A DNA stretch of 41,229 nt from a virus. Position numbers and translations under genes: made by a program. Numbering within the stretch: position 1 is the stretch's first letter; each line of letters starts with the position of its first letter. Where the stretch lies: the IMG/VR virus record IMGVR_UViG_3300006076_000009, positions 1-41,229 of that record, one strand, 5' to 3'. The notes beneath the pieces were generated by a model, which had not been told where the DNA came from, made no database searches, and was given only the letters and a program-made list of their open reading frames with translations. Of this stretch, positions 1-41,229 are shown in pieces.

Positions 1-332
1 TCTTTATTTACTTTATAATATAACAGATATACAAGAAAAGCCCTTAACCCCAATATATAATATATACTAATATAATCAAATAATTTATAATAAAATAAGT
101 GATAATTATAATTATTTTAATTATTTTTAAAAAATATTAAATTACTCAAATCGTGCTTAGAGTGCTGTTTATTGATAGTATAAGTTATTTTGATAATTAG
201 TAATATAATATTTTTTAAATAAATTAAAAAAAATATAAAATAAATACTTGACTATATCGATATATAATATATAATAAAGTTATAGTTAATTAATTATTTT
301 AAGTTAGTTTTTTTTAAAAGGAGAATTGAGAA
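1..332. other. Left-end non-coding region
   Basis: Very AT-rich stretch with no supportable ORF on either strand. Its only clear element is the rightward promoter near 248-275. If the genome is circular or permuted, this stretch joins the non-coding right end (40382-41229) to make one divergent intergenic region between the terminase genes and the rightward early genes. I see no direct terminal repeat between the two ends of the window. Confidence 0.6.
248..275 (+). promoter_or_regulatory. Consensus-like promoter for the rightward early module
   Basis: TTGACT at 248-253 and TATAAT at 270-275 are separated by 16 nt. The predicted start is near 282, about 50 nt upstream of the first gene. The surrounding TATA-rich sequence offers other possible -10 boxes. 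Confidence 0.65.
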
Positions 333-518
333 ATGTTAAGTTATGAAGAACAGAAAGAAGTTAATAAAAGAATACAAGAAGTAATGAAAGCTGGCGGAAT
401 CCCTTGCATCTGCGAAACCTGCGGAGATGTGTGGGACGGAACTTCAACGCATTGCAGATACGACGGCAAGTGCTATGCTTGCTGTCAGATAGAAGAGCAA
501 GAACAAGAGCAATATTAA
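333..518 (+). CDS. Small zinc-binding protein
   Basis: A 61-aa protein with a good ribosome binding site (AAGGAG) 8-10 nt upstream of ATG. The C-terminal half carries a cysteine cluster (C25, C27 and CETC, then C40, C46 and CC near 49-50), the pattern of a small zinc ribbon or knuckle. The N-terminal 20 residues are charged and probably helical. It is the first gene after the rightward promoter, and a strong hairpin terminator follows at once, so it may be the most highly expressed early product of this arm. Function unknown; a small regulator or host-takeover factor is possible. Confidence 0.75.
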   Translation: MLSYEEQKEVNKRIQEVMKAGGIPCICETCGDVWDGTSTHCRYDGKCYACCQIEEQEQEQY

Positions 519-527
519 TATTTTACT

Positions 528-561
528 AAGCAAGTTATAATTGTTATAGCTTGCTTTTTTT
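528..561 (+). terminator. Intrinsic terminator / attenuator
   Basis: A 13-bp stem (528-540 with 544-556, one G-U pair), a 3-nt TTG loop and a U tract at 555-561. It sits between the first small gene and the rest of the rightward module, so it probably reduces rather than abolishes downstream expression, because no equally clear promoter follows it. Confidence 0.85.
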
Positions 562-590
562 AGTTAATTTTTAAAGTGAATGGGTTTATT

Positions 591-1016
591 ATGAATATTG
601 AAAGAACAGAAGAATTTTTAGAACACACAAATTTAGAATATAGAGAAGTCGACGGCTGTAATTTGATGTCTGATTATGATTTGTTGGAAACAAGTATTTA
701 TTGCACAATCAAAATAAATGACGTTGAAAGGAGTATAGTTTATCAATCTGCTAATTATTATTATATGAATAATTATAACTTGCCAGAAAGTGAATTTAAA
801 ATCTCACTAGACGGCGGAGCAGATGAGTTTTTTTGGCTATTCAATGATATTGATGAAGATGATTTTGAAGAAAATCAAGAATATATATTAAACGTATTTC
901 AAGATTATAGTTATAATCTTGATGAACTTCATCAAATATATAATTATCTAAAAGATTTGACAATTGAAGTAAATCAATATGCAGAAGATTTGTTAGAAGA
1001 GTTGAAAGTTTTTTAA
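591..1016 (+). CDS. Strongly acidic protein, possible DNA mimic
   Basis: A 141-aa protein from ATG 591; an in-frame GTG at 576 has no ribosome binding site. It has about 34 Asp/Glu against 7 Lys/Arg and is rich in Tyr and Asn. The acidic residues are densest around residues 75-100 (IDEDDFEEN) and in the C-terminal helix. No family was recognised. Strong negative charge in a small early phage protein encoded beside a DNA methyltransferase and a DUF3560 protein is typical of DNA mimics such as Ocr or ArdA, which block restriction enzymes, but no sequence similarity to those is visible. An ordinary acidic accessory protein is equally possible. Confidence 0.65.
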   Translation: MNIERTEEFLEHTNLEYREVDGCNLMSDYDLLETSIYCTIKINDVERSIVYQSANYYYMNNYNLPESEFKISLDGGADEFFWLFNDIDEDDFEENQEYILNVFQDYSYNLDELHQIYNYLKDLTIEVNQYAEDLLEELKVF

Positions 1017-1034
1017 TTAAAGGGGGTAAATAAG

Positions 1035-1214
1035 ATGAATACAGATTTAAGTTTAATGGAAAAGAAAAGACTTTATTTACTATATAATGGTTTCATTAGT
1101 TGGAACACTATAAAAAACATAAACTTCTCTGAATAAATAGAGAAGTTAAATAAACATAAAACCGAAGCAAAAGAACTAAAATCAAAATATGAAACAAAAC
1201 ACAATATTAATTAA
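1035..1214 (+). pseudogene. Small ORF interrupted by an in-frame TAA
   Basis: ATG 1035 follows a good ribosome binding site (AAAGGGGG). The frame codes 33 residues, stops at TAA 1134-1136, then stays open for 25 more residues to TAA 1212. The downstream part (IEKLNKHKTEAKELKSKYE) is a convincing charged helix, so the original protein was probably about 59 aa. Reading the stop as Gln (CAA to TAA, one C-to-T change) gives a smooth helix, SEQIEKL. It may be a pseudogene, a 33-aa truncated product, or a readthrough site. Function unknown. Confidence 0.55.
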
Positions 1215-1238
1215 TTTTTTAAATAAAGGAGTAAAAAG

Positions 1239-2462
1239 ATGAATAGAGCAACGTACAGTCCGGAAGATAATAAAATTAGAGTCTATTTAGATGAAAGACT
1301 AAACAAAAAAGATTGGGACACATTCAAAAAAGCCGGCTTTTTTTGGACTATGAAGCAAGAAAGTGACCTTGTTGCAACCTGGAACCCATCAAGAGAAGAT
1401 TTAGTTTTAAAATTTTGCGAGACAATAGAAGAGCACGAAAGCGACAGTATGTTTGACAGGTCAGCAGATAGAGCCGAACGTTTCAGCAACTACAGAGACA
1501 AGCGAGAGGGCGAAGCGTACGACAGTTTGACAACATCCGAAGCAGTCGGCATGCAATCGCAAGAAAAGGCAGAACGCAAAGCAAGAAAGATTGAGAGATT
1601 ACAAAACAAATCAAGCTTAGCCTGGCATAAAGCAGAGTACTGGACGAAACGAGTTTCTGCAGTGATAAACCACGCCATTTATAAAGACCGTTCAGACGTA
1701 AGGCAGCGAAGAATCAAAGAGATTGAAAAGAACATTAGGAGAGAAGAGAAAGAAGAAAAACAAGGCGACTATTCAAGAAGATATTTAGAACATAATAGAA
1801 TGCGTTTAAATTATGAAAAAGCAATTTTAAAAGCTCAAATTGGTGAGACATTGGAAGATATGAAGCTTGAAAAGGGCGGAATGATTAAAGGTTGTGTAAT
1901 CCACGGAATAAACAAAAGCCCAGCAACTAAAAAGAATAACTCGTTTAAAGTATTGGGTACAAAATGGGACGGTAAAACCCCCGCCCTAGTATCAATTAAA
2001 ATCGGTATATTAACCCCCGAGGATTACGAAGCACCAACGCCCGCAAGTCTTGAACGCTTAAAAATAGAGCAAGAGCAATTGAAAGCAATCACACCAACAA
2101 AGCCAAAACTGTTAAATCCAACTATTGAGGAAGCCAAAAAGCTCCAAGCTGTTTTAAATTCAAGTTCAAAAGTAGATGCTAAAGCCTTCGGAGCTGTTAA
2201 GTTAATGACAATGGAAGAATATAAAAAAGCATCGTCTAAAAAATTAAGCTATTCACCTAAAGGCAGCACCTCAAACTTTACAAGCTACTACAAAATAGCA
2301 AGTTCGAAATACACAAGCGAAGATATAACAGCGTTTAAAGTCCGCACTTATCGCAATGAGTCTTTGATGTCTCCGCCTCACGTTGTAGTTATAACAGATA
2401 AAAAACAACACACATTACCGCAAATTGAAGTTGAAGATATGAAAGGGGTTTGCAATGTTTAA
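1239..2462 (+). CDS. DUF3560 domain protein
   Basis: A 407-aa protein with ribosome binding site AAAGGAG. Its N-terminal part matches the DUF3560 pattern I know from plasmids and phages: YSPEDNK at 6-12, a KAGFFWT segment near 31-37, a WNPSRED segment near 48-54, then the RADRAERF-like and EYWTKR...HAIYKDR segments near 75-155, followed by a very charged coiled coil. The C-terminal third (about 270-407) is not recognised. Members are often encoded next to DNA methyltransferases in mobile elements, as here: the next gene starts 8 nt before this one ends. The biochemical role is unknown; a DNA-modification or anti-restriction context is inferred from position. Confidence 0.8.
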   Translation: MNRATYSPEDNKIRVYLDERLNKKDWDTFKKAGFFWTMKQESDLVATWNPSREDLVLKFCETIEEHESDSMFDRSADRAERFSNYRDKREGEAYDSLTTSEAVGMQSQEKAERKARKIERLQNKSSLAWHKAEYWTKRVSAVINHAIYKDRSDVRQRRIKEIEKNIRREEKEEKQGDYSRRYLEHNRMRLNYEKAILKAQIGETLEDMKLEKGGMIKGCVIHGINKSPATKKNNSFKVLGTKWDGKTPALVSIKIGILTPEDYEAPTPASLERLKIEQEQLKAITPTKPKLLNPTIEEAKKLQAVLNSSSKVDAKAFGAVKLMTMEEYKKASSKKLSYSPKGSTSNFTSYYKIASSKYTSEDITAFKVRTYRNESLMSPPHVVVITDKKQHTLPQIEVEDMKGVCNV

Positions 2463-3081
2463 AGATAAAAAGAAAGGGGACGGTTTCGACCGTCTCCAAT
2501 CTTTAAAATTTGACAATGACTTAAAAAAGATACATCAGGAAAACGAAAGACACAAATTTATAAATCAAGAAAAACCGCAAGTAATAACCGCTTTTAATTT
2601 ATTTCAAACACCGCCCCACATTGCGGAGCGTATGGTTTCACTTTGCGGAGATTTAGCAAGTAAAACAATACTCGAACCGTCGGCAGGACTTGGTAGGATA
2701 CTGAAAGCGATACCAAAGGAACACCGCCCCAATATAACAGCAATAGAAAATAATACAGATTGTATTAAATACATATATAACAATTTTAATACAATCAAAG
2801 ATTTAAAGCAGATTGATTTTTTAGAGTATACAGAAAAAACATTTGATATTATATTAATGAATCCACCGTTTAAAATGGGTTTAGATATTAAACATATTAA
2901 GCACGCCTTAGCGTTACTTAATGAAAAAGGTTTAATTGTTGCGTTATGTTACGATGGAGTAAGGCAAAACAAACAACTAAAACCAATCTGTAACACATGG
3001 GAGCAATTACCGAAAAACACATTTAAGGACGAAGGAACAAAAGCGGATGTTTCTTTATTAACAATAACAAAAGGAGATTAA
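2455..3081 (+). CDS. DNA adenine-type N6 methyltransferase
   Basis: A 208-aa class I SAM-dependent methyltransferase. Motif I (LEPSAGLG, 73-80) binds the cofactor, and the catalytic motif NPPF (136-139) is typical of adenine-N6 or related amino-methyltransferases. At about 208 aa it is a minimal enzyme without an obvious target-recognition domain. ATG 2455 overlaps the end of the DUF3560 gene and uses an AAAGGGG site inside it, so the two are translationally coupled. It probably methylates phage DNA against host restriction; protein methylation cannot be excluded, because NPPF also occurs in such enzymes. Confidence 0.8.
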   Translation: MFKDKKKGDGFDRLQSLKFDNDLKKIHQENERHKFINQEKPQVITAFNLFQTPPHIAERMVSLCGDLASKTILEPSAGLGRILKAIPKEHRPNITAIENNTDCIKYIYNNFNTIKDLKQIDFLEYTEKTFDIILMNPPFKMGLDIKHIKHALALLNEKGLIVALCYDGVRQNKQLKPICNTWEQLPKNTFKDEGTKADVSLLTITKGD

Positions 3082-3084
3082 AAA

Positions 3085-3270
3085 ATGAAAAATAAAAAGC
3101 TACCCGGAAGACCACCATTGAAGCAAAAACGTGTAATTATCGGAGCAACCGTAAAACCATCAACTAATAATTACCTGCTTGAACAAGCCTACGAGCAAGA
3201 CCGCCCTATTGGCTACATTATCGACCAGGCAATATTAGCATTAAGGAAACAAAACAATGATAATATTTAA
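3085..3270 (+). CDS. Ribbon-helix-helix-like small DNA-binding protein
   Basis: A 61-aa basic protein starting 4 nt after the methyltransferase, with GGAG upstream. A basic, AT-hook-like N-terminus (LPGRPP) leads to a beta strand (RVIIGATVKP, 16-25) and two helices, the order of CopG/Arc ribbon-helix-helix repressors. It is the last gene of the rightward operon and may autoregulate it. The fold assignment rests on pattern only. Confidence 0.65.
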   Translation: MKNKKLPGRPPLKQKRVIIGATVKPSTNNYLLEQAYEQDRPIGYIIDQAILALRKQNNDNI

Positions 3271-3342
3271 AATATGGGTTTATTTAATAATATATCAAGT
3301 TTATATTAATTGGAAATTACACCGCATTAAATAGCACAATAA

Positions 3343-3381
3343 AAACCCTTGCAAATTAACACCTTGCAAGGGTTTATTTTT
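3343..3381 (+). terminator. Bidirectional intrinsic terminator between convergent operons
   Basis: A perfect 12-bp stem (3343-3354 with 3364-3375; core CCCTTGCAA/TTGCAAGGG) with a 9-nt loop. Runs of T follow it on the + strand (3377-3381) and on the - strand (the A run at 3341-3345). It ends the rightward early module and the long leftward early operon. Confidence 0.9.
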
Positions 3382-3465
3382 ACCTATTATTTCAAGGGTA
3401 CAATTACACCACCCAACACAAAACTATTCAATACAGGCGATTACAGAGCCTTTATTTTATTTGAT

Positions 3466-3741
3466 TTACTCCCATATCCTGCCATATAGGTTTTTATCAC
3501 CTGTTATCGGAGCAAAGGCAGGATGCTCGCTCTTACCCCTTGAACCTTCGAACCAATCTTTATGAGTTATATCATCCTTGCCAATTATCTTGCAACATAA
3601 CTCTAATATTTTGGAGTTATCGGAAGTTATCGGAGTCTTGCCAGCTCTTATTAGATATACATTTAAACCACATATGTTTTTTATTCTTTTTAGTTCGCCG
3701 TGTTTCCAATATATCCTTGTTGATGATTTGCCTACAAACAT
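3466..3741 (-). CDS. Hypothetical protein, last gene of leftward early operon
   Basis: A 91-aa protein. I place the start at ATG 3741, just after the stop of the upstream gene and behind GGGA; a longer TTG-started frame lies inside that gene. The protein has a basic N-terminal half (STRIYWKHGELKRIKN) and a central segment whose DNA contains two copies of the TTATCGGA element. Recognition helices are not obvious. No family recognised. Confidence 0.6.
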   Translation of the reverse strand: MFVGKSSTRIYWKHGELKRIKNICGLNVYLIRAGKTPITSDNSKILELCCKIIGKDDITHKDWFEGSRGKSEHPAFAPITGDKNLYGRIWE

Positions 3742-3973
3742 ATTTAATCGTCCCAATCAAATCCATTTGATTCTATTTCTAAGCTATCAAATCTATTCTT
3801 ATCGGAAGTTTTAGGTTTCTTATCGGAAGTTTTGTTAGCTTTTCTTTTCTTATCTGAAGTTTTAGCAAGTTTTTCTTTGTGTTTTTTTCTTCTATTCTTT
3901 AGCACCCATTTTTTAGGTTGTGTAATTCTATCACCCTCCCAATGCCTTAGTGGATACGAGTTTATCGGAAGTT
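3617..3973. repeat. Clustered short element TTATCGGAAG
   Basis: TTATCGGA occurs twice in tandem at 3617-3634, TTATCGGAAGTTTT at 3799-3812 and 3820-3833, TTATCTGAAGTTTT at 3850-3863 and TTATCGGAAGTT at 3962-3973. Shorter versions lie near 3504, 4146 and 4774. Copies fall in different reading frames (encoding TSD, TPI or LPI), so the DNA word, not just the KTSDK peptide repeat, appears to be shared. Confidence 0.6.
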
Positions 3974-4238
3974 CGTCTGGAAGATTGCCTTTATTTTCCA
4001 TCATATATAGAAGTACAAGAGCAGAATTTATTATATCGGACTTAAGCCAAGTGTAACCGCAGGTTTCCATCCACTCTATCAATTCCTTTTGGATAGATAC
4101 AGTTATTTGTTTACCTGCCAATGGACGACGTGGATTTTTTCGTGGTAATCGGAGCTTCTTAGGCTTCTTTGTCTTTTTATTCCATTGCTTTTCGAGATTA
4201 ACTATTATTCTATCTATCTGTTTATCATTCATTTTCAT
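3744..4238 (-). CDS. Basic protein with KTSDK tail repeats, possible DNA-binding
   Basis: A 164-aa strongly basic protein. Residues 1-45 are Lys/Arg-rich. Residues 45-85 (ITVSIQKELIEWMETCG onward) look like a ribbon-helix-helix or other small helical DNA-binding core. The tail holds three KTSDK repeats and ends acidic (GFDWDD). Its ATG overlaps the end of the upstream 57-aa gene. It has no clear ribosome binding site and probably depends on coupling. No family recognised. Confidence 0.65.
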   Translation of the reverse strand: MKMNDKQIDRIIVNLEKQWNKKTKKPKKLRLPRKNPRRPLAGKQITVSIQKELIEWMETCGYTWLKSDIINSALVLLYMMENKGNLPDELPINSYPLRHWEGDRITQPKKWVLKNRRKKHKEKLAKTSDKKRKANKTSDKKPKTSDKNRFDSLEIESNGFDWDD

Positions 4239-4398
4239 TGTTTTTATTTATCCGCTCTATATCTAACAATATCTGCTCCATATACTTCTGTGCCTCATCT
4301 CTCTTTTCTCGCTCTATCTGCCTTCTTAATTCTTTAGCATTTAACCTGCTTTTGAAATCATCAGGCTCGTTACTCTTGCCTAAGTTTATAAATTCCAT
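4225..4398 (-). CDS. Small charged helical protein
   Basis: A 57-aa protein, ATG 4398, with GGAGGAA just upstream. It is almost entirely charged helix (KELRRQIEREKRDEAQKYM) and probably a coiled coil. It overlaps its downstream neighbour by 14 nt and follows the RusA gene by 3 nt, so it belongs to the same operon. Function unknown. Confidence 0.65.
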   Translation of the reverse strand: MEFINLGKSNEPDDFKSRLNAKELRRQIEREKRDEAQKYMEQILLDIERINKNNENE

Positions 4399-4401
4399 TA
4401 C

Positions 4402-4911
4402 TTATTCCTCCCTAAAAGTATTAATATTTTCCCATTGCTCATCAAAGCTATATACCTCTATATCAGTACGCTCATAAGGACACTTTTTAACAGCACCACA
4501 GCTATCTTTTAACTCACCCTTACGTTTACCGCTCTTAATTATAGAACGTGCAGGACAACGCAAAGAACACATCTTTATTATTCTACTACCATCGTGAGAA
4601 CATACCAATCTATCGTCTTCAATAATACCTGCTTTAGTCATTAAGTCTTGAGGCATTTCATACAGGTTAGATAAATCAGGACTATTCTTGCTGTCTTCTC
4701 TACAAGCTACATAAAATGTAAATTTAAGATGTATTCTTTTGTTTATAGGCTCTCTATCACCCCATATCTTTTTAAATATCGGAAGTGCCATTTTTTCGTA
4801 TGCTCTAGCCTTCTTACTAGGTATTAACATAGGTCGCTTACCTAGCATCACAATCTGTTTGTTGTTTTTGAGTACCGCAGGACTACCATATATTACGAAT
4901 TTAGCTATCAT
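4402..4911 (-). CDS. rusA: RusA-like Holliday junction resolvase with Cys cluster
   Basis: A 169-aa protein. It has the RusA opening (FVIYGSPAVLKNN, 5-17), the acidic core PDLSNL (78-83), D89 and the DD pair at 99-100, the layout of RusA active-site residues. E. coli RusA has DxD at the first position; here the second Asp is Ser81. RusA resolves or debranches recombination and replication junctions. Residues 104-143 add an insertion with C104, C115, C119, C138 and C143, a possible zinc knuckle not present in the classical enzyme. It fits the RecT-nuclease-SSB set upstream in the same operon. Confidence 0.8.
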   Translation of the reverse strand: MIAKFVIYGSPAVLKNNKQIVMLGKRPMLIPSKKARAYEKMALPIFKKIWGDREPINKRIHLKFTFYVACREDSKNSPDLSNLYEMPQDLMTKAGIIEDDRLVCSHDGSRIIKMCSLRCPARSIIKSGKRKGELKDSCGAVKKCPYERTDIEVYSFDEQWENINTFREE

Positions 4912-5150
4912 TATTCATCTCCCATAAATAGCGTTTGATTCTTACCACCTGCATAATACCATTCCCACCATTCAACAGTATGCTTTACCCTTGCGTGCAT
5001 ATCAACTATTCGCTCGTAGCCTGAATAGCCTAACGACCTCACTTCCTTTGCAAATTCCTCAAGACTCATTGCGTTTAGTCGCTTTGTCTCGTTTATGCTT
5101 ATTGGCTCACCTCCCCCTATCCGTATGTCTTTTGGCATCTGTTTATTCAT
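4911..5150 (-). CDS. Hypothetical protein
   Basis: A 79-aa protein, ATG 5150, preceded by GTGGGG. It contains a helical middle (SLEEFAKEVRSLGYSGYERI) and a Trp-rich segment (VEWWEWYYAGG, about 59-69). Its stop overlaps the RusA start. No family recognised. Confidence 0.6.
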   Translation of the reverse strand: MNKQMPKDIRIGGGEPISINETKRLNAMSLEEFAKEVRSLGYSGYERIVDMHARVKHTVEWWEWYYAGGKNQTLFMGDE

Positions 5151-5172
5151 CTAGTAACCCCACTTACATTCT

Positions 5173-5460
5173 TTAAAAGTCATAACTTTGATATTCCTCA
5201 CATTCGCAACAATCTGCTCTTAGCTTACAATATTCACATATAGCTATCTCTACGCATTGCCCGTCAACGTTATTCTCGTAATCCTCCAACTGCTCACTAT
5301 TTATAAACCCCATCTTCTTAGCTTCCCAATCCTTAGCCCTTTTAAGCCTTTCCGGATTAGTCGTATTATGATAGTGGTCTTTGTGTTTTGAGTCTAAAAA
5401 CTTTGCATTTACATGTTTATGTTCTATTGATTGACCGCAACCACATTTACAATATCTCAT
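5173..5460 (-). CDS. Small two-cluster zinc-finger protein
   Basis: A 95-aa protein. The N-terminus (CKCGCGQSIE, then His/Asp residues about 25-32) resembles the treble-clef finger seen in many small phage proteins. A second cluster near the C-terminus (CEYCKLRADCCEC) may bind another zinc. It overlaps the upstream gene by 4 nt. Its role is unknown; DNA or RNA binding is plausible. Confidence 0.65.
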   Translation of the reverse strand: MRYCKCGCGQSIEHKHVNAKFLDSKHKDHYHNTTNPERLKRAKDWEAKKMGFINSEQLEDYENNVDGQCVEIAICEYCKLRADCCECEEYQSYDF

Positions 5461-5783
5461 TTCAACCCCCTGTTATATTCGTGAAATATTCTACTGACTG
5501 ACCCTATTGCCATATCAATATTTAAATCTTTTAATTCCTCGTGTATGCTTACAAAAGTTTTACCTGCTTTACGCATCTTAATTATATATTCTATCACATC
5601 CCAACCATATTTAGAACCGTTTGGACTAACAAGATTTTCTTGTGTGTTGTATCTTCCACAATCACCACACTTATATTCATTAGTTCCTACTGTCTCTATA
5701 CACTTGAATGTTATTACAGTTCTAGTTCTGTTTCGTGAGCCTACCGCTTTTAGTTTATTGCTGTTACAATTCTTACATTTCAT
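5457..5783 (-). CDS. Zinc-ribbon plus helix-turn-helix protein
   Basis: A 108-aa protein. Residues 1-43 hold a zinc ribbon (CKNC, then CGDC), and residues 60-105 form a helical region ending in a helix-turn-helix-like segment (GSVSRIFHEY). This order resembles the DNA-recognition half of transposases and some phage regulators. No transposase catalytic domain or inverted repeats accompany it, so a small regulator is more likely than a transposon remnant. Confidence 0.65.
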   Translation of the reverse strand: MKCKNCNSNKLKAVGSRNRTRTVITFKCIETVGTNEYKCGDCGRYNTQENLVSPNGSKYGWDVIEYIIKMRKAGKTFVSIHEELKDLNIDMAIGSVSRIFHEYNRGLK

Positions 5784-5784
5784 G

Positions 5785-6294
5785 TCAAAATCCTATCGGT
5801 GTGCCATTGCGGTGGCGTTTAATATTTTCATCTTCACAGCATTCAGAATATGTACAACTTTCAAAATTATATATGATACCATTATGAAAATCAACTCTCT
5901 CTAAACGCCAGTTATTTAACTTATATTTACCTCCACGCCATTCAACAATTTCATCAGAATAAACACCACCGCCGTCTAACCACTTCTCAAACGCTCTTAC
6001 TTTCCATTCTACATTTAATATACTACACTTACCGTCATTTGTAATTTTCCCAATAACATTGTTATAATCTCCATCGTCAATTATAATTTCTAAATCGTTA
6101 TCTTCATTAACATTTGGATACATCACATTATTTTTCTTTTTCTCGCAAAAACACTTAGCTTCTACACCACAATACAATTCGCTACATCTTGAATGCTCGC
6201 ATGAAATAAGTTCCATCTCTTCATTATTGTAGTTTCTGTACTCAAATTTACACATCTTTCCATTGCTATAAAAACAATCTTTACAATACTTCAT
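5785..6294 (-). CDS. Cys-rich hypothetical protein
   Basis: A 169-aa protein with ribosome binding site AGGAG. The first 55 residues hold about ten cysteines (CKDCFYSNGKMC, then CEHSRC, ELYCG, CFC), indicating one or two metal sites. The rest has beta-like segments with GGGVYSDEIVEWRGGKYKL near 109-127 and a final Cys pair. Its CxxCF...C motif recurs in neighbouring small genes. No family recognised. Confidence 0.65.
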   Translation of the reverse strand: MKYCKDCFYSNGKMCKFEYRNYNNEEMELISCEHSRCSELYCGVEAKCFCEKKKNNVMYPNVNEDNDLEIIIDDGDYNNVIGKITNDGKCSILNVEWKVRAFEKWLDGGGVYSDEIVEWRGGKYKLNNWRLERVDFHNGIIYNFESCTYSECCEDENIKRHRNGTPIGF

Positions 6295-6592
6295 TTTTTA
6301 AACTCCTACATTCCAGTAAAATTATATGCTCAATACAATCCCTTGTATCTTCACTTAGATTTTCCATACAAACCCACGTCTTGCCATCGATGTTTTTCAG
6401 TGCCATTGGTATTTTATCGCTTTCATATTTATTTGATTTCATCATTTTGCAGGCAGACAAAAACGCTTCCGCTTCTTCTACCTTATCTAATCTGACACAT
6501 AGTTCTGTATCTAAAAAACAATCTTCACATCTCAGGCTTTCACAATAACCATTACCCTCTATTATGTATCTTGCTGCTTCAACTTTATTCAT
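6281..6592 (-). CDS. Small protein with CxxCF motif
   Basis: A 103-aa protein, start preceded by GGGAGG. The N-terminal 35 residues carry GYCESLRCEDCF...C, a four-Cys motif I associate with many uncharacterised phage proteins and probably zinc-binding. A helix (KVEEAEAFLSACKMM) and a short beta region follow. Function unknown. Confidence 0.65.
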   Translation of the reverse strand: MNKVEAARYIIEGNGYCESLRCEDCFLDTELCVRLDKVEEAEAFLSACKMMKSNKYESDKIPMALKNIDGKTWVCMENLSEDTRDCIEHIILLECRSLKNEVL

Positions 6593-6722
6593 TTTTACCT
6601 CCCTTATATTGTATTATTTTCTCGATTTCATCTACTGTAACTTCTAATTGCTCTGCTGCTTCCTTTTTTAGTCTCTCTATCATTTCCTCTTTCAATACAT
6701 CTATAGCTTTTTTAAGATTCAT
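6585..6722 (-). CDS. Tiny helical protein
   Basis: A 45-aa protein, ATG 6722, with AAGGAG upstream inside the preceding gene. It is one long charged helix (LKKEAAEQLEVTVDEIEKI). Its first codons and upstream sequence repeat those of the next gene upstream (see the duplication at 6701-6888). Coupled to both neighbours by overlaps. Confidence 0.6.
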   Translation of the reverse strand: MNLKKAIDVLKEEMIERLKKEAAEQLEVTVDEIEKIIQYKGGKNE

Positions 6723-6888
6723 TATTGTCTCCTTTTACTTCTTTTTTTATTAACGGCATTGAGTTAATTGTATACCTTACACCTGCAAGAAATATATGTT
6801 TATTTTTATCATCACAAATAATACCTGCATCTCTTTCTGCTTGCTTAATTATCCAATCTTCTATTGCTTTTTTAAGGTTCATTATTAT
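6701..6888 (-). repeat. Duplicated gene-start segment
   Basis: The 28-nt segments 6701-6728 and 6861-6888 match at 25 positions. Each covers the start codon and first residues (MNLKKAI) of a tiny gene, so the second gene probably arose by local duplication and then diverged downstream. Confidence 0.6.
6712..6882 (-). CDS. Tiny hypothetical protein
   Basis: A 56-aa protein, ATG 6882, with AAGGG upstream. It begins MNLKKAIEDW like its downstream neighbour, then continues differently with a short beta-like part (HIFLAGVRYTINSMP). Overlaps the next gene by 11 nt. Function unknown. Confidence 0.6.
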   Translation of the reverse strand: MNLKKAIEDWIIKQAERDAGIICDDKNKHIFLAGVRYTINSMPLIKKEVKGDNNES

Positions 6889-7048
6889 ATCCCTTGTCTT
6901 GTATTATTTCTAAAAGCCAGCAAACACCTTCTAAAAAGCATTTCTTGGCGTATTCTCTTTCCCAACTATTTCTATAACCTTCGTCTGCGTCTTCTTTTGC
7001 TCTTCTAATCAACGCACTTTTATTTATTCCGTAAACTAATTTTATCAT
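6872..7048 (-). CDS. Small hypothetical protein
   Basis: A 58-aa protein. I place the start at ATG 7048 because GAGAGGAG lies 6-13 nt before it; an upstream TTG at 7063 would leave no room for a ribosome binding site. Mostly helical and charged, with a C-terminal FLEGVCWLLEII helix. Function unknown. Confidence 0.6.
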   Translation of the reverse strand: MIKLVYGINKSALIRRAKEDADEGYRNSWEREYAKKCFLEGVCWLLEIIQDKGYNNEP

Positions 7049-7059
7049 CGCATCTCCTC

Positions 7060-7209
7060 TCAAATATATTTATCAATCTGTGTAATATAAAATTCTTTTC
7101 TATCTCTTGATATTCTACTCATTTTCATTGTGCGTTTCAACCCTCTAAGTAAATTTAATATTTCTGTTCCCTGTTTCCATATTGTGAATAAATCTTTTAT
7201 GTATTGCAT
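7060..7209 (-). CDS. Tiny basic protein
   Basis: A 49-aa protein, ATG 7209, preceded by GGGGG. The centre is basic (LLRGLKRTMKMSRISRDRK), suggesting nucleic-acid contact. Followed closely by the next small gene. Function unknown. Confidence 0.55.
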   Translation of the reverse strand: MQYIKDLFTIWKQGTEILNLLRGLKRTMKMSRISRDRKEFYITQIDKYI

Positions 7210-7232
7210 TTTAACCCCCAAGTTAAATTTAT

Positions 7233-7388
7233 CTATTCCCTGTTTAACATATCCTCGTAACGCCGTTCTGCTTGTGTAATCCTATCATCGTCTCCGTCTT
7301 TGCGGTTCTCTATCCATTTATCCACGTCAACTTCTCTTTCATAATCATCGTCTTCAGGTGGCTCTAAATATCTGTCGTGTGCACTCAT
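7233..7388 (-). CDS. Tiny acidic protein
   Basis: A 51-aa protein starting at ATG 7388, which overlaps the stop of the upstream membrane-protein gene (TGATG). Rich in Asp/Glu and Arg, with two acidic clusters (EDDDYERE and DGDDD). It probably relies on translational coupling. Function unknown. Confidence 0.55.
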   Translation of the reverse strand: MSAHDRYLEPPEDDDYEREVDVDKWIENRKDGDDDRITQAERRYEDMLNRE

Positions 7389-7543
7389 CACTTCTCATTT
7401 ATAAATACAAAATTACCTTGACTGTCATATTTTGCCACACCGTGACGTATGGCTTCACTTCTTGCATTTGCTATACCCAGCAGTACACCTACTAATAGGA
7501 CTATCTGTAAGAGTACAGCAATTATCACCTTTTCCCTAGTCAT
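7388..7543 (-). CDS. Single-pass membrane peptide
   Basis: A 51-aa protein, ATG 7543, with AAAGGAG upstream. One hydrophobic segment (VIIAVLLQIVLLVGVLLGIA, 6-25) with a short basic N-terminus and a polar tail. An inner-membrane early protein; a role in superinfection exclusion or envelope remodelling would be a guess. Confidence 0.65.
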   Translation of the reverse strand: MTREKVIIAVLLQIVLLVGVLLGIANARSEAIRHGVAKYDSQGNFVFINEK

Positions 7544-7885
7544 TTATTTCTCCTTTACTTCTTCTTTAATATACTCCTTAAATAGACCATACATCTCTTT
7601 CGCTTCTTTACTCAAACCTTCTTTTACAAAATCTGAATTAATCACCTTAGGTGCAATATATAGTATAGTTGCTTGTTTCGTTGTTGGTATTAGCATTCCA
7701 ATAAACAATATACATAGTGAAACAATAATAAATATAGTTAAAATAATAGCATTTTTGATTTCATTCTCAATTAAAAGCGCTACTGTTATGAAAAAGCATA
7801 TACTTATCGATATTGAGCTAAATATTAATATAAATTCACTAATTATATCTAACTTCATAATTAAATACATTTCAAATGCACTCAT
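7544..7885 (-). CDS. Two-pass membrane protein
   Basis: A 113-aa protein, ATG 7885, with AAAGGAG upstream. Hydrophobic segments at about 16-38 and 45-68, then a charged C-terminal helix (LFKEYIKEEVKEK). It is followed directly by another membrane peptide gene, so the pair may act together in the inner membrane. Function unknown. Confidence 0.65.
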   Translation of the reverse strand: MSAFEMYLIMKLDIISEFILIFSSISISICFFITVALLIENEIKNAIILTIFIIVSLCILFIGMLIPTTKQATILYIAPKVINSDFVKEGLSKEAKEMYGLFKEYIKEEVKEK

Positions 7886-8048
7886 TTTTATTCTCCTTTA
7901 AAAAATTAATTACTAATTTATAAGCCTCTTCCCTTTATTCATAAGTGAATTCCTGAAAGCAATAACCCTCATTTTCTCTTTCACAAGCATACACTTCTTC
8001 AATATTATCTACTAACCTATATATACTTATATCTAATTTTTCACTCAT
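7872..8048 (-). pseudogene. Small ORF interrupted by an in-frame TAA
   Basis: ATG 8048 overlaps the end of the upstream gene. The frame gives 37 residues, stops at TAA 7937-7935, then stays open for 20 residues to TGA 7874-7872, overlapping the next start as other genes here do. The joined sequence (FTYE-stop-REEAYKLVINFLKE) reads as one helical protein of about 58 aa if the stop were Gln. Same GAA-TAA-A context as the interrupted ORF at 1035. Function unknown. Confidence 0.5.
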
Positions 8049-8254
8049 TTTTTACTCCTTTTTTTTGCCCAATATAGTGCATTAACGTGATACTTATCTG
8101 CCAAAAGACTTAGCCCGCCTAATGCTTTTTCAACATCGTCTTTAGCAGTTCTAATACCAAGCTCAAAAACATCTTTAATTAATTCTTCACGGATTGTATT
8201 AACCGTTTGACTTATTTTACTTGTTGCTTCTTTATACATTTCATAAGTTTTCAT
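8045..8254 (-). CDS. Small helical protein
   Basis: A 69-aa protein with a strong site (AGGAGG) upstream. Mostly helix with a basic C-terminus (YWAKKRSKK). Start and stop overlap its neighbours by 4 nt. Function unknown. Confidence 0.65.
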   Translation of the reverse strand: MKTYEMYKEATSKISQTVNTIREELIKDVFELGIRTAKDDVEKALGGLSLLADKYHVNALYWAKKRSKK

Positions 8255-8394
8255 TTTTTACTCCTCCTGTTCTGTCTTTTCTTCTTAGTTCTTCTGCGTC
8301 GCTCTTTTTTGGAAATAGTAGAACATCTTTTACTGATCTCAATCTCTCTAAATTCAGACACAGGCATATACATTAATGCTTCATTCATCTGCAT
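8251..8394 (-). CDS. Tiny protein with basic tail
   Basis: A 47-aa protein, ATG 8394, behind GGAGGAG. Residues 29-47 are almost all Lys/Arg (KKERRRRTKKKR), suggesting nucleic-acid binding. ATGA overlap with the next gene. Function unknown. Confidence 0.6.
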   Translation of the reverse strand: MQMNEALMYMPVSEFREIEISKRCSTISKKERRRRTKKKRQNRRSKK

Positions 8395-8397
8395 TTT

Positions 8398-8574
8398 TTA
8401 CTCCTCCTTTAATTGTTTTTCAATTTTTTTATTAGCTTTTGTTGATTCATATCCAATATCTGTAGAAATATACCAAGCTTCCCCAATTACTAAAAAATCG
8501 TATGTGTTATTATTTATTTCAGCTTCAACGTAAATACAATTATCTTTTGTTATGTTTTTTATTTTTGTACTCAT
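8398..8574 (-). CDS. Small hypothetical protein
   Basis: A 58-aa protein. The start is set at ATG 8574 because AAAGGGG lies directly upstream; the longer frame to 8625 overlaps the zinc-finger gene. Short beta-rich body (NCIYVEAEINNNTYDFLVIG) and a charged helical tail. Function unknown. Confidence 0.6.
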   Translation of the reverse strand: MSTKIKNITKDNCIYVEAEINNNTYDFLVIGEAWYISTDIGYESTKANKKIEKQLKEE

Positions 8575-8584
8575 TTTACCCCTT

Positions 8585-8755
8585 TCAATATCTGTTGTGA
8601 TTTCCAATCTCGTTAATCTTATCATTGCATTTAGTGCAATATAAATTGAATTTACCTATTTTAGTAAACTTCTTTCCGCACTCTCTGCAAATACCCATAT
8701 CTCCCTGCTTATGTTTTTTCTTATACTCTCTTCTTGCTTGCGGTTTTTTTTCCAT
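8585..8755 (-). CDS. Single zinc-finger protein
   Basis: A 56-aa protein, ATG 8755. Basic N-terminus (KKPQARREYKKKHK), then a CxxC...CxxC finger (C23, C26, C40, C43). A likely nucleic-acid-binding early protein. Confidence 0.65.
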   Translation of the reverse strand: MEKKPQARREYKKKHKQGDMGICRECGKKFTKIGKFNLYCTKCNDKINEIGNHNRY

Positions 8756-8757
8756 AA

Positions 8758-9162
8758 TTACCTCAACCCTTTCGCTAATTTTATTACTTCAAGTTGTTTT
8801 TTACTAAGTCGTGGCATTACCCCGAGTGAACTCATAAAAATAATTGCCTCTTTTGCTCTATCCTCTTTTTTTGGCAATTTGCATTCGTCTGTCTTTTCGC
8901 TTCCCCAGTTGCTAAAACATCCCAAAAAACATTTTTCGCAAATTCTATCACACTCTCCGTCCTCTTGCCATACTTTCTCTGCACTTTCTATCATTTCGTA
9001 TTTATCAAGTTTGTATTCTACTTTTACCCCTTTTCCTTTTAACTCCTCACACAGTCTATTAATGTTTTCATTGAAATCAGAAAGTGCATTTTTACTATCT
9101 TCAATACATTTTTTCATCGCTTCATCACTAATTATTATGTGTTCGTCTATTAATTTTTCCAT
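8758..9162 (-). CDS. Hypothetical protein with CxxCF cluster
   Basis: A 134-aa protein, start overlapping the previous stop (TAATG) with AAAGG upstream. The helical N-terminal half is followed by a Cys cluster (CDRICEKCFLGCF...C, about 71-93) of the same CxxCF type as the genes at 5.8-6.6 kb. Ends in a helical region. Function unknown. Confidence 0.65.
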   Translation of the reverse strand: MEKLIDEHIIISDEAMKKCIEDSKNALSDFNENINRLCEELKGKGVKVEYKLDKYEMIESAEKVWQEDGECDRICEKCFLGCFSNWGSEKTDECKLPKKEDRAKEAIIFMSSLGVMPRLSKKQLEVIKLAKGLR

Positions 9163-9422
9163 TATTTCAAACCTTTCGTCTTAATTAGTAAATCTTTCAT
9201 TTCATTACAAGCATCAATCCTACCTTGTCTGTAACCTCTATCGTAGTCACATTCATTATACTTAACAACATAACTCCACGAAAACACGTTACCAAATTCA
9301 TTTGCACATATATACTTATCTCTGTATTTACAAATAAATTCAGATTCGCTTTTGTTTTTTACTGCGTGTTTTTCTGACACATCACTTACATAAACTATAT
9401 CACCTCTCTTTAATTCGCTCAT
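9162..9422 (-). CDS. Small hypothetical protein
   Basis: An 86-aa protein with AAGGAAAG upstream. The N-terminal half looks like a small beta-barrel (LKRGDIVYVSDVS...FICKYRDKYICANEFGNVFSW). The C-terminal part (DYDRGYRQGRIDA) resembles the short helix common in small phage proteins. Function unknown. Confidence 0.6.
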   Translation of the reverse strand: MSELKRGDIVYVSDVSEKHAVKNKSESEFICKYRDKYICANEFGNVFSWSYVVKYNECDYDRGYRQGRIDACNEMKDLLIKTKGLK

Positions 9423-9423
9423 T

Positions 9424-10047
9424 TTACTTTCCTTTCATTTCAATCAACTTTAACGCTTCTAATCTTCTTGTAACCGCAGGGTCTGGATATAATTCACTAG
9501 GCTTTAAATTGCTCGTAACAATAACAAATTGATTGTTATCATAAGCCTGCCAAATAAAACTATTAATTATATCTGCATCCCAGTCTGTCTCCCTCTCTCT
9601 ACCTAAATCATCTAAAACTAAAATCTTTCTATTGTTGTTAGATTGCTTTAAAATCTCATAAGGCGTCTGTCTCGATGCTGGAAGTATTGCACTTTTAACC
9701 ATTTGAACCAAACTTAATATCGGATGCCATATCACCCCACTATATTTTTTGTTTTTAATTAGGTCGATTACAACCGCTCCAGCGAACGATGATTTCCTTG
9801 ACCCTGTCTTACCATACAAATACAATCCAAGTCCCTCACAATCGATTTCTACCCCATAGGTTTCGATGCTATACATTCGGTATCGATGAGGTATTGCCTT
9901 AATTTTCTCATTTAACTCATTTTCCTGCTCTATTTTCCTAAATTCATCAATTTCCGCATCCGAGTAGTCGCTCCTTTCTGCTTTTTCCTTGAATTGCTGT
10001 GCTAGCCTCTTCCCCATTTGCTCTAAACTTTCCACTTTTATCTCCAT
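9424..10047 (-). CDS. DnaC-like helicase loader (AAA+ ATPase)
   Basis: A 207-aa ATPase. Walker A GKTGSRKS at 79-86, Walker B ILVLDDLG at 142-149, sensor-1-like VIVTSN at 175-180 and an arginine pair at 194-195. In the usual GxxGxGKT the residue before Lys is Gly; here it is Arg84. Members load the replicative helicase DnaB at the origin. The gene overlaps the upstream initiator gene by about 100 nt in another frame. ATG 10047 has no clear ribosome binding site, whereas GTG at 10035 has GGAG upstream and is an alternative start. Confidence 0.85.
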   Translation of the reverse strand: MEIKVESLEQMGKRLAQQFKEKAERSDYSDAEIDEFRKIEQENELNEKIKAIPHRYRMYSIETYGVEIDCEGLGLYLYGKTGSRKSSFAGAVVIDLIKNKKYSGVIWHPILSLVQMVKSAILPASRQTPYEILKQSNNNRKILVLDDLGRERETDWDADIINSFIWQAYDNNQFVIVTSNLKPSELYPDPAVTRRLEALKLIEMKGK

Positions 10048-10621
10048 TCAATTTAAATATTCCCTGCCAACCATTAGCAATAGAGTTTTCTAGAATTTCA
10101 ATTTTATCTTTATCATTATCCGCTAATCTATTTAGCTTCTTGAGAAAGGTTTCAATTTCCAGTTCTGTTGTTATTGGTTTTTTCTTCGATTTCCTATAAT
10201 CTAAAAATTTAATGAGTTCTATATTTAACTTTTCAGAATAATCAAACTTTAAAATAATACCCCTTAGTTTATTAAATGTTTTATTATATGTTTTATTATC
10301 TTTAGACTCTCCACTTTTTATGGATACCTGTCCATCTTTTATGGATACCCCTCCATTTTTTATGGATAGTATTCTTTTATGATTTCTATCAGATATTTTA
10401 CTTATAATTAACCCTTTTCTAACAAGAGAATTAATTGTATTAGATACACTTTTTTTAGTTATGCCAAATGAAACTTCAAAGTGGCTATTGCTCGCAAAAC
10501 ATCCTTTTTCTGTGCTTGATAAGTTTAATATTTCCATATATATTATTTTTTCTTGCATAGTCATTAATTTGTTTCTTATAAGACTATGAGATAACACAAT
10601 AAATTTATCGTTGTTTTCCAT
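9947..10621 (-). CDS. Replication initiator with winged-helix N-terminus
   Basis: A 224-aa protein. The N-terminal 80 residues form a winged-helix DNA-binding domain (FGITKKSVSNTINSLVRKGLI). A repeat-encoded linker of SIKxGxx heptads follows (about 83-103), then a helical C-terminal domain with ENSIANGWQGIF (181-192), a signature of phage replisome organisers of the DnaD/O class. As in lambda O, the DNA encoding the linker looks like the origin itself. Start ATG 10621 has AGAGGA upstream, just after a terminator, so expression is probably attenuated. Confidence 0.85.
   Translation of the reverse strand: MENNDKFIVLSHSLIRNKLMTMQEKIIYMEILNLSSTEKGCFASNSHFEVSFGITKKSVSNTINSLVRKGLIISKISDRNHKRILSIKNGGVSIKDGQVSIKSGESKDNKTYNKTFNKLRGIILKFDYSEKLNIELIKFLDYRKSKKKPITTELEIETFLKKLNRLADNDKDKIEILENSIANGWQGIFKLNGDKSGKFRANGEEASTAIQGKSRKERLLGCGN
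10276..10373. repeat. Putative replication origin: three 21-bp iterons beside AT-rich 12-mers
   Basis: Inside the initiator gene, 10311-10331, 10332-10352 and 10353-10373 are three tandem 21-bp units (core CCA, then TTTTATGGATA). Next to them, 10276-10287 and 10288-10299 are two exact copies of ATGTTTTATTAT in very AT-rich DNA. Iterons plus an adjacent AT-rich direct repeat is the layout of initiator-bound origins with an unwinding element. Confidence 0.75.
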
Positions 10622-10638
10622 ATTAATCCTCTGTAAAT

Positions 10639-10750
10639 AAAAAAATCGATGACATTCTGAAAGAGACCAAGCTTGAGATTGGAAAGGCAGAACGCCACCG
10701 ATTTAAATTTTTTAATTAAGATTAAGTTCTCAAGCAAAATCTCTTAATCT
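10639..10750 (-). ncRNA. Structured leader / small RNA with predicted loop-loop interaction and terminator
   Basis: On the - strand, a 5' hairpin (10743-10750 with 10719-10726, 8 bp) has a loop containing GCUUGAGA (10735-10728). A 3' hairpin follows: 10704-10688 with 10659-10643, 17 pairs including 3 G-U. It is capped by a 4-bp helix (CCAA/UUGG) whose whole 8-nt loop is UCUCAAGC (10678-10671), the exact complement of the first loop. The 3' hairpin ends in seven U (10645-10639), making an intrinsic terminator 18 nt before the initiator start codon. The three G-U pairs would be A-C mismatches in + strand RNA, which fixes the strand. Confidence 0.7.
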
Positions 10751-10752
10751 CA

Positions 10753-10781
10753 AATATACTACAATACTAATCCTTTGTCAA
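10753..10781 (-). promoter_or_regulatory. Sigma70-type promoter for the structured RNA
   Basis: TTGACA (10781-10776), 17-nt spacer, TATATT (10758-10753). The predicted start is near 10746, which would trim part of the 5' stem; transcripts from upstream would carry all of it. The -35 box overlaps the stop codon of the 28-aa peptide gene. Confidence 0.75.
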
Positions 10782-10864
10782 ACACTTTTCCTAATAAACT
10801 TACAATAAAACAAAATAAACGGTATCAATATAATCAACAAAATCAATACAGCTAAATCTTTCAT
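10778..10864 (-). CDS. 28-residue membrane peptide
   Basis: ATG 10864 overlaps the stop of the upstream 42-aa gene (ATGA). The peptide is one hydrophobic helix (LAVLILLIILIPFILFY, 4-20) with a basic end (KFIRK). Its stop lies in the -35 box of the next promoter. Short, but the coupling (GAGGTAATAGA before ATG) supports translation. Confidence 0.5.
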   Translation of the reverse strand: MKDLAVLILLIILIPFILFYCKFIRKSV

Positions 10865-10989
10865 TCTATTACCTCACTTTCCTTTTCTATCTTTTCCTGC
10901 ATATACTCATCATAATCCTCATCAATTCTATCTTGAATATACACATCTAATAGTATATCTTTTAGCATTTCTATATCTCTATCATTCAT
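10861..10989 (-). CDS. Tiny acidic helical protein
   Basis: A 42-aa protein, ATG 10989, with AAGGAG upstream. Strongly acidic (DRIDEDYDEYM). Coupled to the membrane peptide gene by ATGA. Function unknown. Confidence 0.55.
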   Translation of the reverse strand: MNDRDIEMLKDILLDVYIQDRIDEDYDEYMQEKIEKESEVIE

Positions 10990-11000
10990 TGTATTGCTCC

Positions 11001-11255
11001 TTAGAAAAATGGGTCATAATGCTCTTCATCATAACCATAATCACCGTAACCACCACCGCCTCCGCTGGTGTAATTATCCCCTTTTGCACATTCCTTTTTA
11101 TATTTCTCACTTCTAACTGAACTTAAATACTTTTGCCTATTTATTGTATCACGAACAAGCTCCCACGCTTCATCGAATGTGTCAGGAATATCAATTCCAA
11201 ATTGCTTTAAATATTTTACTTGTTTTTCTGTTGGCTTTCTAACAGTTATTATCAT
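11001..11255 (-). CDS. Small protein with SSB-like C-terminal tail
   Basis: An 84-aa protein. The start is set at ATG 11255 because AAAGGGAG lies just upstream. The N-terminal segment (TEKQVKYLKQFGIDIP) matches a short helical motif I know from several DNA-metabolism proteins. Then comes a Gly/Tyr-rich linker (SGGGGGYGDYGYDEE) and the end DPFF. The acidic-linker-plus-hydrophobic-tip design is that of bacterial SSB tails, which recruit repair and replication proteins. It follows the SSB-like gene, and the two may form a pair. Confidence 0.65.
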   Translation of the reverse strand: MIITVRKPTEKQVKYLKQFGIDIPDTFDEAWELVRDTINRQKYLSSVRSEKYKKECAKGDNYTSGGGGGYGDYGYDEEHYDPFF

Positions 11256-11268
11256 TGTAACTCTCCCT

Positions 11269-11772
11269 TTAAAATGGTACGTCATCATAATCTGTTGTAT
11301 CTAATGGTGCTGGCTCTGGCTCAGGTGCTTGTGCTTTACTCAAAGGATGCTCTTGTGCTGTTGATTTAATGTAAGTCTGGACAACAGCTTTCTTGGGGAA
11401 GTTAATGTTATCTTGCTCTTCGTGTGTAACAACTGCATAAGCAACCCACCCAACACATTTCCTCGCCGTTAGATTTATCTCTGTACCTTTTTCTGGTGCC
11501 TTGCCACAGCTACTAAGAAATGCGTCTATTTTCCACATAACCTTATCCGTAAATACAAGCATATCAAATAACTTACCACCGCCACATTTAACCCATTGAC
11601 CATTCTCATACTTACCTACCATTTGCATCTGCAAACTAATATACTCATTCCCTGTTTTAGGTGATATTTTATCACAGGTATATTCACTATCCATTACCTG
11701 CAATGCAATTAAACCCTCTGGAATTAAACCACTACCACTACTCTGTTCTCTGTCATTATATGTGTACTTCAT
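11269..11772 (-). CDS. ssb: Single-stranded DNA-binding protein, phage type
   Basis: A 167-aa protein. The beta-rich N-terminal 125 residues (GLIALQVMDSEYTCDK, then NEYISLQMQMVGKYENGQWV, KCVGWVAYAVV) follow the pattern of phage SSB/DUF669-like OB-fold proteins. A Pro/Glu-rich linker and an acidic tip DDVPF end the protein. It coats ssDNA made by the nuclease encoded upstream. Start and stop overlap neighbours as TAATG, so nuclease and SSB are coupled. Confidence 0.75.
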   Translation of the reverse strand: MKYTYNDREQSSGSGLIPEGLIALQVMDSEYTCDKISPKTGNEYISLQMQMVGKYENGQWVKCGGGKLFDMLVFTDKVMWKIDAFLSSCGKAPEKGTEINLTARKCVGWVAYAVVTHEEQDNINFPKKAVVQTYIKSTAQEHPLSKAQAPEPEPAPLDTTDYDDVPF

Positions 11773-12854
11773 TATTTTACTCCCTGTATTTCAAAATAAG
11801 TTGAACCTTTACCAACCTTAACAACATCGCCAAGGCGGTCTAATAATTGCTTCTTACTCTTAGCTACACTTAAGCCACTCTTTGCTTTTTCTATTTCTGC
11901 AAGTTTAGGAATACTAACACTACAAGCACTAATAAACTCATCTGCTGTATATCCTGTTCTGTTTAATGCTTCTTGTATATCAGTAACATCCATTTTACCA
12001 CGCTTGCTCTTAACCTTTGTACCTTCAACAGGTATCCCTTCTTTGATAATCATTTCCTTTGCGTGATACCGCACACTCTTGCACCACGCTTCAACAACCT
12101 TAACCATTTGCAAAGCCATAGCCATTTGCTTAGGGTCAGTTATTTCACCGCTATGGAAGTTAGCTAAATCCATATCGCTATAACCCTCAACCACCTTAGT
12201 AACTTCACCTGTTACAGCAGGACAATTAGAAGCCTTACTACACCAAACACAATACTCACACTTGCTAGGCTTTAATGATTTATCCTTAGCGTCTTTGATA
12301 AGGTTTTCCACATAATCTTTACACTCATCATAAGTTAAGTTATAATCTACAACTTTTCTTAACTTAGAGTATATAACCATAACATTACATTCTGTTACTC
12401 CACGCTCTTGCATAACAGCTAAGGCATAACCTTTAAGTTGAGGAAGATAATCTCTTTCATCACCTGTCTTTAAGTCTGCTATAAACAGCCCCGTAGTATC
12501 CTCCCATACATAATCTAAAGTTGAAGTATATAACTCATTGAAATCATCATCTATATACTTAATCTCAACTTCAGCAGAGGGGTTTATTTCTTTATCCTTA
12601 AACCAGTTACACACCCATTCACAGTCTTCTAGCTCTTGCACAGTTAATGCTGTTATAAGCTCATCGTCAACAGTTCCGTGTAACATCTGCTCAACTAATA
12701 TATGCTGTAATGTACCTACGTTAGCCCTATTATTCAAATCATTATCATCAATAGGATTGCTTTTAAAATGAATACACTTATCCCAAGCGTTAAACTTACT
12801 GCAACCGTATTGATGATGTGTATGCGGTAACTTCAAATAATCTTCAGGTAACAT
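11772..12854 (-). CDS. PD-(D/E)XK nuclease of DUF2800/Cas4-like type
   Basis: A 360-aa protein. RecB-nuclease motifs are visible: GTLQH (47-51) with E55, D114, the catalytic DLKTG (127-131) and QLKGY (139-143). C199, C202, C205 and C211 form a cluster that suggests the iron-sulphur site of Cas4/AddB-like nucleases. The C-terminal 130 residues are helical and basic. Probably the 5'-3' exonuclease that makes ssDNA for the neighbouring RecT-like protein; a Cas4-like counter-defence role is a less likely alternative. Confidence 0.85.
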   Translation of the reverse strand: MLPEDYLKLPHTHHQYGCSKFNAWDKCIHFKSNPIDDNDLNNRANVGTLQHILVEQMLHGTVDDELITALTVQELEDCEWVCNWFKDKEINPSAEVEIKYIDDDFNELYTSTLDYVWEDTTGLFIADLKTGDERDYLPQLKGYALAVMQERGVTECNVMVIYSKLRKVVDYNLTYDECKDYVENLIKDAKDKSLKPSKCEYCVWCSKASNCPAVTGEVTKVVEGYSDMDLANFHSGEITDPKQMAMALQMVKVVEAWCKSVRYHAKEMIIKEGIPVEGTKVKSKRGKMDVTDIQEALNRTGYTADEFISACSVSIPKLAEIEKAKSGLSVAKSKKQLLDRLGDVVKVGKGSTYFEIQGVK

Positions 12855-13678
12855 TATTTATCTCCCTTTACTTTAGCCATAAATCTATCAAAGCCATTAA
12901 TAACATTCTTTCTGTTAATGTCGTTAAGGTCTTTCCAAGTTTGTCCTTCTTTAATAAATCCTATCTTTAACAAGAAAGAATTTACATCTTTCTCATTTAC
13001 CATAATATCCATTTTCTGTTTATCATTAAAATCTAATACAGCTTCCACCTCAATCTCTTTTATATCATCTTTCTTTTTCTTTGTAGTACTCTTAGTAGCC
13101 TTAGGCTTTTTGGTTGGCTTAGGCTCGCTAAAAAGCGGTTCATTCTGCACGCTTTGTTTAGGTGCAGGAGTAAAGTCGCTAATTTCTTCAGGTGTATAGA
13201 TACCACACACAATGTTAGGTGCTATTAGTCTCATAGCTTCACTTACCACTCTCGCTGTTAGCATCTGTCTAGGATAAGTCTTATAGTTATCTTTTAACTT
13301 ACCACCGCTACCTAATGCAACGCCACTATCCTTTAACTCATCCATCGTAATCTTTAATTGAAACTCACCATTTTGAGGATGCACAAACTTGGCTTCAACT
13401 TCAGTAGCATCTCTCTTAATCCAAGTAATCTTACCACCCTGCTCTTGAAACTCTGCTATCATTGCTTCATATTTCTTTGATAATTTACCCTGCACAATGT
13501 GATACTGCCTTGCAATATCAAGAGGGTTCTTCTTCTCACACATACAAGCCATAGCAAGCACATAACCTTGTTCTTTTTTCTCACAACCAAACATACCGCT
13601 ACTAACAAGCATATCGCCTACTTCTCTAATTGCTTCCATAGGATTGTCTATCTTATCGTAAAATGTTATTTCATTCAT
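12854..13678 (-). CDS. recT: RecT-like single-strand annealing protein
   Basis: A 274-aa protein. The core region (GYVLAMACMCEKKNPLDIAR at 43-62, then the KDNYKTYPRQMLTARVVSEA region near 133-152, then VCGIYTPEEI) is the RecT-family pattern. The C-terminal third has a Lys-rich linker (about 180-205) and a separate small domain. It anneals ssDNA during phage recombination with the nuclease and SSB encoded next. Stop overlaps the nuclease start (TAATG). Confidence 0.85.
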   Translation of the reverse strand: MNEITFYDKIDNPMEAIREVGDMLVSSGMFGCEKKEQGYVLAMACMCEKKNPLDIARQYHIVQGKLSKKYEAMIAEFQEQGGKITWIKRDATEVEAKFVHPQNGEFQLKITMDELKDSGVALGSGGKLKDNYKTYPRQMLTARVVSEAMRLIAPNIVCGIYTPEEISDFTPAPKQSVQNEPLFSEPKPTKKPKATKSTTKKKKDDIKEIEVEAVLDFNDKQKMDIMVNEKDVNSFLLKIGFIKEGQTWKDLNDINRKNVINGFDRFMAKVKGDK

Positions 13679-13860
13679 CTTAAATACTCCCTTTCAATAA
13701 CTTCTTTAATTTCTTCTGCGTCTCTTATATCCCACGCATACCTATTGTTTAACTTAAACCAATAATCGTTTAATAATCCTTTTCTTAATGCTCTTCTAAT
13801 CGTGTAATCTTTTATCTCAATCTCTTTACTTAATTCTTCTGTCGTTATTATCACATTCAT
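13675..13860 (-). CDS. Small helix-turn-helix protein (excisionase-like)
   Basis: A 61-aa protein with the MerR/excisionase-like order: TTEELSKEIEIKDYTIRRAL, a short turn, then LNNRYAWDIRDAEEI, as in small DNA-binding proteins that read a wing after the recognition helix. ATGA overlaps on both sides. It may regulate the promoter just upstream of the operon. Confidence 0.7.
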   Translation of the reverse strand: MNVIITTEELSKEIEIKDYTIRRALRKGLLNDYWFKLNNRYAWDIRDAEEIKEVIEREYLR

Positions 13861-14183
13861 TTCTCCTTTATAGTAACAATATAATACTTTAATGAAAAAT
13901 TATCAGGCAACCTGCTACAACCTTCAGGTAACCTGCCACCAATTAACTGTGCTACAATTAACTTATCATCTAAACCTAATTTAATAGACACCCTATTAGC
14001 GTTAAATTCTGTGTTAAGTTGTTCATTGATAACAGCCATTGTATCTTGATGACCAACAACGCAGATAGCATTGCACACTTCTTCTTTAGCTTGTTCAATA
14101 TTGATATTCTTTACATCTATAATGTAACTATCAATATCACTATCAATCATCTGCAAACTAAAAGCATTTCCTAAATATTTCAT
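13857..14183 (-). CDS. acrIII-1: AcrIII-1 family viral ring nuclease (type III anti-CRISPR)
   Basis: A 108-aa protein matching DUF1874/AcrIII-1 along its whole length: LGNAFSLQM at 4-12, VGH at 43-45, FNANRVSIKL at 60-69, KLIVAQL at 74-80 and GGRLPEG at 82-88. Family members cut cyclic tetra-adenylate, the alarm molecule of type III CRISPR, and so switch off Csx1/Can-type effectors. The catalytic His (H45 here) and the conserved Arg and Glu (R84, E87) are present. It is the first gene of the leftward early operon with a strong ribosome binding site (AAAGGAG), fitting rapid expression on entry. Confidence 0.9.
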   Translation of the reverse strand: MKYLGNAFSLQMIDSDIDSYIIDVKNINIEQAKEEVCNAICVVGHQDTMAVINEQLNTEFNANRVSIKLGLDDKLIVAQLIGGRLPEGCSRLPDNFSLKYYIVTIKEK

Positions 14184-14233
14184 ATCTCTCTCCTTTACAT
14201 TAAAGACAAAACTAATAAATTAACTATGCTATA

Positions 14234-14262
14234 ACTGTACAGTAGCGTACAGATAAAGTCAA
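14234..14262 (-). promoter_or_regulatory. Leftward early promoter overlapping a palindromic operator
   Basis: TTGACT (14262-14257), 17-nt spacer, TACAGT (14239-14234). The -10 box lies in the perfect palindrome ACTGTACAGT (14234-14243). GTACAG repeats one helical turn away (14247-14252), and ATAACTGTA at 14231-14239 recurs at 14305-14313. This suggests repressor or activator sites. Confidence 0.65.
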
Positions 14263-14358
14263 GAATAAAAATATATTTTTTCTAAAAAACTTTCTACATA
14301 AATCATAACTGTATGTTATATATTTATTTATAATTGTTATTTTTTTTTGATACATAAT

Positions 14359-14393
14359 AAAAAAAAGACCGCTAAGTGGACAGCTTAACGGTC
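14359..14393 (-). terminator. Strong terminator ending the virion operon
   Basis: A 10-bp stem (14367-14376 with 14384-14393, GACCG... with one G-U pair on the - strand), a 7-nt loop and eight U (14366-14359). It lies about 50 nt beyond the last tail gene and insulates the early promoter. Confidence 0.9.
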
Positions 14394-14442
14394 AAAAAGA
14401 AAGGAGCTTTGAGATAATTAATATATACTATATTTACATTTA

Positions 14443-15141
14443 TTAGTCAAGAGTTTTCTGTAAATATTTTCCGATTAAATTCATAATAGGGGTATATGGT
14501 TTATTTGATATAGGCTTATTGCTATCAGGATAATCCTTCTGTGGTGCTATACCTGTATTCTTATATAATACATCACATTTCTTTTTATAGATATAAGAAT
14601 ATATCATATTATCTTTAGCAAGAAATTCCATTGACTTAGGGGGTATCTTGTCTAATAGTAGGAAATTTAATACATAAGAATTTAGGTGTTGCCGTAAAGG
14701 CTTAATGAACCTTATTAAATAGCCGAATAAAGGTGCTGTAATATCCATAAGCTTAGAGAGTGTTCTTATATTTTTACATACAGGAACATCGATTCCATTT
14801 TTCACACAAAGCGTAGCCATAGCATTAGCAATAAATGCTTGAGGTTTAATCTTCACCCATATATCTTTAATATACCTACTTCGTCTCCAACTACTACTAA
14901 CTTGATAACTAGCGTAAGTCCTGGCATTATCATCAGCTTTGTGTAAGGTATCAAGATATTTAGTGCATTTATTCAGCATTTCAGCATCACCTACTTTTTT
15001 ACTTGCATAAGCTAATAAGGCTGTCATATAAGCACCATCTATAAATCCATTAGCTTCATACGGCGACATATTACTAAATGCACCATTATCAATATTAAAT
15101 GAAGATATTACATCTTGTCTAATTAGCTCTACTGTATTCAT
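14443..15141 (-). CDS. Hypothetical protein at end of virion operon
   Basis: A 232-aa protein, mostly helical, slightly basic, without signal peptide or clear membrane segment. Its ATGA overlap with the fibre-chaperone-like gene puts it in the tail module. Central segments (IRFIKPLRQHLNSYVLNFLLL) are moderately hydrophobic. No lysozyme, amidase or peptidase motif was found, although position would allow a lysis or host-range role. No family recognised. Confidence 0.65.
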   Translation of the reverse strand: MNTVELIRQDVISSFNIDNGAFSNMSPYEANGFIDGAYMTALLAYASKKVGDAEMLNKCTKYLDTLHKADDNARTYASYQVSSSWRRSRYIKDIWVKIKPQAFIANAMATLCVKNGIDVPVCKNIRTLSKLMDITAPLFGYLIRFIKPLRQHLNSYVLNFLLLDKIPPKSMEFLAKDNMIYSYIYKKKCDVLYKNTGIAPQKDYPDSNKPISNKPYTPIMNLIGKYLQKTLD

Positions 15142-15494
15142 AATTCAGCCCTCAACGCCTCACGTTCTGCAATTTTATTTATAATGGCTTGAGGTACGAA
15201 TTTACCGTCAGCAATACGTTCATTAGTAATATCTTCAAATTGCCTAGCCATTAGTTGTGTTAATTCATAATCTGTTCTATCTAGTTTTTGTTGTGTAGTC
15301 AATACGATAGGTTTATGTTCAGGGATAGGTTCAGGTTCTAGAGGAGCTACATACTCAACAATAGCAACTTCATTATCTTTTATATAATCTAAGTATCCGT
15401 GATAGTCTTCATCCACTAATCTTGTACTTCCGTCATCTCTTGTTTGCCTTATTAAAAAGCTACCGTCCTCTTGCTCTAGTTTTTCATATAACAT
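15138..15494 (-). CDS. Probable tail fibre assembly protein
   Basis: A 118-aa protein. The beta-like N-terminus (YEKLEQEDGSFLIRQTRDDG) is followed by a Pro-rich linker (PLEPEPIPEHKP) and a helical end (ALRAEL). This layout and the position right after the tip protein are typical of small fibre chaperones, but the match is by context. Confidence 0.5.
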   Translation of the reverse strand: MLYEKLEQEDGSFLIRQTRDDGSTRLVDEDYHGYLDYIKDNEVAIVEYVAPLEPEPIPEHKPIVLTTQQKLDRTDYELTQLMARQFEDITNERIADGKFVPQAIINKIAEREALRAEL

Positions 15495-15503
15495 ATTTAT
15501 CTC

Positions 15504-16334
15504 CTATTGATATTGATACCTAATTATTACTATTCCTGAACCGCCATTACCACCACCGTCATTATTACCGCCACCACCACCACCGCCTGTATTAGCTGTA
15601 CCGTCAGTAACTCCACTACCTCCGCTTGAACCGTGACCACCACATACAGAACCACCGCTTGCCCCTGTTCCTGTATGTGAGCCACCACCACCACCACCTG
15701 CATAATAAGTAGAAGTTCCTGTTATAGACGATGCTTTACCAACACCGCCAGCACCACCACCACTTGATGTAGCTGGACTTCCTGCGCCGCCAGCACCACC
15801 ACCACCACCGCCTGACCAATTACCAGCAGCATATCCATAACCACCATCATTTCCGTCATAGCTTCCACTGGCAGAACCACCTGCACCAGTACCGCTATCA
15901 ACAGCACCACCACCGCCACCAGAACCACCGTTATTTCCAGTCTCAACAGTATAAGCACCACCGCCACCACCGCCAAGACAAGTCTTACCAAATGCAGAAG
16001 AATTTCCACCATTACTCCCTCTATTTTCTGTTGAGCCAGCTTTAGCACCACCGCTACCAACTGTAATAGAATAATTTTGAGCTGTTACTGACTCTGTGTT
16101 TTCATAAAACTCACCTGCACCACCACCACCTGCGTGTTTATCACCACCACCGCCACCGCCTGCAACTCGCAAGCAAGTAACAGTAGCACCACTCGGAGCG
16201 GATGTTACAGAAAATGTACCACTACTTGTAAATTTATGAATTTTATAATCACCGTCAGTAGTTATAGTACCACCTGTTGCAACTATAAATCCACCACTTG
16301 GCTGATTTCCTATTGTTGACATAATATCAGACAT
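15504..16334 (-). CDS. Glycine-rich tail tip / receptor-binding protein
   Basis: A 276-aa protein. The start is set at ATG 16334 (TAATG overlap with the fibre stop, GGGAG upstream). A short beta N-terminus (TITTDGDYKIHKFTSSGTFSV) is followed by about 190 residues dominated by Gly runs, ending GSGIVIIRYQ, the pattern of the Gly-rich domain of tail-fibre tips. Such polyglycine sandwiches bind host receptors and vary quickly. The codons use many GGN triplets, so the region is more GC-rich than its surroundings. Confidence 0.8.
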   Translation of the reverse strand: MSDIMSTIGNQPSGGFIVATGGTITTDGDYKIHKFTSSGTFSVTSAPSGATVTCLRVAGGGGGGDKHAGGGGAGEFYENTESVTAQNYSITVGSGGAKAGSTENRGSNGGNSSAFGKTCLGGGGGGAYTVETGNNGGSGGGGGAVDSGTGAGGSASGSYDGNDGGYGYAAGNWSGGGGGGAGGAGSPATSSGGGAGGVGKASSITGTSTYYAGGGGGGSHTGTGASGGSVCGGHGSSGGSGVTDGTANTGGGGGGGNNDGGGNGGSGIVIIRYQYQ

Positions 16335-18304
16335 TATTGTATCTCCCATATCATTCTAATATTACAATTCTCTGCATCACTATTTGTACCTGTATTAACT
16401 ACTGTTACCTCATATCTATCACCTGTTGATATAGTATTATTAGCTGTATCAATAGTGCCTGTTACATCAGTCTCTGCAAGAGTTAAATCACTACTCAATG
16501 CCTCTGTACCCGCTATCTCAAAGTTTATCTGTGGCTGTGTTGCACCGCTATCATCAGTAACAACAAAAGCCTTAAATGAAGTTAGCTTTGCTTCACTTAA
16601 ATCCCATATACCTTTATACTTCATTACAGTTAATAGTAAGTCATCACCTACCGAACGACTATCCATAAATGTATCAGGTATCATAAGGTCTCTTTGTATC
16701 TGTTTATGTTTAGTAGCAAGAGTTAATGCTGTACTTCCTGTAACATCACCTGTATGCGTTGAATTACTTACTTTTGCATTGTTAGTTGCTATATCACTTT
16801 CCATTGTATCCAAATCAACTGCTTGAGTAACGCTAATATATCCTACCTTTGTGCTATCTGTACTATTATAGCTCACCTTAGCTGTATTAGCTTGTACCGC
16901 ACTATTGTTAGATACCTCTGTATCAAAATCAGATATCGTACTTGCTGTTTGTGTACCAGTATGATTTGTTCTATCTCTATCAGTTGAATGATAGTGAAGA
17001 GTTGTATCACCACCGTCGGTTAAATCTGTTGCGTCTGTATCGCTTATATTATTTGCTTCACCACTACTTGATATTGTAACGCTATCACTATCACTTGTTA
17101 TGCTTGTACTACCACTTGCTTTTAGAGATTTAAATGGTAAATCAATACCGTTTTTAGGTAACGCAAGCCCTTCACCTGTACCGCTATTACTTGTAGTATT
17201 AGCTTCGCCTGAAGGAGTTGTATAATTACCTTCACCATCTAAGAATTTAGTTGCAACTTCTGACGTCGTAAGCTCAACACCATTAATGGTTTTGTTAGTC
17301 AAGGATTCTGTTCCTGTTAGAGTAACGTAAGAGCTTAAATCTTGGTCGCCTGTATTTATGCCTGACGTATTTCCTATCACGGTTTTCTCTGAGTCAGTTA
17401 CATAATTCTTATCTGTATCTTCTGTTATATCGCCTGTGGTTAAAGTAACAACACCTGTCTCACCATTAACGCTGGTAACTCCACTTGCACTAACACTATC
17501 ATCAACATATTTTTTTGTTGCAGGTTCATAATCAGCGTCAGGAGTAAATACTGTTGCATTGTCTAATTCAAGCACATTACTCTTATCAGCTTTATCCGTA
17601 TCGAGGTTTCCTATCGCTGTTGTATTTAGTGTTATATTACCTGTATTAGTATTTATATTTGTGGTGTTATTAGATATAGCTGTTCTTTCGCTATCTGTTA
17701 AGAATAGATTTGTACTACCCTCAATAATATCATCGCTATCATTATTAGATACATCAAACGCACCACTAACTTGACCTGCTGTATAATCTCCGCTTTCAGG
17801 CACTACAATACCTGTCCTGCCATTAAAAGAAATTACACTTGATACACCACCAAGCTCCTCTTTCAAATCATCGCCAGGAGTGGTAGTTCCTGTATAATCT
17901 TTATCGGCTAATACAGCTCTATTCAAGGCTTCCTCGTGGTCTTGCACAATCAATGTAAGTTTATCTACTGCGTCCTCTATACTATCAGCGAAATAACCGC
18001 CTTGATTGTCAAAGTCTGTAAGCTGGTCAAGGTCAGTTTTCCTTAATATAGTAAGTAGTTCACCTGTGGCAAGTTCATCACCGCTCATAGGATAAGTTAC
18101 ATTACCGCCAGTTGTTTCACCTACACCACTAACTGTATAATCAGTATTCAATGTAAGTACTGTTGATGTTTGAGGGTCAACATTAGTATCGGTTAAGATA
18201 ACAATTAAATCATCTGCTTCAAGTATTTCAAACTGATAAGCAAACTCTGTTGTGCTATCATTCCCTTGATACTGATTTCTATTTATCGTAATTCCTACTG
18301 TCAT
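16334..18304 (-). CDS. Tail fibre protein with T7 gp17-like anchor
   Basis: A 656-aa protein. Residues 1-150 match the T7 fibre N-terminal anchor (INRNQYQGND, YQFEILEADDLIVIL, LDQLTDFDNQGGYFADSIED). The rest is a Thr/Ser/Asn/Asp-rich repetitive shaft with NGETGVVTL and NGRTGIVVP repeats and a small C-terminal domain (YKGIWDLSEAKLTSF onward). It binds the tail nozzle/tube and carries the tip protein encoded next. Stop and next start overlap. Confidence 0.85.
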   Translation of the reverse strand: MTVGITINRNQYQGNDSTTEFAYQFEILEADDLIVILTDTNVDPQTSTVLTLNTDYTVSGVGETTGGNVTYPMSGDELATGELLTILRKTDLDQLTDFDNQGGYFADSIEDAVDKLTLIVQDHEEALNRAVLADKDYTGTTTPGDDLKEELGGVSSVISFNGRTGIVVPESGDYTAGQVSGAFDVSNNDSDDIIEGSTNLFLTDSERTAISNNTTNINTNTGNITLNTTAIGNLDTDKADKSNVLELDNATVFTPDADYEPATKKYVDDSVSASGVTSVNGETGVVTLTTGDITEDTDKNYVTDSEKTVIGNTSGINTGDQDLSSYVTLTGTESLTNKTINGVELTTSEVATKFLDGEGNYTTPSGEANTTSNSGTGEGLALPKNGIDLPFKSLKASGSTSITSDSDSVTISSSGEANNISDTDATDLTDGGDTTLHYHSTDRDRTNHTGTQTASTISDFDTEVSNNSAVQANTAKVSYNSTDSTKVGYISVTQAVDLDTMESDIATNNAKVSNSTHTGDVTGSTALTLATKHKQIQRDLMIPDTFMDSRSVGDDLLLTVMKYKGIWDLSEAKLTSFKAFVVTDDSGATQPQINFEIAGTEALSSDLTLAETDVTGTIDTANNTISTGDRYEVTVVNTGTNSDAENCNIRMIWEIQ

Positions 18305-18325
18305 TATATATCTCCTATAAAAGTA

Positions 18326-21300
18326 TTATTCCATTCGTTTTTTAGTAGCTTTATACTCGTCGTAAGCGTTAAGAGGATTAACTCCGTAAGCATAACCAAA
18401 TGATTTCAATACAGCGTAAATAAAATCTGTTGAATCTTTCGGTTCAAGTAAGTTCATTCCCATTTTTACTGGCACACTCAATACAGGAGGGACACCTGCC
18501 TGCATACCATATTTAAACATTGAAGGCACATTCCTAACAATAGGAATAAACGCAAGTAAATCAAACATCGGAGTGGTAGCCCATTCGTGTAGTTCAGGCT
18601 CTCTATCGTCTGAATACATCAATGTAGCAAATCCAAGCTGTATTGCTCGTGGTAAAAATACTTCTACCATTAACGCCTTTGCAATATCTTTCTTAGTCAT
18701 TGCACCTACATTATAAGCTGTTATTGCACTCATTATTCTATTACCGAATTTCATCTGAAAAGTCATAAATGAAGTGAATTGCCTAAACGCTTCTGCTGTC
18801 TGCCATTTACTCAAGTCAATAGGCAACGTACTCGGCTGTGATGTTCTAACAATACCGTCTGCATATTGCATTGCTTTCTTAACTTTTTCAGTCTCACTCA
18901 TACTGTCATCCATACCTATATTTTCACCCAACGCCTGATTATAGCTTGCATACCATAAAGGTAGTACAGTTGCCATATCATTCATTCTTATCCAAGACCA
19001 TCCAAATTCCTGCACTTCCATTAACCCTATCTTCTTACCGTTAAATGTAACTTGTCCAGGCAATGGATGTAATAAACGTTCTGCATCGCTTGCATTCATA
19101 TCAAACAATCCACCACGAACCCTCATATAAGGGCTAATGTCAAATATGTTCTTAATTATAGAACCCTCTGTATTTCCGTATAAATTAGCTTTAGCACCGA
19201 GTTCTCTTACTGCGTCCATATAATAAGATTTACTATTATCACCACCTTGAGCCATTGCACTCAAACCGTTTATTGTGGATAACCTTTGCTTTAATCCGAT
19301 AGCAAACTTAAATTGCAATATAGATGTACCTGCAAGAGAACGCCATTTATCTAGCGTACTTGCAAAACCTATATAATCCTCACCTAACTTATAGTTAGTT
19401 GATGACATAGTATTCAATGCGTGCTTAATAACACTTATAGCTTGATACCCTAACTTTTCTTCAACAGCTTCTTGAAATACCTTATCATTAACTAATCTAT
19501 CCATATCAAAAAGATAACTACTATGTGTTATATCGTGTATGCTCTCATTGATAGAACGATATATAGTTGAGAAAGTTAATTGTAAAGGACGCTGTGATAA
19601 TAACCTACCCTCATCGTCAACAAGCCTTGATTTCCTAGCACCTGTCTTAGCTTTATTATGAGGTTGCATTTTACGTTTTAATTTATTCTTTTTAAGAAAT
19701 TCTTCAAATGAACCCTCTTCCTTTTCACTTGCACTTGCTTCGTAAAACAATCTATGATAACCACCCTTTAACCTAACAAGTTCACCCTCTGAAGATGTAA
19801 ATTCAATCGGTAACGCTTCAACCTTTTTAAGATGCCTATTAGTCTGCTCAAATGTAATTCTATCAAGGTCATCAAAATCTCTACCCTCAACTTCCCATAC
19901 CTTATCAATAGATTCTAAACTTTCCTTACTAAATAAACTCGCTATCTTTTGAATATTATCTATCGTTAATCCGTTACCCTCATTCATAAGAGCGTCTAAG
20001 TTCTGCTGTGAGCCAGAATTAAGCAATACAGATACAAGCCTATCAAATGTCCATAACTGTCCTTTATGTCTCATATAGTTAGTAACAGGTATTTCCTTTT
20101 CTAAGCCATATAATATTTTCCTATTCACAGTTCTACTTGCTATATTATCAGCCTTACTATCACTCTTTATATACTTAGCATTTAATTTAGCTTCATCTTT
20201 ACCAAGAGGCTCAATAACGCTTGCTATATCCTCCATAGCAATACCTTGTCTTTCCTTAAACTCTACATCAGCCTGCTGTCCTCTATGTTCAAACTGTTGC
20301 ATTAAACCCACGCCTTTTTTCTTTATGAACGCAAATCCGTCAATAGCTTGTGCAATAAACACAAATTGTTGTGCATCAGAAAATCTTGTTTTAAGCCAAT
20401 TCTTTATTCTACCTTTAAGCTCATCAGCTTCACCAGGCTTTGTATATCTGTCAGGCAATACACTCATACCCTCTATTATTGCGTCTCTTGCTTCTTCTAT
20501 TGTTTTAACCTTTGCGTCGTACTTAGCATATAACGCACCTCTACCGAGCTTCATTAACCCTTTAATTGTGTTATATATTTCTTCCTTATCAGCCATAGTC
20601 ATTTCATCGAGGGATACCTCAAATGCCTGCATAGGTAAAGGGATAGGATTATATATTTCTCTTAATCTATTAACTGTCTCTACATTAGATTTATCTATAT
20701 CAACATTACTACCTAATTGACTAAACGCTTCCGCTGGAGTTTTAGCATACATCTCTAACTTACTATCTACATTCAAGCCATAACCTTTTAACAAAGCTAT
20801 AACACTATCTGCATAAGCAAGCTCAACTTTCTCTAATGATTTTTTCATATTCCTTGTTCTAAAGAATTTATCCATTTCCTCATTTTGATATTTTAATTTA
20901 TATGCTTCCATAGCAAGAGCATTATTCAACATAGCTTGTTTTACTCTATCAATAGCACCTACGAGATTACCTTTTTGTATTTCTGCAACCGCCTTAGTCA
21001 TACAAGACTTTTCTGCTGTTGTATATCTACTAACCGATATAGCATCTTTTAATCCTACATCATACATCAAATGATTTTTAGCACTTATCTTAACAGCCTT
21101 ATAGAAATTCTTATCTATCTTAATATCGTTAGGCGTTATATTTAGTTTTTTTCCGCCAGCTTTTACAACATCATTATAATTAGCATTTTTATCTAACCCT
21201 AATGAGTATTTTACATCCATTTCATTATTAAGTAAATCGTCTCGCTCTCCAGTATATTGCGAGTTATGCTCTTCAATTAATAAGTTAGTTGCTGTATCTC

Positions 21301-24300
21301 GTAATTCTTTTCGTAAGCTACTTATGGTCTTGCTATCAAGATAATCCTCCTTAGTGTATGCTTCCATTATAGCTTCTAGTGGGTCAATACTTATATCACC
21401 GTCTATTTCAGCTTGTTTTAAACTTTTACCACCCAAGCTAGTTAATTTTGTATCTTCTATATCATAAATAGATATACCTTTAGATGAGTGGTATTTTTTA
21501 CCAACAGTATCGTTTGGTTTATGCCACTTCCAATCTAGTCTGTTTTTACTATCACTTAACCTTGCTACTTCCTCTCTAATATCTAAATATAATGCTATGG
21601 GAGTCTTTTTAAGTTCATTATACTTATCATCAATTTCCTTTTTAGATGGTTTATATTCCTCTAAAAACGCATCTAATTTATCACTCTCTTTCATTATATT
21701 AGCAAGATGCACTAACTTCTGTATTTCTGTACCATTCTCTAATATGTCTTCGTGAGATTTATATATATCATAATCTTCACCTAATATATCTTTTGTTTTA
21801 TTAAGCTCTAAATCTCTCTGCAATGCAATCAATGTTGAGTTAAGTGACTTTAATCTTTCGTTATTATGGTATGCTATATCTCCGCTATCTTTAGTATTTC
21901 TTTCTTCGAATACCTTCTGCATTCTAACCACTTTATCTGCAATAGCTTCGTCTTTAGATTTACTATTTACAAGCAAGTTACCGAGTTCTTCTTCGCTTGA
22001 AAATACATTACTATATTCACTCTTTTCAAATGCACTATTATAAAGAATTTCAGTTACAGGTAAACCGTCCTCTTTAACTAAGTCCTTAAACTTATAAGCA
22101 ACTTTAGGTAGTTCATCACCGACAATCTCATATAAATCAGCTTCATTGATACCACCTTCAGCAGTTATCTTATCAATAGATTTATAAAACTTATCTTTAT
22201 CAATTATTTCCTTAGCAAGTTTTTCAAATTTAGGCTGTATCTTATCGCTTCGCAATTTATTATATTCTGACATATATTTACTAAATAGCATTTCACTTGC
22301 TTTACTTAAAGATACATTACCCTCTTTATCAGCAACCATTTTACTAAAACCATTCTGTAAGTAATTGTCTATAAAAGATTGCTCTGCATAATAATCTGCA
22401 ATAGCATTTATTTCTTCTTCACTTGCTATCATTTTATCAAATACATTAGATACTTCAGCACTAGGATTTACACCACTTTTCCTTAATACCCTGAATATAC
22501 CTTTACTAAATTTACTAAACTCACCGAAAGCATTTATTAACCTTGATGACGGAGCATTACCCTCTTGTAAATAACTCTCCCAAGCCTTAGCAAGTCGCTC
22601 TACATTTTCAGTCTTAGTTAAATCACCTGCAAATGCTTCCATACTATCAAGCATTGAATTTACTTTAGTTGATGTATTTTCAGCTTTTAACATATCATCT
22701 AAAAACAAATGAAACATCTCGTGAGTAACAGTTGAAAAGTCTGCCTTTTCAGTTAAGGATATAACTTTACCTAAGCTATCTGTATAGCTCGCACCCTTAA
22801 CACCTGCCTTATTAGTACCTAACTTCTCATTAAGTTTATCCGATGTAATATATTCCACCCTCAAAGGGTTTTGTTTTATATACTCCTCAACAGATAAACC
22901 AGCACTATTATTCTTAGCCATAGATAAATATAATTGTGTAATTGCGTCCGCCTCTTTAGCATTATATTTACCTTGCTTATTCTTATTACTTTTAAGCAAT
23001 TTATCTCTTAAAGGCTTAACTAAATCTAATTCCTGCTTAGCAAATGTAAGCCTACCTAAATCTTTTTGTAGCTTCTTAAATGATTTCTCTATATCTTTCT
23101 GGATATTTTTATCCATAGTATCAATTTCACTTTGAGTTAATCCGTCTTGAGTGAACGATATATCCTGCATTGCACTTAAACCAAATTCAGTTCCGTTAGT
23201 TACTTCAGCCCATTTCTTTACATCAAACTCTAACTTAGTTCCTGCCTTTAAGCTGTTATTCCATTCGTCTTCACTTATATCCATAGCTTTCTTAAAAGCA
23301 TCAACATCTGCTTGTTTTTTTATTTTCTCATCATCAGTTAAACCACTCTCATCTTCCGATTGAAAGAAATGCTTTTTTATATCTTCCGCAGTTATATTAG
23401 CACTATCAATCCCTTGCTTTTTAGCTTGCTCATCAAAAAATTCAGTTGTGCCTTTTTTGTATTTGCTTCTAGCAATAGAGTTCATCGCCTTATTAAAGAA
23501 GTCTGCAAGCTCACCGTGTCTCTTTGCTATCCTATGATAACCAACCAATTTACCTGCCATAGCAAAAGGAAACAATACACCCATTACCTTAGCTTCATCT
23601 ATACCTTGACCAACACTATCAACCACATTATTAAACGCTTTATCTAGTGTAGTTTTCTCAGCCAACACCTTTATGCTTTCCTCAACCATTGCTGTCTTTA
23701 CATTCTGCAATGCTTCAGGTAGCATTTCGTGAGTAGCAAAATCAAACATAGAACCCATAGATTTAATCAGTTTTTTCTCGCTATATTTAGCTAATTGACT
23801 TTCAGAACCTAATATCTCTCCGAAATGCTTTAGCTTTATATTTTCTAAATATGCTTCACCTGCACCACTTAAAATACCGCCAACTAAAGAGCCTATCTTC
23901 CCAACACCTTCTTCTCGCAAGTTTCCATAAGTATCACCACCAACACTCGCACCCATTATCGGCATTGCAGTTCCTGTAAGTCCAGCAACTATCCAAGGCA
24001 CTAACGCACCTGATTGCTCCCAGATACCCTGATTATCCAAAGGTAACATCTCATCTTGATTAAAACTTGAAAAATCAGTATTAGTTCCAGTAGCAACTTC
24101 CAATAAACCTGCACCAGCTTTACCCAATCCCTTTAATGTTGATATTGTTGCAGACTCTACATTATATAAAAACTTATCTGTAAAACTACCTGTATCAGCT
24201 TGAAACTTCTCTATCTCTTTATAATGGTCAATATCATCGAAATAGGCTTTAGGGTGCAATGTATCTCTAAGGAAAAACTTAACAACTTCAGGGTGAGAAA

Positions 24301-24700
24301 AATCACCTCGCTTTTTATCGAAGTGAATTAAATCTTTTATTATCTCTTGATTTCTAGTTACTTCACTCCACTCGTCAGGAGCAACGCCAACAGCTTCTTT
24401 ATTAGCAATACTTCTCTTTGTAGCGTCAACAATAGACCTTGCTCTATCAGGTGATACCCCTTCAGTTATTTGTAAGGCATAATTTAAATTACCGCCCATA
24501 GCTTTAACAGCTACATCAACAGCACCACGAGCCTGTATCTTAGCCTTTAATCTTTCTCTACCCTCTTTATCTAAACTACCGTAATATGTCCTATTACCTT
24601 TGCTGTCAAACATTGCAGAAGTTTCGTCTCTAATCGACTGTACTTTCCTTGTATTTGCATCTTGCTCAAAAAAGCCTTTAGGATAAGGATTAGCACTCAT
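18326..24700 (-). CDS. Giant internal virion (DNA ejection) protein with zincin motif
   Basis: A 2124-aa protein, about 15% of the window, in the place of T7 gp16 and larger than it (1318 aa). Gly-rich hydrophobic stretches at about 180-280 could insert in membranes. HEMFH at 660-664 within TVTHEMFHLFLDDM is a zinc-metalloprotease HExxH motif. The middle is long charged helix. The end (from about 1930: FRQFTSFMTFQMKFGNRIM, then hydrophobic FLPRAIQLGFATL) resembles LPD38, a domain of large phage polyvalent proteins. Probably stored in the capsid and injected, forming or protecting the channel; the protease may cut host or phage proteins. Confidence 0.8.
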   Translation of the reverse strand: MSANPYPKGFFEQDANTRKVQSIRDETSAMFDSKGNRTYYGSLDKEGRERLKAKIQARGAVDVAVKAMGGNLNYALQITEGVSPDRARSIVDATKRSIANKEAVGVAPDEWSEVTRNQEIIKDLIHFDKKRGDFSHPEVVKFFLRDTLHPKAYFDDIDHYKEIEKFQADTGSFTDKFLYNVESATISTLKGLGKAGAGLLEVATGTNTDFSSFNQDEMLPLDNQGIWEQSGALVPWIVAGLTGTAMPIMGASVGGDTYGNLREEGVGKIGSLVGGILSGAGEAYLENIKLKHFGEILGSESQLAKYSEKKLIKSMGSMFDFATHEMLPEALQNVKTAMVEESIKVLAEKTTLDKAFNNVVDSVGQGIDEAKVMGVLFPFAMAGKLVGYHRIAKRHGELADFFNKAMNSIARSKYKKGTTEFFDEQAKKQGIDSANITAEDIKKHFFQSEDESGLTDDEKIKKQADVDAFKKAMDISEDEWNNSLKAGTKLEFDVKKWAEVTNGTEFGLSAMQDISFTQDGLTQSEIDTMDKNIQKDIEKSFKKLQKDLGRLTFAKQELDLVKPLRDKLLKSNKNKQGKYNAKEADAITQLYLSMAKNNSAGLSVEEYIKQNPLRVEYITSDKLNEKLGTNKAGVKGASYTDSLGKVISLTEKADFSTVTHEMFHLFLDDMLKAENTSTKVNSMLDSMEAFAGDLTKTENVERLAKAWESYLQEGNAPSSRLINAFGEFSKFSKGIFRVLRKSGVNPSAEVSNVFDKMIASEEEINAIADYYAEQSFIDNYLQNGFSKMVADKEGNVSLSKASEMLFSKYMSEYNKLRSDKIQPKFEKLAKEIIDKDKFYKSIDKITAEGGINEADLYEIVGDELPKVAYKFKDLVKEDGLPVTEILYNSAFEKSEYSNVFSSEEELGNLLVNSKSKDEAIADKVVRMQKVFEERNTKDSGDIAYHNNERLKSLNSTLIALQRDLELNKTKDILGEDYDIYKSHEDILENGTEIQKLVHLANIMKESDKLDAFLEEYKPSKKEIDDKYNELKKTPIALYLDIREEVARLSDSKNRLDWKWHKPNDTVGKKYHSSKGISIYDIEDTKLTSLGGKSLKQAEIDGDISIDPLEAIMEAYTKEDYLDSKTISSLRKELRDTATNLLIEEHNSQYTGERDDLLNNEMDVKYSLGLDKNANYNDVVKAGGKKLNITPNDIKIDKNFYKAVKISAKNHLMYDVGLKDAISVSRYTTAEKSCMTKAVAEIQKGNLVGAIDRVKQAMLNNALAMEAYKLKYQNEEMDKFFRTRNMKKSLEKVELAYADSVIALLKGYGLNVDSKLEMYAKTPAEAFSQLGSNVDIDKSNVETVNRLREIYNPIPLPMQAFEVSLDEMTMADKEEIYNTIKGLMKLGRGALYAKYDAKVKTIEEARDAIIEGMSVLPDRYTKPGEADELKGRIKNWLKTRFSDAQQFVFIAQAIDGFAFIKKKGVGLMQQFEHRGQQADVEFKERQGIAMEDIASVIEPLGKDEAKLNAKYIKSDSKADNIASRTVNRKILYGLEKEIPVTNYMRHKGQLWTFDRLVSVLLNSGSQQNLDALMNEGNGLTIDNIQKIASLFSKESLESIDKVWEVEGRDFDDLDRITFEQTNRHLKKVEALPIEFTSSEGELVRLKGGYHRLFYEASASEKEEGSFEEFLKKNKLKRKMQPHNKAKTGARKSRLVDDEGRLLSQRPLQLTFSTIYRSINESIHDITHSSYLFDMDRLVNDKVFQEAVEEKLGYQAISVIKHALNTMSSTNYKLGEDYIGFASTLDKWRSLAGTSILQFKFAIGLKQRLSTINGLSAMAQGGDNSKSYYMDAVRELGAKANLYGNTEGSIIKNIFDISPYMRVRGGLFDMNASDAERLLHPLPGQVTFNGKKIGLMEVQEFGWSWIRMNDMATVLPLWYASYNQALGENIGMDDSMSETEKVKKAMQYADGIVRTSQPSTLPIDLSKWQTAEAFRQFTSFMTFQMKFGNRIMSAITAYNVGAMTKKDIAKALMVEVFLPRAIQLGFATLMYSDDREPELHEWATTPMFDLLAFIPIVRNVPSMFKYGMQAGVPPVLSVPVKMGMNLLEPKDSTDFIYAVLKSFGYAYGVNPLNAYDEYKATKKRME

Positions 24701-26535
24701 TAATATGAACTCCCTTCATCGGGTAAATGACCAATATCTTCAAGTAAATCATTATAATCGCTACCGAAATAATTTGTACTTGTAACATTAAAAGTATCCT
24801 CAACAGGCATAGCGTTTATCTTGTTATATCTTTCAAGTGCTTCTCTTTCCTTGTCAGCCTGCTTTTGTTTTTCATCTAATATATTAGCAAGTGAATTATT
24901 TACAAATGTCTTACCGTCCATTCCGATAAATTTATTACCTTTATTACCAATACGCCAAACACCTTGACCCTCGATATATTTATCTCCCCTTTGAACGTTA
25001 TCAGGTACACCGTCGAATAATCCAATCTTAGGCAATAATGTATATTTATGTATAAGTCCATTCTGCCTTGCATAGTCAAGAGCAATATTACTTGCTATCT
25101 CTTTCATTACTTTAGGATTTCTCTTATCTTGATTACTTAACCCCTCAACAGCATCTTCAAACCTACGCTTAATAGCAACAAAATCATCAGTATTCTTTGT
25201 CTTTGCTTCACTATCCTGTCCATATCCAGCACCAATAGTGGCTTCAAGCAATATCTTAGTAGCTTCTGTATCTGTTGTATATTGACCATTAAGTATCTCA
25301 ATAGTCATCTTATCGAATTTCTTAGCTGTTTCTTCAGATATTAAGTTAATTCCATAACTACCACTTTTACGCATTTCGTTCCATTGTTCAGCTTTCTCAT
25401 ACTTAGTACCGTCATCAGCAAATGCCTTATACCACTTAGCAACTGTATCAGAGTCATCCTGTACCTTTAATCCGTCCTGAACGGTCTTTTGATACTTCTC
25501 AAGCTCCTTTACCTTACTAGTAGGAAGTTCAGCTTTTACACTCAAAGGAATAGGCTGGTATGGGTATTCTTCAATAACTTTCTTTGTACTCTCAACCATT
25601 TTACCGAGCCTTAAATCATCAGCCTTTTTCTGTTCTGATATTATATCTTTCCTTATAGATACAGCCTTATTTATAGCTTTATCAGAATAACCTTTTTTAG
25701 TTAGTTCTGCCCTTAAATCATTAGGTGCTAAATCCCTGTATTCTTTATCAAATACAATAGCATTAGCATTCTGCTCAACCACCGCAGGCTCTAATGCTTT
25801 CTCCCATTTAGCAATAACATCAGGGTCTATTTCATCCTTATACTTCTCTATATATTCATTAGCAAGTTTAGGGTTATCATTGGCAATAAACCTTAACGCT
25901 TCTGAATGATAGTTATTCATAGCAACTACCATTTTATGTGTCTGCACTTCCTCGCTATCATAATCATTTATTACAGTACCTGCTATATTCTCCTTAGCCT
26001 GTTCCGCAAGCACAAATGGGTCTTTACCGTCTTGATACATTAACTGTGCATTTTTATTTATATTATACAATGTAGCAAGATTTGTCTCATTCTTATATTT
26101 AACCTCTTGCCTAAATATATGTTTGTCAACAATACCCTTAGAGTGCATATCAATTCTATCTGCACGAACGTTAAACATTTCAGATTGAGCATTACTCTGT
26201 AAACTTTTATTTATCCTATCTCTCGCTTCTGCAAGCTGTTTATTAACCGTCTCCATTGCACCGAAAGCATCTTTTCCTTGTAGCTTCTGTGCATTAGATA
26301 TTATCTCTCTGGCAACTGTATTGTATTGATTATCTGCGTCAGTTAAGATTGCTCTATTTATTCTATCTAATCTTCTTGCACTAACTTGCTCAAGAGTCTG
26401 ACCAAACTGTTGCAAATCTCTACCTTGCTGTCCACCGAAATCACCGCTATTAGCTCTTGCATTAGAGCCAATAACACTTGAATTACTTATCTTTTCTCTA
26501 ACAACCCCAACATCTGCTTTAGGTATAATAGGCAT
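24700..26535 (-). CDS. Internal virion protein, gp15-like
   Basis: A 611-aa protein, helical and charged throughout, with a disordered start (SSVIGSNARANSGDFGGQQGRDLQQFGQTL) typical of podovirus ejection proteins. It lies between gp14-like and gp16-like proteins and is coupled to both by TAATG overlaps, the T7 order of core/ejectosome genes. Identity rests mainly on order and size. Confidence 0.7.
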   Translation of the reverse strand: MPIIPKADVGVVREKISNSSVIGSNARANSGDFGGQQGRDLQQFGQTLEQVSARRLDRINRAILTDADNQYNTVAREIISNAQKLQGKDAFGAMETVNKQLAEARDRINKSLQSNAQSEMFNVRADRIDMHSKGIVDKHIFRQEVKYKNETNLATLYNINKNAQLMYQDGKDPFVLAEQAKENIAGTVINDYDSEEVQTHKMVVAMNNYHSEALRFIANDNPKLANEYIEKYKDEIDPDVIAKWEKALEPAVVEQNANAIVFDKEYRDLAPNDLRAELTKKGYSDKAINKAVSIRKDIISEQKKADDLRLGKMVESTKKVIEEYPYQPIPLSVKAELPTSKVKELEKYQKTVQDGLKVQDDSDTVAKWYKAFADDGTKYEKAEQWNEMRKSGSYGINLISEETAKKFDKMTIEILNGQYTTDTEATKILLEATIGAGYGQDSEAKTKNTDDFVAIKRRFEDAVEGLSNQDKRNPKVMKEIASNIALDYARQNGLIHKYTLLPKIGLFDGVPDNVQRGDKYIEGQGVWRIGNKGNKFIGMDGKTFVNNSLANILDEKQKQADKEREALERYNKINAMPVEDTFNVTSTNYFGSDYNDLLEDIGHLPDEGSSY

Positions 26536-27149
26536 TATCTCATTCCTTTATATATTTCAGCCTTTGGTTTCTTATATGAATATGCACTACCAATCTCCGA
26601 GCTTTTAGTAGTTTTCTTATTACCGAAGTATCTGCCGTCCAATTGACTAACACCATTCAATAAACTGCCAACAACAGGTAATACAGGCGAGCGTTTTCTT
26701 GCTTTATATTGACTAGCTTGAAACCTTGCGTCTCTCGCTCTTACATCATCGTTATAAGCCCTAACTCTATAATCATACGCTTCAACCTCACTATTATAAT
26801 TCATTGTAATAGCATCTAGTTCTGTCTGCTCTGCTATATCCATATCTACATCTAACACACTACCACTATCAACAACAACGCCACTTGCACCGTAATTAGC
26901 TCTCTGTGTGCCTCTTAATTGCTCTCTACGCTGTCTAAACTTCTTAACGTCATCCTTACCCCTCTGTATTGCTAAGTCTGCTCTCTGTCTATTCATATTA
27001 GCATTATATTCATTAGCAATAGCATTGTTTTCAGCTACCTGTGCATTATATTCATTAGCTTGATTTTCAGCATTTATTTGATTGTAGATACCGAAAGCAT
27101 TTAACGCCATCCCTGCACCGAAAGCACCTGCACTTAATTTTGTACTCAT
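26535..27149 (-). CDS. Internal virion protein B, gp14-like
   Basis: A 204-aa protein, start set at ATG 27149 behind GGAGG. The hydrophobic Gly/Ala start (LSAGAFGAGMALNAFGIYNQ) is followed by a long helix rich in NANA/YNAQ motifs and RRGTQRANYGASGV (about 90-104), a well-known pattern of the gp14-like class. It probably forms the outer-membrane part of the ejection channel. Confidence 0.8.
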   Translation of the reverse strand: MSTKLSAGAFGAGMALNAFGIYNQINAENQANEYNAQVAENNAIANEYNANMNRQRADLAIQRGKDDVKKFRQRREQLRGTQRANYGASGVVVDSGSVLDVDMDIAEQTELDAITMNYNSEVEAYDYRVRAYNDDVRARDARFQASQYKARKRSPVLPVVGSLLNGVSQLDGRYFGNKKTTKSSEIGSAYSYKKPKAEIYKGMR

Positions 27150-27150
27150 T

Positions 27151-27579
27151 TTATATACCTCCGCTATATACAGCAATAGCCTTATTTACTTCTCTAAATC
27201 CGAGAAATCTCAACAATCTATGTTCTTCTTTCCACCCCTTATATATAGGGGCATATAAATCACCATACTTATCATACATTGATTTTATGATTTTTTTAGC
27301 TTTACGCAATAAAACTATTCCGTCTCTCTTAGATATATTATCTTTTATCAAGCACCACGCACAAGGGTAACCTGTATTATCTGTATTAACTCCGAAAACA
27401 CAAATCGCAACGTCATCTCTATATAATATATCAGAATTATCCTGCATAACACTATTAACCACACTATTAAAATAATTATCATCACCTATTGTATTCTTAT
27501 ATATATTAACATCCTCAACTCTTGAATGTGCCACTAGCTCTTTAATTTTAACTAAACTAGGCTTTCCTATTCTATACAT
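27151..27579 (-). CDS. gp13-like internal protein / GNAT-fold protein
   Basis: A 142-aa protein, start at ATG 27579 (GAGG upstream). The pattern NYFNSVVNSVMQ, CWALIK-like AWCLIKD, then a final GFREVNKAIAVY resembles the T7 gp13 (DUF2833) group, which has an acetyltransferase-like fold. In T7, gp13 is needed for core assembly. Its position ahead of the gp14-like gene agrees. Catalytic activity is not predicted. Confidence 0.7.
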   Translation of the reverse strand: MYRIGKPSLVKIKELVAHSRVEDVNIYKNTIGDDNYFNSVVNSVMQDNSDILYRDDVAICVFGVNTDNTGYPCAWCLIKDNISKRDGIVLLRKAKKIIKSMYDKYGDLYAPIYKGWKEEHRLLRFLGFREVNKAIAVYSGGI

Positions 27580-29674
27580 CACCAACCTCTAAATCTGCAA
27601 TAATTGATAACACTTCAATAGGCAATGGGTCATTGTTCTTTATCATAACTACTGCTTCACCATTAACACCTGCTTGCAATGGTATATCTTTATCACCACT
27701 AAACAACCTTGTAGGTTCGCCTGCTTCCTCATCTGTTCTAAATGGCTGTTCCTCTAAGCTATCCTCGTCAGCACCTATATTAAGCTCTCTTGTATCTTTA
27801 AGTTTAATTGTTACATTATTTACATTACGCTCTCTATTATGTATTGTATTAGCACCTTCAATCTGCAGGTCATAATCAAGAGTCTCTAACGTGCAGGAAT
27901 AAGGCAATCCGATATGTACTAAACTTGCTTCAAATGGCAATGTAATACTTCCACCACTTACAGTTAAACCATTAACTACATTACCGTCCGCAAGCACACT
28001 TACTTCTTCACCCTCAAGATGTCCTAAACCACTAATCTCATCTGCAGGTTCACCGCTATAAGTTAAACCACAATCTACAAAATAAGCACTTTCAGGTGAT
28101 ACATCATTATCTATAAACCTTAAACTTAATCGCTCTATATACCTACGCTCAACTCCACCTATTTGTCTCTTAACAACAAAGTATGCTTCATCACCAACAC
28201 CTGTCTGCGACGCTCCACCTGTCATAGTATTAAACGCTGTAACAGGGTCAGTCCAAGTTGAAGTTATATCTGTGCTATCACTCTCTTTAGAGTAAAAAGT
28301 TATTTCAATAGCAACTGTACTATCAAGTCCTGTAATAACAATATCACCATCACCAAGCACTCTAAAGCTAGGGCTTTCTGCACTCCAGCTACCTGTAAGC
28401 AATGTTCTATATCTTGCATAGGTATATACACTTTGGTCAGTAACTGTAATAGGTATAGTAACGCTATCACTACCCTCAACTAATGTACCGACAGTAGGTT
28501 CATCAGGCACACTAGGGTCATAACCACCTGTCCAACCCAAACCACCAACTACATCTTTTCTTACGTTATCTGTGAAATCTGCTTGGTCGCTTAAATTGTC
28601 GTCGTTCCAATTACCGCCGGCACTTTTAACTATCTCATCTGCTGTCGGTGCAACATAACTTGTCCATGCACCCATTGACGGATGTTCTGTTTTCTGCGTC
28701 AAATATAAAGGATTTGTGCTCTGAGTAATATTATTATATTTGCAAGGACTTGTGTCTTGCAATGCAAAATCCGCTAACTCATCTAAGTTTCCACTTGTAT
28801 TAACAAATAGCGGATTTGATAAAATTGAATTATTAAACATCTCGTCAGATAAAGAACCGTATTCATCAGAAGGAGAATTGTTAAAACTTAACTTACCAGC
28901 ATAGCTAGTTTGATATACACAAGAATTTTTAAATAAAATAAGCTTAGTAAATGTGTTTGATGTGGTCGCATTAAGCAAAGACGGAGCATATAGAATACTG
29001 TTAATTATATTGATTTCTGTCGATTCTGTAGCAGCACTAATATCAAAACAATAATCTGCACTTACATTTGTACAGGAATCAATATTAATCCCTTCTGCAC
29101 CCACCATTCCTACTAAACTACCACCGACCAAAACACAATCCTTTATTGTTGTGTTCCTACAATAAGAAAGAACAATACACGACTCATTGCTGTTTGCTGT
29201 TAATATTGAATTAACAATAATACAACCACCTATTGAATAAAAATCTATTGCAGAGCCTGATGTTGACTTAAGAAAACAATTGAATATTCGTGGTGAACTT
29301 AATCCGTTGGTACTAACAGTCATTGGATAATAACTGGCAGAAAACCCCATATAACTAAAAGTATATAATAGATAATGGTTTGTATCGACAGTGTTAAAAC
29401 CGCCAATTGACGGACAAGTTTCATCAATATACGAACCGTACATACCTTTATAATTAATGTAGTAGCCGGCGTGGTCAATAGTTGGTGCTCTTGAAGTTTC
29501 GTTAAAAAACGTAGATTGGCTTGCATCAGAATAATATATATCAACATTAATAACCTGTGTTAGCGTTGTCGGTAAATCGGAGTCAACTCCGAACGCTGAA
29601 TTGAACAATGCAAAAGTTGTATAATCGCAAGCTGTACCGTCTGCTAAATATCCAATGGTCTTCGTAACGCTCAT
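27572..29674 (-). CDS. Beta-helix tail protein fused to the C-terminal domain of a nozzle protein
   Basis: A 700-aa protein. Residues 1-320 have the repeating short-strand pattern of a right-handed beta-helix (SGSAIDFYSIGGCIIVNSIL, TTIKDCVLVGGSLVG). Residues 340-400 are the GGNWNDDNLSDQADF-type linker, and about 400-485 look like a fibronectin-like beta domain. From 494 to 700 the sequence (YFVVKRQIGG, then RRYIERL, FVDCGLTYSG, ISGLGHLEGEEVSVLADG, HIGLPYSCTLETL, LFSGDKDIPLQ) follows the C-terminal end of tail tubular B/nozzle proteins. That end is missing from the nozzle gene at 30518. Confidence 0.75.
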   Translation of the reverse strand: MSVTKTIGYLADGTACDYTTFALFNSAFGVDSDLPTTLTQVINVDIYYSDASQSTFFNETSRAPTIDHAGYYINYKGMYGSYIDETCPSIGGFNTVDTNHYLLYTFSYMGFSASYYPMTVSTNGLSSPRIFNCFLKSTSGSAIDFYSIGGCIIVNSILTANSNESCIVLSYCRNTTIKDCVLVGGSLVGMVGAEGINIDSCTNVSADYCFDISAATESTEINIINSILYAPSLLNATTSNTFTKLILFKNSCVYQTSYAGKLSFNNSPSDEYGSLSDEMFNNSILSNPLFVNTSGNLDELADFALQDTSPCKYNNITQSTNPLYLTQKTEHPSMGAWTSYVAPTADEIVKSAGGNWNDDNLSDQADFTDNVRKDVVGGLGWTGGYDPSVPDEPTVGTLVEGSDSVTIPITVTDQSVYTYARYRTLLTGSWSAESPSFRVLGDGDIVITGLDSTVAIEITFYSKESDSTDITSTWTDPVTAFNTMTGGASQTGVGDEAYFVVKRQIGGVERRYIERLSLRFIDNDVSPESAYFVDCGLTYSGEPADEISGLGHLEGEEVSVLADGNVVNGLTVSGGSITLPFEASLVHIGLPYSCTLETLDYDLQIEGANTIHNRERNVNNVTIKLKDTRELNIGADEDSLEEQPFRTDEEAGEPTRLFSGDKDIPLQAGVNGEAVVMIKNNDPLPIEVLSIIADLEVGDV

Positions 29675-29898
29675 TCTGTTACCTCGTCAATAATATTCTC
29701 AGCCCATTCTTCTTCAGGAATTAAAACAATAGCACCGTTTTCAAATCTACAATGCCCCTGTTTAAACGCGTCAATCATATCACCGTCGATTGACTGTATT
29801 TCACAATTAGAATTATCAGGTAGTTTCTTACCCTCAACACCCATTTCTTCAACTACTTCAGCCATTGAATTAGTGAGTTTATTAATCAAAATATTCAT
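29671..29898 (-). CDS. Small hypothetical protein in the nozzle insertion
   Basis: A 75-aa protein. Starts and stops overlap both neighbours by ATGA. Acidic, with a helical N-terminus (INKLTNSMAEVVEEMG) and an acidic tail (EEEWAENIIDEV). It lies in the 2.3-kb stretch separating the two nozzle parts. Function unknown. Confidence 0.65.
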   Translation of the reverse strand: MNILINKLTNSMAEVVEEMGVEGKKLPDNSNCEIQSIDGDMIDAFKQGHCRFENGAIVLIPEEEWAENIIDEVTE

Positions 29899-30128
29899 TT
29901 GTTTAGCTTCCTTAAATGATTAGCGAAGTCTTTAGCACTCGCACGTCGCTGAATTAAATTTGTTTCCACAGGGCAATCTTGATTAGAATACCAGTAAACA
30001 ATAGGATAACAATCCGCATCTACATAATAACAAATATCGTGTCCGCCTGCCCTCTCTTCTACAAAACAAGCGTGGCACATATCACCGTCTCTTATCGGAG
30101 CGTCGCAATACTTACAGCGTAACGCCAT
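29895..30128 (-). CDS. Small zinc-finger protein
   Basis: A 77-aa protein with CKYCDAPIRDGDMCHACF (5-22), a four-Cys finger, then two further cysteines and a basic C-terminus (RRASAKDFANHLRKLNK). Unusual inside a structural operon; it may belong to the mobile insertion that split the nozzle. Function unknown. Confidence 0.65.
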   Translation of the reverse strand: MALRCKYCDAPIRDGDMCHACFVEERAGGHDICYYVDADCYPIVYWYSNQDCPVETNLIQRRASAKDFANHLRKLNK

Positions 30129-30130
30129 AG

Positions 30131-30502
30131 CTAAAATCCGTGTCTAAGTGCGAATAATACCGCACCTGCAATAAATATAACGGCACTTACTAAAACACCG
30201 CTCTTGATATTATTCTTGTGCCTTAATTTCTCTAATTCAATCTGTGCTTCAATATCCTTGCGTTCTTCTCTTTGTTTTTCGTGCCATTCTTGATGGGCTT
30301 GAAATTGCTGTTTGAGTACCCCCCAATCCGCACAAGGTTGCTTAGGCATCTTAGCGTCAAGCAACACAAATTTGTTAGATAAATCTTTCAAGTCTCTACA
30401 TATCTCTGCCATCTGTCCACCTAGTTGTTTATGCAGGTCACCTACTAGGTCACCAAGAACTTCTGAAACGTGCTGACTTGCTGACTTTACATTGTTACTC
30501 AT
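30131..30502 (-). CDS. C-terminally membrane-anchored coiled-coil protein
   Basis: A 123-aa protein. Residues 1-95 are helical with a charged coiled coil (EWHEKQREERKDIEAQIELE), and residues 100-119 form one membrane segment (SGVLVSAVIFIAGAVLFAL). The layout resembles haemolysin XhlA-type or class III holin partners, but no sequence match is claimed. Possibly part of lysis together with the genes at 33.2-33.6 kb. Confidence 0.6.
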   Translation of the reverse strand: MSNNVKSASQHVSEVLGDLVGDLHKQLGGQMAEICRDLKDLSNKFVLLDAKMPKQPCADWGVLKQQFQAHQEWHEKQREERKDIEAQIELEKLRHKNNIKSGVLVSAVIFIAGAVLFALRHGF

Positions 30503-30517
30503 TAAATTAATTCCTTA

Positions 30518-32410
30518 TTAGTCTGAACTACCTGATATAACGGCAACACTTTCAAACAGTCCTTCTGTTTCGTGTTTGTGCCACCCTAATACTTTTTGGT
30601 CTTTATCGTAGGTCATTCCAAGCAAGCTACCGTCATCGCATACTATCCATATAGTTGCATAAGGGTCTCTATGGAAAGCCCATTCTTTAAATTTCTTATC
30701 CTCAAATAAATGACTTGCATATATACTAAGGTTTTCACCTGTATAACCGTCTATTGCATAACTATATCCATAATCCCTGATAGCTTGACCACCTCTTGAA
30801 ACAAACAATAAGCTACTACCAATAACAATAGGTATAACAGCTTCACTACCTCTATTACCTTGAGGCTCAACACTTACACTCGTAGCTGTTATTGCACCGC
30901 CATTACTACCTGCTGTCATTTCCCATTCTGCACCTATTGAGCCTATAATCATACTCCTTATAGAACTCAACCATTGTATTGCATTAACTTGATTACTGTC
31001 TATTGTAAATTCATAACTATCATCATCTTGCAATGGACTTGATGTATTAAAGTTATAATAATTACCTGTCTGTGAGCCATATATAGTTTGTGGATGTTCA
31101 TCTGTTCTTGCAAATATCAATCTCTGTTGATATATAAATACACTTCCAGGATAATCTGCACCTCCACTATACGTTCCTGTAAACAATTCTATATCTTCAA
31201 AAGCGTAAAAAATAGCACCTGATGAATGTTCGGTAGGTGTTATTCTATACTTACTATAAGGTGTCTGATTGTAAAAGTCAAAACTTCTTTTCTCTAATGC
31301 ACTCCAAGCAGATTGCCCTGATACCGTATCGAGTGTTGTCCAAGTACCGTCTTTGTATCCCTCAAATGTCCAGCCCAAAGGACAACTTGAAGTATAGCTT
31401 GTAGGAGCTGTAATTGAATAACCACTAACTTGCGTAGGGGCAGAAGGTGTAATTGTAATTGTATCTGTTAAATCATTAGTCATATAAGCATTGCCACTTG
31501 TTGTATGGTCAAAAGCTAAATCTAATGTATGATTGCCGTCATAATAATTAGTAGCTTCTGCTGTCCAACCTGCACTACTACATTTATCACCACTTACATA
31601 TGCTAAGATAGGCACAATATTACTTGATAAACTATCTAATACAGGAACTGTACTAAATATACTATTATTGATAGGAGGTGTTTTACTCATATCAGGCTCA
31701 ATAGTATCATCCTTAAATGAAGCACCACCTGCACCACCTATCCAGCCATAAACGCCATTCATTGACAAATATACATTATAACTATCTGCGTCAGTTACTG
31801 CTGTCCAGCTAAGTGTGCTTGTCCTGCTTGCACTTGTAACATCACCTGCTAAACTTTCTTCACCACCTACAATAGATGTTACTTTATAAGCATACGCAGA
31901 ACCGCTATCATCACTACTTAAACCAGTAGGTTTAGTAGCACTACTACCAAATGATATTGCTGTTAATATCCAATTAGTATTACTAAATCTTTTTAACTCA
32001 TAAGGCGGATATTTAGGATGTACTAAATACATTATATCTGCACTCTGACAATATTGTAGTCGCTCTAAATCCTCACAAGCATAAGGACTTGTTATTTCAA
32101 CAGGATTACCGCTACTATCAACTACCTGTCCACCACCACTAATAAACCTTACATACTCCTCTCCGAACTCTAATACATAAGATTGCTCAACATTAAATTG
32201 AAATGGTATTAATCTAACTTCACCGCTATCCTTAGTCTCACATACAAATTCAGTACCAGGTCTATTCTTAGCACTTCCCTGTAACGATGGTATAAAGTTA
32301 GTCATCTGCTTAACTGAACTACTATAACGCTCTATATCAGTTCTACCGTAAAGTACCTCCGATAACTCACCACCGTTAAAACTCGTTTGCTGTACTACCG
32401 CTTTTACCAT
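30518..32410 (-). CDS. Tail nozzle / tail tubular protein B, lacking its C-terminal domain
   Basis: A 630-aa protein. It starts with the family signature SFNGGELSEVLYGRTDIERY (9-28), then NFIPSLQGSAKNRPGTEFV and PFQFNVEQSYVLEFG. The last part has IIGSIGAEWEMT and a WHKHETEGLFESVAVI segment. In the family as I know it the chain continues for about 200 residues after FESVAVI with a VxVKRxxxGxxxRYIE domain; here it ends at SGSSD with two stops, and that domain is found 2.3 kb downstream at the end of the beta-helix gene. It forms the tail tube end (nozzle). Confidence 0.85.
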   Translation of the reverse strand: MVKAVVQQTSFNGGELSEVLYGRTDIERYSSSVKQMTNFIPSLQGSAKNRPGTEFVCETKDSGEVRLIPFQFNVEQSYVLEFGEEYVRFISGGGQVVDSSGNPVEITSPYACEDLERLQYCQSADIMYLVHPKYPPYELKRFSNTNWILTAISFGSSATKPTGLSSDDSGSAYAYKVTSIVGGEESLAGDVTSASRTSTLSWTAVTDADSYNVYLSMNGVYGWIGGAGGASFKDDTIEPDMSKTPPINNSIFSTVPVLDSLSSNIVPILAYVSGDKCSSAGWTAEATNYYDGNHTLDLAFDHTTSGNAYMTNDLTDTITITPSAPTQVSGYSITAPTSYTSSCPLGWTFEGYKDGTWTTLDTVSGQSAWSALEKRSFDFYNQTPYSKYRITPTEHSSGAIFYAFEDIELFTGTYSGGADYPGSVFIYQQRLIFARTDEHPQTIYGSQTGNYYNFNTSSPLQDDDSYEFTIDSNQVNAIQWLSSIRSMIIGSIGAEWEMTAGSNGGAITATSVSVEPQGNRGSEAVIPIVIGSSLLFVSRGGQAIRDYGYSYAIDGYTGENLSIYASHLFEDKKFKEWAFHRDPYATIWIVCDDGSLLGMTYDKDQKVLGWHKHETEGLFESVAVISGSSD

Positions 32411-32421
32411 AAATTAAAACC

Positions 32422-33003
32422 TTAGTATCTTGAGTCGTAAATCTCATTAGTAATAACAGGCTCTTTATAGCTTTCATTACTATCAGAACTCTTAGCCTTA
32501 TTTATCATACCGAGATAACTATTCTTCATTTCTTGTTGTAACTTTGTATCACCCTTTAGAGGCACAGCAATTAAACTAGCTAACTTATAACTTAAAGCCT
32601 CAACAAATAAACTATCAAACAAATTCTCATTATCTACATCAGCAACATATATCAATACTGCGTCTTCTTGATTACTTACTATATATTTTCTCGTCTTGTT
32701 AGAATTTGTCTGCACCCTATACTCTATATGCTCATCTGCTCCGCTATATATCTTAGTGGCATAAAGAGCGTCATTAGGATATTGATATACATAATTCCAC
32801 CCAGTAACAGTATCAGTAGTCAACGCTAAGTCAACCTGCTTAGTGGCGAAACTCCACCTATGGTCTCTCAATGTAGCTTGTCTCGCAACATCATATAATG
32901 TATTACATAAAGTTGCAGGTTTAATACTCTCGTTAAGTGAATTGATATTTCTTTCACCTAAATAAGATAAAGCATAATTACATATACCTACCGATGTCGC
33001 CAT
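32422..33003 (-). CDS. Tail tubular protein A / adaptor
   Basis: A 193-aa protein with typical features of the T7 gp11-like adaptor: ICNYALSYLGE at 7-17, an LRDHRWSFA segment near 45-53 and a YPNDAL segment near 75-80. It joins the portal to the nozzle. Coupled to the lipoprotein gene by a TAATG overlap and directly ahead of the nozzle gene. Confidence 0.85.
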   Translation of the reverse strand: MATSVGICNYALSYLGERNINSLNESIKPATLCNTLYDVARQATLRDHRWSFATKQVDLALTTDTVTGWNYVYQYPNDALYATKIYSGADEHIEYRVQTNSNKTRKYIVSNQEDAVLIYVADVDNENLFDSLFVEALSYKLASLIAVPLKGDTKLQQEMKNSYLGMINKAKSSDSNESYKEPVITNEIYDSRY

Positions 33004-33245
33004 TATTTACCTCCGAAACCTTTAGGCTTACCAAGCAACCAGCCACTACCTGCTAAAACCGTTCCTTTATGCACTACGCCACGTTTATCTCTAACCCATA
33101 CACTTACTATGGTAGGTCGTCTAATCTCCACCACAACGCCGTTAGGCACATATACGGGCTTACTAAAACAACCACTACAACTTAGGGCGACTAAAAAACT
33201 CAGCACTAGCACCTTTAGTGATATCTTTAGCTTCAATGCTTTCAT
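33003..33245 (-). CDS. Phage lipoprotein, possible outer-membrane spanin or lysis accessory
   Basis: An 80-aa protein. Basic start, hydrophobic helix and lipobox (VALSCSGC, Cys at about 26) predict a lipoprotein. The mature part (VVEIRRPTIVSVWVRDKRG, then GSGWLLGKP) matches a group of small phage lipoproteins usually found beside holins. The start lies within the previous small gene in another frame, the nested order seen in Rz/Rz1 spanins. Confidence 0.75.
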   Translation of the reverse strand: MKALKLKISLKVLVLSFLVALSCSGCFSKPVYVPNGVVVEIRRPTIVSVWVRDKRGVVHKGTVLAGSGWLLGKPKGFGGK

Positions 33246-33315
33246 CTCTCGACTCCCAGATAACTGAAAATATACCCTTAATTAAAGGATATAATAATTC
33301 TAAAATTAAACTCAT
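33175..33315 (-). CDS. Short membrane-anchored protein overlapping the lipoprotein gene
   Basis: A 46-aa protein, ATG 33315 overlapping the holin stop (ATGA), with AGGA upstream. The hydrophobic N-terminus (LILELLYPLIKGIFSVIW, 3-20) is followed by a charged tail read in a different frame from the lipoprotein that starts at 33245. Too short for a classic Rz but placed like an inner-membrane spanin partner. Confidence 0.55.
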   Translation of the reverse strand: MSLILELLYPLIKGIFSVIWESRDESIEAKDITKGASAEFFSRPKL

Positions 33316-33566
33316 TTTCCTGACTTTACATCACTTCTACCCTTAATGTACCCAAGAGTTACTAAAGTCTTCTGCACTACCCCTGCAACAGCTATAACAG
33401 CACCACCGATAATTGCTACCTTAGTATCAGTACCGAAAGCACTAACTATTGTAGCACCTGTACTAAGTATAATACCGAGTACCATAGCAACGACGCCCCA
33501 TATACCTGCACTCTTTGCGTGTGCGTGTTCACTTGTCTCAATTCCACTCTTAATCTTATCTGCCAT
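33312..33566 (-). CDS. Putative holin
   Basis: An 84-aa protein. The start is set at ATG 33566 with AAAGGAG upstream; the longer frame to 33623 overlaps the preceding gene. Two membrane segments (about 21-43 and 47-70: WGVVAMVLGIILSTGATIVS and VAIIGGAVIAVAGVVQKTL) with a short charged end. Size, topology and the following lipoprotein gene suggest a class II holin. No endolysin was recognised in the window. Confidence 0.65.
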   Translation of the reverse strand: MADKIKSGIETSEHAHAKSAGIWGVVAMVLGIILSTGATIVSAFGTDTKVAIIGGAVIAVAGVVQKTLVTLGYIKGRSDVKSGK

Positions 33567-33635
33567 TTCATTATCTCCTTTAAATAAATTGAGGAAAGGT
33601 GATTGCGACAACACAACCACCAAACCTCGTTAATA

Positions 33636-33878
33636 CTATTCAAATGGTAGCTTTTCTACCACATCTGCTTTCTTCTTTATCTCTTTAGATTTTCTACTCA
33701 TTTTCTTTTTGTTAGTTTCTTTTTTACCAACTTCTTCTATATCAGAAACTTCCATTTTCCTAAAATGAGCGTTAAGAGATTTCTTAACCTTTTCGTCAGG
33801 ATTATCACATTCGAAAACATCATCTTTTCTATAATATCTATCTCCGAAGTAACAATCTCTAATACAGATATATTCCAT
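33636..33878 (-). CDS. Small head-region protein
   Basis: An 80-aa protein. The N-terminal 30 residues (YICIRDCYFGDRYYRKDDVF) look like a small beta-barrel often seen beside capsid genes. The C-terminal half is Lys-rich and probably disordered. Encoded just after the cement protein, so probably a minor head component. Function unknown. Confidence 0.6.
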   Translation of the reverse strand: MEYICIRDCYFGDRYYRKDDVFECDNPDEKVKKSLNAHFRKMEVSDIEEVGKKETNKKKMSRKSKEIKKKADVVEKLPFE

Positions 33879-33891
33879 AATATACCCTTTC

Positions 33892-34272
33892 TTACTTATC
33901 TAAAACAAGACCTGCGGTTATTTTACCTGCTGTTGCATTAGAACCAGCAACTGTATAAGTTAAGCGAAGATAACGGTCAGCGTCCTCTGGCAAGCAACCT
34001 AAGTTAATATCTTTACCTGCTACCAAATCAGCAACTGCAATAGCACTACTTGACGCAAGGGTAGTTGAGCTTGACATATCCTCTGATGCACTTGTTGTTA
34101 GAGTTACTGTTAAACTTGTCAAGGTAGCAAAGTCTTCCGTTACTTGACACATAACTCTAAGGTCAGGGCTAACTGCTGTACCACCATTAACTAAATCGAT
34201 AACGTTTGTGCTATTTGCTGTTGCTGTAATAGCTTGGTCATCACTAAATAAATTCTGTAAATCCATAATCAT
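33892..34272 (-). CDS. Capsid cement protein, Bbp16-like
   Basis: A 126-aa protein. LFSDDQAITATANSTNVIDL (8-27) is the opening of the BPP-1 Bbp16-type cement proteins. The rest is a Thr/Ser/Ala-rich beta domain ending LRLTYTVAGSNATAGKITAG. It binds the outside of the capsid and stabilises it; encoded next to the major capsid protein, as in BPP-1. Confidence 0.8.
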   Translation of the reverse strand: MIMDLQNLFSDDQAITATANSTNVIDLVNGGTAVSPDLRVMCQVTEDFATLTSLTVTLTTSASEDMSSSTTLASSSAIAVADLVAGKDINLGCLPEDADRYLRLTYTVAGSNATAGKITAGLVLDK

Positions 34273-34298
34273 TTTATTATTCCTTTCGATAAATTAAA

Positions 34299-35279
34299 TT
34301 AAGATAAAGACGCTTCTGTATCAACAATAGCATCAACTTGTTTAACAGGTATTCCTCTGAATTTAAGAACCTCTTTACCGTGTTCATCTTTACCATAACC
34401 AATGTTCATATTAGAGCTATTGTAAGTTTGTAGGTCAAGATATGTAAAGATAGTTTTGTTTACATAAAATTCAGTTTTACCACTAATATTCTTTTGAGGG
34501 ATATGGACAGCCTTAATCATAAGCTCAATAATATTAGCACCTGCACTTGCGTCAGCTTTCAATTCAGATACATCTATATTACCAATCCTAACAACATTCC
34601 TACCGTCCTTAACAGTTAAACCACATTCCCATTCGTAGTAGTTTTGATAACCAAGATATTTGCCACCGTTAGAGTCTTCAATAACCTGTTTACCTAAATC
34701 TGTTGTTTGAACACCAGCCTTAGAACCTTTAGGGAATATACCATAAGCACCTTCTCCGCCCCAGTTAATTAGCCAGATAGAAGTATTATCACTTCCACTT
34801 CCGCCACCACTAAGAACGTTATCACCGATAGCGTTATAACGAGGAGCAAATCCTGTTATTTGTTCAGGGTCTGTTGCTTGATTACCGTAAATCAAAGCTG
34901 TTGCAAAATTATTAGATAGCGCACGAAGCTTAAATCTATCTTGTTCAAATCTAAAAGCATTAGTATTGCCGTTAAGCCCAGCAACTTTAATATCAACTTC
35001 ACCGAAAGTTCCAAGCATACCACAAGTATCAGTTACCTGTTCTGTTGTTAGTTTACTTGCTTGATAACCTTCATTAAGTTTACGCCATCCTGTTGTAGGA
35101 TAACCTGTTACTACTGTTGTCTTTTCACCAGTAGGTAGGTTTCCTTCTTTCCATAGCATACTATCTACAATATCATTAGTTTTTGATAGTATATCAACCA
35201 CAATATCAACATCACCATTAGGGGCAAGCATTCTTGCGTGGTCTGCCAAAGTTAAATAATTAGTTCCAACTGTTGCCAT
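34299..35279 (-). CDS. Major capsid protein, BPP-1-like HK97 fold
   Basis: A 326-aa protein with AGGAG upstream. Matches the pattern of the BPP-1 group: LWKEGNLPTGEKTTVVTGYP (about 42-61), WRKLNEGYQASKLTTEQVTD, LNGNTNAFRFEQDRF and FATALIYGNQATDPEQITGF. It assembles the icosahedral shell on the scaffold encoded just before it. Confidence 0.9.
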   Translation of the reverse strand: MATVGTNYLTLADHARMLAPNGDVDIVVDILSKTNDIVDSMLWKEGNLPTGEKTTVVTGYPTTGWRKLNEGYQASKLTTEQVTDTCGMLGTFGEVDIKVAGLNGNTNAFRFEQDRFKLRALSNNFATALIYGNQATDPEQITGFAPRYNAIGDNVLSGGGSGSDNTSIWLINWGGEGAYGIFPKGSKAGVQTTDLGKQVIEDSNGGKYLGYQNYYEWECGLTVKDGRNVVRIGNIDVSELKADASAGANIIELMIKAVHIPQKNISGKTEFYVNKTIFTYLDLQTYNSSNMNIGYGKDEHGKEVLKFRGIPVKQVDAIVDTEASLS

Positions 35280-35304
35280 TTTTTAATCTCCTATAAAAAT
35301 AAAA

Positions 35305-35985
35305 TTACGATTTGCTTGTAGGATGATTATATAACTTATCAAGCGGTGATAATTCCTGTGCCTTAGCACTCTCACCACCAACTAAGCTATCCTCACCAAG
35401 CTGTTTATCAATTCGTGCAAACATCTTCACAATAGAAGGATTATTTGCATAACCAGTTTCCTTTAAAATCTCGATAACATCATTGTCAGCAAATTTACGA
35501 AGTGTCCTATTCGCGCGCTCAATAGTTTCACTCATATTTCTACCACCAAATTCTTCATCTTGTTTTAATTCATTTATCCATTTCTCTTTCTGTTGTATCT
35601 TATCTTGCTCATACAACTTCATCTGCTCATCTTTAAGTGCCAACTGTTTATCAAGTAGCTTTTGAGCTTGTTCTTGAGTTAAATCTAATTCCTTTGCGTG
35701 TTCCATAAAGGTATCAATTTCACCCTCTTGAGCTTCAAATCCATCAGGTAAAGTAAAGTCTTCATACTTTTCAGGGGCATAAGGATTACCTTCAGCGTCC
35801 TTTATATCCTCGTCCTTTACTGCATCACCTAAAACAACTTCATCTTTCTTTTCAACAACCTCACTACCTAAAACAACTTCATCCTTATTACCATTATCAA
35901 CGGTAACTTCGTCTGATTTCTCATTTCCAGCAACATCATTAACGGTGTCATCCGCTGTTGTGCTATCAATTACATCAGCACTCAT
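35305..35985 (-). CDS. Scaffolding protein
   Basis: A 226-aa acidic protein. Residues 1-70 have low-complexity Asp/Glu/Val with repeated KDEVVLG units. The PDGFEAQEGEIDTFMEHAKE and LTQEQAQKLLDKQ segments and a coiled coil are a common pattern of podovirus scaffolds. Encoded between portal and capsid genes. The KDEVVLG repeats may vary in number. Confidence 0.8.
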   Translation of the reverse strand: MSADVIDSTTADDTVNDVAGNEKSDEVTVDNGNKDEVVLGSEVVEKKDEVVLGDAVKDEDIKDAEGNPYAPEKYEDFTLPDGFEAQEGEIDTFMEHAKELDLTQEQAQKLLDKQLALKDEQMKLYEQDKIQQKEKWINELKQDEEFGGRNMSETIERANRTLRKFADNDVIEILKETGYANNPSIVKMFARIDKQLGEDSLVGGESAKAQELSPLDKLYNHPTSKS

Positions 35986-36257
35986 TCTTTACCCTCCAAA
36001 ATTTCAGTCCATATATTTAAAAAAACCTCTGGGTTTGCTTTCTTACAATCCCTTACATATTTTAATCCAACAGAACGCCGACCCTCATTATAATAAGTCT
36101 GGCTATTCCCTGTAAATGTCTCATCGAATACCTTTGTATCTTTAAAAAACTTACTGAAAAACCTATATCCCTGCTCACTATCAAGCAACCATTTAAGGTC
36201 TTTCTTATAATTGTCTTCCTCTATATCTATAAGTAACTTTTTATCATCTATATCCAT
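35982..36257 (-). CDS. Small head protein
   Basis: A 91-aa protein, start overlapping the portal stop (TAATG) and stop overlapping the scaffold start. Helical, with the segment FFSKFFKDTKVFDETFTGNS and a RRSVGLKYV motif that I associate with Bbp/T7-like small head genes of unknown role (also seen after portals in related phages). Confidence 0.65.
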   Translation of the reverse strand: MDIDDKKLLIDIEEDNYKKDLKWLLDSEQGYRFFSKFFKDTKVFDETFTGNSQTYYNEGRRSVGLKYVRDCKKANPEVFLNIWTEILEGKE

Positions 36258-37936
36258 TACATCACCGATAACAATTCTTCAAGTGCATTATTCCCGCCCA
36301 CGTCTGTATCACTCATAGTCTTAGCTGTATCAGCTGTTTGTGCCATTTGTGCTTGCTGTTGTTGTGCCTGCATAGCTTGTTGTCTTTCCATTCTAATCTT
36401 TTCAACTTCACTATCACTTCTAATCAATATAGGCTCAATTCCATATTTCTCTGCATATATCTCTATTAGCTCATCGCTATTTAATCTATCTAATACATCA
36501 GGGAAAGCACCTGCAAGTTCACCTGCAAACCTCGCTACCTGCTCCATACTCTGTGTCTCTACCGCCTGTTGTGCCTGTGCTAAACTTGACACATATTGTA
36601 TTTCAATACTATTCTCTCTCAACACTTCAGGTGTTTTAGGCAATAACCCCATACGTTCACAAATAGCAAATGTACGCTCAATAGCAACCTCTAATACCTC
36701 GCTCTGCATACGATTAACCGCAGGGCTAAGTAAAGCCAGCTTTTCTTCACGTCTGCTTTCAACTTCAGTAGCTGTCATCCTCTTAGTTGTATCAAGCACA
36801 CTCATAAATAAATCATTATACAAGGTCTTCTTAATACGCTCCTCAACCTTATATATATCTTCTGCCATAGGTTGTGTTGATATATTAGTCTCATATACAG
36901 GTCTAACACCTTGACTGCCCGGCTCTGTACTATCAACGTAAGTAACCGCACCACTACGCTGGTCAATAACTCTGTCTTTCATAGATGGTGGAGCGTTAAG
37001 TGGTGGGTCAGCCATTTTACTCAATATCTTTAATTTAATAGTTTCTTCTTTTTGTAACTGCATTGCGTCGCCTAAAGCATCCATACAAGGGCTTTCACCA
37101 TATACATCACCACTTACTGTATTCCACCTGCTTGCCATAAACGGCTTTTCCTGATACCCTTTAACTCGCAAGAATTTACTCTCGTCATTACCCTCTTCAA
37201 AGGTAACACTCTCATAGGCGTATCTATCACTTACAACTGCGTCCTTGCCACCCCTACGAGGTTGAATACAAGATATCACCATAACTAATACATCAAATTG
37301 CTCATTATCATATAGCTTCTTAGTTACAGATGTTACATTCTCAATACCATACTCATCAACTAACGAACCAACACTCATTGAATATCTACGATATAATGTA
37401 TCAGGTATTAACTTAGAGTTTGTACCTAAATAATACTCACCTATCGTAAACGGACGACATCTTATTATTGTATCAAAATCCTCCTCGATAAGCATACAGG
37501 ATGTACCGAATGTACTCAACTCATCATAATTACTATGTATAGTTCCGTAAAAATTACTTATCGCAAAAGCCTTTAATATCACCTCTCTTACATCATAAAG
37601 ATATTGTGATACATCTGGACTATCCATTAAATCATCGTCTTTTACAGCCAATCTAAACCACTTAGCTGTTGGAGATGTGAGATTACCTAACAAACCACTA
37701 GATAGATTTCTACGAGCAACAATAGGTGTGCCATTAACTATCTTACCGTCTTTACGATAACCCTTATTATCATCATCTGCACCGCTAGCAACTAAATATC
37801 TACCTAATCTCGGAGCAAAATAAGTTCTCAACTGCTCCCAATGTGCAAGCCAGCCGTCATTCGCAACAGCTTTCAACGAAGAAAACCTCTTACGATACGG
37901 TAAAGTTACTGAATTATCGGCTACATTATTTTTCAT
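36257..37936 (-). CDS. Portal (head-tail connector) protein
   Basis: A 559-aa protein of the size and pattern of T7/BPP-1-type portals: NLSSGLLGNLTSPTAKWFRL (77-96), MLIEED, RCRPFTIGEYYLG, ATEVESRREEKLALLSPAVN (about 391-410). The C-terminus is Gln/Ala-rich (QQAMQAQQQQAQMAQ). It forms the ring through which DNA is packaged and ejected. Confidence 0.9.
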   Translation of the reverse strand: MKNNVADNSVTLPYRKRFSSLKAVANDGWLAHWEQLRTYFAPRLGRYLVASGADDDNKGYRKDGKIVNGTPIVARRNLSSGLLGNLTSPTAKWFRLAVKDDDLMDSPDVSQYLYDVREVILKAFAISNFYGTIHSNYDELSTFGTSCMLIEEDFDTIIRCRPFTIGEYYLGTNSKLIPDTLYRRYSMSVGSLVDEYGIENVTSVTKKLYDNEQFDVLVMVISCIQPRRGGKDAVVSDRYAYESVTFEEGNDESKFLRVKGYQEKPFMASRWNTVSGDVYGESPCMDALGDAMQLQKEETIKLKILSKMADPPLNAPPSMKDRVIDQRSGAVTYVDSTEPGSQGVRPVYETNISTQPMAEDIYKVEERIKKTLYNDLFMSVLDTTKRMTATEVESRREEKLALLSPAVNRMQSEVLEVAIERTFAICERMGLLPKTPEVLRENSIEIQYVSSLAQAQQAVETQSMEQVARFAGELAGAFPDVLDRLNSDELIEIYAEKYGIEPILIRSDSEVEKIRMERQQAMQAQQQQAQMAQTADTAKTMSDTDVGGNNALEELLSVM

Positions 37937-38215
37937 TTACTTCCCTAACAATTTCTTTTTAGCTGTATTAGCACTTCCAGTAACGCCTAAGCCACCTGTT
38001 AGTATTGTTGAATTTCTACCCTGCCTCGCCATTGCTCTACGCTTAGCATCATCACGAGCATTATAACTAGCTTGCTTCTTTTCTTCTTGTGTAGGGGCTT
38101 GAGGTAGTTCTGGCTGTGCTGGCATTTCAGGCTTCTTAGGCTTCTTTTCACCACCACCAAATAATCCACCAACTAATCCGCCTAATAATGTCCCTATTGA
38201 TACTGGGTCGCTCAT
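37937..38215 (-). CDS. Small protein at start of virion operon
   Basis: A 92-aa protein. Gly-rich hydrophobic start (LLGGLVGGLFGGG), Pro/Lys/Glu-rich middle, then basic NARDDAKRRAMARQGRNSTILTGGL cut by many phages into a similar short gene between terminase and portal. Probably a minor structural or internal protein; the role is unknown. Confidence 0.65.
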   Translation of the reverse strand: MSDPVSIGTLLGGLVGGLFGGGEKKPKKPEMPAQPELPQAPTQEEKKQASYNARDDAKRRAMARQGRNSTILTGGLGVTGSANTAKKKLLGK

Positions 38216-38257
38216 CTTATGTCTCCATTATAGAATATATACTATACTACAACGGAA

Positions 38258-38320
38258 ACATTATTACAATTTTTGTCAGTTGTCAAGAGATAAATATAAA
38301 AAACTGACAAATTTTGTCAA
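38258..38320 (-). promoter_or_regulatory. Tandem leftward promoters with a palindrome
   Basis: TTGACA at 38286-38281 with a 17-nt spacer to TAATGT (38263-38258). A second TTGACA at 38320-38315 has a 16-nt spacer to TATATT. The perfect inverted repeat TGACAAA-T-TTTGTCA lies at 38305-38319 over the second -35 box, and TTGTCAGTTGTCAA covers the first. Probably the late promoter of the virion operon. Confidence 0.6.
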
Positions 38321-38348
38321 TTGATAATAGATAAACCTAAAACTTAAT

Positions 38349-38424
38349 AAAAAATAACCTGCATATATTCATCATTTGATATGTAATGTGAGAGGCTTTT
38401 GATGAGTAGTTTATATGCAGGTTA
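38349..38424 (-). terminator. Long-loop terminator after the terminase genes
   Basis: A 13-bp perfect stem (38412-38424 with 38355-38367), an inner 6-bp stem (38400-38405 with 38369-38374) and six A on + (38349-38354) giving a U run on the - strand. It starts 7 nt after the terminase stop. The long inner loop (about 25 nt) is unusual for a simple terminator. Confidence 0.75.
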
Positions 38425-38430
38425 CAATAA

Positions 38431-39918
38431 TCAATATGATAATGGGTTTGTATCTACCAATGATTTATTTGAGTATCCATATATCTCTTTCAGCCATTCA
38501 TCTTCATTGTTATCACATACAATATCTTCTGCAAATGTAAGGATAGCGGAGTCTGCCATATCTGTTGACCTACCGAGAATAACTTTCATATCGTCTTTAG
38601 ATACCATTAATACCTTATCACCTTTAAATACATATTCTTGAGCGATAAGTTCTTCAATCAATTCCTTGTTACTAGGCAATTTACCACCTTTCATAAGCCA
38701 ATCTTTCAACTGACCCCACATAAATGATTTCTTATTGTAGTATTGCTTATTAGATGATTTACCACCAAAGGCAACTTCTATCGGAGACCTACCTATCTGC
38801 CTCAATCTATCAATTACACCTGCACCCATACCAACGTCAATAAACACCGCCTTAGCCCTATATTCAGCTTCTTTCTGTGCTGTTATACTTGCAAGAGTCA
38901 TTAAGTCAATATCCTTCCATTTACGCACAATCTCTAAGTTTAGACCTTGTCTTTTAGCCATACAAGAGCTATCATTGCCATAACGAGCAACGTCAAGACC
39001 TAAAACAACAGGAGCGTAATTATAATCCTCATAGCTTATGTGTCTTGATACAGAATTATGTATTAACTCCGTAGGTATAAATTGATTACTTGATTGAGAA
39101 GGAAACTCACCTTTAACACGAACCTTAAAGAAGTCGCTATCCTCACCGTATTCTTCAGCCCACTTATTAGTTATTTCAACATTAATAGCACCCTCAACAT
39201 CTCTACTATCTAAATTTCTCGTCCAATTATTAGGGTTACGAAACCTATCTCTAAAGAACCCTGTATTCCTTGTAGGGTTACCGAACAAAAAAGTCATAGG
39301 CTCGCCGTCCACCATTCCCCCTCGTGATACCTCCCATATCTTATCACTAATTGAACTCGACTCATCGAAGATATAAAAACTCGTACTATCAATAGCGTGC
39401 TGTCCTGCAAACGCTTCACTATTTTCTTCCTTACAGGTTGTAGCTTTACAGAACCAGTTATCCTTATTTGATGGATGATATATAATCATATTACCACGAG
39501 TATTCTTATACACAAATCTATCTTTAAGGATAAACATATTATACCATTTACTTAATTCAGCCCAAGTTTTAGTGGTAAGCTGGTCGGCGGTATTAGCTGT
39601 TACAGTACCCTTGCATCGAGGACGGGTTGTCATTATAAACAATATTAACATAGCTGTTAGAGAACTTTTGCCACAAGAGTGCCCTGAGGCAACACTCATT
39701 TCGATAGGGTCAACAGGGTTAATCCCGTCGAAGTTATTTCGTTTAATCATTTTACCTAAATCTATTAGATATTCTTTCTGCCATTTTCTTAATTCTCTAT
39801 TTTCTAATATAGAGCCTTTAGCCCCCCACGGGAATGCCCACATAACGAACTCATAAGGTTTATCATAGAAGTAAGCTACATAATCCTCTACTGTATTTAA
39901 GTTATTAAGTTTATTCAT
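38431..39918 (-). CDS. terL: Terminase large subunit
   Basis: A 495-aa packaging ATPase-nuclease. The start is set at ATG 39918 behind GAGAGGG, overlapping the small-subunit stop. Walker A SGHSCGKSS (about 81-89) and Walker B YIFDES (about 182-187), with FGNPTRN (about 208-214) as the coupling region. The nuclease part begins with LGLDVARYG and includes the VFIDVGMGAGVIDRL segment and the end DMADSAILTFA. It cuts and pumps DNA through the portal. Confidence 0.92.
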   Translation of the reverse strand: MNKLNNLNTVEDYVAYFYDKPYEFVMWAFPWGAKGSILENRELRKWQKEYLIDLGKMIKRNNFDGINPVDPIEMSVASGHSCGKSSLTAMLILFIMTTRPRCKGTVTANTADQLTTKTWAELSKWYNMFILKDRFVYKNTRGNMIIYHPSNKDNWFCKATTCKEENSEAFAGQHAIDSTSFYIFDESSSISDKIWEVSRGGMVDGEPMTFLFGNPTRNTGFFRDRFRNPNNWTRNLDSRDVEGAINVEITNKWAEEYGEDSDFFKVRVKGEFPSQSSNQFIPTELIHNSVSRHISYEDYNYAPVVLGLDVARYGNDSSCMAKRQGLNLEIVRKWKDIDLMTLASITAQKEAEYRAKAVFIDVGMGAGVIDRLRQIGRSPIEVAFGGKSSNKQYYNKKSFMWGQLKDWLMKGGKLPSNKELIEELIAQEYVFKGDKVLMVSKDDMKVILGRSTDMADSAILTFAEDIVCDNNEDEWLKEIYGYSNKSLVDTNPLSY

Positions 39919-40381
39919 TATCAACCCTCTCACTAACAACATCAACTGTTATTTCTTTTAGTCTTTCTCTTGCTTCACTTAATTGTTTAGCAAAGTCTTC
40001 ACTAGCCCCAATCTCAACACTTTCAACGAACATCTTATGAGTTTTACCTAACAGCTCACTTGCTTTCAATCTATCTTTCATACTTTGCTCGTCGTCCATA
40101 ACAACCTTACTCCAGAACTGTTTAATCTCATCGTTATGCAACACACCGCTAGCGTTATACCCTGCAAATATTCTAATAGCTCTAATAACCTTAATATCAG
40201 TTAAGCATTCTCTAACAAAGAACTTACTAAACTCACCTGGATAACTTTTCTCTAGAGCCATCCAAGTGGCTTTACCACTACCACAAAAATGCTGAACCAC
40301 CATTCTTTCCTTAACACTCAAAGGCTCTAAAGCCTCATCAATACTTACAGGTAACTTATTATTCTCAACAACTTCATTCAT
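39911..40381 (-). CDS. terS: Terminase small subunit
   Basis: A 156-aa protein. The start is set at ATG 40381 because GGAGG lies 10-14 nt upstream. N-terminal helical DNA-binding half (LSVKERMVVQHFCGSGKATW, then FFVRECLTDIKVI), a middle (DNDEIK-like LHNDEIKQFWSKVVMDDEQSMKDRLKASELLGK) typical of small terminases, and an acidic tail. It recognises phage DNA, likely in the adjoining non-coding region, and feeds the large subunit. Confidence 0.85.
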   Translation of the reverse strand: MNEVVENNKLPVSIDEALEPLSVKERMVVQHFCGSGKATWMALEKSYPGEFSKFFVRECLTDIKVIRAIRIFAGYNASGVLHNDEIKQFWSKVVMDDEQSMKDRLKASELLGKTHKMFVESVEIGASEDFAKQLSEARERLKEITVDVVSERVDNE

Positions 40382-40409
40382 ACATATAACCTCCACATAT
40401 AACACCCAC

Positions 40410-40438
40410 AATATACACAATTACAGCCCCATACGCAA
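40410..40438 (-). promoter_or_regulatory. Possible terminase promoter
   Basis: TTGCGT (40438-40433), 17-nt spacer, TATATT (40415-40410), about 30 nt before the small terminase start codon. Confidence 0.5.
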
Positions 40439-40590
40439 GACCTTTTTACATAACCATACATAATACACCTAAAACAAACAAAACCACCTTAAAACCAATC
40501 TAATAACAATTACAATATCTTATAAATAAATATAAATATATACAAATATATAAATAGCACTTGACAAGATAACTTAATTTTTTGAAAATA

Positions 40591-40609
40591 GGGAACCGGA
40601 GGGGAGGGT
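40591..40609 (+). other. G-rich block, packaging-site or quadruplex candidate
   Basis: GGG, GG, GGGG and GGG runs within 18 nt (40591-40608), strongly out of keeping with the surrounding AT-rich DNA. Preceded by TTGACA at 40561-40566. Close to the terminase genes. The function is inferred from context only. Confidence 0.45.
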
Positions 40610-40621
40610 GATAACAACAAC

Positions 40622-40650
40622 TAATTGCTTAGCGTAGCGAATAGCAATTA
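40622..40650. repeat. Inverted repeat
   Basis: TAATTGCT (40622-40629) and AGCAATTA (40643-40650) form a perfect 8-bp stem around a 13-nt loop with AGCGTAGCG. No U run follows, so it is not an intrinsic terminator; it could be a protein-binding site. Confidence 0.6.
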
Positions 40651-40730
40651 CTCCTTATTTACTATACAACTAACAACAACGAAATATACCTAATATATCT
40701 AATTATATATATACATCTATTTAACACATA

Positions 40731-40901
40731 CCCCCCATTAGGGGGATGTACATACCTATATATACATATAATCTATATTAACATATACATACACATATAC
40801 ATACGTATAGATGGGCAGATAGAAAATATACATATAGATATATATACATACACATATAATTATCTATACCCCCTTACCATAAACCACAATGGGGGATGTA
40901 C
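40731..40901. repeat. Paired C5...GGGGGATGTAC elements with 12-bp tandem repeats
   Basis: GGGGGATGTAC occurs exactly at 40741-40751 and 40891-40901, 150 bp apart. Each copy is preceded by a run of five or six C (40731-40736; 40869-40873) that can pair with the G run. Between them ACATATACATAC is repeated in tandem (40781-40792, 40793-40804). Confidence 0.65.
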
Positions 40902-41229
40902 CCTAATCACCTCATACATAAATAAATTTATATACTATAACAATAGTATCATTATATAGATATAACAAACCTATCCTAACTAACTAGAATTATCTAAGTG
41001 ATATAGATTGATTATTATAATTATTGATATGATATAAATATATAAATATTAATAACTATTCAACACAAGCCAATTAAATAGCGTTTAAATTGATTCTAAG
41101 TAATACTTATTATGTATATATTATAATAGTATAATAATATCTATTAACTGTGAAATATTTAACAAGTATATATATAATATAAATAAATAAACTACTTACT
41201 TGTCTGCTGTTTGTTATTCGTGCATAAAG

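Follow-up and report, generated by a model that had tools for sequence, protein, structure and literature searches.

Plasmids are the classic case of replication initiators controlled by RNA; for lytic-type phages such control has, to our knowledge, hardly been described. In ColE1, RNA I and RNA II interact through kissing loops of about 7 nt, paired over their full length. The element described here lies ahead of the replication initiator gene of a virus contig of 41,229 bases (35% G+C), referred to as a whole as the window. It resembles ColE1 in the size and full-length pairing of its loops; however, the ColE1 loops are sense and antisense parts of two RNAs, whereas both loops of the window element lie in one RNA.

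Another likeness is found in the repZ leader pseudoknot of IncIalpha/IncB plasmids (ColIb-P9), where loop contact is described as turning on translation (PMC8383071, citing Asano and Mizobuchi 1998). In both systems the leader of an initiator mRNA contains consecutive hairpins with loops complementary to one another (PMC8383071). As far as the repZ mechanism is outlined in that source, however, an antisense RNA from the opposite strand blocks the contact, and the repZ loop does not sit on a terminator hairpin; in the window no antisense gene is evident, and loop y is carried by the terminator-like hairpin. Rep attenuation of the pT181/pIP501 type also uses a terminator directly before the initiator gene that is set by RNA pairing (PMC8383071), but it is driven by a counter-transcribed RNA, whereas the partners in the window are encoded on one strand and in one transcript.

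Among phage RNAs, P4 CI, P1/P7 c4 and Gifsy-1 IsrK are similarly short and leader-derived, with complementary segments within the transcript, and P4 CI RNA stops transcription ahead of replication genes (PMC4825925, PMC12197685). They differ in having no sequence or Rfam match to the window element, whose own action in trans is only putative; in addition, c4 and IsrK act on antirepressor operons. The putRNA of HK022 is likewise a pair of neighbouring hairpins that follows an early phage promoter, but as far as its description in PMC9378689 extends, it suppresses termination and no loop-loop kiss is mentioned, whereas hairpin 2 of the window is terminator-like.

The element in the window

The portal and capsid of the window are epsilon15/BPP-1-like. 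The early genes, on the - strand, are ordered as RecT-like annealing protein, exonuclease, DUF669, small ORFs, the element, O-like initiator and DnaC-like loader (Table 1). The element fills the intergenic stretch between a 28-aa ORF, which ends in the promoter, and the initiator ATG. This ORF is hydrophobic and has a Shine-Dalgarno-like site, with its stop codon inside the TTGACA box. DNA similarity to named phages was not found for 9.4-11.3 kb; the search for relatives via the helicase loader and exonuclease gave nothing useful, and that via the portal gave a single one, at 39%. A Bacteroidota-type promoter (TTTG-N20-TATATTTG) is present at the element but was rejected, with 3 matches in the window overall versus 1.9 expected; because these matches are near expectation and most genes of the window carry Shine-Dalgarno sites, no host is assigned.

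Table 1. Positions of the window element, its neighbouring genes and the Family A double hairpins
Feature	Position	Strand	Remark
28-aa ORF MKDLAVLILLIILIPFILFYCKFIRKSV	10778..10864	-	ends at promoter
-35 box TTGACA	10776..10781	-	overlaps stop codon of the upstream 28-aa ORF
-10 box TATATT	10753..10758	-	inside TAGTATATTTG, a stretch identical in the freshwater family
Hairpin 1	10720..10749	-	core stem GATTAAG/CTTAATC, 16-nt loop
Hairpin 1 core arms	GATTAAG 10749-10743, CTTAATC 10726-10720	-	
Loop segment x, GCTTGAGA (also GCUUGAGA)	10728..10735	-	in hairpin 1 loop, complementary to y
Hairpin 2, terminator-like	10643..10704	-	17 bp, 3 G-U pairs, large loop
Hairpin 2 arms	10704-10688 and 10659-10643	-	
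Inner 4-bp stem CCAA/UUGG of hairpin 2	10667..10682	-	closes exactly the 8-nt loop y
Loop segment y, TCTCAAGC (also UCUCAAGC)	10671..10678	-	complementary to x
U7 run of terminator	10639..10645	-	first three U paired in stem
Shine-Dalgarno-like AGAGGA of initiator	10627..10632	-	
O-like replication initiator, 224 aa	9947..10621	-	HTH_36; PHROG 678
DnaC-like helicase loader	9424..10047	-	next gene of initiator operon
Family A, L083	300-440		
Family A, L084	105-232		
Family A, L087	8933-9066		
Family A, L088	7050-7180		
Family A, L086	~958 of reverse complement	-	

A reading made earlier from the sequence alone had described a TTGACA-17-TATATT promoter and, behind it, a pair of hairpins whose 8-nt loop segments complement each other exactly; the second hairpin was given 17 pairs, three of them G-U and broken in + strand RNA, with a U run before the initiator. 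All of this is present on the - strand; the promoter, with its spacer of 17 nt, matches the consensus at 11/12 positions, and 17 nt separate the U7 run from the initiator ATG at 10621. The three G-U pairs become A-C on the + strand, and together with the U run they fit an RNA from the - strand only. A promoter-like site that might serve a counter-transcribed antisense RNA is found on the + strand at 10516-10544 (10/12), but such sites are at chance level (4 versus 6.7 expected). With 17 bp and U7, hairpin 2 has the stable hairpin and following U run by which intrinsic terminators or attenuators are recognised in sequence; a simple terminator scanner missed it because it allowed loops of 3-8 nt only.

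The - strand fold has an energy of -34.3 kcal/mol (z -3.0), equalled by none of 200 shuffles, and the + strand folds more poorly (-24.9 kcal/mol, z -2.0). The two-hairpin score of 77 was not reached in 300 dinucleotide shuffles of the whole window on both strands (best 73), and a loop match of 8 nt or longer, both loops given, has a p of about 0.003. A stricter kissing-plus-terminator descriptor, written post hoc once the window and locus L090 had been seen, scores the window at 81 versus three weaker matches in 200 whole-window shuffles (best 61), and it picked exactly the window and L090 among the loci gathered by then. The suspicion that the promoter's own start may trim the 5' stem is borne out, since for transcripts starting at least 5 nt past the -10 box hairpin 1 drops from -8.5 to about -3.6 kcal/mol.

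No known class had been recognised for this RNA, and none emerges from the Rfam 15 covariance models, which the window does not match at gathering score; below it, only HIV_GSL3 and psRNA6 appear, at chance level and far under the cut-off. The elements of L090, L207, L129, L112, L172 and the freshwater loci described below also lack an Rfam match, and a description of the element was not found in the literature searched.

Comparable layouts and the freshwater-phage family

Homologs of the initiator were drawn from viral and bacterial genome collections, with 74 dereplicated initiator starts. Among these homologs the window layout is not unique, as it occurs also at L090, L207 and L129. L090 carries a TTGACA-17-TATATT promoter, a 15-bp hairpin 1 with loop ACUCUCCCC and a terminator hairpin with loop GGGGAGAA (7-nt kiss), followed by a U run, a Shine-Dalgarno site, a small ORF and the initiator; a second initiator copy was not found in genomes of the L090 group. 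In L207, the loop is exactly AAACGAAG against CUUCGUUU in the terminator loop (8-nt kiss, 27 nt before the ATG), and in L129, before an initiator in a Clostridia genome, GAUUUAGCCA faces UGGCUAAAUC in the terminator loop (10-nt kiss). Other loci show parts of the design: L172 has an 11-nt kiss directly ahead of the Shine-Dalgarno site and is without a terminator, and at L200 (3350-3500) the initiator follows a terminator hairpin whose loop could pair for about 18 nt with sequence further upstream, in place of a short loop-loop kiss.

L090 corresponds to CP070724.1, labelled as a Thermoplasmatales archaeon MAG. Its replication region looks like that of a bacterial prophage, with a sigma-70-type promoter and an intrinsic terminator, and the archaeal label is probably a binning error.

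Terminator-like hairpins lie within 75 nt of the initiator ATG at 25 of the 74 dereplicated loci, versus 2.1 expected, many of the 25 being members of the one freshwater family. Outside this family, 5/56 initiator upstream regions reach p<=0.01, versus 0.56 expected. The kissing design is absent from most homologous initiators in the set, and a convincing kissing element was not found in named phages with related initiators from Lactobacillus (c5), Staphylococcus, Lactococcus, Erysipelothrix, Butyrivibrio, Flavonifractor and Lysinibacillus, nor in Riemerella CRP5. At L113 (2920-2995), a terminator loop (TTTAGTTAG) is complementary to the stretch just ahead of the initiator ATG (CTAACTAAG).

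The freshwater-phage family comprises about 110 locus copies, some of them one contig counted twice, which reduce to 42 distinct sequences with one shared element. Its parts are ordered as TAGTATATTTG, GAGU-loop-ACUC, AGAACUUAUU, GCCC-inner hairpin-GGGC, U run and ATG. The 42 distinct sequences were selected on their stem and position, with loop complementarity playing no part, and in every one of them the second loop exactly complements the 7 nt of the first. The loop pairs number three (GTCGGAT, ATTGCAG, GTTGCAG) and the distinct cores six; across these cores the loop-loop cells are 100% paired when the kiss is counted as a pseudoknot. Compensating changes in stems and loops, named beforehand as a test of the fold, were thus found in related phages: both sides change in 4/7 loop-loop pairs and 5/6 inner-stem pairs, counts that belong to the freshwater family, the window RNA being without a close sequence relative. 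None of 500 shuffles gave as good a covariation score, a result that the relatedness of the sequences makes optimistic, and every slid version fails; the loop pairs are only three. Still, without selection on the fold, four doubly changed loop pairs together with an exchanged inner stem would not easily arise.

In most cases the freshwater element stands directly before the ATG of an HTH_36 initiator. The gene behind it varies, however, between about six initiator types (among them PHROG initiator, DnaD-like, replisome-organiser and primosomal) and one methylase. It is of DUF1376/primosomal type in L282, of replisome-organiser type in L337, and of DnaD-like or initiator types in L284, L251 and L249; in L147 and L201 it is a DNA methylase, with the initiator further on in its operon. 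In pairwise comparison, the next-gene products of L282 and L337 showed no similarity and that of L284 only weak C-terminal similarity. Conversely, initiators that are 74% identical have different loop pairs. Since the next gene changes and these close initiators differ in their loops, the loops are not simply DNA sites of the initiator, and so the RNA would appear to travel as a control module of replication initiation.

The window shows the same order of promoter, hairpin 1, terminator hairpin, full loop-loop complement and initiator ATG. The freshwater covariance model matches the window element weakly, in the right place and on the right strand, at 13.8 bits (E 3.3 over 85 kb, or 0.016 with the search limited to 401 bases), a match driven by UAGUAUAUUUG and AGAACUUA, which are common to both at matching places. 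By layout, the window RNA is of the same kind as the freshwater family; sequence homology between the two is suggestive only, and common descent putative.

Probable leader attenuation and alternative readings

The element rather probably works as an attenuating leader RNA that limits how much replication initiator is made, with a loop-loop kiss in its fold. Transcripts starting at the promoter, or arriving from upstream genes, would form hairpin 1 and then the terminator hairpin, whose loop would pair with that of hairpin 1. The majority would end at the U run as a compact RNA of about 105-115 nt, which could double as a small RNA, and a minority would continue into the genes for the initiator and the helicase loader. 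During transcription x appears first, then y and only afterwards the closing arm, so that the kiss can form co-transcriptionally and affect closure. The contact probably belongs to the selected fold and sets how well the terminator closes; x-y pairing leaves the terminator stem intact, so there is no obvious on/off switch.

The earlier proposal, of a structured RNA with loop-loop contact and a terminator ahead of the initiator that serves as attenuating leader, copy-number control or small RNA, holds in part. Its structure is well supported by the sequence comparisons, as is its position ahead of differing initiators; what we infer is the function, namely that the RNA is produced and terminated, that the loops do kiss and thereby alter read-through, and that some trigger acts on it. 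That the RNA keeps its place before differing initiator genes favours leader control of initiator synthesis. Counting against it are the unusual terminator loop of 26-28 nt, the trimming of hairpin 1 for starts from its own promoter, the weak freshwater-model match and the lack of the kissing design at most homologous initiators in the set. A covarying kissing RNA between promoter and initiator start, kept through initiator exchange, suggests a general, portable control of phage replication, and the element resembles an RNA switch, so far unrecognised, that would govern the start of phage DNA replication. It is missing from Rfam and could be used to uncover hidden replication modules of metagenomic phages.

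Possibly, though this is not the reading we prefer, the terminated RNA is itself the main product: a free-standing small RNA acting in trans on its own nascent leader, the read-through mRNA or a host target, its place before the initiator supplying dosage-coupled expression. L112/L196 is consistent with this: in a non-coding region that is not next to the initiator, its promoter (TTGATA-17-TATAAT) is followed by a hairpin and by a terminator hairpin, the two having complementary loops of 8 nt; L112 (1-620) is a long non-coding region with a free-standing promoter, the two complementary-loop hairpins, a terminator and further repeats. The paired loop changes among close relatives, those with 74%-identical initiators, resemble specificity groups, and Gifsy-1 IsrK and P4 CI RNA offer precedents (PMC4825925). 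However, the terminator adjoins the initiator ATG in most cases, pairing of the loops in cis should outcompete pairing in trans, and L112 is one case that may be unrelated. A more tentative extension is that the terminated leader, containing both kissing halves, is a self-addressed signal that would target, in trans, those nascent leaders that share its loop type, so that an increase in genome copies would shut down (or release) initiator synthesis. If so, groups of incompatibility or of superinfection immunity would be set by the loop pairs, and the module would operate ahead of any initiator gene.

It is unlikely that the two hairpins form a put-like antitermination or pausing element, binding RNA polymerase so that later terminators are ignored. 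A two-hairpin RNA right after an early promoter does recall HK022 putRNA as described in PMC9378689, and the Family A hairpins (L083, L084, L086-L088; see below), which have no obvious terminator, would fit better; but the second hairpin itself precedes a U run in the window, L090, L207, L129 and the freshwater family. Slightly harder still to sustain is the view that the inverted complementary segments act at the DNA level, as sites used for instance by the initiator at an origin, with an incidental RNA fold. The segments adjoin the initiator and complementary loops are also DNA inverted repeats, yet the pair GTCGGAT precedes several unrelated initiators, 74%-identical initiators differ in loop pairs, covariation is seen in the stems, there are G-U pairs, and the fold leads into a U run. 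Least probable is an ordinary intergenic terminator beside an unrelated hairpin, the window loop match being chance or an independent accident: the p of about 0.003 for the loop match alone, the absence of a close relative among those found and the weak model match leave some room for it, but several independent lineages have this design in the same position, and it covaries in the freshwater family.

Other double hairpins

Family A is a separate conserved double hairpin in five digester phages (Table 1), with a covarying kiss of 7-10 nt (GCGTCCAAAC, GTGTCCAAGC, GCCGTCCAA and others) and no Rfam match. It precedes the initiator or another early gene, and the first genes of the early operon differ. 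In L083, a second kissing pair at 550-622 (UUGACGGACUC/GAGUCCGUCAA, 11 nt, 13-15-bp hairpin) lies upstream of a small ORF before the initiator; its order, weak hairpin then terminator, suits the opposite strand better.

L268 was high-scoring, yet it was set aside because of its location near a TROVE/Ro60 gene and YrlA RNA. This phage contig (- strand, about 2820-2950 and 5188-5295) has, besides the TROVE/Ro60 protein gene, a YrlA-like RNA beside tRNA genes and a further double hairpin with complementary 8-nt loops and a 16-bp terminator downstream. This double hairpin may be a second Ro partner RNA.
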